Positions 1-64,000 of a stretch of 64,000 bases of DNA are shown piece after piece. This DNA comes from Echinarachnius parma. Its lineage: Eukaryota; Echinodermata; Echinoidea; Clypeasteroida; Echinarachniidae. Numbering within the stretch: position 1 is the first letter of the stretch; every line of letters starts with the position of its first letter. Made by a program: the position numbers and the translations under genes. Location of the stretch: NCBI GenBank assembly GCA_037951105.1, contig JBAMJV010001407.1:117660-181659 (forward strand), read 5' to 3'. Below the pieces are notes generated by a model. That model searched no databases. It worked only from the letters and a program-made list of their open reading frames with translations, and was not told the origin of the DNA.

Positions 1-961
1 CTTTTGGTTTTCACACAGAGGCGTTACTAGGGTGGTAGGGAATGAAGTGACGTCACGTTGGATCGCAGAATTCGTGTCTTCAGTTCTTTTTTTTTTTATC
101 GCATTGCATGCTGGGTAAATCTAGTAGGCTCGAATCGCCGAACTTGTAGCAGACGCGGTTTACGTGACACCCGAAACTAGATATTCATTCATGGTTATTA
201 ATTTTATGACACTTTCAGTGATAATTATGCAAAGAGAACACCTGTGTAACATTTCCAACAAATACGATCGTTTCTGTCAAATTGTAATGCAACAAACTGA
301 ATTTTTATGAACATATTTCGAAACTCGAATGCCACTTATCACACGGCTCATATGCTGCAGCCCACAGCGGACTGCATTGCATGCATGCAATGTACTAGGT
401 TAAGAGTTGTCATTGTATGGAAAAGCATTGAAATTTATTATAGATATTCCATGCGAGAGGGGGAAATCATATCAAGTTATTCTGAAATGAATACTTAGTA
501 GTTAAATTTAGGTTTGATCGGGTTCTTGATTTCGTTCTGCAGTTATACGAAACACGAAACCAATGGGCCCATTACATTAGCGTTTATACGTTTACGTGTG
601 CGTGTAATGTACGGCAGGCATGCATACAAGAAGAAAGGAGTCATTTTGTCTATCTATCCTTAAATAAAAATTTAAAAATCGTATATATATTGAATAATTT
701 GGAAATGTATATTCTTGATATATTTTTGGCAATGAGTGAGTTAATATTCATGAATAAATATTTTCAACTTTGCCAGAGTGAGTTGCCAATTTGAGTGACT
801 CGTAGAAATAACTGGATATTTTATTCCAAAGGTCCACAATCTAATTATTATTTTTTGACGGACTGTGCTAAACATTTCAGAGATCATTCCAGCCTATTTA
901 GTGTTTAGTAGTGTAAACAATGAATTGTGGTATTTTAATGTTTTTTTTTTTATTCCTACAG
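1..961 (+). other. Intron upstream of gene A's first visible exon
   Basis: This is the 3' part of the intron between the third and fourth coding exons of eEF1A copy A. No coding sequence is supported; the 63-residue open frame at 307-498 has no recognisable features. Bases about 775-925 match 45405-45550, the corresponding part of gene B's intron, through shared stretches such as GTTGCCAATTTGAGT and CAGCCTATT. This shows that the tandem duplication copied introns as well as exons. It ends in a T-rich tract and CAG at 959-961, a normal splice acceptor. Confidence 0.7.
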
Positions 962-1118
962 AAAATGTCGTGGTTCAAAGGATGGTCCGTTGAGAGGAAA
1001 GATCAAGGCAATGCCACCGGAAAAACCCTCTTCGAGGCACTCGACTCCATATATGTTCCGGAACGACCTTTCAAGAAGGCACTCCGGCTACCTCTTCAGG
1101 ACGTCTACAAGATTGGAG
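962..1118 (+). CDS. EEF1A: eEF1A copy A, coding exon 4 (partial gene)
   Basis: The exon encodes about 52 residues of elongation factor 1-alpha, the GTPase that carries aminoacyl-tRNA to the ribosome A site. It begins KMSWFKGW and ends [12 protein letters not shown], the junction from the GTP-binding domain into beta-barrel domain II. The acceptor is a T-rich tract with AG at 960-961. The donor is GTGATT at 1119, leaving a codon split after its first base and completed by GT at 5828. Length and phases match exon 45772-45928 of gene B exactly (157 bp). The first three coding exons of this copy are upstream of the window. Compared with gene B it keeps the conserved KIGG. Identity is near certain; whether the full gene works cannot be judged here. 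Confidence 0.95.
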
Positions 1119-1282
1119 GTGATTTATCCTTTTTCATTTATTATTTTTACTTCGGCTAAAATACAAAGGTAAACGCGTACAGCGTACACATTGACAGGTA
1201 GTCGCATTCGAAGCTAATTGCGTGTTAATTGAAATTTGTATCATTCAGCAAATGTTAATAATAATAAAGTGACCAATAATAT

Positions 1283-1468
1283 TAAAGGGATCTAGTAACT
1301 TTGTTGACATGTTTAAAAAGTGATAAGTGGTTGATACATAGAACAACGTACATCACCGGACAAGGAACGGACAAGAAACGCATACAAACGGAGACGAACG
1401 GATGGAAAATTTAGCTCTCCGTTTGACGTCCGTTTACGCAATCCGTTGATATGTGACCGGGCTATCAC
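1283..1468 (+). repeat. Two dispersed-repeat fragments (AAAGGGATCTAGTAAC end and CCGGTCACAT-family end)
   Basis: The segment near 1283-1325 begins AAAGGGATCTAGTAACTTTG. The same end occurs near 54000 and 60832, and reversed at about 44787-44818. Bases about 1336-1468 match 8999-9123, the right half of a TIR element ending TGTGACCGGGCTAT, so this is a truncated copy. It carries ACGGAC/ACGGAG words about every 10 bases. Confidence 0.7.
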
Positions 1469-1872
1469 ATCCGTACCTCATTTAGGGGGGGACATATTTC
1501 TTAAATAATTTACCTTTGAACTTCGGTTAACTTTTTGTTGATACACTATCATATATATTCTTTGCAATTATATATACATATATTATGCCGAGCCCAACGC
1601 TCGGTATAGAGTATAGAAGCTATGAACTTCATTTTCCGAAAGAAATTTCCAATTACCAAAGAACAATTGAATGTTAAGGATTGGCTGAGATATGCCCATT
1701 CGAATAAATGAATTTTACTTCAATGGGCAATCAATGTTATAGTGATCTGGTTCATAATGTTATGAACCAGAGCACTATAACACTGAGTGCCTATTGCCAA
1801 ACCAATTCATTCGGATGGGCATATCTCAGCCAACACTTAACATATTCAATTGATTTTTGGTATTCGGACATT

Positions 1873-4800
1873 GGGCCGTATGCATAAACAGTAGCAATTG
1901 CTTATACACAATTGCTTAAAGTGGACTTCCATACGATTTCAAGCTTCTAATGATTGAAAGACAGATATTCTATGTCAATAAACACAATTTTGTATGAAAA
2001 AGTATGATTGTGGGTTCTTATAATTGGTTTTGAAATTCTAATGACACAAATTCGCGAGCGAGCTTTTTCTATCCCACAATGCACCAATTTGTGACGTACG
2101 ACACTCATTATGCGCCTATCTATGTTTTTACACTGCTGCGAATGTGTTCTTTTGATCGGACCAATACAATGCTCGATCATGAATAGTTTAGTCCACGCTG
2201 CGCCACTGACCGTGCCTTTGAGCATTAGTGCATTGTTGAGCCGTTTGAAAATACTTGCCTGCCTGATATTGTAACACGTTTGGCTTTCATTGGAATTTGA
2301 ATAGACACAAAAAGGTTATTGAATTTTCTGGCTCTGCATGACCGGCTATTATGAATGACACATGCAGTGGCACCGGATTCAAGCCTACTCAAGAAATTTA
2401 GCAAAGTGAGGGTGCTACGTAAGGGTCTCATGATTTTGCGCGGTAAATTTAATTATTTCCTCAGAGTTAATAATGACATAGAAAAAATCTTAGAAATCAA
2501 CCAAAGTGAGTGAGTCAAATCCTGAAAATATTCAAGCACATCCCTAGATTTATTTCCAATATACTTTATTTGTTTAAAAACCGTCCGGAATTCTCCTTTA
2601 AAGCACAAGCAAGAGCTTGTCAAGCAAAAGATCAAGTTCAAGCAATTGCTTGAATTCGTATGCACAAACTTTTGCTTGTGCTGAAACCTTTTGCTTGCAC
2701 TGCCTAAGCAATTGCTTACGTGTTGGGCAAAAGATCGTTTCATCGGTTATGCGAACATCGCACTGCAGAAAAACAAAGGGTAACTATTCGAAGTGTATGC
2801 AAACGTCGTGTATAGTCCCTTGCATAGCTTGCCCTGGTTGCGCCCGACCTGGCAGCAGTATTTTGTTTACGCAAATAGTTTCTGAAGGTAAAATTATCAT
2901 TTGTAAAAAATTAAAGAATAAAAGGGGCACATGGATGCACAGACAAAAGGACAATTCTTGTAGTTTAATACAACAATGCAGCAAGTTAGACGCTGGTTGT
3001 GTTTTGATTTCATGTGATAGAAGTGACGAGCGAAAACATGGCGTCTGATTGTGAGGAAGGACATTTGCATTTAGGTGATCAGAATCTTAATTCGATTCCA
3101 TTTTCATAGCTCGCTCTTGTAGTTTATATACTGATATCATTTATTTCCCCGCGAAATAATTCCAAATATGAATTGTATAAAAGAAAATAGCAAAATTATA
3201 TAACATATACAGACACCCGATCGCAATAAAATGATAATCCTGTTAGCAGTTATAATGAATACAGTAGGAAAGGTCAGTTGAATTATCTTTTCTAGATACA
3301 ATGATTTTTGTAAAATATTAGAAAGTATGAAAATATTATTATTGTGAAAATAGGGAGGAAACGGCAAAGGGCATCAAGGAATTTCTGTGTCTGTTAAAAA
3401 TACCAGCTAGTGCAGATCGATGGACATATCATGAACAAGATTGCCTACATGGGTATAAATGTCTAAAATAACGGCCATTTGATTAAATATGAAATCACAA
3501 AATAACCTCTGGAATTAGGAGCTAGTAATCATCCTAAATCTGTATGAAAACTTGATCCTAAAACGCGAATGTCCTAAGTAAGCAAGAGCTCAAGCTGGTC
3601 TGGAGGATCTTGAAAAACGCAAGCAATTGCTTATCAAGACAAGTAAAATGTTTGTTTTATGCATACGGTTTTAAGGGGCCCAGTGGGGTATTATTTGACG
3701 TTTTTGCACACTTTTACTATATCGGGAATATCTTTCTAACCATTGAAGCTACCCCCTACAAACCACACATTTCTGGAAAGCTGAGAACATGGGGAATCCA
3801 ACAAAAGTAAATTAAGGACACTTGGATTTAAACAACAATTATATAGAGAAAATTAAATTTCAAAACTTTTAGCAAGTCAACATTCAAAACGTAACTCCTC
3901 CGAGGTATAAGGGTGTATACATTCTACATTTTAAAGATAGATATTATGATGCTATACAAACAAACTAATGATGGCTTTTTACATTATTCAGCTATCTTCA
4001 TAGTCTAAAGGCAATTTTGCGAAAAATCATGTACATGTGAAATGTACATATTTTGATTTACAATAGGGTTACCTCTAAAAGCCATCATTAATCTGTTCAT
4101 CTACAAACAAGGAATAATTTCTCAAAATTTCATTGAATTTGAGAAAATACTTTTCAAGTTTATAGAATTTTAGTCTAAAAATCTGATTTTCGGCAAATGA
4201 GCTTGAAAGGTCATATACAATATTGATATTTGTTTGATAAATGTGACATGAATACATATAGGAAAATAGCAGGATAAATAGTCGGTAGTTGGTTCAATGG
4301 AAGTTTAGGGTATGTTAATCACCTATAAACTGCCATGTTTATTTTCTGCATGACATTAGATGTTGCTGCTTCACTCTACAAAAAGACAAACCCTATTTGG
4401 ATGGTAAAATTTTTTGATTTGGGACAATTTTATTTGGTCTATTTATGAAAAGTACAATTAAAAATCTCCAATCTAAGCCAGAAAATAATCACTTTCAGCC
4501 CCAAAAATGTACAACATAATCATTGATAACGAAATCCTCAATTTGTCCTTTTAATAGCTACCCTCTACCCCACAATGTATGTATTTTCTTAAAGCTTAGA
4601 ATCCATGGATCATTTTAAGATAAAAATCTCAATTTTGATGAAAAAAAAAATCAATACCCCACTGGGCCCCTTAAAGGGACAAGTCCACATTCACAAAACG
4701 TCTGAACAGCTTTCAGTTGACGGATGGGGATCAATGTAACACGCAAAAAAAAAATCAGAGCGAACAGTCCTCTAATTTGGATTCTACGAATGAAAAACGA

Positions 4801-5468
4801 ATGCGTCCCTCCATTTAAACTCTATATCGGTCAATAAAGGAGTTCAACTGATTTAGCATAATATTACAACAATATAGTACTAATTCTCGTAAAGGTATTG
4901 TGAAGCCGACATTTGTTAACGTATGTCACGGAAAAAGATCTAAAAGAAAGAACATATAATTACATGTAGTCAGTTTAAGCGATGTTTGTGTATTTTGCTT
5001 GGTAAACGCTCACACATTAGTACTTATGCGCGGGTCACGTAGCTAGCGCAGGTCACGTAGGGTTCATGTATACCGATCTGACACTCCGTGAAATCTGTGT
5101 ACGAACTTACTGACCGGCCGAAAATACGTATGCACCTAATTAACCGACGTCCCTCAGTTTAATCAGTTTTAGGTCTATAACTCCACGAAAAAGAGATTTC
5201 AAGCCCTAATTTTTTCAGACATGCTGTTAAATGACATTTCCTTTCATATAAGACAATAACCTCGCAACCTTTGAATTTTGGCTTGCAAAAGAGGATCTCT
5301 CCCTTTAAGCAATTGTTTGTTTGGTTAGCAATTGCTTACAGGAAGTAAGCAATTGCTTGTGCTTGTAAGCAAATGCTTGTGCTTGCAAGCAATTGCTTGT
5401 TTGTATGCATACAGATTCAAGCAAAAGGCTAGCACAAGTAATTGCTACTTTTTGTATGCATACGGCCC
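1873..5468. mobile_element. 3.6-kb TIR element with AAGCAATTGC-rich ends
   Basis: The termini are inverted: GGGCCGTATGCATA at 1873 and TATGCATACGGCCC ending at 5468, flanked by a 3-bp ATT duplication. Both subterminal regions, and internal stretches at 2580-2720 and 3572-3650, are packed with the decamer AAGCAATTGC and variants (AAGCACAAGC, CTTTTGCTTG). A 3-bp target duplication would suit the PIF/Harbinger group, but no transposase is visible and I do not assign a superfamily. Short open frames inside (for example 2617-3048) show no recognisable domains. At least one further element is nested at 3675-4670. Confidence 0.75.
3675..4670. mobile_element. TTAA-flanked TIR element (piggyBac-like target choice)
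   Basis: The ends are inverted: GGGGCCCAGTGGGGTATT at 3675 and AATACCCCACTGGGCCCC ending at 4670. Each is flanked by TTAA (3671-3674 and 4671-4674). TTAA is the target duplicated by piggyBac elements, so a non-autonomous piggyBac-like element of about 1 kb is likely. No transposase frame is seen. A further inverted pair starting TTAAAGGGA (4671 to about 5308) directly abuts it. Confidence 0.65.
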
Positions 5469-5639
5469 ATTATCTTATGTTCTTTCGGAAAATGAAGTTC
5501 AAAATTGAAAATTCTAGGAATTGTTTTGTTGACGTTACTATTGACGTCACACTTCACCACTCTATTTAAATAATGGAGAAAGGAAAGTTAATCACACGAG
5601 TTACCAGAGGACTGGCCCCTTCTCTAACTTTTTGCTAAA

Positions 5640-5710
5640 AGTAGACGTGTGGCCTAGGGCAAATGAATCGGGAGATAGACACCGCCTTGTGTGGCAAAAT
5701 TGCCACGGGA
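5640..5710 (+). repeat. Single copy of the 56-bp unit expanded in gene B
   Basis: About one unit reads TAGACGTGTGGCCTAGGGCA followed by a divergent AATGA-TCGG-GATAGAC and CCGCCTTGTGTGGCAAAA. It lies upstream of exon 5 in the same relative place as the roughly 20-unit array at 51229-52340 in gene B. This looks like the ancestral single-copy state. Confidence 0.85.
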
Positions 5711-5827
5711 AGGAATAACCATCGTGACTTAAATGCGCACATCTGATTGGTTCAAATTTGCACATTTCAGTTCCTGACTTTCGATTAATTGCAAATTTAC
5801 TATTACACTTTGTTTTCCACGCGATAG

Positions 5828-6084
5828 GTATTGGCACGGTTCCGGTCGGGCGAGTGGAAACGGGAATAATCAAAGCTGGCGTGATCGTTACCTTCGCCCC
5901 TGTCGGGCTCACCACCGAAGTGAAGTCGGTCGAGATGCACCACACACAGGTTGATGAGGCCAGGCCCGGGGACAACGTCGGCTTCAACGTCAAGAACGTG
6001 TCTGTGAAGGAGATCAAACGAGGGATGGTTGCCGGCGATTCAAAGAATGACCCGCCCAAAGGGGCCGAAAACTTCCTCGCCCAG
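5828..6084 (+). CDS. EEF1A: eEF1A copy A, coding exon 5
   Basis: The exon encodes most of domain II and the start of domain III, from [12 protein letters not shown] through [19 protein letters not shown] to [16 protein letters not shown]. Domain II helps bind the aminoacyl end of tRNA and the nucleotide exchange factor. The acceptor AG is at 5826-5827 and the donor is GTAGGT at 6085. The length (257 bp) equals gene B's exon 5. The exon is GC-rich at third positions against AT-rich flanks, as expected of a highly expressed gene. The 152-residue reverse-strand open frame over the same bases is a shadow. Downstream intron bases to about 6440 are homologous to gene B's intron 5. Confidence 0.95.
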
Positions 6085-6765
6085 GTAGGTACGCCGCAGG
6101 GGCAGGAACAAAAATGGTCTACGTTCTTTAAAAGGGATAGTAGTTTTGGTCCAACAGAATCAAAGTGTTGCGTGATTAATAAAATGTGTATTGGTGTAAT
6201 CTGATACTGTCCAAATAGTAATGTGTGAAAATCAATGGGATTTTATTTGGCAGAGAAACACACTACAAAAATAGGGACTCGCCTTTCTGATGCCCGAAAT
6301 CTTTTTTGATGGCTTAGTCAAAAACACGAGATGGGTTTTCCCCGGAAAGTAAGAGGAATTTGCACGAATGCAACCTGACCCCCCCCCCCCCCCCCCCCCC
6401 ACACCCGCCTCCTTCGCCCTATGGCTATACACCACACGGGCTAGGAATAAGTTCCATTCTCGTTCTTTTTTAGATTATGGCATAGCTGCCAAGTGTAAAA
6501 AATTAGATTCTTTTTGGTGCGAACCAGGGTTAAAGTGTCTCCTTGACTTTGTCATAACCAAGCAAAATCTGAAGCTTTCACACTTGCCCACGGGTGCCGG
6601 AGCCGTTGGTGCAGTATTTAGATATTAGAGCGCGTCTCGCATGGGCCAATCAATTGTTCTCGTTTGGTGTTTGCGTTCATTATTATCCCCGTTTGATTAT
6701 TTATCTCGTTAATATCGATATTGTAAATTCAATTTTGTTTTCCCTTCCCGATTTCGCCCTGCTAG
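6085..6765 (+). other. Intron 5 of gene A with a C run
   Basis: Bases 6090-6160 match 52866-52930, 6172-6440 match 54030-54370, and 6450-6765 match 55330-55629 of gene B's intron. A run of about 22 C occupies 6379-6400 where gene B has none. Gene B's intron is longer because of inserts between these homologous blocks. No separate gene is supported. Confidence 0.7.
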
Positions 6766-7131
6766 GTTATCATCATGAATCATCCCGGAGAAATCCACGC
6801 CGGCTACGCACCCGTGCTCGACTGCCATACCGCCCACATCGCCTGCAAGTTCAACGAGCTCCGCCAGAAGATCGACCGTCGATCGGGCAAGGTGCTGGAG
6901 GAAAACCCGAAGATGGTGAAGATGGGTGACGCGGCCATGATCCAACTTATTCCGTCCAAGCCCATGTGCGTGGAGCCTTTCGCCCAATACGCGCCACTCG
7001 GCCGCTTCGCCGTTCGTGATATGAAGCAGACTGTCGCCGTCGGGATCATCAAAGAAGTTGAAAAGAAAGAACCCGGCAGCAGCAGCAAGGTGACCAAGTC
7101 TGCCCAAAAGGCCACCAAGGGAAAGAAGTAG
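6766..7131 (+). CDS. EEF1A: eEF1A copy A, terminal coding exon 6
   Basis: The exon encodes 121 residues of domain III, starting [20 protein letters not shown] and including [30 protein letters not shown] and [15 protein letters not shown]. It ends with a lysine-rich tail [17 protein letters not shown] before the TAG at 7129-7131. The acceptor is TGCTAG at 6760-6765 and the exon starts in phase 0. The tail matches the usual eEF1A C terminus ([11 protein letters not shown]), so this copy looks complete at its 3' end. An internal ATG at 6775 is only the Met in IIMNH and is not a start. Domain III contacts tRNA and the exchange factor. Confidence 0.96.
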
Positions 7132-7905
7132 TTGGAGCTAGAGCAGCAGAATATATCATTTGCACAATGCGTGACGTGCGCGTGCTCATGGCATGCTCCT
7201 CGTGTGATCCGATCATGTTCTACTCGTGCACCGAGCGTGTTGGTCAAGTGCACAGAAATACAATATAGAAGTGCGTATCTGCTGCCATCTATCGACAGGG
7301 ATAGATTCAATGGAAAATACAGAACAATACTGGACTAGAACAAAACATTGTTTCGTTTCAACGACAGGGATGGGCATTGCACCATCTACTGACTGATGAT
7401 GCTGTTATAAATGACATAGGCCTAATGCCCTACTGTATCTAAGAAAGCTATTAAGATGAAAAGAGGCTGCTTTTGTGGACTTTAAAATTATTTCATAAGT
7501 TTAATTTGGTATCTTAATTGTCCAAATAGCGATGCATACTTATTGTCGAAAGAAAGTTTGAAATACACAAAACGGTGTATATAAATGCTATAATTTTTGT
7601 TCTGAAGGCAGTCAAGATTTCGAGTTCGAAAATGTCAAATAACATATGTCCCATTTCCTTTTTAAAATTCTTGATGCAAATATTTCAAACGAGTTATACA
7701 TATGAACAAATTAGGTTTTGCACACAATTTCGTACCAAAAGATACGAGTACGTTCATTATGAATCCAGATTTAATATTTAACCACAATAAGGTAGGCATT
7801 AACAAGTCTCAGAGATCTCTTTTGATTGGTTGCGTTGGATTGTTTGTTTGGTAAGCATTCTCTTGGTTCAAACTTTATTTGTAATTTTATTTTATCAATA
7901 AAGTT
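7132..7905 (+). other. 3' UTR and candidate poly(A) signal of gene A
   Basis: The non-coding flank after the TAG is conserved with gene B in one block: 7325-7430 matches 56240-56340 (shared ACTGGACTAGAA and GTTTCGTTTCAACGACAGGG). The first clear AATAAA downstream is at 7897-7902 in TCAATAAAG, a plausible polyadenylation signal. The actual cleavage site is not visible. Confidence 0.5.
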
Positions 7906-8081
7906 AACCCAGTTCGAACACACGGACTGGGCCAATACAGTTAAATCTAATTATGTTGCTCGTTCATTCTTTTCAGTTGTTCGGTCTTTATACTAGACGG
8001 TATCGGGCATACAATATTAAGTGTCCCAAATAATGGCCCAACTTTGCATAAGTGACACAGCATGAAGGTACTTAGTAACAT

Positions 8082-8290
8082 TGTCCAAAATTGTTCTCAA
8101 AATCCAATTGGTATTCTAGCAGTTCCCTCATGCCTTGTTGTATTCCTATAAAATAAAAAAGCATGGGGCAAGTTTCGGTTTTTCAAATTTCCCTTTTGTT
8201 AAAAAGATATTTACGATTGAAGTGTTCAGATGTCAAATCACCCAATCACCCAAAGGATCGTCAGAACCGTGTACAAACCATTGATATAAA
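8082..8290 (+). repeat. Dispersed repeat shared with 40960-41100 and 44400-44640
   Basis: The segment matches 44412-44640 and partly 40960-41100 through words such as AAAATCCAATTGG, TTCAAATTTCCCTTT and CGATTGAAGT. No coding frame is found. The rest of 7430-8290 is AT-rich with nothing I can identify. Confidence 0.6.
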
Positions 8291-8474
8291 CATACTGGAT
8301 ATAGCAACAGCGCCCTCATCATGAAGCCAGCGACAGTGTGAAAAAGTACATCGAATACAAAAACCATGTTCGCTCGCGTGAATCGATTTACGCGAATGAA
8401 TGGAAGCACCTTTTATATTTGGTCACGTGGGTGTACTTTTATTCGGCAGTGTTCAGCGTGCTATATCCAGTATG
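8291..8474. mobile_element. 184-bp MITE, TIR CATACTGGATATAGCA
   Basis: The ends are inverted: CATACTGGATATAGCA at 8291 and TGCTATATCCAGTATG ending at 8474. Related copies are at 44979-45142 (full length) and 53083-53160 (left part only). Inside it has a partly palindromic CGCGTGAATCGATTTACGCG. It has no coding capacity. Confidence 0.85.
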
Positions 8475-8897
8475 TCTTAACTTTTCCAAGCAATGAGTGA
8501 GGTCTAGTTCTTTAATTTTGGTTTGTCTAGATGGTGTTCTCATTGGAGTAAACAAAAAATTATGCAAGAGACATTATGCAACAACTGAACCACATGTGAA
8601 ATTGATTGCAATTGTGTTTGAGGTCATTCAGGAGTAAAATATCTCATATAAAAAGTATACACAAAAAGAAAAGTGATCCTTAACTTTTTTTGAGTAGTGT
8701 ATATCGATAGTACAAAATTGTTATTTAAAATGCTATTTCGTGCAGAAAAGAAGTCTCTCGACATCCTCTCGGGGCTAATTAACTCTTCCCTCAATAACAT
8801 TTAAAAAATCCCTCGGAGTGGAACATTCCGTGATTTTACCTCCACCCCTCCCCCCTCCATCGGCCTGTCTGGTAAACTATAATACATGCTGGTTAAA

Positions 8898-9123
8898 GGC
8901 CCGGCCAGATATCAACGGATATCGGAAACGTATGCCCAACGAATAGACAATTTGCGAAATTAAATTATCCGGTGATGAAAGTCGTCTCCATTGATTCATG
9001 TACAAAACATAGAACAACGTACATCACCGGACAAGGAAAGGAGAAGCAACGTATAAAACGGATGGAAAATGTAGCTCTCCGTTTGACATCAGTTTGCGCA
9101 ATCCGTTGATATGTGACCGGGCT
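8898..9123. mobile_element. 226-bp TIR element with 10-bp spaced ACGGA words
   Basis: The termini GGCCCGGCCAGATATCAACG and CGTTGATATGTGACCGGGC are inverted. The interior carries repeated ACGGA/ACGTA words about a helical turn apart. A truncated relative is at 1336-1468 and a related end is at 14280. It has no coding capacity. Confidence 0.8.
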
Positions 9124-9444
9124 ATTACAATTCACTACACACAGACATGGGTGGGTTGTTAAAGGCTGTGTAACACATTTAGAAATATAAAATCAATTGA
9201 ACCCTTACCTAACGAACAAAATATGTTTCAGTTTTACTTCGGAAAAAATATGGCATGAGGTAACTCCGAGCCTTTGGATAATTCAGCCCGGCCTTGATTA
9301 GTCGATAATACGACATACGCTGGTCATACACAGATTTCCACAAGATCTTTTATAATGTGCCTGGTATGATGTTAGGTTCAGTGCACATTGAAAGTTAGTT
9401 AAATAGGGAGAAACATGTAAGACAACGGACTGCCTACGTCACAA

Positions 9445-9640
9445 CCAGTGGCGTAGATCTGTTTTGAGAAGTCGGGGATGATGCGAGAGAGCGGTGCGAC
9501 CAAGCCCGAGGGCGTGATACGCTTAAGGGTGGGAGGGGGGGGGGTACCCCCATCCCAGGGTAGGGAGCTTTTGCAATTTTACACTCGAAATAATGCAATC
9601 TGGTGCATACCTTGGAAGAAAATTTGGCTTGCAAAAGAGG
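9445..9640 (-). repeat. C-rich CACCAGATTGCA repeat fragment with a hAT-like end
   Basis: The segment begins CAGTGGCGTAGATCTG, like the hAT-type ends at 15512 and 16838. It then carries, on the minus strand, the GCACCAGATTGCA ... CTCCCTACC ... poly-C unit also seen at 11330-11460, 13065-13215, 16195-16350 and 16440-16650. The matching other end was not found. Confidence 0.55.
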
Positions 9641-9650
9641 GAATGTCCCT

Positions 9651-10213
9651 TTAAAGGGATAGTTGAGTTCTGATAAGGAGAGTACAGTTTTGGTGAAACT
9701 GAATTTTAGTAACCAAAACCTGCATCATTACATTACAAACTAATAGTTATAACTAGAAAGGAACACAAAATTACAAATGACGTAGTAAAAAATCATGTTA
9801 TCATTCAAAAAGAGCCGTTACAACGTAAGAGGGCGCTATCTAAACACTCATCGGTTTCAACCATTTTGAATAATATATTGTGCATGTGATGCTTTGTTGA
9901 ATTAGTGATTAGATAGAGAAATAACCAACAACTATTTAAAAACCTATTTTGTAACTTTTTTAAAAGAGGAAGCATTTTTTTGAATTTTTAATGGCTGGTT
10001 CAAAATGCTCTAATAAACCTGGGGCCCCAGGTTTATTACAAATTGTTATATTTATGGATATTTCAGCCGTCTCTGAACCGATTTTGATCAAACAAAGATG
10101 ATTTTATTATTTAAATATTATGCTCTTTCAAATTTTACACTCAGTTTTTCATTACCTCACAAAAAAAAAAGTAGTCTAGCGCCCTCTCTACCAAAACTCA
10201 ACTATCCCTTTAA
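9651..10213. mobile_element. MITE, TIR AAAGGGATAGTTGAGTT
   Basis: The element is bounded by TTAAAGGGATAGTTGAG at 9651 and CTCAACTATCCCTTTAA ending at 10213. A shorter deletion derivative lies at 35205-35432 with near-identical ends. Related members occur at 23886-24354, 38368-39097, 41200-41381 and 43710-44020. Internal ATGATTTTATTATTTAAATA and GCGCCCTCT words are shared. No open frame is supported. Confidence 0.85.
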
Positions 10214-10271
10214 TGCCCTACTTGAGACGTACTCCTTACTCCGTTTGTGGTATAAGCTTACTGTATGACAC

Positions 10272-10799
10272 TACAGGGTGGCTCCCCAAAAATGGAACGG
10301 GGCACTTCCCAAAGTAAAGTAAGAAATATATTATGTCCATCGGATAGGGTGTCTTTTCAAATGAACAACAAGAACAGTCAATTTGGTCGTGTAGTTTTTG
10401 TTTTAGTGCGCTGTTAGTGACAGCATGTCAGGTTCTCCTTCTGTCAATTTTTACCGAGCTAGTGCTTGTTCTATCGCTCGTACTACCTTTCATAGCGTTG
10501 AACAACGCGCGCCATTGTTAGTGTGCACTCAGCCGTGTGCCGAGAGAATGTGCATCGGCGCTCAATGGTATTACGGGCAGGGAGTGCGATCTAACTGGCA
10601 GTGACTAGGTAAACATTTACAAAAATGGGCACCTGACATGGTCTTACTCACAGCGTCCTAAAACAAAAAACTACACGACCAAAATTACTGTTCTTGGTAT
10701 AGTTTCTTATTGGAAAAGACACCCTAACCGATGGACATACACATTTTGGTACTATATTTTGGGAAGTGCCCCGTTCCGTTTTTTGGGGGCCACCCTGTA
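10272..10799. mobile_element. 528-bp TIR element, TACAGGGTGG ends, 6-bp duplication
   Basis: The ends TACAGGGTGGCTCCCCAAAA and TTTTGGGGGCCACCCTGTA are inverted over more than 100 bases. TGACAC flanks both sides (10266-10271 and 10800-10805). A second copy lies at 40363-40888 in gene B's intron 1. No transposase is seen and the superfamily is not assigned. Confidence 0.85.
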
Positions 10800-10849
10800 T
10801 GACACACTAGTGTTGCGGTGTCGTTAAAATTATTATGGGGCTGTCATAC

Positions 10850-11170
10850 ATTCACGGTGCCAACACGGATTACACGGTCCGGGGTACTCCGTGTTGTGTC
10901 CGGGATGCTCCGTGTAGCATCCGGCGTGATCCTTGGGCGCACCGGGGTGATCCGTGTGCGCACTGGGGAAAATTGAACCTGCACAATTTTCACCTCGGAC
11001 GTCCATGGATGAAATCATTCCGTGTTGGTACCGTGTTAGCACCGTGGACGTCCGTGTAGCCCCCGGGAGCTCCGTGTTGAGACCGGCGTTCTCCGGGGAC
11101 CAAAGTTCTATTGTTCAGCTCATCCGTTTTGAATCCGTGAATATCAGTGTTGAACCCGTGTATGTGAAGT
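10850..11170 (+). repeat. Phased TCCGTGT array, first block
   Basis: TCCGTGT, TCCGGGA, TCCGGCG and CACCGGG words recur about every 10-11 bases (GTACTCCGTG, GTGTCCGGGA, TGCTCCGTGT, GCATCCGGCG). There is no conserved 20-mer, so it is not an ordinary tandem repeat. A second such block is at 13325-13630. Confidence 0.7.
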
Positions 11171-11204
11171 CCCCGTACGCACAGTAAACACAGGCACTAC
11201 TGGC

Positions 11205-12330
11205 GTACTGGTGGGGCTCTTGCCCCCCTGAAATAAAATTAAATCATGCCTTATTTCTAATTCGACTACACAGTTATTTAAAAAAAGGTAGTTATTGATA
11301 AATCAGATCCTATACGTCAAGTCAAATTTCCTTCCTAGGTATGCAGATTGCATAATTTGCAAAATCTCCATTACCGTGGAAGGGTGGACTCCCTCTCCCA
11401 TCAAACACTATACGCCCCCCCCCCCCCCCCTCTCAGTCGCATTGCTCCCTCATGAATCGGTATTGACTCTTGTTATAGGTTTTCCCGGCCAATTTCCCAC
11501 ATTACGCGCCCAAATTCGTTTTATGTGCATTCAATTTCGTCAAATTGCCGTGGAGGAGTCGCTTCGGTCATTCAAATTCATATTCCGAGCATGCATATTC
11601 GTATATGGGCACCCAAATTTCAAATCGCACACTTCAAATTCGCAAATGGGCATTCGATTTCATCATTGGGCGCTATTTTCAACAAATGGGCATTCAATTT
11701 AATACGGCAAGCTTGACAATCGCTCGTTTGTGCATTCAATTTCGTCAATGGGTGACCAATTTCCATACATGCTCATTCAATTTAAGTTACACAAAAAAAC
11801 ATCCATACCTATTCACAAATAAACATCCATAATATATTCACAAATAAACATACTGTATTACATTTATTTATACAACCGCATACATAGTTACGCACATAAT
11901 ATACAGGCGTATCGAAAGTGCGCATAGCACTGGCCCCGGCCTCGGCTTTGAAAATTTCCTACGACTACCCCCCCCCCCCCCCTCCCACACACACACATAC
12001 ACACACACAACCCCCTCACAGGTTTCTCAAGCACTGGGTCTTGGTCTCGACCTCGAAAATTGTGGACCGGACCTGGTCTCGGTCTTGAAAATGTCGTAAA
12101 TTCGCGGTGTCGACTTCGGAAATCTTCTACGACTACCACTGACAGAAATATTTTCTGACAGAAAACCCCGCTGACAGAAATTTTTTCTGAAGAAATAACC
12201 CCCCCCCCCCCCCCTTGAACAAATCCTGGGTTCGTTACTGGTTACGCTCACATAAACACACGCACACACATTCACCTTTTATCTTACATAGTCTGAACCA
12301 TTCTTTCATCAGGCTATATTTTTCATTTTT
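11205..12330 (+). repeat. C-rich and CATTCAATTT-rich intergenic repeat
   Basis: Bases 11330-11460 are a copy of the CACCAGATTGCA/poly-C unit. Bases 11500-11790 hold a loose array of GGGCATTCAATTTCGTCAA and relatives, whose inverse reappears near 12660-12900 (CGAAATTGAATGC, TTGAATGACC). Bases 11930-12245 carry the GGTCTCGG/poly-C family, ending AATCCTGGGTTCGTTACTGG. No gene is supported; the proline- and glycine-rich open frames here come from C runs. Confidence 0.6.
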
Positions 12331-13060
12331 TAGATGTACTTTTCAACATTGATTCTTCGCTTTTTGTTATTCCTCGGTCACATTTGTCTAGATCTGTTTG
12401 ATGTTCAATTATGTAATCTGTATTTTCTTATTTTTACATTCATTCGTTCATCATCTTGTCTTAACTTTATCATCATGCGAGTTCATAATGTAATGTCATC
12501 ACATGATGTTATTTGTCATGTGATCGTTATTGTATCATACTTTTTGTTCACCATTTTGTATTTTTATTTCCATCATGCTTTCTATATCATACATGTTTAC
12601 CACGATGTTAAATAACATGTCCACTGCACATTTTTAATTTGAATGCCAATCTAATGAACTTGTTTGCCTATGCGCGAATTCGAATGACCGAAATGATCGA
12701 ATGCCCATTGACGAAAATCAGTGCCTATCTCTTACAATAGAATGGCGTAAGTGTGAAATTGGTCGCTCTGTTACTCAATATGAATGACCAAAAAAGATTT
12801 TGAATGACGATATGTCGATCCAAGCGTGGATTAGACGAAATTGAATGCTGCTTACATGAAATTGCATGAGAAAATAGCGAAATTGACCGGGAAAACCTAT
12901 ATTATACGTCTGGTATACCTTGTTCATGTTGTTGTAACATAAATAATGTGGCATTTTGTGCAATGTTTGAACTGGATAGGTGACGTTGCGAATACATTTT
13001 TTGGGGTGCATATGAATGTTCGTTTCCAGTCGGTAGAATCATGACGCACTTACCCACAAG
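12330..13060. other. AT-rich stretch without a recognisable gene
   Basis: A hydrophobic 93-residue open frame (12334-12615) is rich in Phe, Leu and His because the DNA is T-rich. It has no recognisable family features and is not called a gene. Bases 12660-12900 are an inverted counterpart of the CATTCAATTT words near 11500-11790. Confidence 0.5.
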
Positions 13061-13064
13061 TATG

Positions 13065-13250
13065 TGGCGTAAAGTCCGAATTTCCTTCCAAGAAATGCAC
13101 CAGATTGCAAAGTTATCAGTCCCTGTGGGAGGGGGGACACCTCCCCCGGCTCAGTCGTTACGCTCCTTCGGGTTTGCTCGCTTCGCTCCCTCGCAAAGTC
13201 CCAGACTCACCTCTTGCTCAAAGTTGGCAACCCTGTCATTACGCTACAAG
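13065..13250 (+). repeat. CACCAGATTGCA/poly-C repeat unit
   Basis: This is a dispersed unit reading GTCCGAATTTCC, then GCACCAGATTGCA, GGGAGGGGGGACACC, then GCTCAGTCGTTACGCTCC. It is shared with units inside the hAT element at 15512-16838. Confidence 0.7.
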
Positions 13251-13324
13251 TACATTGAGGTGATGCAGAATTGTTTTACCCCCTCGCCTTTTCGCTCATT
13301 ACGCCTCTGCCGGGAGCACAAAAC

Positions 13325-13630
13325 ACGTGTCCTCTAGGGTCACTCCGTGATTCTCCGGCGATGTCCGTGTTGCTTCCTTGCTTATCCGTGTATACACCGT
13401 ACTTCTCCGTATTCACACCGGCGCTCGATCCGTGCTCTTCCGGGGCTCTTCCGTGTGCTCCGGGTTCACTCCGTAGTTATCCGGCGAGGTACGTGTTGAT
13501 TCCTTGCTTATCCGTATATACACGTTACTTCACCGTGTTCGTACCGTAATTATCCGTGTTCGTACCGCACTTGGACCGTACTGACACCGGCACTCGATCC
13601 GTGGTTATCCGTGTCGGCACCGTGAATGTG
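13325..13630 (+). repeat. Phased TCCGTG array, second block
   Basis: About 27 words of the form TCCGTG, ACCGTA or TCCGGC are spaced mostly 10-11 bases apart over 300 bases, with short sub-repeats (TTCCTTGCTTATCCGTGTA occurs twice in near-identical form). It lies about 200 bp upstream of the candidate gene B promoter. Confidence 0.75.
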
Positions 13631-13759
13631 TGACAGAAGCATTATCAAACCAAATCAAACCTATTGTTTACATACCTGAGTGCACAGCGCTATCCATCAC
13701 CTCCACGTTGCACAAACAGCTTCACCCCTTGTCCCAACCACGCTGAGAAGTCCTGTCAA

Positions 13760-13816
13760 CCAATCAGATACGTGTGTTTGCATACATAAGGAACCACAAC
13801 TGCCCCCCACGCTCGG
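13760..13816 (+). promoter_or_regulatory. Candidate promoter of eEF1A gene B
   Basis: A perfect CCAATCAG box at 13760-13767 is followed by a TATA-like TACATAAG at 13783-13790. About 30 bases later comes a pyrimidine-rich CTTCCGCTTTT start at 13817, resembling the 5' TOP motif typical of translation-factor mRNAs. The spacings (about -57 and -34) are right for a core promoter. This is inference from spacing and motifs; no transcript is visible. Confidence 0.45.
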
Positions 13817-13965
13817 CTTCCGCTTTTGCGACAGGAAATTACAGTGTTAGAGAGATCCCGTACCGTGTGCAGAAGCAGCTAGTTTGTTCCTCCGTGGCCC
13901 AGGCACTGACAAGCGGAAAAGTTTTCTAAAGACTCAAGACGAAGGAAGATTGGATTTGGAATTTG
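13817..13965 (+). other. Candidate untranslated first exon of gene B
   Basis: The segment runs from a TOP-like pyrimidine stretch to a strong donor, GTAAGC at 13966. It is less AT-rich than its surroundings and has no long open frame. eEF1A genes commonly have a short untranslated first exon and an intron ending just before the ATG exon. Here a good acceptor (CCAG at 22665-22668) lies 25 bases before the ATG at 22694. Joining the two would give an 8.7-kb 5' intron. Confidence 0.4.
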
Positions 13966-14277
13966 GTAAGCAATTATAACCTCTTTTAAACTTAAGTATT
14001 TTCAAGTAGATCCATACAAGTTTTATTACTGGATTATTCCATATAAAATCACCCAATATATTTCATCGCAACCCCTTCAAAATTTGTTAATATTTAGTAT
14101 GTATGATATTTTAACCTTTCGAAGCGCAAATATAAAGTTTTAGCCCGATCTGCCCAATCGATTCTTATGAGGGAACTTTGACAGAAATGGGCGTTGGCAT
14201 TTTTCAAATGGCCATTGTCCATTAACCGTTGTGTCAAATTATTTTGTAATGGTGTCACTGGACTGGGGAGGTAATAA

Positions 14278-14600
14278 AGGCCCGGTCACATCTGACCGGA
14301 TTGCAAAAACGTATGCCGAACGAATATAAAATTTGCGAAATAAAATTATTCGGTGACGAAAGTCATCTCCGTTGCTGCTCGAAGTGTCCTACGAACGGAT
14401 ATGGAACGGATTTAACGTACAAAAAACGAACGATTACCAGACAAGTACAGGACAGCTACCGGGCATAGAACGGACATCACCGTATGAGTAACGGACAACA
14501 CCGTACGAGTAACTTAAAAGAACCGGTCAAAACGAAAGTGGAACGCATAAGAAACTGACAAAACGTTCTTCGAACGTATATGTGTACATGTCATGTGACA
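14278..14600 (+). mobile_element. CCGGTCACAT-family element with phased ACGGA words
   Basis: The segment starts GGCCCGGTCACATCTGACCG, and ACGAACGGAT, AACGGACATC and CCGTACGAGTAAC words follow about every 10 bases. It is related to 8898-9123. The right end (ATGTCATGTGACAGCC, about 14588-14603) is a degenerate inverse of the left. Confidence 0.6.
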
Positions 14601-14639
14601 GCCAATAATGTGTAGTATATAATTACGTGTATATATAGA

Positions 14640-15190
14640 TCTGTGATTCGATCATCGGTCAAACATTATTTTCTGACTCGGTTTGTATCATCACCCCTTG
14701 CTAACATGCCCCAAAATAAGGTGCCGGGAAGAACTAGGGTAAGGTCAAGAGAAAGGTAGCCTGTCCGATAGGCGTCGGGCTTTCTGGCAAGTACCCAATC
14801 GCGTTATGGAGACGGACAATCGGCTAGGGCGGAGCCCGAGTCCGAGCGCGAATCGCGAGCGCCTATCACCAGTGGTGAATGCGAAAAAGTTTTCTTTTAT
14901 TTACTTCGTTTCGTTCGTAGACAATCTACGAACCCCATATTCATCTACCACGGAATGGTAGATTAGCCGTTTGTGAGTGTTAGTCTTTGTTTTAGACACA
15001 TACTCAAGCTGCATCGTAAAACCAAACGCGCTTCCTTGCACAATACACGGTTACTGGTTGTTAGAGGGTCTCCGCGACATACTAGCGTAGGCTGTATCAT
15101 AGAAGTAGTATATAAATAAGAAGAAGAGAATCTACGCACTGCGCGTTAATTTTCCCATAGCCTTAACACGCAGCAAACATGGCCGGTTAG
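14640..15190. other. Intergenic stretch with one inverted match to 19300-19360
   Basis: Bases 14648-14706 (TCATCGGTCAAACATTATTT, then ACTCGGTTTGTATCATCACC) are an inverted match to 19303-19356. Nothing else is recognised; CG-rich words near 14750-14880 are unexplained. Confidence 0.5.
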
Positions 15191-15482
15191 GGAAACTTCA
15201 TGGACTGGCTAACATGGAATGCTGGGTATTTTGTAGTCTATGATCTAAGACCCTCGATCGCATGCTAAAAATAATCCCACCACCCATAATAGATAGCCGC
15301 CAACGAGAGAGATCTGCACAACAGCAGTGATGGCTGCCAGCCGAGGCCTCATGAGCAGCGATCACTGATGTTACGCAGACCTCTCTCGTTGGTCGCGCTA
15401 TGTTCAGCATGCGATCGAGGGTCTCGATCCTAGACTAAACGTATCCCAGAATTCCATGTTAGCCAGTCCATAAAAGTTTCCA
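15191..15482. mobile_element. 292-bp foldback element
   Basis: The left arm carries GACTGGCTAACATGGAAT, GACCCTCGATCGCATGCT and CAACGAGAGAGATC. The right arm repeats them inverted and in reverse order. The arms are 100-150 bases with a short loop near 15330. No coding capacity; a hairpin MITE is the simplest reading. Confidence 0.8.
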
Positions 15483-15511
15483 AGATTAGCGCGCAGTATG
15501 ACCCCCGGCTG

Positions 15512-16838
15512 CAGGGGCGTAGACAACGGGGGGGATGAGGGGGATGCATCCCCCCACCTCACAAGGTGGGGGGGATGACATGTACAATCATCCCCCCCAG
15601 GTTTTAGGGAAGGATATATTTTTTTGTGTGTAGCTGTATACGAGTGGGAAAGAAAACATAAGTTGTATGAGCTAAGACTTGTTAATTCTAACCGATTCTA
15701 ACGTTAAAAGGGTAATTTATATATCAACTTTCACTTTTTGCTGCGCGCTTCGCGCGCGAACAGATTATCTCAGTTTGTTGTGTAACTTGCGTATGGTTAG
15801 GGGTGAGAATTGTTTTCTGTATACCGGGCCACGTAGTTCCCGGGTAGGCTGGCATTGCTCTGGCTCCTTGTGTGACGTGCACCAAATTGCACCATTTCAA
15901 GTATATATACACTGTATAAATGCAAAATCTTCTCCGTGGGAGGGGGATACCCCCTCCCAAACCCTCCCTATTTGGCACTGCCCCAGCCCTCGGTAGCTTC
16001 GCCCCTCGGGACTCATACTTGGCAATAGGCTAAGTTGTTGTATCATACATATGTGGCATATGGTGATGTTGGAACTGTGTATGATGCTAAATATAAATAC
16101 AATATTTGTGGTGGGGTGCATATGTGTCAATAATTTTTTTTCTTCGTGAAAATATATTTAAAATTTCTGGTCGATCAAATCAGGACACGCTTTCCCAGAT
16201 ACAGTCAATGTAAAGCCCGAATTTCCTATCTAGGTAAGCACCAGATTGCACAATTTCAAGTCCAAAATGCAAAATCTCCCTACCCGTGCGAGGGGGGACA
16301 ACCCCTCCCACACCCCCCCCCCCCCTCGCTCAGTCACTTCGCTCCCTGTGTTGAGGTGCATATTTATTAGTGTGTCAATTATTTGTTTTATCGTGAAAAT
16401 ATCTTTAACATTTCTGGTCGATCAAATCATAACACGCTTTCCCAGATACAGTCAATGTTAAGCCCGAATTTCCTGTCTAGGTAAGCACCAGATTGCACAA
16501 TTTCAAGTCCAAAAATGCAAAATCTCCCTACCGTGGGAGGGGGGACACATTCTCCCACACCCCCCCCCCCCTCCCCGCTCAGTCACTTCGCTACCTCGGG
16601 CTTGGTCGCTTCGATCCTTGCAATGTCTCACTCTCACATCTGGCTCGAAGTTGGCATCACTGTGAGTGTGGTTGGGCTTGAGCCCCTATATATACACAAA
16701 ATCCTGATCCCCTCCACCACCCCACCCCCACCCCACTGAGAGGACTTTCAAGCAATTGTCTAGGTCTCGGAAAATTGGTTTTGGGCCGGTGAACGGCAAA
16801 TCATCCCCCCCAGGTGTAAGAACCTGTCTACGCCACTG
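15512..16838. mobile_element. Non-autonomous hAT element with 8-bp target duplication
   Basis: The ends CAGGGGCGTAGACA and TGTCTACGCCACTG are inverted with one mismatch. They are flanked by a perfect 8-bp duplication CCCGGCTG (15504-15511 and 16839-16846). CAGNGG-type ends with an 8-bp duplication are the hAT signature. The 1327-bp body has no transposase frame. It consists of C-rich repeats including two direct copies of a roughly 240-bp unit (about 16139-16375 and 16376-16600, each with CTGGTCGATCAAATCA). Confidence 0.85.
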
Positions 16839-17044
16839 CCCGGCTGTATGCAGCTCACCGTAGATGCGGACGCATCCATTATTTATAGGGTACGTCATTA
16901 TAAAATATGTTGTTTTCTTTTAAAATAAAGAGTTGAGATTTGACAGGATACAAAAAGGTATTTCTATGCTTTAGTTTTTATTATAATGTATCTCATATTT
17001 GATCATTATGATAGTTATAGTAATATTAATGTCTGATACTAAAT

Positions 17045-17270
17045 AAACCCCTTAAAGGGAGCGTCGAGTATTGGTATTTTCCGAAGTGCCCCCCAAATTT
17101 TTTTGTAACGGATTCGGTTGGTTTCAATTCCATATGAAAGATCATCGAGAAAAAAACATGGGAAAAAATAATAATTCCCATTCAAATGCTCTAATTGTTG
17201 TGAAATTTGCTTTCAAAATATTATATAAAGGTGATTGACGTCCGGCTATCACTTTTGACACTAACTCAAG
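17045..17270 (+). repeat. Left part of an AAAGGGAGCGTCGAGTATTGG MITE
   Basis: The segment begins TTAAAGGGAGCGTCGAGTAT and continues GGTATTTTCCGAAGTGCCCC, as in the MITE at 23886-24354. It is broken by the foldback element that follows. A related arrangement in opposite orientation is at 38880-39097. Confidence 0.65.
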
Positions 17271-17293
17271 AGAACGCTAGCGCGAAGCGCTAG

Positions 17294-17789
17294 CGTTCTA
17301 GGTCCTCCTAATACGGGACTAAAAATTAATATTGTTTGTGCACGCTAATTGTGCTTAAAACTATACATATGATACGGTACTTACCACCGATTCACTCTCC
17401 AATATGTGATCCAACTATCGGGTGGATTAAAATTATGATTTTTCCCTCCATTCCGCTAAATATCAGTGATTTATGCGCCTCCTCGACTTCTCTCCGTGTG
17501 TTAGCGCGACTGATATAGTGCCGTTCGCCGTTCGCATCGGCGGCCATCGCGATCATCAACATCTGTTCGGAGTCGCGCTAACACACGGAGAGAAGTCGAG
17601 CAGGCGCATAAATCACTGATTTTTAGCGGAATGGGGGAAAAAAATCATAATTTTAATCCACCCGATGGTTGGATCACATATTGGAGAATGAATGGGTGGT
17701 AAGTACTGTATCATATGTATAATTTTAAGCACAATTAGCGTGCACAAACAATATTCATTTTCAGTCCCATTTTAGGAGGACCTAGAACG
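17294..17789. mobile_element. 496-bp foldback element, CGTTCTAGGTCC ends
   Basis: The arms 17294-17510 and 17575-17789 are near-perfect inverted copies (CGTTCTAGGTCCTCCTAATA at the left; its inverse at the right), with about 65 bases of loop. A short palindrome AGCGCGAAGCGCT sits at its left edge. A diverged relative occupies about 38545-38885. Confidence 0.8.
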
Positions 17790-18028
17790 GTATAAAAAGT
17801 CACAATCTTGTTAATTCGTATAAGCTTTGATTTGGCTTTGTCCCATGCATACTAGGGCCCAATCATTATGTAATAACGTTCTCTCATTTTGAAAGGATGT
17901 GCAGTAAACCATTACAAGAAATTAAAGTACGGATTGAGATGGCAACAAATTCGACATGGATGATTTGTTATGGTCTTTTGTAGCTCACTACTCTACAAAG
18001 GAAGCAAATTCTGAGAGATAAACTCCTG
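17790..18028 (+). repeat. Direct repeat, left copy (about 235 bp)
   Basis: GGTATAAAAAGTCACAATCT through ACTACTCTACAAAGG is repeated almost unchanged at 19591-19828. The pair brackets 1.56 kb holding the telomere-like hairpin and a TIR element. The copies do not have TG...CA ends and nothing between them is retroviral, so this reads as a segmental duplication. Confidence 0.8.
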
Positions 18029-18233
18029 AAGGAAGGGGAACTAAAGAGAGCGATTTATTCTAAAAATGAATCAAACACCGCCCCACCTAAATAACCTACT
18101 TTACTTCACAACCTTTATATCGCCATGCTGCACATGCTTGTTATACCAAGGAGGTTCTATAGTCTATCGAGTATTGCTAGGTTTACACACCCGATTCACA
18201 AAAAGCACACATTAAGCCACCGTAAAAAAAAGA

Positions 18234-18455
18234 AAGGCACACGGTAAAATACTGAAGGGATGACATCTTCTGTAATCTGATGGACACGGTGGGATAATCT
18301 GTACAGTGATCCTATCCCTAACCCTAACCCTAACCCTAACCCCTCAGACGGTACTTTACTGAGTACCTCGTCACCCAGGTAATAGGTGACAACATCTAAA
18401 CAATATATTACCGTGTACTTTTTTGTCATCCCTTCAGTATTTTACCGTGTGCCTT
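18234..18455. repeat. Telomere-like (CCCTAA)n inside a 32-bp perfect inverted repeat
   Basis: AAGGCACACGGTAAAATACT and the next 12 bases at 18234-18265 recur inverted at 18424-18455 without mismatch. Between them, about 18307-18343, are four to five CCCTAA units, the metazoan telomere repeat. It is an interstitial site, not a chromosome end. Confidence 0.85.
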
Positions 18456-18465
18456 CTGTGTAATA

Positions 18466-19300
18466 GGTGGTTTACACCATGTCCCCGGCGGCCACGGCAG
18501 CCCCGTTTGCCCAAAACGTAGTGCGCCGTGAGATTTTAACAATTTATTTCTCTGTATTCAAGGTTTGTTAGGTCTTGCCAAGTTTTCTCACGGTCTTTCA
18601 CGGTCTATCACGGTATCCGTGACGGGCCGTGGGGGGGGGGGGGGGGGGGGGGGGGGGGAAGAGCCCCTTTAATTCCCCACTGATGGTGCGTTTACACCAT
18701 GTTCCTGGCGGCCACGGCAGCCCCGTCTTAGGCCACCGTGACAGGCCGCGATTGCCGTGGATGCCGGGCCAGATTTTTAAACTGTCAACAAATTTGCCAC
18801 GGCCATGGGCGTCGATCTGACATTGATACCCATTCATCAGGGGGGGGGGGGTGATCTATTCATTCATCCCCCCTGATGAATAGGTATTACGTAAGTATCG
18901 ACCACGATGCGGATGAGAAGCCTAGCAGGCCAAAGTAAAACGGGGTGAACGCAGCAAAACGTGACAGTACGTAATAGGCCGTAACAAAACTTGAAAGGCT
19001 GTGCGTAGTAGGACGGGAAAGGACCGTGAGATGTCGGGGAATGTCTTTCCGTCCTACTACGGACAGCCTCCAAGTTTTGTTACGGCCTGTCACGTTTTGT
19101 TGCGTTCACTCCGTTTTACTACGGCCTGCTATGTTGCCGTGGCAAATTTGTTGACAGTTTAAAAATCTGGCCCGGCATACACGGCAGTCACGTTTTCCCA
19201 TTTCGTCCCCCCGCGTTGTCTCACGTCCATCCCGTTTTGTCCACGGTGGCCAAGAAACGGGGCTGCCGTGGCAGCCGGGGACATGGTGTAAACCTAGCAT
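18466..19300. mobile_element. TIR element, GGTTTACACCATG ends, with internal terminal copy
   Basis: GGTTTACACCATGTCCCCGG at the left pairs with CCGGGGACATGGTGTAAACC at the right. The TIRs extend about 45 bases (CCACGGCAGCCCCGTTT). A third copy of the terminus at 18687-18735 suggests a nested or rearranged relative. Inside are a G run (18631-18658) and loosely phased words such as GTCACGTTTTG and CGTAGTAGGACGG. No transposase is seen. Confidence 0.75.
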
Positions 19301-19590
19301 AAGCAAGGGGTGATGATACAAACCGAGTCGGAAAATAATGTTTGACCGATGATCAAAACAGATCTACGCCACTGGTTGTAATGTAGACAGTCATTTGTAT
19401 ACACTATAGCCCGCGTTCTATAACTGACCAGTGGGCATGGGTGCGGCGAGATGCGGTCAACCGTGTAATGTCTAAACCTTCATAAACACTCACACACATG
19501 CACACTCGAGCTTTTGTGCGTCTGGCGCCAAAACTGTTGAAAATGAAAATGTAACAGCCCAGCTAAGAACTCGAAAGTTTCAAAGAAGGG

Positions 19591-19828
19591 TCGGTATAAA
19601 AAGTCACAATCTTGTTGATTCGTATAAGCTTTGATTTGGCTTTTTCCAATGCATACTAGGGCCCAATCATTATGTAATAACGTTCTCTCATTTTGAAAGG
19701 ATGTGCAGTAAACCATTACAAGAAATTAAAGTACGGATTGAGATGGCAACAAATTCGACATGGATGATTTGTTATGGTCTTTTGTAGCACTACTCTACAA
19801 AGGAGGTAAATTCTGAGGGATAATTGCC
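19591..19828 (+). repeat. Direct repeat, right copy (about 235 bp)
   Basis: Near-identical to 17790-18028 (shared GCATACTAGGGCCCAATCAT and TTTGAAAGGATGTGCAG). It is preceded by AAGGGTC in place of the left copy's foldback end. Confidence 0.8.
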
Positions 19829-19839
19829 TTGACTTAGAG

Positions 19840-20250
19840 TGGTTTCACACCAGTGATTGCAATCATGATTGGAATCATGTTTACAATCACGGTGATTCTG
19901 TTGCCTTGCTTTCACACGACGAAAAAGACTTCGCGCAAACTGTGATTATAATCACAGTTTCGGGAGACATACCTGTCAATCAAACAAGGAGGACACTAGT
20001 ACTACACTGCATGACTGCATTCGAAGCGAAGAGCGCCCGGTTTATTGGTGGAAGTGCATGTAAGGTCACGTAAGCTCCGCCTCCCAAATCATGTTTTGGA
20101 GGTCAAGCCGTTCAGACTAGAGAACCGCACCGTGATTTGAGTGAATCATGATTAGAAAACCCCTCCGGACCAGGATTACAGTTTTGCGATTCGTGATTCT
20201 AGTTTGCTTTCACACGTCAAAAAATACCGTGATTGGAGTGAGAATTGTTT
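19840..20250 (+). repeat. Phased GTGATT/AATCATG element end
   Basis: Starting GTGGTTTCACACCAGTGATT, the segment repeats AATCATGATTGGAATCATGT-like words about every 10-11 bases, and again near 20150-20250 (GTGATTTGAGTGAATCATG, CGTGATTGGAGTG). This resembles the subterminal motifs of the other phased families here. The matching outer terminus was not found. Confidence 0.55.
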
Positions 20251-20680
20251 CACTAAGCACTAAAATGATCCGATCAATTTTAGTATCAATTTTAGGGAAC
20301 GGGGCAAATTAAAACAAGGGATATCTGTCAAAATCACTCCGTAACGTGTGTTTTGTGTGTGTGACACGTGTAAAAGCAATGATTCGTGGCATATCACTTC
20401 AATTTGTATTTATTAAAGTTCATTTTATAGAATTACCATGCAAAAACAAGTTTGTGGTATGAGTGATGTCAAACGCGTCAGTGTGACTTCATGAATGAGA
20501 TAAGTGTGTACTATGAGTACATTACTGTCTTCTTCTTGTCTTCTTGTCACTGCACAAATCGCCTCCTGATGGTGGCTATAAACGTGCAGGCCTTGATGCA
20601 ATCAAGGCTACCTAGATGCCTGCCTGTTCGTTTGATGTCCGTATGGATGTGTGTTTGTCTGTATAATGTGTGTCACCGTC

Positions 20681-21997
20681 TGTATGAAGGCTCGAAAATT
20701 GTCAAAAATAGGATTTTAAAACTGTCTGAATGACGCCACTGCCAATTATCCCTGGGTGGACACTTATCCCTGTCACACCGGCATAAAAAAGGGTGCCAAA
20801 TTTGTCTTTTATACTACTGGTTTTCATTTTTAAGGTTATAATACAAGCTTTCATTCTAAAAAAGCGCATTGAAACAAGAATGAGAGTCCAAGATCACCGT
20901 TGGGAACGCGTAAACTCCCCTGTCTGCATTAGACATGACTTGTGACGTCATTGCAAGTGGAAGTTCGTATTTATATGAACTCGTCCAGTATCGCCCCTAC
21001 GATCGCGAATTTTAAAGGGCGGACTGGGCAAGCCACTGAAGGCTTTTAAAGGAGGGGGAAAATCCCGGCTTTGATTCAGGTTTATAGCTTTAAATATGTG
21101 CTTTTATTGATATACCACACTCTTTTTTTTCAAAGAAATCCTTAAGTTGGGAAAAAAAGGGAAATTTCATGCGACTTTTTTGCTTTATTTCGCATCGGCG
21201 TTCCATGCTCCTAAAAAAGTCATTTATAGCAGAGCTGGAATGTGCGCACGTGTCACCCGATTCATGACATCACAAGCAGACCGCAACACGGAGGAATGTG
21301 CATGGTTTACATGCAGAGCCTATGACTTGCTAGTAAAACAATCTCGTTTTTGCTTGTAAATTGAGGCAATTAACTGAAAGTGCTTAAGAATTGCTAAGAA
21401 ATGAATTGTAGCAGGATGCAGCTACACATCTGAGTGTATATCGTCCATGATATAAACCTAAGCAAATGTTTGTAAATATTGAAACAAATGGAAATAATAT
21501 CTCTGTGTCAACGTGAGTAGTGCACTCAGCGTGTACGCCTATGACCGAGCTAAACTGCGATTGCCTGCATGTGACGTCACAAAGATGACGTCATTTTTTC
21601 CCCGCCCGGACTCAGTTTTTTTACGGGGGTTCCGAAAGTGATTTTACAAGTTGATTTTCTTATTTTACCGGGTTTTCCCACGAGGAAAATATGTTTGTAT
21701 TAGTAATCTTTATGAAAATCTACCTTAGATACAGTAAAACACAATTTTGAGGCAGTTTTCTTGTCACCATACCTTTACTAAACTGATAAGAATGTGTACA
21801 ATTTTCAGATGGTGTATTTTTAATAAAATGAAAACCAGCTGGAATATTGACCAACATTGATATTTTAATGTAATAGCAAGTTAATTTAGTTGGTTTTGCC
21901 GGTGTGACAGTCATAGGTGTCCAGCTAGGTATTACTGGCATCGACGCCATTTGGACAGGTTAAAATCCTATTTTGTCCGCACTCTAGCCTTCATACA
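20681..21997. mobile_element. 1.3-kb TIR element, TGTATGAAGGCT ends
   Basis: Inverted arms of about 90 bases include TGTATGAAGGCT, AAAATAGGATTTTAA and GTCACACCGGCA at the left and their inverses at the right (21893-21997). The centre has no recognisable coding frame. Bases 20250-20680 just before it are unremarkable AT-rich DNA. Confidence 0.8.
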
Positions 21998-22061
21998 CAT
22001 GGGCACGCTCGCATAATATGTACACGAACAGACGGTCATTCGCACATAGTTAGTACCCACT

Positions 22062-22285
22062 ATCTTTGGAACAATCTTCCCCTTATTATTCACACTATTA
22101 TTGATGGTTTTGATAGTTTAAGTCCAGGTTGAAAACTGATTTGTTTAAGTTAGCATTTAGTTATCGTTAATATTTTTTGTTATATTCATGTATGTCCATA
22201 TACCCTAAAATGTTTGTTATGTTAATTTTTATGTAAGCGCTTAGAGGCTTTTTGCAATTTGCGCTATATATTATTGTTTTAACCG
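22062..22285 (+). mobile_element. LINE 3'-end remnant
   Basis: The start reads LWNNLPLIIHT, like the conserved tail of CR1/Jockey-type reverse transcriptase ORFs. A short 3' UTR follows, with TAAGCGCTTAGAGGC and TTGCGCTATATATTATTG, a 3' end common in that LINE group. It is 5'-truncated and decayed. The assignment rests on two short signatures. Confidence 0.55.
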
Positions 22286-22668
22286 TTACTGACGCTCACA
22301 AAGATTATCAGCTGAACATCTCGGTTGGAGCTAACAGTTATGGAGAGCCGTTTTAGTTTCTTTGTAAACAATATTTTGAGAATGCATAACAATCGGTTTT
22401 ATTACTGAGTAATTATCAAGCAGCCTCGGTATATAATAGATGCATTTTTTTTAAAAGTGTCATTATTTTACTTGTTTTTTCTTTTAAAGGTTTCATTCCA
22501 AGGATAGAAATGGCTTTCCATTATTGTAAGGTCCACCTTTAAAGAGTCGAGTTCAACTTTGTGAAACACCCTCCGGGTCACTTTGCAAAGAATGGGTCGC
22601 CATATTGAACGGCGCTATTACATTCTTGCTGAATAACTCATTCTGTATATTTCCTTTCTAATATCCAG

Positions 22669-22837
22669 AACTATAAGGCCGACATTCGTGAGCATGGCGG
22701 AAGTAAAGGCACACATCAACATCGTGGTCGTCGGGCACGTCGACTCCGGTAAGTCGACGACCGCCGGTCATCTGATCTACAAATGTGGCGGCATCAGCAA
22801 GCAAGCCATCGAGAAGTACGAAAAGGAAGCGCAAGGT
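22669..22837 (+). CDS. EEF1A: eEF1A gene B, coding exon 1
   Basis: Coding starts at ATG 22694 and gives 48 residues, [20 protein letters not shown] onward. It includes the P-loop GHVDSGKST that binds the GTP phosphates, then [20 protein letters not shown]. The 25 bases before the ATG follow a splice acceptor (CCAG at 22665-22668), as is usual for eEF1A, so they are 5' UTR. The donor GTACGT at 22838 leaves phase 0, which fits the ATGGGCAAAGG start of the next exon. The upstream GTG in frame is not used. Differences from the usual sequence are modest (STTAG for STTTG, AQG for AEM), so the GTPase domain looks sound here. Confidence 0.93.
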
Positions 22838-23061
22838 GTACGTATACAGACATTACCATTATATCATGCGCAGCTGGCTAGTCCGAACAATCAGCCAATG
22901 TTTAGAGAGTTCTCTCACGATTATTTTTGGATGGTGGTGGATAGTATGACGTCATAATATTGATGGACTACCCCATAACGAACTGGATTTTCTGTCTAGG
23001 GTGGCAGGTGCCAACACGTGCACTGTATATGTACAGTGATGTTGCATACGGAGTTGCAACC

Positions 23062-23180
23062 AATCGCATGTCAAAAATTGCGCTTGAATGCGCAACTCTG
23101 ATTGGCTCAAATGGGCGACAAATCGCACGTCAGAAATTGCGCCTGAATGCGCAACTCTGATTGGCTCAAATGGGCGATTA
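23062..23180 (+). repeat. Two-copy 59-bp tandem duplication
   Basis: AATCGCATGTCAAAAATTGC ... GATTGGCTCAAATGGGCGA is repeated with few changes at 23062 and 23121. Each unit contains a CCAAT-type ATTGG. Confidence 0.85.
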
Positions 23181-23396
23181 ATCGTTAACTTAAGATGGAT
23201 CGCAGCTCTCTATGCAAGACAAGCAGGGCATCAAGGTAGTTGCGTGTAAACGGTCATACCAAGATATGACCATTTCTGTTATACGTTGAATTTACTGTAA
23301 AGGGGTAGTCCAGTTTTGGTATAGAGGGCGCTTCAAGAAATATTTGTTTACGAGGTAATGTCAAATTTGAAAGATCATACAATTCTAATGACAGTA

Positions 23397-23568
23397 AACA
23401 AATATACCATGCACTGAGAGCCTCTAGTTGAAATTATGGATTCCGAGGTGAAAGGAAAAGCACTATGTTCAAAGGGTCGTAGACCCGAAGAACATAGTGC
23501 TTTTTCTGTCACCGAGGAATCCATAATTTCACTAGTGGCTCGAAATAGTGCATGATATATTTGTTTTA
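23397..23568. mobile_element. 172-bp hairpin element
   Basis: Nearly the whole segment is one inverted repeat. AACAAATATACCATGCACT at the left pairs with AGTGCATGATATATTTGTT at the right, around a small loop near 23475-23490 (GGGTCGTAGACCC, itself a mini-hairpin). No coding capacity. Confidence 0.85.
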
Positions 23569-23782
23569 TATCCTTCGCATAATGATAATCATCGCAAAAA
23601 TAAATGATTTCAATTAAATTAAAGTATAATATAAAGGAAAACAAACCATTGATCATGGAACCATCACTGCACTTACTGTACTATGTTCTGTTTGTGACAC
23701 TGACCCCCTTTGCGCAACAGTCCTAGCGCAGAGCGCGTATTGCGCTATATTTCCATTCATGGTTACGCGCATTAATAACTAA

Positions 23783-25448
23783 CTAGCTGTACCCGCGGAA
23801 ATCCGCGGGTTTTTTGTGAGAGAAAGGCGATGATGATATAGCGATACTTTAAAACTTTATTATTCCCAAAGTCATCACTTAAAGGTAGCGTTGAGTATTG
23901 GTATTTCCCGAAGTGCCCCTGATAATTGTTTGTAAGATACGGAAGAACTAACTGTCAAATTTGAAAGAACAAACAATTTTAATGACAGAATAAACTTTAT
24001 TTGATCAAAATCGGTTCAGAAACGGATGAAATATCCAGAACATAAAAATATTTGTATTAAAAAATTCTTCACCGGGGGAAGGTTGTTGATGATAATCTCT
24101 ATTGAATCATTATTTTAACAAAACTTTAAATGCACACTTTTGTATGAAAATGGTCAAAACCAATCACTCTTTTAGAGAGCGCCCTCTTGAGTTGCAACGA
24201 CTTTTTATGAATGATAACAGAGGATTTACTTAGTCGTTTGTAATTGTGTATACTTTTCGAGCATGGTGAAGTTTTAACTATTATTTTGTACCGTAATGGT
24301 GCAGGTTTTGATTACTAAAGTTAAGTTTAACCAATACTCAACTATCCCTTTAAATAGTATACTATAGGACAAAATAAACACGGGCGACTCAATCCCGCCC
24401 CACAACACGTCGGGGCCCCGTCCAACGATGTCATCCGGTCAATGTATTACATTAGATACAGTTCACTATATAATATGCTCGTGTACTTGCTAATAAAGTA
24501 GCTTTGCCGCTCCACCCCCCCCCCCCCCCCCCCTCCCTCGACCACAATTGCCTGCATGACACATAACCCCGTGTCCCCTAAGCTTTTCATATCCAAACTA
24601 AATTCTTCGGCGTATATATATTTTGTCATATTCTTGTCAAACCAGATGATGAATGTTCTTTGAAGGGAATAGTAGCCGTCTATATGCCTACATGTATTGC
24701 ATAATAAATGAGCAGATACCTCCGACATCCATTCTACCCCCCCCCCCCCCCCCCGGGCCCCCAGACGTCTTCTCTGGTATAGTACAAATGTAGTAGCTTC
24801 CACTGATTCACGACTGGCATAATACAATAATCTTACCGCAAGTTGGCGAGGTTGTATAATCGTGTATGGAGCAAAAGAGTGACCATTGTCGATGGTCAGT
24901 GAGCTATGCAAACAAACTCCGCTACGGCGGGGTGATTAAGAAGACTCCGTGGCTTAATACAATGCACAGCCTTCTACCTGAGTGTTATCGAGCGCAACTA
25001 AATTGAAGCTGTCGTCATTTTATCGTTACTGCCTTTGCAAAAACGATGCCAAACGGGAATAGCGATCATTACCATACCATCCGCCTAATATAAAAATTGA
25101 TATTTTTTAAAACCTGGGTAGTTTTGCAACGTGTAACATTCAGAAGGCTTTCTCAATATAATATTCGTTTTATCGACTCCGTTCTATATTGGTCGAACAA
25201 AGTTGCGGCGATAAATCGTTAGTCAGTGCTCGGCGCCTTAACTTTAGCAACCGGCATTGCTGACTTTCCCTTTTCTTCGATCTGGAGGACGACCACGGGG
25301 CGGGGGCGACTCGGGAATACCTTATTGTCCTCCGCAGAACGTATATCCTTCGATCCCGACGGTCGGGGAGTCGCCGAATTCTCGGGGTGAGGATATCTCG
25401 AGTGGGACACATTTGGGGGGTTGAAGCTTACCGTATTAATATAATAGA
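23783..25448 (-). mobile_element. Helitron-like unit C
   Basis: On the minus strand the 3' end reads CCCGCGGATTTCCGCGGG, TACAG, CTAG, then T. A short GC-rich hairpin a few bases before a terminal CTAG is the Helitron 3' signature. The 5' end begins TCTATTATATTAATACGG at 25448, directly after the CTAG of unit B. It carries a nested MITE (23886-24354) and C runs. No Rep/helicase frame is visible, so it is non-autonomous. Confidence 0.65.
23886..24354. mobile_element. MITE of the AAAGGGATAGTTGAGT family
   Basis: The termini are AAAGGTAGCGTTGAGTATTGG at the left (first 20 bases diagnostic) and CCAATACTCAACTATCCCTTT at the right. GAGCGCCCTCTTGAGTTG near the right end is shared with 43710-44020. 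It is nested in Helitron-like unit C. Confidence 0.8.
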
Positions 25449-25763
25449 CTAGCTGTTGGCGCCCGTTAAACGGGCGCTCTTTGCTGCGGCAGCCATTTTG
25501 TTTTTTCGAGGTGTTACTTGTCCTTTAAAGCTATATTCATGGTTATTTCGTCGCTTGTATCGCAAAATGAACAGATCGTGACGCATTATCGGTCTCTGCC
25601 TCAAATATCGCGCTTGTATCACAAACTGCACGACGATCTCCAAATGAAGTATTGGTACAATGAAGAGATCATTGTGTATTTTTTTAAACTGGTATATTTT
25701 GAGCTGTTACATAATAAAACCTGCGAACGGTTATCTCCCCCTATTTTTTAATTTTTTTAAATT

Positions 25764-25794
<31 letters not shown>

Positions 25795-28567
25795 GGGAGG
25801 GGGGGAGGGGGAATTAAATCTCTCCCCTATTTTGGGCGATGGACCCCCTCCCCCCACACACACCTGTGGAAAACGGCTACATCCCCCACCCCCTCCCCAC
25901 CCCGTCCATCAATACCACCTCCCGATGTACACAAATTAACCAATTGTCTTGGTCTCTGCCCCGAAAATCGTATCGCAAAACAGTTTTATCATAACACATA
26001 TCCGTTTGGATACTTGTATAATTTGATTACTCGAGACCCCACCTTTTTTTCACGTGCTTGAATATCATACAGATATAAATTGCGTAATTTCTTGAGGATC
26101 AAGCTCCCGGGGAAAATTTGTATCATTTCTTTATCCTGTGAACCTGTTTTGTTTAGTTTTTTGCTGATTTAATTTTTCACCCTGTGAAAATCATCACTTA
26201 TGCACACGGTATTGGAAATAATTCAGAAGATTAAGAATAATCAAAACCATGCGTTGTATCAACAGTTCCTTACAACAAAATAAAACCAAACATATTATAA
26301 TCAGTTATATAACCAACTTATAACAATGATACTAATACTGAACCTATCCCTAGATGTATACACGTACTTCTAGCTAATTTGTTGCTGTTTATTCTATCAA
26401 ACTGTAGTTTGAACCATTTTGATGCAATTGCATGCTATGGAACACACCACCCCCCCCCCCCCCCCCATTCCCCACTTACACAATACACTCGCGAAACGGT
26501 GAACCCCTCCATCCAATGTTGGCCGATAATTAAGCAACCTCTATTATTGCTGATGGATACCCCCATTCCCCGCCTAATAGAAAGCCTCGGAAAACAGTTA
26601 CCCCACCCCCCCCCCCCACCTCCTTGCTTCCCACCCCCCCCCCCTCCCACATCAAGTGTTCCCGGTCAACGATGCATTTTGTAAAGTAGCCCTCCCCCTC
26701 ATGACTCCATGCTTTCAAAGTAAAAACTGCGTTAAGTTATCTCTCCCCATACACACCCGTATTTTGGGCAAGAATACCCCTCCCCTATTTTGGGCGATGC
26801 CCCCCGTTGTCCCCTGTAGTTTGAACCATTTTGATGCAATTGTATGCTATGGAACACCCCCCCCCCCCCCCCCCATTCCCCACTTACACAATACACCCGC
26901 GAAACGGTGAACCCCTCCATCCAATGTTGGCCGATAATTAAGCAACCTCTATTATTGGTGATGGATACCCCCATTTCCCGCCTAATAGAAAGCCTCGGAA
27001 AACAGTTACCCCCCCCCCCGCCTCCTTGCTTCCCACCCCCCCCCCCCCCTCCCACATCAAGTGTTCCCGGTCAACGATGCATTTTGTAAAGTAGCCCTCC
27101 CCCTCATGACTCCTTGCTTTCAAAGTAAAAACTGCGTTAAGTTATCTCTCCCCACACACACCCGTATTTTGGGCAAGAATACCCCTCCCCTATTTTGGGC
27201 GATGCCCCCCCCGTCCCCCCCCCCCCCCGTCCACATCCCCCGGCGCCCCTGCTTATCACCAACATCCCCGTTTTACATAAATTAACCAATTGTCTTGGTC
27301 TCGGCCTCGAAAATCTTATCGCAGAATGACGGTTTTCTGAACAGATTTGTTTGAATTCAATTAAATATGAAACATGAATAATTTGATACACAAAACCCCC
27401 ATCCTTTTCCTCTTTTTTTAAGTTAGTGAATATTGTAAAGATATTATAAATTGCGTCATTTCTTGAGTAACACCGGCTCCCGGAGAAAACTCTAAACATT
27501 TCTTTATCCTGTTTTGTTTATAAATCAAAAGGAATGCACATTTTCCACCTTCAAAGGGAGTATTCCAGCAAGTCGCCTGTACTATTAGGCTCACACAGTG
27601 CTAATGAAACCCGTCCCCATTTCTCCGAAGCCGAGAGTATCTAAATGCATTGATTATTATTGACTATTCTTGCAAGATATGCTTGAGTTTGCTGTTCCTA
27701 TACGGGTCTTACCAACACACCGAATTCGTATGAAAATCCCCGAAAGCTACTAAAATTAATAGACACAGCTTCGTGTACAATTTGGAAAAACTTATTTTTT
27801 TTAATTTTCCCTACCATTTGCAAAAACTCTCTTCACCATCTACCAAACAAATATCCTCGGATTTGCCATGCTATCTCATTTATCAAGTAAATAGTGTAGC
27901 GAGCTGCTCCGTGGTTAAATCGGTACTCACTATCCACATGTTATCAATTCAGTGTCGAAACCCGCCAGGACTAATCGCTATGTAAATAATCTCTCTCTAC
28001 CGAGCACCCCGGCCCTGAAGGCCACATACGTTCCAATCAGTCGACTGGAATGCGCTCGGTGTTAATGTAGCTCTCTTGCACGCCACGGCATAGGTAGCCT
28101 ATATCCATGCAATTTTATGAGCGCGATTCAGTGTGGAAACTCGCCACAAACCAATTAGCTGTGTAAATAAACTCTCTGCTAGAACGGTCCGAGACCCTTC
28201 CTTCTGAATATTCATAAGCCCGATATCTACAAATCCGGCGAACGGGTGGCGCTCATCGAAAAGCGAAGCTCGGTCGCCCACGAATGATAGCTAGTACTTA
28301 TCCAGGCTACTCTTTAAAATCGATGGCGACTCGCGCGTCATGAATAATGAATAAATTAGACGAACTTCGGGGCCATCTGGATGCCGATCTCGACCAGGCC
28401 GGGAGTCGGGAAAGCAAACGGGAGCATCTCCGAGACCCGGCCCGTCGACCCGTCCGGGTCGCGGCGATCGAGAACGGCCGGGAAAAGAGGAGATAGGCTT
28501 GTAGAAATCGCCATTGGTAAAGCACGCGCGACCCCCCTCGTAGCGTTAGAGTATTACTGAATGTAGA
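25449..28567 (-). mobile_element. Helitron-like unit B
   Basis: The minus-strand 5' end TCTACATTCAGTAATACTCT starts at 28567, directly after the CTAG of unit A. The 3' end at 25449 has the hairpin GCGCCCGTTTAACGGGCGC, then CAACAG and CTAG. The 5' region shares TAATACTCTAACGC and CGAGGGGGGTC with unit A. It contains a roughly 410-bp internal direct duplication (26403-27215) and a weaker repeat (27945-28010 with 28130-28200, ATTCAGTGT...AAAC..GCCA). No Rep/helicase was recognised. Confidence 0.65.
26403..27215 (+). repeat. 410-bp tandem duplication with C runs
   Basis: CTGTAGTTTGAACCATTTTG through CCCCTATTTTGGGCGATGCC occurs at 26403 and again from about 26814. The copies are nearly identical apart from C-run lengths. 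Part of the unit also appears at 25825-25850. Open frames here are proline- or glycine-rich artefacts of the C runs. Confidence 0.85.
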
Positions 28568-28994
28568 CTAGCTGTTTGCGCCCGTTAAACGGGCGTTTGT
28601 CGCGACATCAAACTCTTACACCGTTTGCTCGCGTAATCAATATTTGAGCTTGTATCCGAAACTGGACAATTTGTACACTTTCTGGCATGTTTGTACTAAG
28701 TATAGTGCATGTATCAGAAAAGAAGCAATTTGTGTCCATATAGAGCTATACTTTGATTTAATCCGTTGCTTGTATCATAACATGAACAGTTTGTGTCATA
28801 TGTCCCATCAAGCTATACTCTGAGCTGTTTTGTTGCTTTTATTACAAAATGAACCATTTGTGACACATTATTTGTCTTTGTGCCAAATTATGTTATTGTA
28901 TCACAAACTGCACGATTACCTTAAAATTGAGGATTTGTACCATTATATTAGCACAATCTGTATTCTGTCAAACTACAGTATGAGCCGTAGGCGT

Positions 28995-31340
28995 ACCTAG
29001 CGGGGGTTCAACCCCCCCTTTCCCCCCCCCCCCCCCCGCCCCTTGACCAAAAAATGGATCTTTTGGGGGGTTTGAACCCCCCTTTTTAATTTTAGCCATT
29101 CTCGAGACTACTTTTAAACGGTCTCGACTGTCTAAAACCTGGTCTCGACTGTCTAAAACTAAAACTACCCCCCCCCACCCCACTAAGGGGGGTTTTCAAC
29201 TTTGAAGGTACTTGGCCTCGGCTTCGAAAAAAAATGTACGGACACCCCCCCACCCCCACCACCCCCGGAGAGGGGTTTTCAACTTTGAATGTAGCCTACT
29301 TGGCCTCGGCTTCGAAACAAAATTTACGGACACCCCCCCCCCTCCCCGCCCTCCCTGAGAGGGGTTTTCAACTTTGAAGGTACTTGGTCTCGGTCTCAAC
29401 ATTTTTTAATGGACACCCCCCCCCCCCCAACCACCCCCCGGAGAGGGGTTTTCAACTTTGAAGGTATTTGGCCTCGGCTTCGAAACAAAATTTACGGACA
29501 CCCCCCCCGCCCTCCCTGAGAGGGGTTTTCAACTTTGAAGGTACTTGACCTCAACTTCGAAATTTGTTAACGGACACCCCCCCCCCCCACCCCACTAAGG
29601 TGGGGTTTTCAACTTTGAAGGTACTTGGCCTCGGCTTCGATCGAAACAAAATTTACGGACACCCCCCCCCCCCCCCTCCCCGCCCTCCCTGAGAGGGGTT
29701 TTCAACTTTGAAGGTACTTGGTCTCGGTCTCAACATTTTTTAATGGACAACCCCCCCCCCCACCCAACCACCCCCCGGAGAGGGGTTTTCAACTTTGAAG
29801 GTATTTGGCCTCGGCTTCGAAACAAAATTTACGGACACCCCCCCGCCCTCCCTGAGAGGGGTTTTCAACTTTGAAGGTACTTGACCTCAACTTCGAAATT
29901 TGTTAACGGACACCCCCCCCCCCCCCCCCCACCCCACTAAGGTGGGGTTTTCAACTTTGAAGGTACTTGGCCTCGGCTTCGATCGAAACAAAATTTACGG
30001 ACACCCCCACCCTCCATGAGAGTGGTTTTCAACTTTGAAGGTACTTGGTCTCGGTCTCGAATTTTTTTAACAGACACCCCCCCCCCCCCACCACCCCCGG
30101 GAGAGGGGTTTTCAACTTCGAAGATACTTGGCCTCGGCTTCTAAAACAATTTTACGGACACCCCCCCCCCCCCCCCCACCCGCCCTCCCTAAGAGGGGTT
30201 TTCAACTTTGAATGTACTTGGCCTCAGCTTGGAAATTGTTTAATGGAACTTGGTCTCCGCTTGGAAATTTTTACAAAATAACCCCCCCCCCCCTTTAAAA
30301 AATCCTGGGTTCACCACTGATTATAGCGGGGGTTCAACCCCCCCCCTTTCCCCTCCCCCCCCGCCCCTTGACCAAAAAATGGATCTTTTGGGGGGTTTGA
30401 ACCCCCCCTTTTTAATTTTAGCCGTTCTCGAGACTTTTAAACGGTCTCGACTGTCTAAAACCTGGTCTCGACTGTCTAAAACTAAAACTACCCCCCCCCC
30501 CCCCACCCCACTAAGGGGGGTTTTCAACTTTGAAGGTACTTGGCCTCGGCTTCGAAAAAAAATGTACGGACACCCCCCCCACCCCCACCACCCCCGGAGA
30601 GGGGTTTTCAACTTTGAATGTAGCCTACTTGGCCTCGGCTTCGAAACAAAATTTACGGACACCCCCCCCCCCCCCCCGCCCTCCCTGAGAGGGGTTTTCA
30701 ACTTTGAAGGTACTTGGTCTCGGTCTCAACATTTTTTAATGGACACCCCCCCCCCCCCCCCCCCCAACCACCCCCCGGAGAGGGGTTTTCAACTTTGAAG
30801 GTATTTGGCCTCGGCTTCGAAACAAAATTTACGGACACCCCCCCCCGCCCTCCCTGAGAGGGGTTTTCAACTTTGAAGGTACTTGACCTCAACTTCGAAA
30901 TTTGTTAACGGACACCCCCCCCCCCCCACCCCACTAAGGTGGGGTTTTCAACTTTGAAGGTACTTGGCCTCGGCTTCGATCGAAACAAAATTTACGGACA
31001 CCCCCACCCTCCATGAGAGGGGTTTTCAACTTTGAAGGTACTTGGTCTCGGTCTCGAATTTTTTTAACAGACACCCCCCCCCCCCCCCCCCTCCACCACC
31101 CCCGGGAGAGGGGTTTTCAACTTCGAAGATACTTGGCCTCGGCTTCTAAAACAATTTTACGGACACCCCCCCCCCCCCCCCCCCCCCCCCCACCCCACCC
31201 GCCCTCCCTAAGAGGGGTTTTCAACTTTGAATGTACTTGGCCTCAGCTTGGAAATTGTTTAATGGAACTTGGTCTCCGCTTGGAAATTTTTACAAAATAA
31301 CCCCCCCCCCTTTAAAAAATCCTGGGTTCACCACTGATTA
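28995..31340 (+). repeat. Higher-order array of poly-C / TTTTCAACTTTGAAGG units
   Basis: Units of about 70-100 bases read GAGAGGGGTTTTCAACTTTG, AAGGTACTTGGCCTCGGCTT, CGAAACAAAATTTACGGACA and then 8-25 C. About 20 units are present. A higher-order block of about 1 kb starting GCGGGGGTTCAACCCCCC and ending AATCCTGGGTTCACCACTGA is repeated (28995-30322 and 30327-31340; the first contains extra units). Related units are at 11930-12245, 53160-53270 and 59415-59980. The Pro/Gly-rich open frames are not genes. Confidence 0.9.
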
Positions 31341-31493
31341 TACATGTACCTTGCATCTGTTCATATAATAGTGGTCACTTTAGTGAAAAGAACATTGTGT
31401 TACAAAATAAATAAAAATGAGTGGCTGCCTGGCACACAATATTTTCTAATACATATGTACAACATGTACAACATAACTTGTATTTCTACAGAA

Positions 31494-31706
31494 CGCCAGC
31501 GGGCCACGCCAGCGGGCCACGCCAGCGGGCCACGCCAGCGGGCCACGCCAGCGGGCCACGCCAGCGGGCCACGCCAGCGGGCCACGCCAGCGGGCCACGC
31601 CAGCGGGCCACGCCAGCGGGCCACGCCAGCGGGCCACGCCAGCGGGCCACGCCAGCGGGCCACGCCAGCGGGCCACGCCAGCGGGCCACGCCAGCGGGCC
31701 ACGCCA
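31494..31706 (+). repeat. 13-bp minisatellite CGCCAGCGGGCCA
   Basis: About 16 perfect or near-perfect head-to-tail copies of CGCCAGCGGGCCA. Because 13 is not a multiple of 3 and the unit has no stop in any frame, long open frames with 13-residue periods appear on both strands. They are not evidence for protein. Perfect homogeneity suggests recent expansion. Confidence 0.97.
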
Positions 31707-33300
31707 TCAAAAGACTACGGAAAGATAGCAAAGAAAATTTAGAATTGCTTTTCCAAAATAGCTCGTTAAGATTCTCTGTGTACGTAATGCTAATTATCTT
31801 GAAAACTAACGATTTAATTTTTGAATGCACATGTGGCTTCATTTTCATGCAGTGCAACACAACTCAATGGCAATGCAGCTATGGTACAGCTACGCGTACA
31901 CGTGCAACAGAGCCGGATCGGAATCGACGCCGTACCGTCGGCGTGAGGTTCTGACAAAATTAGGGTCAAACCGGATCGCGGCAGCTCGATCTGCATAATT
32001 ATTTTTTAAATAAAATAATGCGCAAAACTCAACAACGGGTAATTTTTTTAATTTCGTGGCAAACATAAAGGTCATAGCTATGTTATCAATCAACTAACCT
32101 ACCAGACTCGATCGACAACGATAAATCTGTCATTTTCGGCGAAATATTCGTCGCCGATGGAATCACTCAGACAGAGTCAGATACGTCGACTGCCTGTCAT
32201 TATTGGCGAATCTTTATTCGTCGCTATATTTTCGTCAAAAAGCGTCCTTTTAAGCTGAAAACAAAAACTACCTACAATTCATTGTAGGTGCTAGAAGTAA
32301 TTTTTGCTCGCGAACCCGAATTTGGCATTGTTTTAGTCCGCAAAGCGCGTTTAGACAGTCTGACAAAAATTATAGCTCGTCCAGCGACGAAAATTATAGC
32401 TCGGCCAGAGGCGGAAGCTCGCGGTTGCAGCCAGCGAATTCACTCCGCCTGTAAAATCAAATATAACCACTCGGACGGCGATCACGGGCGCGACTCGAGC
32501 GGATATATAGCCGAAGCATAGTTCGAAGCGTCGTACGTGGGTTTTTCCCCCGGCGGCGATCGAAAATGGACGAAAAGGGGCGTATTTTCTAATATAACGC
32601 GCTCCCTCCGGGGGCGAAGAGGATAGGGCCGAGCTGATAATTACGCTCCCTCCGGGGAGGGAAGAGCCGGTCCCGAAATGCTCTTCTTAGCCATCCCGAC
32701 GACGATCGCGACCGCAACTCGAAGGGTGATACGCTACGATACCGAGTTTGAGACGCCGCCCGTCCGTCGAACCGCCCGGCGGCGATCGAGGGCGGGTGGG
32801 AGCCGAACGGACGTGTTTTTACGAAATGGCCTGGGATACCCCCCCTAGACCCCCCTCGTCGCGTTAGAGTATTATTAGGTATTGATGCGCACCCAAATGC
32901 AAAACGCGCGCATCAAAGTGAATAATTGACCCGCTTTACATACACACGTGTAATTGAATAGGGAAAGTAGTTATTCGTACATTACACATACAGCGAGTGC
33001 ATGCAGTGCAGTGCACACCGCTGATTGTTGAATGACGAATTAGTGTCACGACCACAGAAGGACAACGATGCACAATGTGCACCATTGTCGGAATTGTTAA
33101 ATTCGAATACCGCTACGTTATACATGAAATGCATCTCTAGAATATTCTTTGGAATTTATTGATATTCACCGGTGAAAATATTCTGTATTTCTTTTTAATT
33201 ACTCTTTGGGAAATCTCGTCGAGCATCTTTCGCGAGCTAAAACAAGACATCTTCTCGCAGGGAAGTTTTATAACACGCATCTCTATGGGCTCAATATGAT
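31707..33300. other. Unassigned stretch, GC-rich in its middle
   Basis: Bases 31707-32280 are AT-rich with short inverted words (CGGCGAAATATTCGTCGCCG near 32137). Bases 32290-32870 are GC-rich (CTCCCTCCGGGG twice, GGCGGCGATCGA) and belong to Helitron-like unit A. No protein family was recognised in any frame. Bases 32886-33300 show nothing identifiable. Confidence 0.45.
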
Positions 33301-33311
33301 CACCCGGCGTC

Positions 33312-33367
33312 TATGACGTCATTCATGGAATAGCATTTACTATTCCATGAATGACGTCACGCATAGC
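33312..33367. repeat. Short perfect hairpin with CRE-like words
   Basis: CTATGACGTCATTCATGGAA and TTCCATGAATGACGTCA are inverted around CATTTA. The stem contains TGACGTCA on both arms. Confidence 0.8.
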
Positions 33368-33439
33368 ACATTTTTCTCCATGGGCATTACTATGTTTGGT
33401 CACATGACGCTATGTAGACCAATCACTGAACAGGATTTC

Positions 33440-35200
33440 ATTCATGTAGGATATAAAAAAACTATTTGATAAAAATCATTCAGAAACGATGAAATATGAA
33501 ATAAATCTGATCGGAATAAAACTGGGATTCCATATTTATTAGACTAATCATAGAAAAAATATTATGAAAAAGAAATTATGAAATGCTTACACTTTTAAAA
33601 CATTTACAAAACAGGTTTTTGAATAGTTGTTGATGACATTATTTTCAACAATCATTTTAACAAAACATCACATAAGCACATTTTCTTATAAAACACATGC
33701 CTGAAACCAATGCGTTTTAGGGAGCACCATCTTGTTTTAACGACTCTTTTTAATTGAAACTAGGCTTTTTGCTAACCGTACTGACTGGCGTAATCGCCGC
33801 AGCTGCGTAAAGGCCGCATGCCGACTTTGAGCAATGAAATAATAAAAAAAAGTGGGAGAATAGTGCGCTAGAGAAACTGGCGACAATAAAACAATAAAAC
33901 TGCCACTAGCACTGCAAACTGCGAGTCGAGTATTGCTGCATACGATGTACCATTGGAGTGGTACTGAATTGAACTCGAATACTCGATCAAAATAACCGAA
34001 CTCTACCGTACCCTTACTGTACTGTACTACAGAGAACCCCGTATTACTGTGCAAAGCCGTAAGTATCACGCGCGCGCGCTGTCAAAAGTCAAAATTTGAC
34101 TATCGCCGCGTACGCGCCGCACCCCAACTTTGCGTTTTTTTTTAAAGGAAAAAGTATGCGGGGATTACGCCGGTCAGTACGATAATTTTGTTTACATTTC
34201 GAGCATGGTGGAGATATGATGCAGTGTTTATTTACTAAAATTCAGTTTCACCAAAATTGTGACTTTATAATGAGCTTAAACCCGAAAAAAAAAAAATACA
34301 ACAAATTGCGTTGTACATCTAAAAGCTATTCTTATTCTAAATTACGAATCTAAATTAAACCGAACACAAAAAGTAACCACCACCCCTTAACAACTGCTCA
34401 TAATTTCATAACCGATAATTGTTTTAAGATGTCATCGTGCCACAATATTGGTACAATGGTAATGTGCATTATGTGTGAAAGATATTAGAGATATTCATCA
34501 CTTTATGGCTGAATGAGCACAGATTAAAGACAAAATGACCTAATTCAAAAGTCACAAGGCATTGTGCGTGCCTGTACATTGTTGTGAAACAGCACAACAT
34601 GTGGCTGAATGCATTAATTATGGCTCATGAAACAATGCTGTTTGATATTCCATTCATTTTGACTTTTTTTTATGGCACATGTGGTAAAATGCATTAATTG
34701 CAATTTTAAAACAGTGCATTTTAACATGTTTCACTACTCAATAAACTGTAATGATGATAATACTTTTGCGAATTTTGAAATATGACAATTTTCTCTTTAA
34801 TGTGTGCTCACTCAACCATGGATTAATGTTTACCTCTTATTGTTTTCTTAACTACCGTATGGATATTTCGGCTAGACGAGATCTTGAAATAATTCTTGTT
34901 TATGAAATTATTGGCAATTGTTCAGGGAGTAGTTACTTTTTGTATTCGGTTTATATTGATTCGAACGTTTCAAATAAAGAATCAAGAAACGTAGTATGAA
35001 AACAGATCTGTCACTTATACATTTATTGTGTTTTCCATGTATTCTGGCGTTACTGAATAATCACCATTAGTTTTTAATTACAACTTTTTGTAGAGAAAAA
35101 TAGAAACTTTGGGGTTTCAATAGGGTGCCCTTTTGTGTTGATGGCTGATTTTTTAAAGGAAAAAGCCATGTAACTTAGACATGCTTTTTTGTTTTCATTT
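33440..35200. other. Intron stretch with MITE debris, no gene
   Basis: Bases 33440-33760 and 34170-34260 resemble diverged interior pieces of the AAAGGGATAGTTGAG MITE family (AACGATGAAATATG, TTTACTAAAATTCAGTTTCACC). The rest to 35200 is AT-rich intron DNA without a recognisable feature. Confidence 0.45.
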
Positions 35201-35204
35201 AAAG

Positions 35205-35432
35205 AAATAGTTGAGTTCTGATAAGGAGAGTACAGTTTTGATGAAACTGAATTTTACAAATTGTTATATTTATGGATATTTCAGCCGTCTCTGAACCAAT
35301 TTTGATCAAACAAAGATGATTTTATTATTTAAATATTATGCTCTTTCAAATTTTACACTCAGTTTTTCATTACCTCACCAACAAAATAAGTAGTCTAGCG
35401 CCCTCTCTACCAAAACTCAACTATCCCTTTAA
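35205..35432. mobile_element. Short AAAGGGATAGTTGAG-family MITE
   Basis: Near-identical to both ends of the element at 9651-10213 with the middle missing: GATAAGGAGAGTACAGTTTT at the left, TCTACCAAAACTCAACTATC at the right. A deletion derivative. Confidence 0.85.
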
Positions 35433-35923
35433 GCATACAAAATTACTATTAGATTTTGAAAACTTGTTACGAGTTTGAATAAGTTTGAAAAGTTTCCCAG
35501 GGCCCCATGGCAGACCAACTTATTGTTGAATGGGCCATCCTTGTAAAATATATTGAACTAAATAAATAAATAAATGAAAAATACTAAAATTCAGTTGTAC
35601 CTATTCTCAACTATCTCTATGTAACTGAATTGAATTGTTCTTTGTTCTTTATTTCATTAATCATAAAAACATATAAAATACAAAACGAAGATTACAATTG
35701 ACATTAATACAGAAATTACAAGATAACTAGAATACAAACAAAACTAATTATGAGAAATGTGGAGGCAGCTAGGAAAGCTATTGCTTTATGAACGCTACCA
35801 CCGGTATGTATATTTCAAATAATATGTGGGGAAGAATGTAATACCCTAACAAAACACCAAGACCGACAAAAGAAACACAAAACAATACACGACCGAATGC
35901 AAATATCTACATTTTGAATCAAA

Positions 35924-37330
35924 TTAATACTCTTCAATTAAAAACATTTTATATTTCCTTTTAAAAACATTAATTGAGGGACTAAGTTTAATTTCACAGG
36001 GTAAATCATTCCAAAGTTTGGGGCCATTGAAATATATGGAATTTTTTGCTACATTTAATCTACTTAGAGGTAAATGAAAATTGGAAGAGCTTCGAGTATT
36101 ATGTGCATGAACTTCATTATTAAGAGAAAATTTACATGACAGACCTTTGGGTATAAAATTATTGTAACATAAATACATAAATATTGCTAAATTATATTTA
36201 CAAATATCTAAAATGTTTAATAATTTCAATTCTAAAAATAAAGGTTTAGTATGAGCAAAATAATCGACATGTGAAATAATTCTAATGGCTCTTTTTTGTA
36301 ACCGAATTAATCTAGTCATTGTATAATTGGTTGCAGATCCCCAGGCAAGATTGCAATAATTAAAATATGGAGATACTATGGCATTATAAATCATAATTAA
36401 AATATTCTTAGGAAAATGTTTAAATCTATTCAAAATACCAATACCTTTTGAGATTTTAGTACAAATGGCATCAATGTGTTCCTTCCAGGTTAATTTACTA
36501 TCAATAGTTACACCTAAAAATATTAAAGATGAACAACGATCAATATTATTATTATTCAAAGAAACAATAATAGTATCATAATTAATCACCTTATTAGTAA
36601 AAATAAAATAATGAGTCTTTGTAGTATTTACTACTAATTTATTAGAAATTAACCAAGAATTTATTTTGGATAATTCATCATTAAAATTAAGAATCAAATC
36701 ATCAATATTTTCATCAGATAAAAAAACACTCGTGTCATCTGCATATAAAATATATTGCAACTTTTGAGACGAGTAACAAATATCATTCATATAAATAAGA
36801 AATAGAAGGGGACCGAGAATGGATCCCTGGGGCACTCCATATCCTACAGGATTGAAATCAGACTTCTGATAATTTACAATTACAAACTGTTTACGATTTG
36901 TTAAATAATGTTTCAATAAATCCAAAAGAGTACCACGAATACCATAGTTTTCTAATTTATAAAACAAAATCGTATGATCTAAAGTATCGAAAGCTTTACT
37001 CAAATCAAGAAATAAACCAATCAAAATCTTTTTATTATTAAGTGCATTTGTAACTTTATAAATCAAATCAACTAAGGCAGAGGATGTAGAGTACCCCGGA
37101 CGGAATCCATACTGGTTTTCTGATAAAATATTGCACTGGTTTAAAAACGTTAAAAGTCTATTAAAAATACATTTTTCAAAAATGTTGGAGAATACGGGCA
37201 AGACAGATATAGGTCGATAATTATCAATACAATCAGCTATTCCCTTTTTAAAGACAGGTACAACCTTTGCTATTTTTAATGCATCTGGGAATATACCCAT
37301 ACTCATTGATAAATTAAAAATAGTACACAA
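35924..37330 (-). CDS. LINE reverse transcriptase (C-terminal 468 residues of ORF2)
   Basis: This uninterrupted frame shows the non-LTR reverse transcriptase blocks in order: IAKVVPVFKKG and NYRPISVLPVFSNIFEK (residues about 20-50), GFRPGYSTSSALVDL (75-90), LFLDLSKAFDTLDH (105-120), GVPQGSILGPLLFLIYMNDI (about 170-190), the catalytic YADDT (about 196), and LGVTIDSKLTW (about 275). The tail with HNTRSSSNFHLP and YFNGPKLWNDLP is typical of the Jockey/CR1-type LINE group. The enzyme copies element RNA at a nicked target. There is no RNase H domain. The N-terminal part of the same ORF lies upstream (37381-39520) in broken frames, so this is a LINE remnant inside a gene B intron and not a host gene. 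Confidence 0.93.
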   Translation of the reverse strand: MCTIFNLSMSMGIFPDALKIAKVVPVFKKGIADCIDNYRPISVLPVFSNIFEKCIFNRLLTFLNQCNILSENQYGFRPGYSTSSALVDLIYKVTNALNNKKILIGLFLDLSKAFDTLDHTILFYKLENYGIRGTLLDLLKHYLTNRKQFVIVNYQKSDFNPVGYGVPQGSILGPLLFLIYMNDICYSSQKLQYILYADDTSVFLSDENIDDLILNFNDELSKINSWLISNKLVVNTTKTHYFIFTNKVINYDTIIVSLNNNNIDRCSSLIFLGVTIDSKLTWKEHIDAICTKISKGIGILNRFKHFPKNILIMIYNAIVSPYFNYCNLAWGSATNYTMTRLIRLQKRAIRIISHVDYFAHTKPLFLELKLLNILDICKYNLAIFMYLCYNNFIPKGLSCKFSLNNEVHAHNTRSSSNFHLPLSRLNVAKNSIYFNGPKLWNDLPCEIKLSPSINVFKRKYKMFLIEEY

Positions 37331-37380
37331 CGGATAACAAATTATATGAATTACTCGTTTTACAATCGATCTACATCAAT

Positions 37381-38345
37381 TTAATCGAAACCAGTACTTG
37401 ATCGATTCTTTAAATTACACACAATATCAATAATTTCTTTTGGGGTTATAGGATTAAAAAAGGCAGATTGATGATTTCTTTTCAAATATTGCACATTATT
37501 TTCAAAGTTATAAAACTGAGAATTATGCATATTTTGTGTCAACGATGGGCCAATATTTATAAAAAAATCATTAAATTCCTTAGCCATATCGTTACTACAG
37601 GTAATAGATCGATTATTAACAGAAAGTTTTTCAATATAATTTTTATTTGTTATTTTACCCAAAGCTTTGTTTATACATTTCCAAGTTTGCCTCATATTTG
37701 TTTGCGCTTTTATAAACAAATTGCGATAATATTCATTTGTTATTCTTTTTACTTCACTATTACACTAATTGTTTCTGAAAGTTTTATATGAACGTTCATT
37801 CCTGAGAGTTGGATTATGAATAAACTTCTTATACAAACGACATTTTTTAGTACACATTTTACGTAATCGATTATTAAACCATGACTATCTTTCTTCTTTT
37901 TACACAATTTACGTATAATAGGGAAACATTCATCATATAAAGACTTAAATTGGTATAAAAAGCAATCATAATTCGTATTTGGATTAACGTTGTTTATACG
38001 CCAAGGAACATTCTTCAGTTTCTCAATAAAACGTTGAATATTACTTTCACACATATCACGTTTAATAAATAAAGAATCAGAATTATTTTCAGTTGAATTT
38101 GAATGAACACAAAATATAGGAAAATGATCACTTATGTCAACAAATAAAATACCACTACTTATATTTTCAGTATCGTTTGTAAAAATATTGTCAATTAATG
38201 TTGCAGAATTAATTGTAACTCTAGTAGGATAGTGAATAACTGGAAACATAAAATGAATCATAAACACATCTAAAAAATCATTAATTTGTTGGCAAGAATT
38301 TGTATTCAATAAATTTATATTATAATCTCCAACAAAATATATCAA
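37381..38345 (-). pseudogene. LINE ORF2 endonuclease C-part and linker, broken
   Basis: The frame at 38345-37749 begins IYFVGDYNINLLNT (the GD-N motif of AP-type endonucleases) and includes TLIDNIFTND and ISDHFPIF, the SDH motif. The frame at 37719-37381 (KAQTNMRQTWKCINKALGK, then NPITPKEIIDIVCNLKNRSS and TGFD) is the linker into the reverse transcriptase. The two are out of frame with each other near 37750. A TAA follows TGFD at 37380, and a shift follows before the reverse transcriptase frame. Same element as 35924-37330. Confidence 0.85.
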
Positions 38346-38367
38346 TTTATTTTCCTTATTAAAGATA

Positions 38368-39097
38368 ATGGTGAGTATTGGTCAAACTTAACTTTAGTAA
38401 CCAAAACCTGCACGATTACGGTACAAACTAATAGTTATTACCTCACCATGCTCGAAAAGTATGCACAATTACAAACGACAAAGTAAAACCTCTGTTATCA
38501 TTCAAAAATAGCCGTTACAACTCAAGTGTCAAATTTACTCTAGCGCGAAGCGATAGCGTTCTAGGTCCTAATACGGGACTGCAGTGCGCGGTACGGTAAT
38601 ACATGTACCGTGCATTTTCATGTGTAACCGCAATCCCCGTTCGTTCGTCTTTCTAACACACGGATAGAAGTCCATGAGGCACATAATATCACTGATTTTT
38701 GCGGAATGGAGGGGAAAATCATAATTTTAATCCACCCTATAGTTGGATCACATATTGGAGAGTAAATTGGTGGTAAGTACCGTATCATACGTATAGTTTT
38801 AAGCACAATTAGCGTGCACAAACATATCTATTTTCAGTCCTGTATTAGGAGCACCTAGAACGTTAGGGCCTCGCGCTAGCGTTCTCTAAAAAGTGATACC
38901 CGGGCGTCAATCTTTTTATATCATATTTTGAAAGCAAATTTCACAACAATGAAAGCATTTGAAAGGGAATTATTATTATTTCCCATGTTTTTTTCGATAA
39001 TCTTTCATTTGGAATTGAAATCAACCAAATCCGTTACAATTAATTTTTTTTTTGGGGGGGGGGGGGGGGCACTTTGGAAATTACCAATACTCACCAT
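38368..39097. mobile_element. 730-bp MITE inside the LINE endonuclease
   Basis: The termini ATGGTGAGTATTGGT and ACCAATACTCACCAT are perfect inverses, flanked by TA on both sides (38366-38367 and 39098-39099), as in Tc1/mariner-type insertions. The LINE endonuclease frame resumes beyond each side. Inside, at about 38545-38885, is a diverged relative of the foldback at 17294-17789 (GCGTTCTAGGTCC and its inverse), so three levels of insertion are stacked. A G run lies at about 39053-39069. Confidence 0.85.
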
Positions 39098-39099
39098 TA

Positions 39100-39520
39100 C
39101 CTTTAACTACATTTAAAACTGAATTTAAGCATTCTAAAAATAACGGCAAAGATGTATTGGGTGGTCTATATATAGAACCAAAAATAATGTTTCTCTTTTT
39201 AATTTCAATTTCAACAAAAATAGATTCAATTTCATTATTATTTATATCTAAATCAAGTCTACGTTTAAAATTAAAATCATTGCGAACATAAATACCGACT
39301 CCACCTCCATTGCGATTTTGCCGTTCATTACCAACAAAGGTATATCCATCAAGATTGTAAACTGAATCATTGGGTTTTAACCATGTCTCCGATAATCCTA
39401 TTGCACAACATTTATGATAAATTGTATCAACAAAAGAGGTGAGATTATCGAAGTTTTTTCTAACACTTCTACAATTAATATGAAGACAAGGTAGAATGTG
39501 GGTGTCTTTATAGCATGGGG
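39100..39520 (-). pseudogene. LINE endonuclease N-part
   Basis: The minus strand reads LHINCRSVRKNFDNL, AIGLSETWL, GYTFVGNERQNRNGGGVGIY and IIFGSIYRPP, the N-terminal half of an AP-type endonuclease (catalytic Asn in HINCRS, Glu in SETWL). It is cut off at 39100 by the inserted MITE. A frameshift separates it from the frame upstream at 39697. Confidence 0.85.
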
Positions 39521-39905
39521 GAAGGAGGTAGGCAACGCGGGATTGGAAAGTGCATGCGTAATAGGAACGAAGTTGATTGGAACCTTGTGAAATCTTTTTC
39601 TTTTTATCTTTTTTTCTTCAATAGGAAATAACGTTTCAGTGAGAAATGTATTATTAAAAGTATCTAAAAAAATTGTATACAAATTTCGGTCAGGCATAAC
39701 AATATAACTTTAAACAGACAAAAACAGAACAACTAGAACAAACAAAATTAAAAGAATTTGGTTATGAGTAGAGAAATAGTACCACCGGAAAGAATATATA
39801 TACGAGAGAAAATATAAATTGTATAAATATAGTCAAAATGTAATTTATAATCAAAGATTAAAAACACATTATAATGTGTAATGTTCAAAGTAAGTCAAAG
39901 TTAGC

Positions 39906-40071
39906 TTACAGGTCAGTAAGGCTTGTGATGTGCTTTCGCATCTCCCGTCCGTCTGTGGTTTTGACTAGAGCATAGACACGACCATCTAGAGACCAAATTG
40001 CCTTCACGTTGTTTTTCTTCGATGTTTGAGACAGAAGGTAAGCGTTTTTCAATAGTTTGGAGCTCGTTCTG
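39906..40071 (-). pseudogene. C-terminal end of LINE ORF1
   Basis: The minus strand reads SSKLLKNAYLLSQTS, VKAIWSLDGRVYALVKT and REMRKHITSLTDL, then TAA at 39908-39906. Short C-terminal segments of this shape (W..DGR.., then an ITSL-DL ending) close ORF1 in Jockey-type LINEs. The rest of ORF1 is absent, so the element is 5'-truncated here. Confidence 0.65.
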
Positions 40072-40138
40072 CTAAGGGGCCAGGACGGTGCTATCCCTTT
40101 ACTATATTTAATAATTTAACTTTTAATGTCATGCGCAG

Positions 40139-40318
40139 ATGGGCAAAGGATCATCCAAGTACGCCTGGGTACTCGACAAGCTGAAGGCTGAGCGCGAACG
40201 CGGTATCACCATCGACATTGCTCTCTGGAAGTTCAATACGGAAAAATATGCCGTGACCATAATCGACGCCCCTGGCCATCGCGATTTCATCAAGAACATG
40301 ATCACGGGAACATCGCAG
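40139..40318 (+). CDS. EEF1A: eEF1A gene B, coding exon 2
   Basis: The exon gives 60 residues, starting [20 protein letters not shown]. It contains the switch I region [12 protein letters not shown] and the G3 motif [18 protein letters not shown], where Asp and Gly contact magnesium and the gamma phosphate. The acceptor is GCGCAG (40133-40138) and the donor GTAATG at 40319; both junctions are phase 0. It follows an intron of 17.3 kb full of transposons, the nearest ending about 65 bp upstream. All catalytic residues are as in active eEF1A. Confidence 0.95.
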
Positions 40319-40362
40319 GTAATGTGCAATTTTTCTTTTAAAGGGATCTATATACAGGGTGG

Positions 40363-40888
40363 CCCCAAAAAACGGATCGGGGCACTAACCAAAATATAGT
40401 ACCAACATGATTATGTCCTTCGGATAGGGTGTCTTTTCCAATGAAAAACGATACAAAGAACATTAATTTTGGTCGTGTGGTTTTTGTTTTAGGACGCTGT
40501 GAGTGACACCATGTCGAGGGCTCATTTTTGTCAATTTTTACCAAGTCAGTGCCAGTTAAATCGCACTTCCTGCCCGTAATACCTTCGAACAACCATGCCC
40601 ATTCTCTCGGCACACGCCTGAGAGCACACTAACAATGGCGCGCGGATTGCTCGCGCGTTCAACGGTATGACGGGCAGTAAGAACGATTTATCGGGCACTG
40701 ACTTACTCAAAATTGGCAAAAATGGGAACCTGACGTGGTGTTATACTCACAGCGCCCTAAACCAAAATCTACACGACCAAAATGACTGTTCTTGGTATCG
40801 TTTTTCATTGGAAAAGACACTCTGTCCGATAGACAAACATTTTGGGAAGTGCCCCGTTCCGTTTTTTGGGGTGAGGCCACCATGTGTA
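40363..40888. mobile_element. Second TACAGGGTGG element
   Basis: TACAGGGTGGCCCCAAAAAA at the left and GGTGAGGCCACCATGTGTA at the right, with long inverted arms sharing GGGTGTCTTTTCCAATGAAA. About the same length as 10272-10799. The right terminus is diverged, so this copy is probably older. Confidence 0.8.
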
Positions 40889-41099
40889 GTAACATCCACA
40901 CAAGTTGATCAGAAATCAATGTTTCTCTCCTACCTAGATTTATTGGTGTCACCCTGTATAAGCATGGAACAAGTTTTGTGTTTTCAACTTTCCATTTCTT
41001 TAGAAAGATATTTGCGATGGAAGTGTTCAGATCCTGAATTTTTCATGGGATAGTCATACCGTGTACAAAGTCAGTGAAACGATAAATTCGTGAATCTCA

Positions 41100-41381
41100 C
41101 TTGCTGTTACTAGATCCCTTCATTAAACACAAACCAGTGTCTGGGGAGCACTTGTAGACTGTAACACCCATCATACTGTGATCACACTCTAAAGGGCGCT
41201 ACACAAAATATGTCTTTGTAGATATAGGCTTTACTTATTCATTTGTAATTTTGTATTCCTTTCGAGCATGCTCGAGTTATAACTATAAGTTTGTAATGTG
41301 ATGGTGCAGGTTTTGGTTACTTAAATTCAGTTTGACCAAAGCTGCTTGTACTCTCTTTAACAAAACTCGACTATCCCTTTA
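41100..41381. repeat. MITE fragments
   Basis: TTACTAGATCCC near 41110 is the inverse of the AAAGGGATCTAGTAA end. GGGCGCTACACAAAATATGT to CTCGACTATCCCTTTAA (41196-41381) is the right part of an AAAGGGATAGTTGAG-family MITE. Confidence 0.65.
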
Positions 41382-41505
41382 ATACCTATTAGTATTATCA
41401 TTGGTGTGATATAATAATTATTAAACTTCATCTGAGCGTTTGTAAAATTTACATCCCACAATAAAACTTCGTGGTCATCAAACACTACTAATAATTGCCA
41501 TAAAC

Positions 41506-41585
41506 GCACTCGAATTCTGGACCAATTGCGAGGACGCCCTCTTGTGTTACACACGTGGTCGTCGAGCATTCTGAGTTCGTACCGT
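41506..41585 (+). pseudogene. Decayed copy of eEF1A exon 3 (relic 1)
   Basis: GCGAGGACGCCCTCTTGTGT and TACACACGTGG at 41528-41558 match GCGCGAGCACGCCCTCTTGT and TACACCCTGG of exon 3 (42941-42972). CTCGAATTCTGG near 41508 resembles the exon's GAATTCGAAGCTGG. Only this middle portion is recognisable and it has no usable frame. Confidence 0.6.
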
Positions 41586-41649
41586 ATATAGATTAACGGT
41601 TTTTCTCATTGTATGTCATGTTTCATGTTTCTTTTTTGTTGTTGTTCAA

Positions 41650-41785
41650 GCTGATTGTGCCGTTTTGATTGTTGCTTCTGGGACTAGCGAATTCGAAGCT
41701 AGAATCTCAATTGACAGACCAGCGAGCACGCCTTCGTGTGCTACCATGTACATGCATGGTCGTCGAGCAACTGATCGGGAGCTTC
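41650..41785 (+). pseudogene. Decayed copy of eEF1A exon 3 (relic 2)
   Basis: CTGATTGTGCCGTTTTGATT at 41651 matches the first bases of exon 3 (42869). It still reads DCAVLIVASGTSEFEARIS before diverging, then GCGAGCACGCC and TGTGCTACCATG. An intron-like CATGTTTC and T-rich tract precede it as they precede the real exon, but the acceptor reads AAG. It appears to be a tandem duplicate made before the hAT insertion at 41846. Confidence 0.8.
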
Positions 41786-41845
41786 TATTGTGTATAGATT
41801 GGTCATTAATGGTTGATTGTTATTTTCTGATTTTATTGTCTCATG

Positions 41846-41952
41846 CAAGGGCGTCGATTTCTTCTCGCCATTGGGGGGATGATCGTCATTTTGACCATCT
41901 CTGGCAAGGGAGCGAAGCGAAAACCCAGCAGCGTGCCCGGGTTTTTATGGCT

Positions 41953-41985
<33 letters not shown>

Positions 41986-42833
41986 AAGCTGATAGATACA
42001 TATACGGTATTGCAAGCATTCTGATGGAACCCTGAATAGCATTCAGTCATGGGATACCCACATTGGGAAGCTTATTGGGGGTCCAGGGGGCGGAGCCCCC
42101 GGAAGCTTTGGGATTTTTAATATCCACATATGTCTATAAGTAAATATAGAGTTAACTATTCTCTTTAGTTATTTGGCTTTTGAATTAGCTGTTTAGAGAT
42201 TGGAAGATTATTAAGTGCACATTGCAAGCATCCTGTTATGATGAGGGCACTGTCCAAGTATATGGATGAATTTTAGCCTGATAGATAAATACTGTCGATT
42301 GCAATCATCCTGATGGAACCCTGAATAGAATAAGTCAAGGGATACCCACATTGGAAAGCTTATTGGGGGTCCAGGGGGCGAAGCCCCCGGAAACTTTGAG
42401 ATTTTTAATATCCAGAAATACAATTAACTATTGAATAGTTAGCTCAATTTTAGTGAGCGAAGCGCAAACGCACAGTGGGCCAGGATCGCCTAAAAGTTTG
42501 CCAAGAGAGAAGTCCTGAATAATACTATTTAATGAGTACATGGCTGGTACTGGGTCAAATAACCTTAATGGGGGTTCCAGGGGCGCAGCCCCTGAAGATT
42601 TTGGATTTGGGCAGTTTAGCATTATCACAAAATTGTTTAAAGAAGACTATAGTAACAACTTCCATTCATGAGAGGGGGCAATGCTCCTTAATTTTAATGT
42701 TATTAAATATTTTTGAACCCAAACTATTGGGGGTGATGATAATACAGGCCATCCCCCCACCTGAAATATTGGGGGGGGGGGGGGGGGGGATATATCCCCC
42801 CCCCCCATCCCCCCCCCGTGATCGACGCCCCTG
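41846..42833. mobile_element. hAT-type element ending 34 bp before exon 3
   Basis: The ends CAAGGGCGTCGAT and ATCGACGCCCCTG are inverted with one mismatch. The flanks GTCTCATG (41838-41845) and GTTTCATG (42834-42841) form an 8-bp duplication with one change. This is the hAT pattern seen also at 15512-16838. Inside is a two-copy repeat of about 290 bp (42010 and 42297, GGGGGTCCAGGGGGCGGAGC-like) and G and C runs. No transposase frame is seen. Confidence 0.8.
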
Positions 42834-42867
42834 GTTTCATGTTTTGTTTTGTTTTAAATTTATTCAG

Positions 42868-43163
42868 GCTGATTGTGCCGTTTTGGTTGTTGCTGCTTCA
42901 ACTGGGGAATTCGAAGCTGGAATCTCCAAAATGGACAGACGCGCGAGCACGCCCTCTTGTGTTACACCCTGGGCGTCACTCAGATGATCGTGTGCGTGAA
43001 CAAGATGGATAACACGGAGCCCCCATATAGTGAAGCCCGTTTTGAGGAGATTAAGAAGGAGGTCGCGAGTTACGTGAAGAAGGTCGGCTACAATCCCACG
43101 TCCGTGCCCTTCGTACCCATATCCGGGTGGCATGGAGACAACATGATAGAGCGTGCCGAGGAA
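42868..43163 (+). CDS. EEF1A: eEF1A gene B, coding exon 3, frameshifted as printed
   Basis: The exon encodes the rest of the GTPase domain: [20 protein letters not shown] at the start; then, in the next frame, [38 protein letters not shown] (G4 motif NKMD, which reads guanine), [10 protein letters not shown] and MIERAEE. The acceptor is TTCAG at 42863-42867 and the donor GTAAGT at 43164. The length is 296 bp where 297 is needed. The shift falls at the A run 42928-42931 (TCCAAAATGG where ISKNGQ would need five As). Everything after it is intact, so this is either one lost base in a homopolymer or a sequencing error. A 34-bp gap separates the acceptor from a hAT element. Confidence 0.92.
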
Positions 43164-44310
43164 GTAAGTGAACAACTCAAATTCCACAATTAAAGTGATC
43201 CATCAACTTTTTGTATTAAAATTCAACCCAAATCATTAGGAGCTTACAAACTTCTCTTGTACCTTGTTGTTTGGCTTATGGTAACAGAAGGATGAAACGG
43301 GTTTTGATTTTTCAAGTGCCTCCTTTATTATGGAGACATTTAAGATCGAATTCATAAGCGTCTATAGTTTCAAGAATCTTCCAATGATACTGGGGCCCGT
43401 TTCATGAAAGGGTATTAGTTATGTCCACCCTGTGAACGCACTTTGAACACACTGAGCACACTCTGAAAGAACACACCTTCAATAGCCAAGATGAGCGTTA
43501 ATCAAATAATTGCCCCGCTGTAAGAGTTGAAGTCGATTAAGTTGCATCGTATTCTCAAGTCAGGAAATGTGCACACAATAATTGCGCATTGCAACTGTAT
43601 TGATTGCATCTCTTTCTGCAACGGGTCCTATATAATTATGAGGTAAAAGTATAAGAAGTTCACATACTAGTATTATAATTGTAAGTATAGGTAATTGATT
43701 TGTATCGAAGATAGTTGAGTTTTGGTATAGAGGGCGCTACACAAAATATGTTTTTTTTTTTGTAGTGTCAAATTTGAATGAGCATAAAATTTTAATGGCA
43801 AAATAAACTTTAATTGATCGAAATCGTTTTAGAAATGGCTGAAATATCCATAAACAAAACCATTTGTAATAATGAATTGTGGGGCCTAAAAATTATTCAA
43901 CAACTTTTAACCAGCCGTTAAAAAGAAGAAAAAAATTGCTTCATCCTTACAAAAGAGGTTTTTAGAAATGTTTTAAATGGTTGAAACTAATGAGTTTTTA
44001 GAGAGCGCCCTCTTGAGTTGTATCTATCGCGTCAACCTTGTCCTTTGTGATTGGAACACGCGCCATCCATATGTACGTATATCCGTCACAGGCACGTTAC
44101 ACTTAAGACGGTCTTAACTAAGACCCTTTCATGAAGCGGGGCCACTGGTGTATAATTGAAGTCGCAAATAACACTTTTGGGAAAAATAAAGTTGATGGAT
44201 CAATCAAATTCCGTAATTCAAGTTTGACGTTAACATATCACTCTTGTGCCCCCCTAGTTAACGAACAACTAAATCCCCCAATTAAATTTAAAGTACCACA
44301 ATTGAGCGTT
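43164..44310. other. Intron 3 of gene B, proximal part
   Basis: Contains an AAAGGGATAGTTGAG-family MITE (about 43710-44020, GATAGTTGAGTTTTGGTATA to GCGCCCTCTTGAGTTG). Words GTTGATGGATCA and CAAATTCC recur inverted or direct between 43180-43215 and 44180-44215. No gene was found; the 63-residue frame at 44131 has no support. Confidence 0.5.
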
Positions 44311-44317
44311 CAAATCA

Positions 44318-44355
44318 CTTAACATGCTTGAACGTGCCGATAAAGTAACGCACAT
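44318..44355 (+). pseudogene. Relic of the 3' end of exon 3 (relic 3)
   Basis: AACATGCTTGAACGTGCCGA, then TAAAGTAACG, parallels AACATGATAGAGCGTGCCGA, then GGAAGTAAGTG, at the end of exon 3 (43140-43170). It would read NMLERADK before a degenerate donor. It is short, so chance or gene conversion debris cannot be excluded, but the Leu is the residue usual in other eEF1As. Confidence 0.45.
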
Positions 44356-44399
44356 ACTATACGAACAAGTTCATCGATTTATATTTTTATATCGATGGC

Positions 44400-44818
44400 C
44401 CCTATATCATTGTCCAAATCATCAAAATCCAATTGGAAATCTAGCGGCTCCCTCGCATCTATATGAATAAATATATATATGTATATCGATGCTCTCTCGT
44501 ACCTTTGTTTCCTATTAAAAATAGAAGCATGGAGCAGGCTTCGGTCTTTCAAATTTCCCTTTCGTCAAAAAGCTATTTGCGATTGAAGTCTCCGGATGTT
44601 AAACTATCCAATGGATAGTCGTAACGGTGTACACAGACGGTGCAATAAGTTAGTAAATATCACTTTGCATTTTTGCTCATTACTCTGCCATATAATGCCC
44701 ATTTAACGTTAAAATGTTCACACAATACCCAGGGGACAAATCAGACCACGATAACACATCCTATATCATTCATCTCGTTTTGCACATGTCAACAAAGTTA
44801 CTAGATCCCTTTTAAGAA
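44400..44818. repeat. Dispersed repeat ending TTACTAGATCCCTTT
   Basis: Matches 8082-8290 and 40960-41110. The right end CATGTCAACAAAGTTACTAG is the inverse of the starts at 1283, 54000 and 60832, so this family probably has an AAAGGGATCTAGTAAC terminus. No coding. Confidence 0.65.
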
Positions 44819-44978
44819 CAGTGACGCCCAAGCAAAGTGTTGCTTTCATATGTTTTTAGAGATTAGGAGGAATCATCTCTGAACGAGCATAATCGGGTAA
44901 GAAACGAAACTACAGCTCTTTGAAAATGTCAATTTATTTCTATGGGGGACTCAAATGTCGATCATCGATTATACACCA

Positions 44979-45142
44979 CACTGGATATAGCACGCTGCAC
45001 ACTGCCGAATGTGCGACATTGAAGCCGCCGCAAATATCTAAAAGTACACCCAAGAGATTTAAGCACTCGCGCGAATCGATTCGCGCGAGTGAATGGAGCA
45101 CCTTTGTAGCTGGCTTCATGACGAGGTGGCTATATCCAGTAT
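44979..45142. mobile_element. CACTGGATATAGCA MITE, second copy
   Basis: Inverted ends CTGGATATAGCA and GGCTATATCCAG. The centre holds a perfect 26-base palindrome around GCGCGAATCGATTCGCGC. Same family as 8291-8474. Confidence 0.85.
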
Positions 45143-45156
45143 TTTTATATCGATGA

Positions 45157-45430
45157 TTAATATGGGGGACTCAAATTGGCAACACACTCTTGATATTAGT
45201 TTGTGGATTACTCCCCATATGTTTTATATATACATTTTCAATTTAATCAGCTTTTTTCAGTCACACCTTCCACTCCCCAAACCTCTCATGATACTGTATA
45301 TAACTGTTTTCTGTATAACATACTTTGTTGAACAAAATGTAGGGAAAATTGAAATAAATTAAAATTGTGTACACAACATATGGGGAGTTATCCACAACTT
45401 TGGCCAGAGTGTGTTGCCAATTTGAGTCAC
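45157..45430. mobile_element. Inverted-repeat element next to exon 4
   Basis: GACTCAAATTGGCAACACAC, then CTCCCCATATG at 45167-45222, recurs inverted at 45370-45430 (CATATGGGGAG, then GTGTGTTGCCAATTTGAGTC). Gene A has the GTTGCCAATTTGAGT sequence at 781-796, in the matching place. Confidence 0.75.
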
Positions 45431-45771
45431 TCGTAGAATTAAATGGACATTTAATTCCAAAGAGCCACAATTCTTTTGATCGATCGTGCTCAAACTTTCA
45501 GAGATTATTCAGCCTATTCAGTGTTTAATAACTATGTAAGCAATGAATTGTCAAATTTGTCCTTAAATTGGCAAGGCATGGTCATATTTTAAAAACGATT
45601 TTCGGGTTCAAAGATGAGATTTTCATTACTGAATACGTTCCACCCTTGTCTATGTCAATGAAAGGTAGACAAAAATTAGGAGTTGCCAATTTGTTGAGGG
45701 ATATAATGATAAATTTTGCCTTGAAATAGCTCTCGTCCTTGATGGGTTAATGTTTTTTTTTGTTCCAACAG

Positions 45772-45928
45772 ACTATGCCGTGGTTCAAGGGATGGTCCAT
45801 TGAGCGGAAGGTAGGCGGCAATGCCAGCGGATTCACCCTCTTAGAAGCACTCGACGCTGTATTGGTTCCGAAACAATGCACCGATAAGCCTCTCCGGCTA
45901 CCGCTTCAGGACGTCTACAACATTGAAG
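45772..45928 (+). CDS. EEF1A: eEF1A gene B, coding exon 4
   Basis: The exon encodes [20 protein letters not shown] through [20 protein letters not shown] to [11 protein letters not shown]. Acceptor AACAG at 45767-45771; donor GTGATT at 45929; the codon is split G|GT with exon 5. Same length and phases as gene A's exon. The PWFKGW and LPLQDVY signatures are intact. However, the nearly invariant KIGG at the domain I/II junction reads NIEG, changing two conserved residues. Together with the exon 3 shift and the lost tail, this suggests relaxed constraint on gene B. Confidence 0.95.
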
Positions 45929-45974
45929 GTGATTTATCCTTCTTCATTTATTAATTTATTTCGGGTAAAGTATC

Positions 45975-46110
45975 AGTAATCTCGATCTTGTTCTTGATCT
46001 CGGATATTTCTGATCTTGATCTCGGAGGTTCTGATCTCGATCTTGAGCTGTGGATCTTGGTCTTGATCTTGATCTCGGACTGTCTGATCTTGATCTTGGA
46101 CCCAACACTG
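45975..46110 (+). repeat. GATCTTGATCTCG low-complexity repeat
   Basis: Irregular repeats of TGATCTTGATCTCGGA over about 130 bases just after exon 4. Absent from the corresponding place in gene A. Confidence 0.8.
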
Positions 46111-46609
46111 ATACAAAGGTAAACGCGTACAGTGTGAACGTTGACAGGTATTCGGCTTTGAAGCTATATGCGTGTTAATTGCAATCCCAAGTTGACTAGT
46201 ATGCTCTCCTGAGAGTTGAGATGGTGCGCAAGATAATCGTCCGGGGGTGTTTCACAAAGATCTTAAGTTGAACTTCACTCTAAGTTGGACCGAACTATTA
46301 TGGAAAACCGTTTATAGCCTTGGAATACAATATATTAAAACAGCAATAAACAAGAATGTTAATTTTCCTATAAATGTTGCTTCAAGAACATAAACTGTCC
46401 TTGATAATAGATAATATTACTTACTTTTTGCATTTTGTCCGCTTAATTGTTTTAAAATGGTATTTGATATTTAGTAATTATTGTTGTTGTTGATGCTTAT
46501 GGATCCGATATGACTTCTTTATTCGCGCCTTTTGTTATTTAATTGAATTAGAAATACATGTACCCAGGTAGCAAGCCAACGTTGGACCAACGTCGGAAAC
46601 TTGCAAACT

Positions 46610-48025
46610 CGTTGGAACTCGTTGGACGTTGGACAATCTCGTTGGATCAACGTTGGACCAACATCGGTAACTCGCAGTGAAAAAGAAGTTGGACAATCTC
46701 GTTGGACCAACGTTGGATCAACATCGGTAACTCGCAATGAAATGTACGTTGGACAATCTCGTTGGACCAACGTTGGATCAACATCGTTAACTCGCAGTGA
46801 AATAGACGTTGGACAATTTCGTTGGACTAACGTTGGATCAACATCGGTAACTCGCAGTGAAAAAGACGTTGGACAATCTCGTTGGACCAACGTTGGACCA
46901 ACATCGGTAACTCGCAGTGAAAAAGACGTTGGACAATCTTGTTGGACCAACATTGGACCAACATCGGTAACTTGCAGTGAAATGGACGTTGGACAATCTT
47001 GTTGGACCAACGTTGGATCAACATCGGTAACTCGCAGTGAAAAAGACGTTGGACAATCTCGTTGGACCAACGTTGGACCAACATCGGTAACTCGCAGTGA
47101 AATGGACGTTGGACAATCTCGTTGGACCAACATTGGACCAACATCGGTAACTCGCAGTGAAATGGACGTTGGACAATCTTGTTGGACCAACGTTGGACCA
47201 ACATCGGTAACTCGCAGTGAAAAAGACGTCGGACAATCTCGTTGGACCAACGTTGGACCAACATCGGTAACTCGCAGTGAAATGGACGTTGGACAATCTT
47301 GTTGGACCAACATCGGTAACTCGCAGTGAAAAAGACGTCGGACAATCTTGTTGGACCAACGTTGGACCAACATCGGTAACTCGCAGTGAAATGGACGTTG
47401 GACAATCTCGTTGGACCAACGTTGCACCAACATCGGTAACTTGCAGTGAAATAGTCGTTGGACAATCTCGTTGGACCAACGTTGGATCAACATCGGTAAC
47501 TCGCAGTGAAAAAGACGTTGGACAATCTCGTTGGACCAACGTTGGACCAACATCAGTAACTCGCAGTGAAAAAGACGTTGGACAATCTCGTTAGCCCAAC
47601 GTTGGACCAACATCGGTAATTCGCAGTGAAATGGACGTTGTACAATCTTGTTGGACCAACGTTGGACCAACATCGGTAACTCGCAGTGAAGAAGACGTTG
47701 GACAATCTCGTTGGACCAACGTTGGACCAACATCGGTAACTCGCAGTGAAATGGACGTTGGACAATCTCGTTGGACCAACGGTGGACCAATTACATCGGT
47801 AACTCGCAGTGAAATTGACGTTGGACAATCTCGTTGGAGCAACGCTGGACCAACATCGGTAACTCGCAGTGAAAAAGACGTTGGACAATCTTGTTGGACC
47901 AACGTTGGATCAACATCGGTACCTCGCAGTGAAAAAGACGTTGGACAATCTCGTTGGACCAACGTTGGATCAACATCGGTAATTCGTAGTGAAAAAGACG
48001 TTGGACAATCTCGTTAGACCAACAG
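46610..48025. repeat. 60-bp minisatellite, about 23 units
   Basis: The unit is GTTGGACAATCTCGTTGGAC, CAACGTTGGACCAACATCGG, TAACTCGCAGTGAAAAAGAC, with A/T variation in the last six bases and one unit shortened near 47300. Sixty bases is 20 codons and most frames lack stops, so open frames up to 423 residues appear on both strands. They are by-products. The unit contains the self-complementary GTTGGACCAACGTTGGACCAAC core (first 20 bases diagnostic). Confidence 0.95.
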
Positions 48026-49053
48026 TAATGAGTGGACTCAAGTAGAATTACAATCATAAATAGAAGTGCGCCATCCCCGGTGAATTACCATATAGGATCG
48101 ATATGTATATTATCGGGTGTCAAGAGACCATGTATGAGTTGGGCCATCGATCTACAAGCAGTTAATAAAGTAAGCTTTCAACTATACTCGTGTGCCTACT
48201 TGTATTATATTACAACATGGTGTCTGAAGTGAAAGTGACTGTATGTCTGATTCGATTCGCCATGACCTGTGTTGTAGAAATGCTAATTTGAATCCATTTT
48301 GGGAGGCGAGCTTCACGGTTGATGTGTGACCGGATATACCATCCAGAAAACGCTTTATTGAGAACTGTACTGTTCGTTATCAACGGTGCATAGCTAGTAG
48401 GAAGAAAGAGCTCCAGAAGAGGCAGAAGCGATACTATGACCAGGGTGCCAAGTCGCTGCCGGTGTTGAAGTCTGGAGAACGTGTGTACTACCAAGTGGGA
48501 AAAGAATGGAAACCTGGCGTAGTGACAACTCAAGATTCAACGCCCCGCTCGTACCACATCCAGAGTGAGAAAGGTGGGCGGTATCGCCGGAACAGACATC
48601 ATCTAAAGAAGCGTCGCGCACCTGAAGGTAACATCCATGTTCCAGTAAACGAGGAAACGGAGGTCCCAGAAGCGTGCTGGAGTGAGGTGAAGCCGCCCTC
48701 GCAAGAACGTGACAGGCGCTACCCATACTTCGACGTCTACTCTCAGACCCCCGGATAGATTAGATTTGTGATAGAGATGAATACCATTTAGGGCAGAATA
48801 ATCCCTTGGTATCATCTAGGCGTTGGGTAGTCCACCCTGGCACTAGCACGTTAAACCATTTTGCATAAGGTAAATGTCGGTCTTACATAGGGGATGACAA
48901 CCGTACGAAAGGGGCAGAATAATCCCCTGGTTCCATCTTCTGGGTGTCGGGTAGTCTACCCTGACACTCAAGTTTTATAATTTACCAGTATTTATTATTG
49001 TTATGCCAGAGTTACACATGGCATTTCGCCTACTTGTATTATATTACAACACC
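48026..49053 (+). mobile_element. Broken Ty3/gypsy-type LTR retrotransposon remnant
   Basis: A short 5' LTR-like segment (about 48026-48217) contains AATAAAG and is followed by a primer-binding-site-like TGGTGTCTGAAGTG. The end of the LTR (CTACTTGTATTATATTACAA) recurs at 49030-49051, marking the 3' LTR end. Between is a short piece of the C-terminal, chromatin-side end of a gypsy pol polyprotein (about 48400-48758). CCAAC occurs at both outer junctions but is also part of the host array. The element is heavily deleted, looks old, and is inserted in the 60-bp array. Confidence 0.75.
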
Positions 49054-50352
49054 AACGATGGATCAACATCGGTAACTCAAAGTGAAATGGAGGTTGGACA
49101 ATCTCGTTAGAGCAACGTTGGATCGACATCGGTAACCCACAGTGAAACGTTCGTTAATCCAACGAGAATCCAACATTTCACATCTGTTGTTCACTACATG
49201 TAGCTGTTATGTTAGAAAAGGTAATTTGTTTACTCGTAGCACAGGTGGTCAAAACCCCCTTGCATAATAAAAGGATTTAAAATTAGCTGCTGAAAGCAGG
49301 ATGTATGCCATCGTTGGATCAACGTTGGTTCAACGTTGGATGAACGTTGGTTATTATTCATGAATATTCATGAGTGGTTATCATTGACTGCAAAGAGCAT
49401 TAATAATCATGTTATTTGATTGTTCAGAATGAATCCAATGTTATTATTTACTCATTATTTGAAATATATGTAAGTTATTTATCTACAAAAACATTCTAAA
49501 GGTTTGTTTCCATGATGTATTTGTGTAAATTCTTAAAACTTTATCCAAACATTCAACTTTATCGAAATACCAACCATCAAACAAATATTAACACAGAAGC
49601 TAGGTTATATAAAGCTGAGTGGATGATGTAGATGTAGTGAGTGTAGGAATAGGAATAGGACTATATGGATAGGAATAGGTCTAGGAATAGGGTTAGGGTT
49701 AGTCTTAGGTAAAGGGAAAGCTAGGATAGGATGTTCTAGATATCACCAATAGGCGTGTCATATGAATATTAATTTAATTTTTTTAGTACGGTGAGACGTT
49801 GGTCCAATGTTGGACCAACGTTGGATCAACGTTGGTCCAATGTTGGACCAACGTTGGACCAACGTTGGATCAACGTTGGACCAACGTTGGAGAAATGTTG
49901 GTGAATTACGCTGGACCAACGTTGGATGCTTGTTGGAGACATGTTGGATGCTTGTTGGAGACATGTTGGATGCTTGTTGGATGAGTGTTGGAGACATGTT
50001 GGATGCTTGTTGGAAATATGGTGGATGCTTGTTGGACACATGTTGCTTTGACGTTGGATCAACGTTTGCGTACGCCCAACCAACGCTGCTCCAACGTTGG
50101 CGAATACAAAATACCAACCTTGGATCAACGTTGGAAAAGCGTTGGTCCAACGTTGACAAATGACAACTTTCCAACGATGGACCAACGTTGATCCAACGTT
50201 GGTATTTTGTTTTCGCCAACGTTGGAGCAGCGTTGTTTGGGCGTACGCAAGCAACGTTGGTCCAACGTTGCCGGACAACGTTGGACCAACGTTGCCGAAA
50301 AAATTGGACAACGTTGGTCCAACGTTGGACCAACGTTGGCTTGCTACCTGGG

Positions 50353-51228
50353 TATTTACTACTATTATCATATCATCATATTATGATGATTGAATTAATT
50401 TTATTCAGTAAATTGTTACATAATGTATTATATTGTATTACGTTTAAGCCCTGCATTGACAGTTATGCGTCATGTCCTGGGCTATATGTAAGAGTCTGTT
50501 CACCTTTACCCTTGTTCCTTTGTTGAATTGACAATAAAGTGATATCAAATCAATCATTTGAATTAACATTTTATGCCTTAAAAAAACAACTCTTTTTACA
50601 ATACTTTTTAAATCCAACTTGGAGTGAAGTTCAGCTTAAGATCTTTGTGAAATACCCAGGGATTCAACTGTACCTGATGGCCTATATAAGTAATGCGCCT
50701 TTGCATTTGTAGTAACATATGAATTATAGGTTCAAAGGAAATGAACGCTTGTACAATCGTTATATACTTTGCGTAACTCCACATGAGAGGCGGGAGTCCT
50801 AATGCGAGAAGCAAACGTATAAGTAAAATATAACTATGTTATTGGAAAAAAAAAAGATTTCGCGATATGCATAGCGGTGACATTAAATTATATTTTTGTT
50901 TATTATTGTAAAGAAATAGAGAATTTAAATTGGCAAGAATAGTCACCATTGGCTGATTGCCATTAAACTAAAACAACAACAACATAAATTATGGTCTCTC
51001 GATAATAATACTACTAATATATAAATTGTAATGACAATACAAATGACAATGACGACCATTATGTTAATGCTAATGATTATTATAATATCTAAATAATATA
51101 TACATACATACATATGTATTATGCCGAGCCCGGCGCTCGGTATTTATAGAATGGAGAAGGTAAAGTTAATCACACGAGTTACCAGAGGATTTTCCCCCTC
51201 CTGTAACTTTTGCAAAAAAAAAGGAAAG
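50353..51228. other. AT-rich intron 4 stretch
   Basis: No gene. Bases 51118-51180 (ATGCCGAGCCCGGCGCTCGG, then GGAGAAGG-TAAAGTTAATCA) correspond to 1583-1610 and 5573-5600 of gene A, where the nested elements at 1624-5500 have separated the two parts. Confidence 0.6.
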
Positions 51229-52340
51229 GTGAGGCCTAGGGCAAATGATCGGAGATAGACGCCGCCTTGTGTGGCAAAATAGGCGTGTGGCCTAGGGCAA
51301 ATGATCGGAGATAGACGCCGCCTTGTGTGGTAAAATAGACGTGTGGCCTAGGGCAAATGATCGGAGATAGACGCCGCCTTGTGTGGCAAAATAGACGTGT
51401 GGCCTAGGGCAAATGATCGGAGATAGACGCCGCCTTGTGTGGCAAAATAGACGTGTGGCCTAGGGCAAATGATCGGAGAAAGACGCCGCCTTGTGTGGCA
51501 AAATAGACGTGTGGCCTAGGGCAAATGATCGGAGATAGACGCCGCCTTGTGTGGCAAAATAGACGTGTGGCCTAGGGCAAATGATCGGAGATAGACGCCG
51601 CCCTGTGTGGCAAAATAGACGTGTGGCCTAGGGCAAATGATCGGAGATAGACGCCGCCTTGTGTGGCAAAATAGACGTGTGGCCTAGGGCAAATGATCGG
51701 AGATAGACGCCGCCTTGTGTGGCAAAATAGACGTGTGGCCTAGGGCAAATGATCGGAGAAAGACGCCGCCTTGTGTGGCAAAATAGACGTGTGGCCTAGG
51801 GCAAATGATCGGAGATAGACGCCGCCTTGTGTGGCAAAATGGACGTGTGGCCTAGGGCAAATGATCGGAGATAGACGCCGCCTTGTGTGGCAAAATAGAC
51901 GTGTGGCCTAGGGCAAATGATCGGAGATAGACGCCGCCTTGTGTGGCAAAATAGACGTGTGCCCTGGGGCAAATGATCGGAGATAGACGCCGACTTGTGT
52001 GGCAAAATAGACGTGTGGCCTAGGGCAAATGATCGGAGATAGACGCCGCCTTGTGTGGCAAAATAGACGTTTGGCTATAGGGCAAATGATCGGAGATAGA
52101 CGCCGCCTTGTGTGGCAAAATAGACGTGTGGCCTAGCGCAAATGATCGGAGATAGACGCCGCCTTGTGTAGCAAAATAGACGTTTGGCCTAGGGCAAATG
52201 ATCGGAGATAGACGCCGCCTTGTGTGGCAAAATAGACGTGTGGCCTAGGGCAAATGATCGGAGATACACGCCGCCTTGTGTGGCAAAATAGACGTGTGGC
52301 CTAGGGCAAATGATCGGAGATAGACGCCGCCTTATGTGGC
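51229..52340 (+). repeat. 56-bp minisatellite, about 20 units
   Basis: The unit is TAGACGTGTGGCCTAGGGCA, AATGATCGGAGATAGACGCC, GCCTTGTGTGGCAAAA, head to tail with very few substitutions. The paralogous intron has one unit at about 5640-5700. The array ends about 270 bp before exon 5. High homogeneity points to recent expansion. Confidence 0.97.
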
Positions 52341-52606
52341 ACAATTGGCACGAGAAGGAATTTTGACTTTAAAGAACCCATATGACTTTTAAAATGCGCA
52401 CATCTGATTGTTTCAACTTGCACATTTCAGTTCCTCGCTTGCGATGAATTCCAACTTTACTATTGATTATACAACCCTTTCTGCAAGGCGGAGGGGGGTG
52501 GGGGGGGGGGGGCTGATGTAGCAAATGTTACAAACGAAAACGCCTAATCTAATCAGCGACTGTAAAATTCCCCTAAAACTACACATTTTTGTTTTCTACG
52601 CAATAG

Positions 52607-52863
52607 GTATTGGCACGGTTCCGGTCGGGCGAGTGCAAACGGGAATAATCAAACCTGGCGTGGTCGTTACCTTTGCCCCTGTCGGGCTCTCCACCGAAGT
52701 GAAGTCGGTCCAGATGCACCACGAGGCGATGGAAGTGGCCTTGCCCGGGGACAACGTCGGCTTCAACGTCAATAACGTGTCTGTGAAGGAGATCAAACGA
52801 GGAATGGTTGCCGGCGATTCAAAGAATGACCCGCCCAAAGAGGCCATAAACTTCCTCGCCCAG
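52607..52863 (+). CDS. EEF1A: eEF1A gene B, coding exon 5
   Basis: Domain II and the start of domain [78 protein letters not shown]. Acceptor AATAG at 52602-52606; donor GTAAGT at 52864; 257 bp, frame open throughout. GRVQTG replaces the usual GRVETG and VNNVSV replaces VKNVSV; MHHEA matches other eEF1As better than gene A's MHHTQ. Synonymous sites are mostly shared with gene A, suggesting a fairly recent duplication or gene conversion. Confidence 0.95.
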
Positions 52864-55629
52864 GTAAGTACGCCGCAGGCGCAGGAACAAAAGTGGTCTA
52901 CGTTCTTTAAAAGGATAGTAGTTTTGGTCCAACAGAATGTTAGTATTCAAAGTAGCCTTTAGCCAAGGATATGGCTTGGAGATTATCTATGCGATCGCGA
53001 GCTAGCTAGCTGTGAGAGAGCTATAAACTATAACTGGCTCCCATTTATAGCCTTTAGTCAGTCGATTCCACCGATCTATACCACTGGATATAGCAACAGC
53101 GCCCTCATCATGAAGCCAGCGACAGTGTCAACAATATCCAAAAGTGCACCTAAGAAATAGAACATCTTCGAAGCCGAGGCTGAGTACCTTAACAAATTTC
53201 AAGACTGAGACCAGGATTATTCCAGGATTATTCGCAATTTGACTCAAAGGGGGGGGGGGGGGGGGGTCAGTTTCTTTATATATATTTTGGTGTTCCCTCG
53301 CATATTTCCCTAAGTAGATTTCTATTCTTTGGGTTTATGTCAGGTTTATAATAGGTTCTGACCATACGAAATTGTTTTTTTTTTCTGTTTGGATCGTGAC
53401 CAAATGCGAATCAGATGATCGCTTACATTATTATAGCTAAATAGTAGACCCTAAAATCCGAAAAAAGAGAAATGGTAAAAGTAGCCCCGAAAGTTGGAAA
53501 AGTATATAGCCCCGAAAACTACCATAAAATTAGAAAGGGAGCCCCCGAAATAAAAATATTATTTTTCCTCCTGATTAATTGTAATAATTTTGTCCCAATA
53601 CCCCCCCCCCCCCCCCCCCCCCCCCCACACACACACACAAAAGGGGGTAGGCCTATATACAAAGATAACAAAATAACAAGCAAACTGGCACTGGGCATAG
53701 AATATTGCATTAATGATACCATATTTGTCTGTAAAATTACTCAGAATGAGCCTGATATTCAAAGTGATATTCATGCAATCGTATTTAAAATGTCATCCTT
53801 GATAATTACAAATTAAATTGACAACTATGTTTTGAGTATGAACAGATTTTCTACGAACGAAACAATGTAAATAAAAGAAATCAAAACTGTTCACGTTCAC
53901 GACTGACGATAGGCACTCGCGCTGCACGCTCGAGCTCGGCATTTCGCGGTTAGTATCCTGCCAGACAGCACGATGCCTATCGGATAGGCTATATTCAAAG
54001 GGATCTAGTAACTTTGTTGACATGTGCACAAAGTATTGCGTGATTAATAAAATGTTTTTTTGGTGTCATCTGATATGTCCAAAAAGTAATGTGTGAAAAT
54101 GTTATTTGGCAGAGAAACACAATAAAAAATAGGGACTTTTTGATCCCCGAAATATTTTTTTGATGGCTTAGTCCAAAACACGAGATGGTTTTGCCCGGAA
54201 AACAAGAGGACTTTGCCCGAATGAAACGAGTTTGCCAGTATATGACCCGAGTTTGCCCGAATATGACATGGTTTTGAGCGAAAATGAGACTGTTTTCCCG
54301 GAAAGTAAGAGAACTTTGCCAGAATGTAACATGACCCCCGCGTCCTTCGCCTATGGGAATAAACCACACGGGCTTGTATTAAAGGGGCCTTGCAAATCAA
54401 ATGCATGTTGACTTCTGTATATATGTATTAGTGTACACATTCATTATTTGTAAATTGTTTGACCTAAATAGGTTTCGTTTATTTTTAAACATTGAATCAT
54501 ATATTTTTCTTCATGTTGCTAAGCCCCACCAAAAACCTCCAGAGTGAATTCTATTATTGACTGGTTGTGACATCATCTGTCAATCTTTGGTCAGCTACCA
54601 TGAGATTAACAAAATATGAAAGTACAAACCAGGGGCGGATCTAGCTTTTTGGTAAGGGGGGGGGGGGGTTTGACCAATGACGATGCGGAGCATCGTCCAC
54701 GAGCCGCGTATCGGCGAGGCGATTTTTTGGCTATTTTGAACCCCCGGAAGTGATGTCTTCTTTTCTAAGGGGGGGTTTGACCAAATGACGATGCAGAGCA
54801 TCGTCCACGAGCCGCGAAGCGGCGATTTTTTTTGCTATTTGGAACCCCCGTAAGTGATGCTTTCCACATCACATTTTCACTTGGCAGCTCAAAGGGGGGG
54901 GGGGGGGGGGTTAAACCCATGATGGCGTTTTTCTATGCACATCACATTTTCCCTTGGCAGCCCAAGGGGGGGGGGGGGGGGGTTTAAACCCATGATGGCG
55001 TTTTTTTATGCACATCACATTTTCACTTGGCAGCCCATACAATAGCTTAGACAGTACTTTTCTTCTGACATAGCAACTGCTATCGAAATTGAAGGTGTGT
55101 GAGTTGGTAATGTATTCAACCGTGTGATGCTATTGTGATTAGGCACTCAGCTTGGGTGAATGTCACTTCTTTGTAATTGAGTAGTGAATGACTGATGTCA
55201 CAACCAGTCAACAATACAATTTTAAATAACAATAACAAATGTTTGGGTCAAATGGTTTACAAATAGTTGATGTGTACACTAATACAGATGAACAGAACAT
55301 AACAGGCGTTTGGTTTGCCCGGCCACTTTAAGTTCCATTCTTGGTCTATTTTAGATTTTGACATAGCTGCTAAGTGTTGTGCGAACCAGGGTCAAAGTGT
55401 CTCCTTGTCTTTGTAAGAACCAAGCAAAATACGAAGCTTTCACACATGCCCAAGGGTGCCGAGGCCGTTGGGGGCAGTATTTAGATATAAGAGCGCGTAT
55501 CGCATGGGCTAATCAATTGTTTCTCGTTTGGTGTTTGCGTTCATTGTTATCCCCGTTTGATTATTTATCTCGTTTTTATGGATATTGTAAATTCAATTTT
55601 GTTTTCCCTTCCCGATTTCGCCCTGCTAG
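52864..55629. other. Intron 5 of gene B with inserts
   Basis: Homologous blocks to gene A's intron 5 are 52866-52930, 54030-54370 and 55330-55629. Inserted between them are a partial CACTGGATATAGCA MITE (53083-53160), a GGTCTCGG/poly-G piece (53160-53270), C and G runs (53600-53626; 54655-54668), and a direct repeat at 54650-55040 (TTGACCAATGACGATGCGGA and CATGATGGCGTTTTT, each twice). Motifs like GAGTTTGCCCGAATATGAC repeat at 54215-54330. No gene. Confidence 0.6.
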
Positions 55630-55938
55630 GTTATTATCCTGAACCATCCCGGAGAAATCCATGCCGGCTACACACCCGTGCTCGACTGCCATACCGCCCA
55701 CATCGCCTGCAAGTTCAGCGAGCTCCGCCAGAAGATCGACCGTCGAACGGGCAAGGTGATAGAGGAAAACCCGAAAAACGCGAAGACAGGTGACGCGACC
55801 ATGATCCTCCTTATTCCGTCCAAGCCCATGTGCGTGGAGGCTTTCTCCGAATACCAGCCACTCGGTCGCTTCGCCGTCCGTGATTTGAGGCAGACTGTCG
55901 CCGTCGGGGTCATCAAAGGAGTTGAAAAGAAAGAATAG
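55630..55938 (+). CDS. EEF1A: eEF1A gene B, terminal exon, tail lost
   Basis: Domain III for 102 residues: [77 protein letters not shown]. The acceptor is TGCTAG at 55624-55629. The reading frame stops at TAG 55936-55938, about 19 residues earlier than gene A, so the lysine-rich tail (KVTKSAQK...) is missing. The TAG is formed at the edge of the first AGTCCT hairpin repeat, so the array that replaced the tail also supplied the stop. Total protein would be about 447 residues against 462 usual. The tail is variable and not catalytic, so loss need not abolish function. Confidence 0.93.
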
Positions 55939-56159
55939 TCCTTTACAGGACTCCACCAACATTCCTTTCTAGGACTACCAACAGTCATTGCTAGGACTAC
56001 CACAGTCCTTTTTAGGACTCTCCTAGAAAGAATACTAACAGTCCTTTTCAGGACTATCCCAATAAGTCCTTTTCATGACTACACCAACAGTCCTTTCTAG
56101 GACTACCACAGTCCTTTTTAGGACTCTCCAAGAATACAATCAGTCTTTTTCAGGACTTA
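55937..56159 (+). repeat. Nine-unit array of AGTCCT-TTTC-AGGACT hairpins
   Basis: AGTCCTTTTCAGGACT and variants (loops TTAC, TTCT, TTTT, TTTC) occur nine times in 223 bases, separated by ACCAACA, CTCTCC and similar. The stem of 6 bp, 4-base pyrimidine-rich loop, AAC-type 5' flank and ACCA 3' flank parallel the histone mRNA 3' stem-loop. CTAGAAAGAA at 56023-56032 and CCAAGAATAC near 56128 resemble the purine-rich downstream element of histone genes. No histone ORF is near. Gene A lacks the array. Confidence 0.85.
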
Positions 56160-56400
56160 CCAATCCGCCCCTCTTACATGGTGCAACCGCAAACCACACG
56201 TATTATATACACCACCATGGAAACCGATACTTAAAAGCAACATTTAATACTGGACTAGAATACAAATTGTTTCGTTTCAACGACAGGGATGTGCATTGCA
56301 TTCTACTGACTGACGATGCTGTTTTAAATGACATACCGTATGACCCCCCTGTCCCCCTGTCCCCATGTCCCCATGTTTGTTTATACTTTGTACTGACCTT
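56160..56400 (+). other. 3' flank of gene B
   Basis: Bases 56240-56340 match gene A's 3' UTR (7325-7430: ACTGGACTAGAA, GTTTCGTTTCAACGACAGGG, GACGATGCTGTT). No nearby AATAAA is seen before LINE sequence begins, so the poly(A) site is undetermined. Confidence 0.6.
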
Positions 56401-58240
56401 TTAGCGCGTTCAATATATAAAGACCCTGGAATTCAAGGATTTACGTTTAATAATGTACAAGTAAAGCAAATTCTATATGTGGACGATATGACTCTCTTTA
56501 TTAGGGAATCAAAATCATTTTAAAAGGTTAAACAATCGTTTGAATGTTTTGCTATAAATTTTGGATTGAAAATTAATAAAGAAAAAACTTTCATTATTGT
56601 TAGGCACTTCTCAAAATGAAAGTGTATATTGTTCTCCCATTTGGGAAAATAGTACATATTCAAGATTCTGTGTATATACTTTTCTTTAGATGTTGAAGTT
56701 CAGGAAAGGATAAATTATACGAAATTTTGAGTAGAACACAAAAGTTGCTGTCATGGTGGTATCAAAGAGATTTAACTTTCATGGGGAAAATTCAATTGAT
56801 AAACACGTTTATTTTGTCAAAATAGATTTATGTATCGGCACTGCTGACACCACTACCGAATAGACCGCTTCGGTAATGTATGCAAATAATATGCGTATGA
56901 CGTCAGACTTCCCGTCGTCAGCTTTACAATAGTAACTAAATCCGGCAAGCTAGCTTGCCGGACATGGTTACTTTTGTTAAGCTTGCCGACGAGGAGTCTG
57001 ACGTCATACGCATATTATTTGCATACATTACCGAAGCGGTCTATTGGGTATTTCAAGATTTGGATGAATTGGTTTTTGACTTTTTATGGAATGGAAAAGA
57101 GAAGATTAAACGAAATGTTATGTTCTTGGATTATTGTAAAGGTGGACTTAGACTAACAGATTTTCATTTATTAATTTTAGTTCAGAGAATTATGTGGGTA
57201 AAGCGAATTCTAACACGGGATGCAAAAGTGGGATTGAAGCAGTATTTTAGTTATTTATCTAATGATGGTGGAGGAATTTTGATATTTGATAATAATGCAA
57301 CCATAGGTATATCAGAATTAGTATTACCAGCATTTTATAAAGATATGTTGGACGTTTGGATGACCACGAAAATGTTTCTGTTACAAAAAACACTTCTAAA
57401 AGGAATGAGGTTATTTATATTAATAAACTTATTTATATTGGTGGTCATGTTCCATTTGATGAACAATTATTCAAACAAAGTTTAAGTTGCATCATATTGT
57501 TGATGGGGAAGGCAATATCAAATCAAATGAGGAATTTCAAAGGAAGGGTTTAAATACTTTAGAGATTATTAAAATACAATATATTTTTCTTGGCATCCCC
57601 CTTCATGGAAACATTTTTTATATACAAATACCATCTCAAATATAGATAGGGAATTATATATGGATTTTTTTATTTTTGAAAAAGGTATGTTTGTTAGATC
57701 AAATAACCTCAAATTCATATAATTATGCATTTTTAGTAAATAAGAGAGTAGAAAATCATATGCAGAATGAAATTTAGAACATATTTATAATATTTATGGG
57801 AAAGATATGCAATTCATATTTTTAAGACTTAGAAAATGCACTTTGAATAGTAAGCTTATATAATTTCAATTTAAAATGCTTTATAATATTATCTATACTA
57901 AATTACATTATATGCATTTAAAATGGTTATTAATAATTTATGTTCTTTTTGTGGTAAAAATGAAGAAACTTACGAGCATTTATTTTGCCCTTTTTTAATC
58001 ACAATATATTTCTGGTCAGATTCTCTATATGTTTGAATTGAGCATTTTTGTTTGTCTTTGTGAGAAAGTAAAACCAATTTGGGAAGAGTGTGGAAATGTA
58101 TTCAATTTATAAGACATTCAAAATATAGCTTGGAAAGGTATCCATGTAGAAATAGTTGAGTTAACTATAGGGAAGGGACAACTATTAAATCATATTATAA
58201 TTTTGATAAAATATATTATATTTATTAAAAGTATAAATAA
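56400..58240 (+). mobile_element. L1/Tx1-like LINE fragment, decayed
   Basis: Starts within the reverse transcriptase (YKDPGIQGFTFNNVQVKQIL, then YVDDMTLFI, the catalytic box, near 56480-56500), continues FGLKINKEKT and WWYQRDLTFMGKIQLINTFI. After an inserted hairpin it reads FLWNGKEKIKRNVMFLDYCK and GGLRLTDFHLLILVQRIMWV (57080-57200), the C-terminal region typical of L1/Tx1 enzymes. Cysteine/histidine-type FCGKNEETYEHLFCPF near 57950-58000 is the zinc-knuckle end. Several stops and frame changes occur, so it is dead. 5'-truncated; it begins right after gene B. Confidence 0.85.
56859..57045. mobile_element. 187-bp perfect-armed hairpin MITE in the LINE
   Basis: The arms 56859-56909 and 56995-57045 (51 bases: AATAGACCGCTTCGGTAATG ...) are inverse copies without a visible mismatch. 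Between them is a 22-base palindrome around CCGGCAAGCTAGCTTGCCGG. It splits the LINE coding region. The start of a 176-residue open frame at 56955 comes from this MITE. Confidence 0.92.
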
Positions 58241-58285
58241 AAATGAACCATCAACTCCTTCTGTGGATGTATGTCTGTGTTTGCT

Positions 58286-58400
58286 TGCGGGCGTGTGGGT
58301 GTGTGTGTGTGTGTGTGTGTACGTGTGTGTGTGTGTGTGTGTATACGTGTGTATACGTGTGTGCGTTTGTGTCTGTGTATAGATGTGTACGTGTGTACGT
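58286..58400 (+). repeat. (GT)n microsatellite
   Basis: GTGTGTGTGT tracts with interspersed TACGTGTG over about 110 bases, following the LINE 3' end. Open frames through it (His/Thr- or Cys/Val-rich) are artefacts. Confidence 0.95.
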
Positions 58401-58924
58401 TTATTTATATGTCCGTAAACGTGTGCCTTTGTTTTTGTATGTTTGTGTAATAAACTGGGACCAAAACAAACATAATTTATCACATGATCATACCTGTCCA
58501 TCTAAATTAACCAAAATGACACAGAGGATAACTTAAATACTCTATTCTAAAAACATGTCAGTGACCAAGCAGTTGCCCAACTGACACAGCAGCAAAAAGC
58601 ACTGACATTGAACAACTTCCGGGACCACATGTCACAGTATAAGGGGCAATCCGCCTGGTAATAGCTCAGCAGATAGCGTCGCGGACGGACGTGCTGAAGG
58701 GATCGCTCCCGCGTTTATAATTATTTTATTGTTTATATTGGTTTTTGATTTATGAAGTACTATTATAATTTGGATTTGTGAGTTATATATGATTTTATCT
58801 CTTCTTTTGGATTCATTTTTTGTGGATTTTATTAACGGAGAGGTAAGCAAACCATCATTGTGGGTTTCTTTTTTGCACATACACCGTACACTGACTAACA
58901 ACGTAATTTTCCCGCCATTTTACG

Positions 58925-59413
58925 ATGGCAACAACAACTGGGGACACCCCAGTGGACCCCCCATTGGTAAACTCTACGGTTGAAGATGGCTTTCAATTAG
59001 TCACCCCTAAGAAAAAGAAATCGAAACGAAATTATAGCAACGCATTTAAAGATATTTAGACCCTGGCACCCAACTCTGATTCCGATTCTGACATGGACGA
59101 CACCGTCACATTCGAAACCCCAAGACAAGTTCCTGTAAACCATTTAAATGATTTCAAAATATTGATTACTCCAATTGATCAGAAGAAAAGTTTGAAGAAC
59201 ATTAGTCCCATTGTAATTGCTAAATCAATCCAAGCAGTCTGTGGAAATGACCCGGTAGAAATGATTAAGCAAACACATTTTGGCATATTGGTCATTAGTA
59301 AAAATGTGATGCAATGCAGGCTACTACAGCACATACAAACGGTGGGGAATGTCCCAGTAAAGGTTGAAGAAAAAGGGTGCAAGGTATAAAAGGTGTAATT
59401 TATGGTGTACCCC
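58925..59413 (+). pseudogene. LINE ORF1 N-terminal fragment
   Basis: Starts MATTTGDTPVDPPLVNSTVE and VTPKKKKSKRNYSNAF. After an in-frame TAG at 59057-59059 it continues in the same frame with DSDSDMDDTVTFETPRQVPV, NISPIVIAKSIQAVCG, THFGILVISKNVMQCRLLQH and VGNVPVKVEEKG. A one-base shift then gives KGVIYGVP before a G run. The pattern (charged N terminus, then I-P--I-K-I, G-L-I, GN-PV-V, KGVI-GV) is that of Jockey-type ORF1 proteins. It is a fragment, broken off at about 59413 by C/G-rich repeat. Confidence 0.7.
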
Positions 59414-59414
59414 T

Positions 59415-59980
59415 CATAGGCGGGGGGGGGGGGGGGGGGTTGGGGGGTTCAAACCCCCCCCCCCCCTTTGACCAAAAAATGACTGTTTTGGGGGGTTTGA
59501 ACCCCCCCCTCTTCAATTTTAACTGGTCTCGAGACCAAATTTTAGCGGTCTCGACCGTCATTTTCGATGGTCTCGGCCTCGAAAAGTGCAAAAAACCGTG
59601 GTCTCGGCCTCGAAAATGTCGAACATTTTTGGTTTTTTTTCGTTTAGAAAATTTTCGACGACTACCACCCCCCCCCCCCCCCCCCCCCGCTTAAAGGATT
59701 CTCAATCACTGGGTCTTGGTCTCGGTCTTGAAAATTGTGGACCGGAACTGGTCTCGGTCTCGAAAATGTCGAAAATTCGAGGTCTCGGCTGCGAAAAAAA
59801 TTTTACGACTACCACCCCCCCCCCCCCCCCCCCCACCCCCGCTTACAGGATTCTCAACCACTGGGTCTTGGTCTTGGTCTTGAAAATTTTGGACCGGATC
59901 TGGTCTCATTATCGAAAATGTTGAAGGTACTTGGTCTCGGCTTAGACAATTTTCTACGACTACCCCCCCCCCCCCCCCCC
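59415..59980 (+). repeat. GGTCTCGG / poly-C repeat cluster
   Basis: Starts with G and C runs around TTTGACCAAAAAATGACTGT. It then has three units of GGTCTTGGTCTCGGTCTTGA, AAATTGTGGACCGG and TCTACGACTACC plus C runs, about 150 bases each. Related to 11930-12140 and 28995-31340. Confidence 0.85.
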
Positions 59981-60075
59981 TGATTGAAAAGGAAGAATAA
60001 TAGTAGGCGTAGCTTAATAAGCAATGTTCCACCTTTTAATCCGCCAAATGAAAAAAAGGCACTGGTCGAAAAATT

Positions 60076-60147
60076 GGTCTCCGCCAGGTCTCGAACCTGG
60101 GTCTCCGGCTTGGAACGCCGATGCCTTAACCACTAGGCCACGGGGAC
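60076..60147 (-). tRNA. tRNA-Gly(UCC)-like gene
   Basis: The minus strand folds as a cloverleaf: acceptor GTCCCCG/CGGAGAC (one C-A mismatch), D arm GCC TAGTGGTTAA GGC, anticodon arm TCGGC GTTCCAA GCCGG with anticodon TCC, T arm CCAGG TTCGAGA CCTGG. A run of five T follows (minus strand, near 60070), the usual Pol III stop. Boxes A and B are good. The acceptor mismatch and the nearby partial duplicate leave open a tRNA-derived repeat or pseudogene. Confidence 0.7.
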
Positions 60148-60385
60148 CGTGTGATTGAAGACAGATCCAGTTCAGGTCATTGGCAAGCCAATCTCTCGGC
60201 CCTTTGTGCTCAAGTATTCATGGGGAAGGAGTTACGAACAATGCAAGCCGCCTTTACTTCAGCTGGATCACATATAGAGTGATTCAAGTATTAGTTAGAA
60301 CATATATATATAAGCGAGAAGTGAACTAATACATACAGCTTCAGTTTCTTCCATTATATAAATAATTGCAAGGAGTAATCAGAAA

Positions 60386-60510
60386 TGATTGAGAAGGAAG
60401 AATAATAGTAGGCGTAGCTTAATAAGCAATGTTCCTCCTTTTAATCCACCAAATGAAAAAAGGCACTGGTCGAAAAATTGGTCTCCGCCAGGACTCGAAC
60501 CTGGGTCTCG
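60386..60510 (-). repeat. Partial duplicate of the tRNA 3' half and flank
   Basis: 60386-60479 repeats 59981-60075 (GAAGAATAATAGTAGGCGTA, GGCACTGGTCGAAAAATTGG). 60480-60510 repeats only the T arm and 3' acceptor strand of the tRNA before diverging into GTTTTCGTTGCACAACTTTT. Loss of the 5' half is what a SINE-like retrocopy or a recombination break would give. Confidence 0.8.
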
Positions 60511-61620
60511 TTTTCGTTGCACAACTTTTTGCACGGCAGTGACGTCACAATGCTTGTTACATAGTTCAATCGAAGACAATCTTGCGAGAGTGATAAAAAC
60601 AAGATGGAAAATGCTTCACTTTGTAAATTATCTGTTCTGTAGTAAATAAATCTTAGCAGTTTCGTAAATTATATGGTTTGTGGTTTGATATTGGTAAGTT
60701 TTGGAATGGAAATGCATACAATTCTTTGATAATTCTTACTTTTATGGGGAAATCTTCGGCAATTGCTCATCAACTGCATTTGAGCTGCAGATTCAAATTC
60801 AGTGAAGCGAGTGCAGTAGTGATGATTAAAGGGATCTAGCAACTTTGTTGACATGTGCAAAAAGGGATGAAGGGTTGATGCAATGTGTATTGTTGTTATC
60901 TCATATGTCCACAGGGTATTGTGTGAAAATTTCACAAGGTGGACACACCCACTATTGATGTTTGTGTTTGGGTAACTGACATTACCTTCATTTCAATTTG
61001 TTTTGACTTCCTCACCTGCCTTAAAGGGTACCACCACCCAAAAATAATATTCTTATTAAAGAAAGGTAACATTTTAAGAATTTAATTCCATCAAAAAGTT
61101 CACAAAAATATGTTTCCAGAAATTTTTGTTTTTTTAAAACGCATCACCATTCTAAAGCATGCGTTCCTGCGGTCTGAATTGCGAAGACTAATGTGTGCAG
61201 AGCGAACGAATCGCCTGAAATTATATTGTCTACAAATGTACGCGTGAATAGCATTGGCGCACTCGCAAATGTGTGGCCCGTATGGAACCAGGAAATAGTA
61301 GTGGTTCCGTAAGTGGTGGAAATTAATTGCTTTGTTTATGAATTACACAACCCTTTGCAAAATGTTTCTTTTTCGGTCCAGTGTATATGGGCGGCTTATT
61401 TTGTGTCGTTGTAACATTTTCAGTAAGGGACTGTCTAGCGAATCTAGTGCCCGGGGGAACATTTCTCGCCCTCGGTCGGTTGAGGTCCAAGAACAGCCGT
61501 TCTCCATTTTTGTTAAAGATTGGATAAACGATCTTGCGCCTGACTGATAAATATGGTGTCCAAAATTGGCGAAATACTACGTAACGGCATATACAATCAG
61601 CATGATTTTGCTGTTCTCTA
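60511..61620. other. Intergenic stretch with one repeat end
   Basis: AAAGGGATCTAGCAACTTTG at 60832 is the dispersed-repeat terminus also at 1283 and 54000. Otherwise no feature is recognised. Confidence 0.45.
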
Positions 61621-61624
61621 TAAA

Positions 61625-62640
61625 TAATATAAATGACGTAAGCCGTCAGTAGTCGACGTAAATGTCAACCACGCTGCTGATTTTCGACCCTTAATGTTTG
61701 CGTGTCGTAGACTGGCTGCTAAGTGAGATTTTTGGCATCAGAAATTAGCCTTAAATCACTACTTTGTTTATTTTCATGGAGTTTTTTCCACTGTAGACAC
61801 AGTTTACAAGTCATTAACTATGGAATAAGTGAACATACGTTGTATTCTTTATTTTTTTTTGCTGAATTTATAACAAATCAAGTGCTAAAAATTATGCTTA
61901 ATTTCACTCCCCGTGTAGCATTCCTGTCAGCCGAATAATTATGCGCTTACCATGACTATTGCGAATTAAATTTATACTAGGTGCCCATAATCTTTTATAA
62001 GCATTTTCAAGATTATATCATTTACCTTAAAGGTGCACCTGATACGTGTCAGATATTGCCCAAAATTACATTTGAGACTTCAATCTGTACCAAAATCATT
62101 GTAAGATATGTCCGAATGATGTGTAAAATGATTTGAAAAAGAACACTGCTTTCCTGGTTCAAAAAGCAAAAATATGCGTCAGGTTTTACAACGTATTACT
62201 GTATGACGCTTGTGAGGTTTACGACCGTTCATTAACGCTCTTGAACTGAATGATAGATATAGTCATACTAAAAGGCCATTTGAACAAAATATAATCCTAT
62301 TTCATTCTTCACTTAACATAAGCTAAACAACACGGTAGAAGAAACGATGAAGCTCCAAGTAATATTCGTGGAGTTAGACTCTTTTCGGCATCCCTTTAAA
62401 GAAACTAAATAATAAAACGTACTCTGGCACCTATTCCATAGTTGATGACTTGTAAACTAGGGCTGCCCCAAAAAATTACATGAAAATAAACACAGTAGTG
62501 ATTTTAGGCTAATTTTCTGATGCGAAATCACACTTAGCAGCCAGTTTACGCCCCGCCCACATTTAGGGTCCAAAATCAGCAGCGCGATTGACATGTGATT
62601 CACAATTCATCGGCTTACGTCATCTACAGCACTTAGATAG
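61625..62640. mobile_element. 1-kb inverted-repeat element
   Basis: GACTGGCTGCTAAGTG, TAAATCACTACT and TTTACAAGTCATTAACTATG at 61710-61830 recur inverted at 62425-62560. Weaker pairing extends outward (GACGTAAGCCG with CGGCTTACGTC). The central 570 bases show no coding. Confidence 0.75.
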
Positions 62641-62947
62641 GCGTCGTTTACGGGGCGAAGTTCTTTAGATGACGTCACATTTTGGCGATTTAAAGGGGGC
62701 GTTCCCAGGACAATTAGATATTTACTAATTACCCCCAAATTGATTGATTTCATTGGAAATGACTGCCAAATTCTTTTTCTTGAGGAAAAAAGTTACTTAC
62801 AGAGAGCCTAATTGTGAGAATTAGGCCATCTAGACGCTGCAGTTCCTTTAAGTGGCTTACTGAAGTACACAATACGAAGGGCACATCTGCAAAGCGTATC
62901 TGTACCTCGCACAAAAAGTACCGCAATCGAGGTTTGCGCATTACTAA

Positions 62948-63530
62948 CTTTTCTATTAGGTTATTACCATTGATAAATTTTGTATCATTAAAAAGCGTGA
63001 ATTCTCCCCTTTACATTGATATAACATTTGCTATGAGTATTTTATCATGGAATGTGCCTCGCATCCAAATGTAGGGCAAAGTCAAAAGTGAAATGTTGCA
63101 AAATGCAATAATTTTGTCAACAAAGGGCCTTCCTTTTGTTTGAAGATTAAAACGTGGCTTAAATGCCTATTACGTCATTACCATTCATAAATTTGGTATC
63201 ATTGGAAAGCGTGAATCCTCCTCTTTACATTGATATAACATTTGCTATGGATATTTTATCATGGAATGTGCATTACATCCGAATGTAGGGCAAAGTAAAA
63301 AATGAAATGTTGCAAAATGTACTGATTTTGTCAACAGTGTGCCTTCCTTTTGTTTGAAGATTAAAACGTGGCTTGAATACATGACCACCTCACTCCCATT
63401 CAAGCCAAGGAAGGCACACTGTTGACAAAATCAGTGCATTTTGCAACATCTCACTTTTGACTTTGCCCTACATTTGGATGCAATGCACATTCAATGATAA
63501 AATATTCATAGCAAATGTTATATCAATATT
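62948..63530. repeat. 218-bp direct repeat plus inverted third copy
   Basis: The unit TTACCATTGATAAATTTTGT ... TTGAAGATTAAAACGTGGCT occurs at about 62962 and 63180. A third, shorter copy runs in the opposite direction at 63395-63530 (GAAGGCACACTGTTGACAAA). The last two therefore form a large hairpin. No coding was recognised. Confidence 0.85.
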
Positions 63531-64000
63531 GTAAGGTGGTTATTTTGACATTGGTATTTAGTTCAAGTTCTGTTCTATTATGCTCATCCTCTATTGTCAC
63601 CGTCACCCCATTCTTCTCTATACACATATGTTGGTATTCTGTTCTGTTATTTCAATCATCTCATTCATGTCCACTGAACACTTCTATCCTATTGTTTACT
63701 CTCTGGCATGCTGGCCACTTCTATAGTTGTATCTTGCTCTCTCTCTCTTTCTCTCTGTCTTTAACTGTCTCTTTATGTGGATGCCACATACCTCCTTTAT
63801 ATTGTGTTTGATCATCTTTCCTTATCCTCATCTTCATGTGATCGCATTCCATCGTCACCCCCATCTCTTATTGATTCTTTTAAATAATAAGGTTGATCCA
63901 TTTTAGTTATAGGTACGTTGTCTTTTAGTTAATTGCATTTTACATCCTTTTGTTATTTGTGTATATATTTGCCAATGTTGGCCTCCAATAAATTAGTGCA
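63531..64000. other. T-rich stretch, nothing recognised
   Basis: Contains a CTCTCTCTCT tract (63738-63760) and a final CCAATAAATTAG that could be a poly(A) signal of something unseen. The 98-residue Ser/Leu-rich open frame has no family features. Confidence 0.4.

Follow-up and report, generated by a model that had tools for sequence, protein, structure and literature searches.

The 64,000-nucleotide stretch of Echinarachnius parma DNA that we analysed (the window) carries elongation-factor-1-alpha domains, a retrotransposon reverse transcriptase, a tRNA-Gly and, at 46563-50352, a repetitive element whose two edges carry CCCAGGTAGCAAGCCAACGT in inverted orientation relative to each other. This sequence matches the window twice at up to three mismatches, both times exactly (46563-46582 on the forward strand, 50333-50352 on the reverse), and has no match in 100 shuffles, which bears out the perfect terminal inverted repeats that a sequence-only reading of this DNA had proposed. 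The left terminus (46563-46597, forward strand) starts with CCCAGGTAGCAAG and is preceded by TA, the right terminus (50318-50352, reverse strand) is followed by TA, and with the flanking TA included the inverted match spans 46561-46597 and 50318-50354, with 35 of 37 bp (95%) in agreement. The outermost 13 bases of both ends match perfectly and lie outside the repeat word described below, and beyond about 37 bp the two ends can be aligned only with gaps, to about 100 bases. Between the termini lie, from left to right, 60-bp units of which the 24th is split by an LTR relic, a 25th unit, a middle part and a right end of 557 bp. The element is known here as one copy: no second copy of its ends occurs within the window, and no transposase was found among Pfam matches with E up to 5 when four frames of the element were scanned.

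Adjoining the left end is a 60-bp tandem array (TRF: 46625-48023, period 60, 23.5 copies, 90% matches), whose first whole unit is preceded by a lead of 72 bases counted from the TA at 46561. Divided into units, the array runs along the forward strand from 46633 to 48023 and comprises 23 whole units, one of 49 bp and one of 63 bp, and unit 24 up to its 19th base. Past the relic, the remainder at 49052-49157 on the same strand supplies the rest of unit 24 (7 of 45 positions off consensus) and unit 25 (12 of 60), after which a short inverted partial unit lies at about 49152-49174; the earlier estimate of about 23 units thus stands, with a split 24th and a 25th to be added. Across the 23 whole units, 61 of 1,369 compared sites depart from the consensus (4.5%), as against 19 of 105 (18%) in the pieces beyond the relic, a divergence of the last units that could also be the usual effect of an array edge. 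Units 8, 11 and 19 are identical to each other, and unit 12, the one of 49 bp, lacks exactly one 11-mer of the inner palindrome. The array bears no trace of recent tandem growth, because adjacent units resemble each other no more closely than units far apart do (at lag 1, 68% of permutations were at least as close). Higher-order unit structure was considered and rejected, as the best lag, 11, has a permutation fraction of 0.013 that is not significant over the 11 lags.

Changes within the array fall on its palindromic core and its spacer at similar rates (18 of 496 against 43 of 873 over all columns; 11 of 473 against 23 of 827, Fisher p 0.72, with columns of widely shared variants excluded). 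As the spacer does not clearly vary more than the core, the 60-bp array itself shows no sign of site use. The description of the array as a self-complementary minisatellite applies to the 22-bp core word that every unit contains but is not borne out for the array as a whole, which folds no better than its composition predicts (z +0.21 for one unit and -0.86 for two; z -1.61 for ten units, where 6 of 100 shuffles fold as well). Two further readings of the array were set aside: CpG decay (12 transitions in 10 CpG columns, 27 in the 50 others) is too weak to use, and the Pfam names returned for a frame that spans the array are regarded as artefacts of its repeats, DUF3912 scoring 26.1 bits against a cut-off of 23.1 on the array-spanning frame with no single stretch passing alone.

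The relic that splits unit 24 occupies 48024-49051 on the forward strand and has CCAAC at both sides. Its first 194 positions (48024-48217) are LTR-like, and their last 24 bases (48194-48217) recur at 49028-49051; the left copy is therefore read as an LTR and the right LTR as almost wholly missing. An open frame at 48330-48758 resembles, we assume, the C-terminus of a gypsy integrase. The nested, broken retroelement that had been reported here is thus supported by the CCAAC on either side and the 24-base repeat, but its gypsy label has no Pfam or PDB match of the open frame behind it.

The right end (49796-50352) consists mostly of 11-bp words and folds at z = -23.1. Its array of 11-bp period (49798-50074, forward strand) holds 25 consecutive 11-mers in two registers, ten from 49798 and fifteen after a 2-base shift, with the final one running into the beginning of a hairpin arm. 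What is kept in these words is GTTGG, which agrees with the majority at 121 of 125 sites, as compared with 86 of 150 for the remaining six bases. When the 14 distinct 11-mers are joined in a minimum spanning tree, GTTGG receives 4 of 28 changes (binomial p 0.0005), or 1 of 16 when five edge units are left out (p 0.0009), although these p values overstate the constraint and serve as a guide only, because the 11-mers share descent and were put in register by means of GTTGG. Only the right end has the pattern that retained half-sites would be expected to leave, the sites themselves being putative. The hairpin (50066-50250) has arms of 80 nt at 50066-50145 and 50171-50250 that are 91% complementary around a 25-nt loop, and folds at z = -19.8 when taken alone. 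The earlier designation of the whole as a foldback element therefore suits the right end but not the body, where the array folds no better than shuffles, and it fails when the ends are compared, since their inverted match extends for only about 37 bp before gaps begin. Alignment also reveals a look-alike of the left terminus at 50242-50268 (forward strand) that faces the right terminus; it is suggestive, and given its presence the last 110 or so bases of the element may resemble a small foldback of their own.

A single word ties these parts together. Its 12-base form, GTTGGNCCAACG, has 56 matches in the window with both strands counted (shuffle mean 0.02), and all 56 lie within the element, which confirms the proposal of one core common to terminus, array and hairpin. 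Counted together, GTTGG and CCAAC occur 83 times per kb in the left lead, 68 in the array and 88 in the right end, as compared with 1.9 in the LTR relic and 1.9 and 0.6 in the two flanks; the array pieces beyond the relic (18.5) and the middle part at 49161-49795 (9.4) are both word-poor. Repeat and sequence comparison places a lone cluster of 11-bp words within this middle part, at 49308-49351 on the forward strand. A patch of TAGGAA / TTAGGG-like, telomere-like repeats lies at 49644-49720, also in the middle of the element.

The array unit also resembles the element end. The block CCAACGTTGGACCAACGTCGGAAACTTGC of the left lead shares 26 of 29 bases with the 60-bp unit, and a longer alignment of lead and unit consensus scores 52, where the maximum among 1,000 shuffles of the lead is 26 and none reaches 52; this likeness stems partly from the shared palindromic word itself. 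The alignment identifies 46576-46627 (forward strand) as a relative of the 60-bp unit that lies beside the left end and has diverged and become shorter. That the array grew out of the terminal sequence, as had been suggested, is supported as far as the likeness goes; the direction, from end to array, we infer because an element needs its end in order to move.

The flanks carry the remains of what is probably another element. A 45-bp repeat at 46245-46289 (forward strand) finds an inverted match of 42/45 at 50613-50657 (reverse strand), and from this inverted repeat it follows that the element probably landed inside an older TIR element, of which these would be the left and right TIRs; as read from the sequence, this is the simplest account, and it lends indirect support to the view that the element is an insertion. 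The remaining halves of the presumed host add up to about 620 bp, and no target duplication of the host was recognised. When the flanks were joined and compared with the 64-kb window, no insertion-free copy was found, the matches being limited to the 45-bp ends and to weaker relatives at 22495-22576 (74%) and 22296-22377 (71%) in opposite orientations to each other. The pairs 46245-46289 / 50613-50657 and 22296-22576, with ends GGGTGTTTCACAAAG, are a probable family of TIR elements. Elsewhere in the window, a large inverted repeat at 17294-17789 has arms of 150 bp (141/150) and is flanked by TAG and GTA.

TA adjoins both edges of the element, for which the chance is 0.5% (6.9% for any identical dinucleotide). 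The interpretation of these flanks as a target duplication is not proven: because TA is palindromic, a single copy does not distinguish a TA duplication from the end of a TIR, and the inverted repeat may simply end with these two bases. Among flank pairs of 3 to 12 bp none is identical, the best being 4/6, with 1/7, 3/8, 2/9 and 3/10 at the greater lengths.

We consider it most probable, at roughly 0.6, that 46563-50352 is a non-autonomous DNA transposon of the cut-and-paste kind that relies on a transposase supplied in trans from another locus, with the GTTGG words as putative accessory transposase sites. The transposase would read the tip CCCAGGTAGCAAG together with GTTGG half-sites that recur about every helical turn (11 bp), and the right end would be an older, constrained array of such half-sites. 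The 60-bp array would have arisen later, when unequal exchange or slippage multiplied a segment that had been copied from the left end, and the loss of exactly one 11-mer in one unit would be an expected slippage step. The element would have jumped into the older TIR element, and the LTR element would later have landed in unit 24, cutting off the last units. A more specific version of this account, in which the GTTGG half-sites of the right end are selected at one helical turn while their CCAAC partner is free to decay, neutral amplification of that word has given the 60-bp array at the left, and the target duplication is TA or absent, is one that we hold to be doubtful, the sites being putative here as well. 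If it were true, one copy would display both the selected and the runaway phases of transposon ends turning into satellite DNA.

The structure may instead be a composite, in which a short TIR element (a MITE) suffered the expansion of an unrelated minisatellite inside it and the insertion of a separate small foldback in its right part. The low density of the shared word in the middle part (9.4 per kb at 49161-49795), the difference in period between left (60) and right (11), and the end-like sequence facing the terminus within the right end, as a nested mini-element would have, all speak for such a composite; we nevertheless find it unlikely, given that ends, array and hairpin share a word whose 12-base form is absent elsewhere in the window, that the 60-bp unit resembles the element end, and that no distinct terminus was noticed at 49796 in the course of the comparisons described above. 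Palindromic repeats are prone to inverted duplication, and a patch of palindromic satellite could have gained the look of inverted ends in this way by local rearrangement, never having been mobile as a unit. The single copy and the low information in the TA flanks, at the chance levels given above, agree with this idea, which is made rather improbable by the perfect match of the first 13 bases, outside the repeat word and outermost on both sides, and by flanks that resemble the two halves of another inverted-repeat element. Finally, the end-derived arrays could serve as putative decoys that titrate transposase, leaving this copy immobile and a restraint on its own family. Although the element's 56 matches (both strands) to the putative double site are what might prompt such a proposal, the site is not conserved within the 60-bp array, and we regard a decoy function as very improbable.

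The cut-and-paste transposon that we favour can be set against known systems. Matching terminal inverted repeats, the general mark of non-autonomous TIR DNA transposons, are present. IS630/Tc1/mariner elements have a TA target duplication and a DDE/D transposase, and the TA found here points to them only if it is a duplication and not the end of the TIR. The marks of several other groups are absent: PIF/Harbinger has a 3-bp TWA duplication, where the flanks here read GTA and TAT; ISL2EU has an AT duplication within AATT and ends usually starting with GG, where this element has TA flanks and ends that start with CC; and piggyBac has a TTAA duplication and CC[C/T]T ends, where the flanks here are TGTA and TATT and the ends CCCA. 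Helitron ends have the form TC...CTRR, and a Helitron was rejected, since the present element has matched TIRs and lacks such ends. The P superfamily makes target duplications of 7-8 bp, which are absent here (1/7, 3/8). Drosophila FB and the sea-urchin foldbacks have ends of short tandem repeats that fold back, and duplications of 8-9 bp; such duplications are absent here, and neither of the present ends is a long inverted copy of the other. More generally, in place of the long inverted repetitive termini on both sides that characterise FB and Tetris, we find an inverted match of about 37 bp with a period of 60 at the left and 11 at the right, and their 8-10-bp target duplication has no counterpart (3/8, 2/9, 3/10).

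Published descriptions exist for tandem repeats in transposon ends, for 60-bp arrays on one side only, for minisatellites next to a single TIR and for satellites derived from ends (PMC4079207, PMC2213677, PMC3688188, PMC6446971). Tetris (and DAIBAM) of the Drosophila virilis group, described in a paper that also cites the sea-urchin foldback case (PMC4079207), lacks conserved reading frames, contains internal tandem repeats of about 220 bp and has an autonomous partner that its authors had not found; its repeat and the outer end domain have a 37-bp stretch in common (about 80%), and the authors suggest that the repeat originated in that domain. Tetris, the closest published case, is thus like the present element in having internal tandem repeats that resemble the end and no conserved reading frames, and differs from it in that its TIRs reach 1,735 bp at either side, its target duplications measure 8-10 bp and its unit is 220 bp long as against 60. 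In the description of MtPH-A6-4, a PIF/Harbinger element of Medicago truncatula (PMC2213677), 60-bp tandem repeats are present in 2 to 35 copies, are confined in some elements to a single subterminal region and have a smaller repeat inside each unit, all as here; in contrast, MtPH-A6-4 has a 3-bp target duplication, other termini, a plant host and a known superfamily, and its inner repeat is a triplicated 12-base motif and not a palindromic 11-mer. Rehavkus (PMC6446971) shares with the present element a minisatellite before the 3' TIR, TIRs in the range of 26-400 bp and animal hosts, but makes a 9-bp target duplication and encodes a transposase, which in its defining description is MULE-like with a PHD finger; here, a minisatellite does adjoin one TIR and the 9-bp duplication is absent (2/9). 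Galileo, of the P superfamily, has internally repetitive ends, as here, and extra binding sites for the THAP domain of its transposase within tandem repeats, a tested precedent for sites in such repeats (PMC3688188); compared by description, it differs in TIRs of 0.5-1.2 kb and a known transposase. Because Tetris, Galileo, MtPH-A6-4 and Rehavkus show its features separately, the present element, set apart from these published systems by their descriptions, appears to form a new family within a kind that is already described. The pairing of 60-bp and 11-bp arrays of one word in one element was not found in the literature searched, nor was any description of this sequence, Repbase and most subscription papers lying outside the scope of that search. 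With an end, a diverged unit, an array and a phased 11-bp array of one word side by side, the order of events and the transposase-binding role would become testable, in a further lineage.

Searches for relatives covered several other collections. Four patterns gave no match in viral contigs and two gave none in prokaryote genome contigs, and blastn with the whole element (low-complexity filter on) matched nothing among phages and plasmids. A looser pattern with 16 fixed bases did return five viral contigs, which we take as chance matches because none of the five loci carries GTTGGNCCAAC.

The window holds other features besides the element. Partial elongation-factor-1-alpha-like copies lie at 5728-7131 and 52522-52962, with domains confirmed in both, and a third such copy at 55329-55935 is recognised only by 88% DNA likeness to 6448-7071. 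Beside the fragment at 52522-52962 is a 56-bp tandem array (51229-52345, 19.9 copies, 96% matches), and one related 56-bp unit at 5638-5700 adjoins the copy at 5728-7131; this single related unit suggests that the array grew after the elongation-factor-1-alpha locus was duplicated. In addition, 16.5 perfect copies of the 13-bp unit ACGCCAGCGGGCC occupy 31493-31706, and arrays with poly-C tracts at 29169-31181 and 59648-59980, some 28 kb apart, are related to each other over short stretches.
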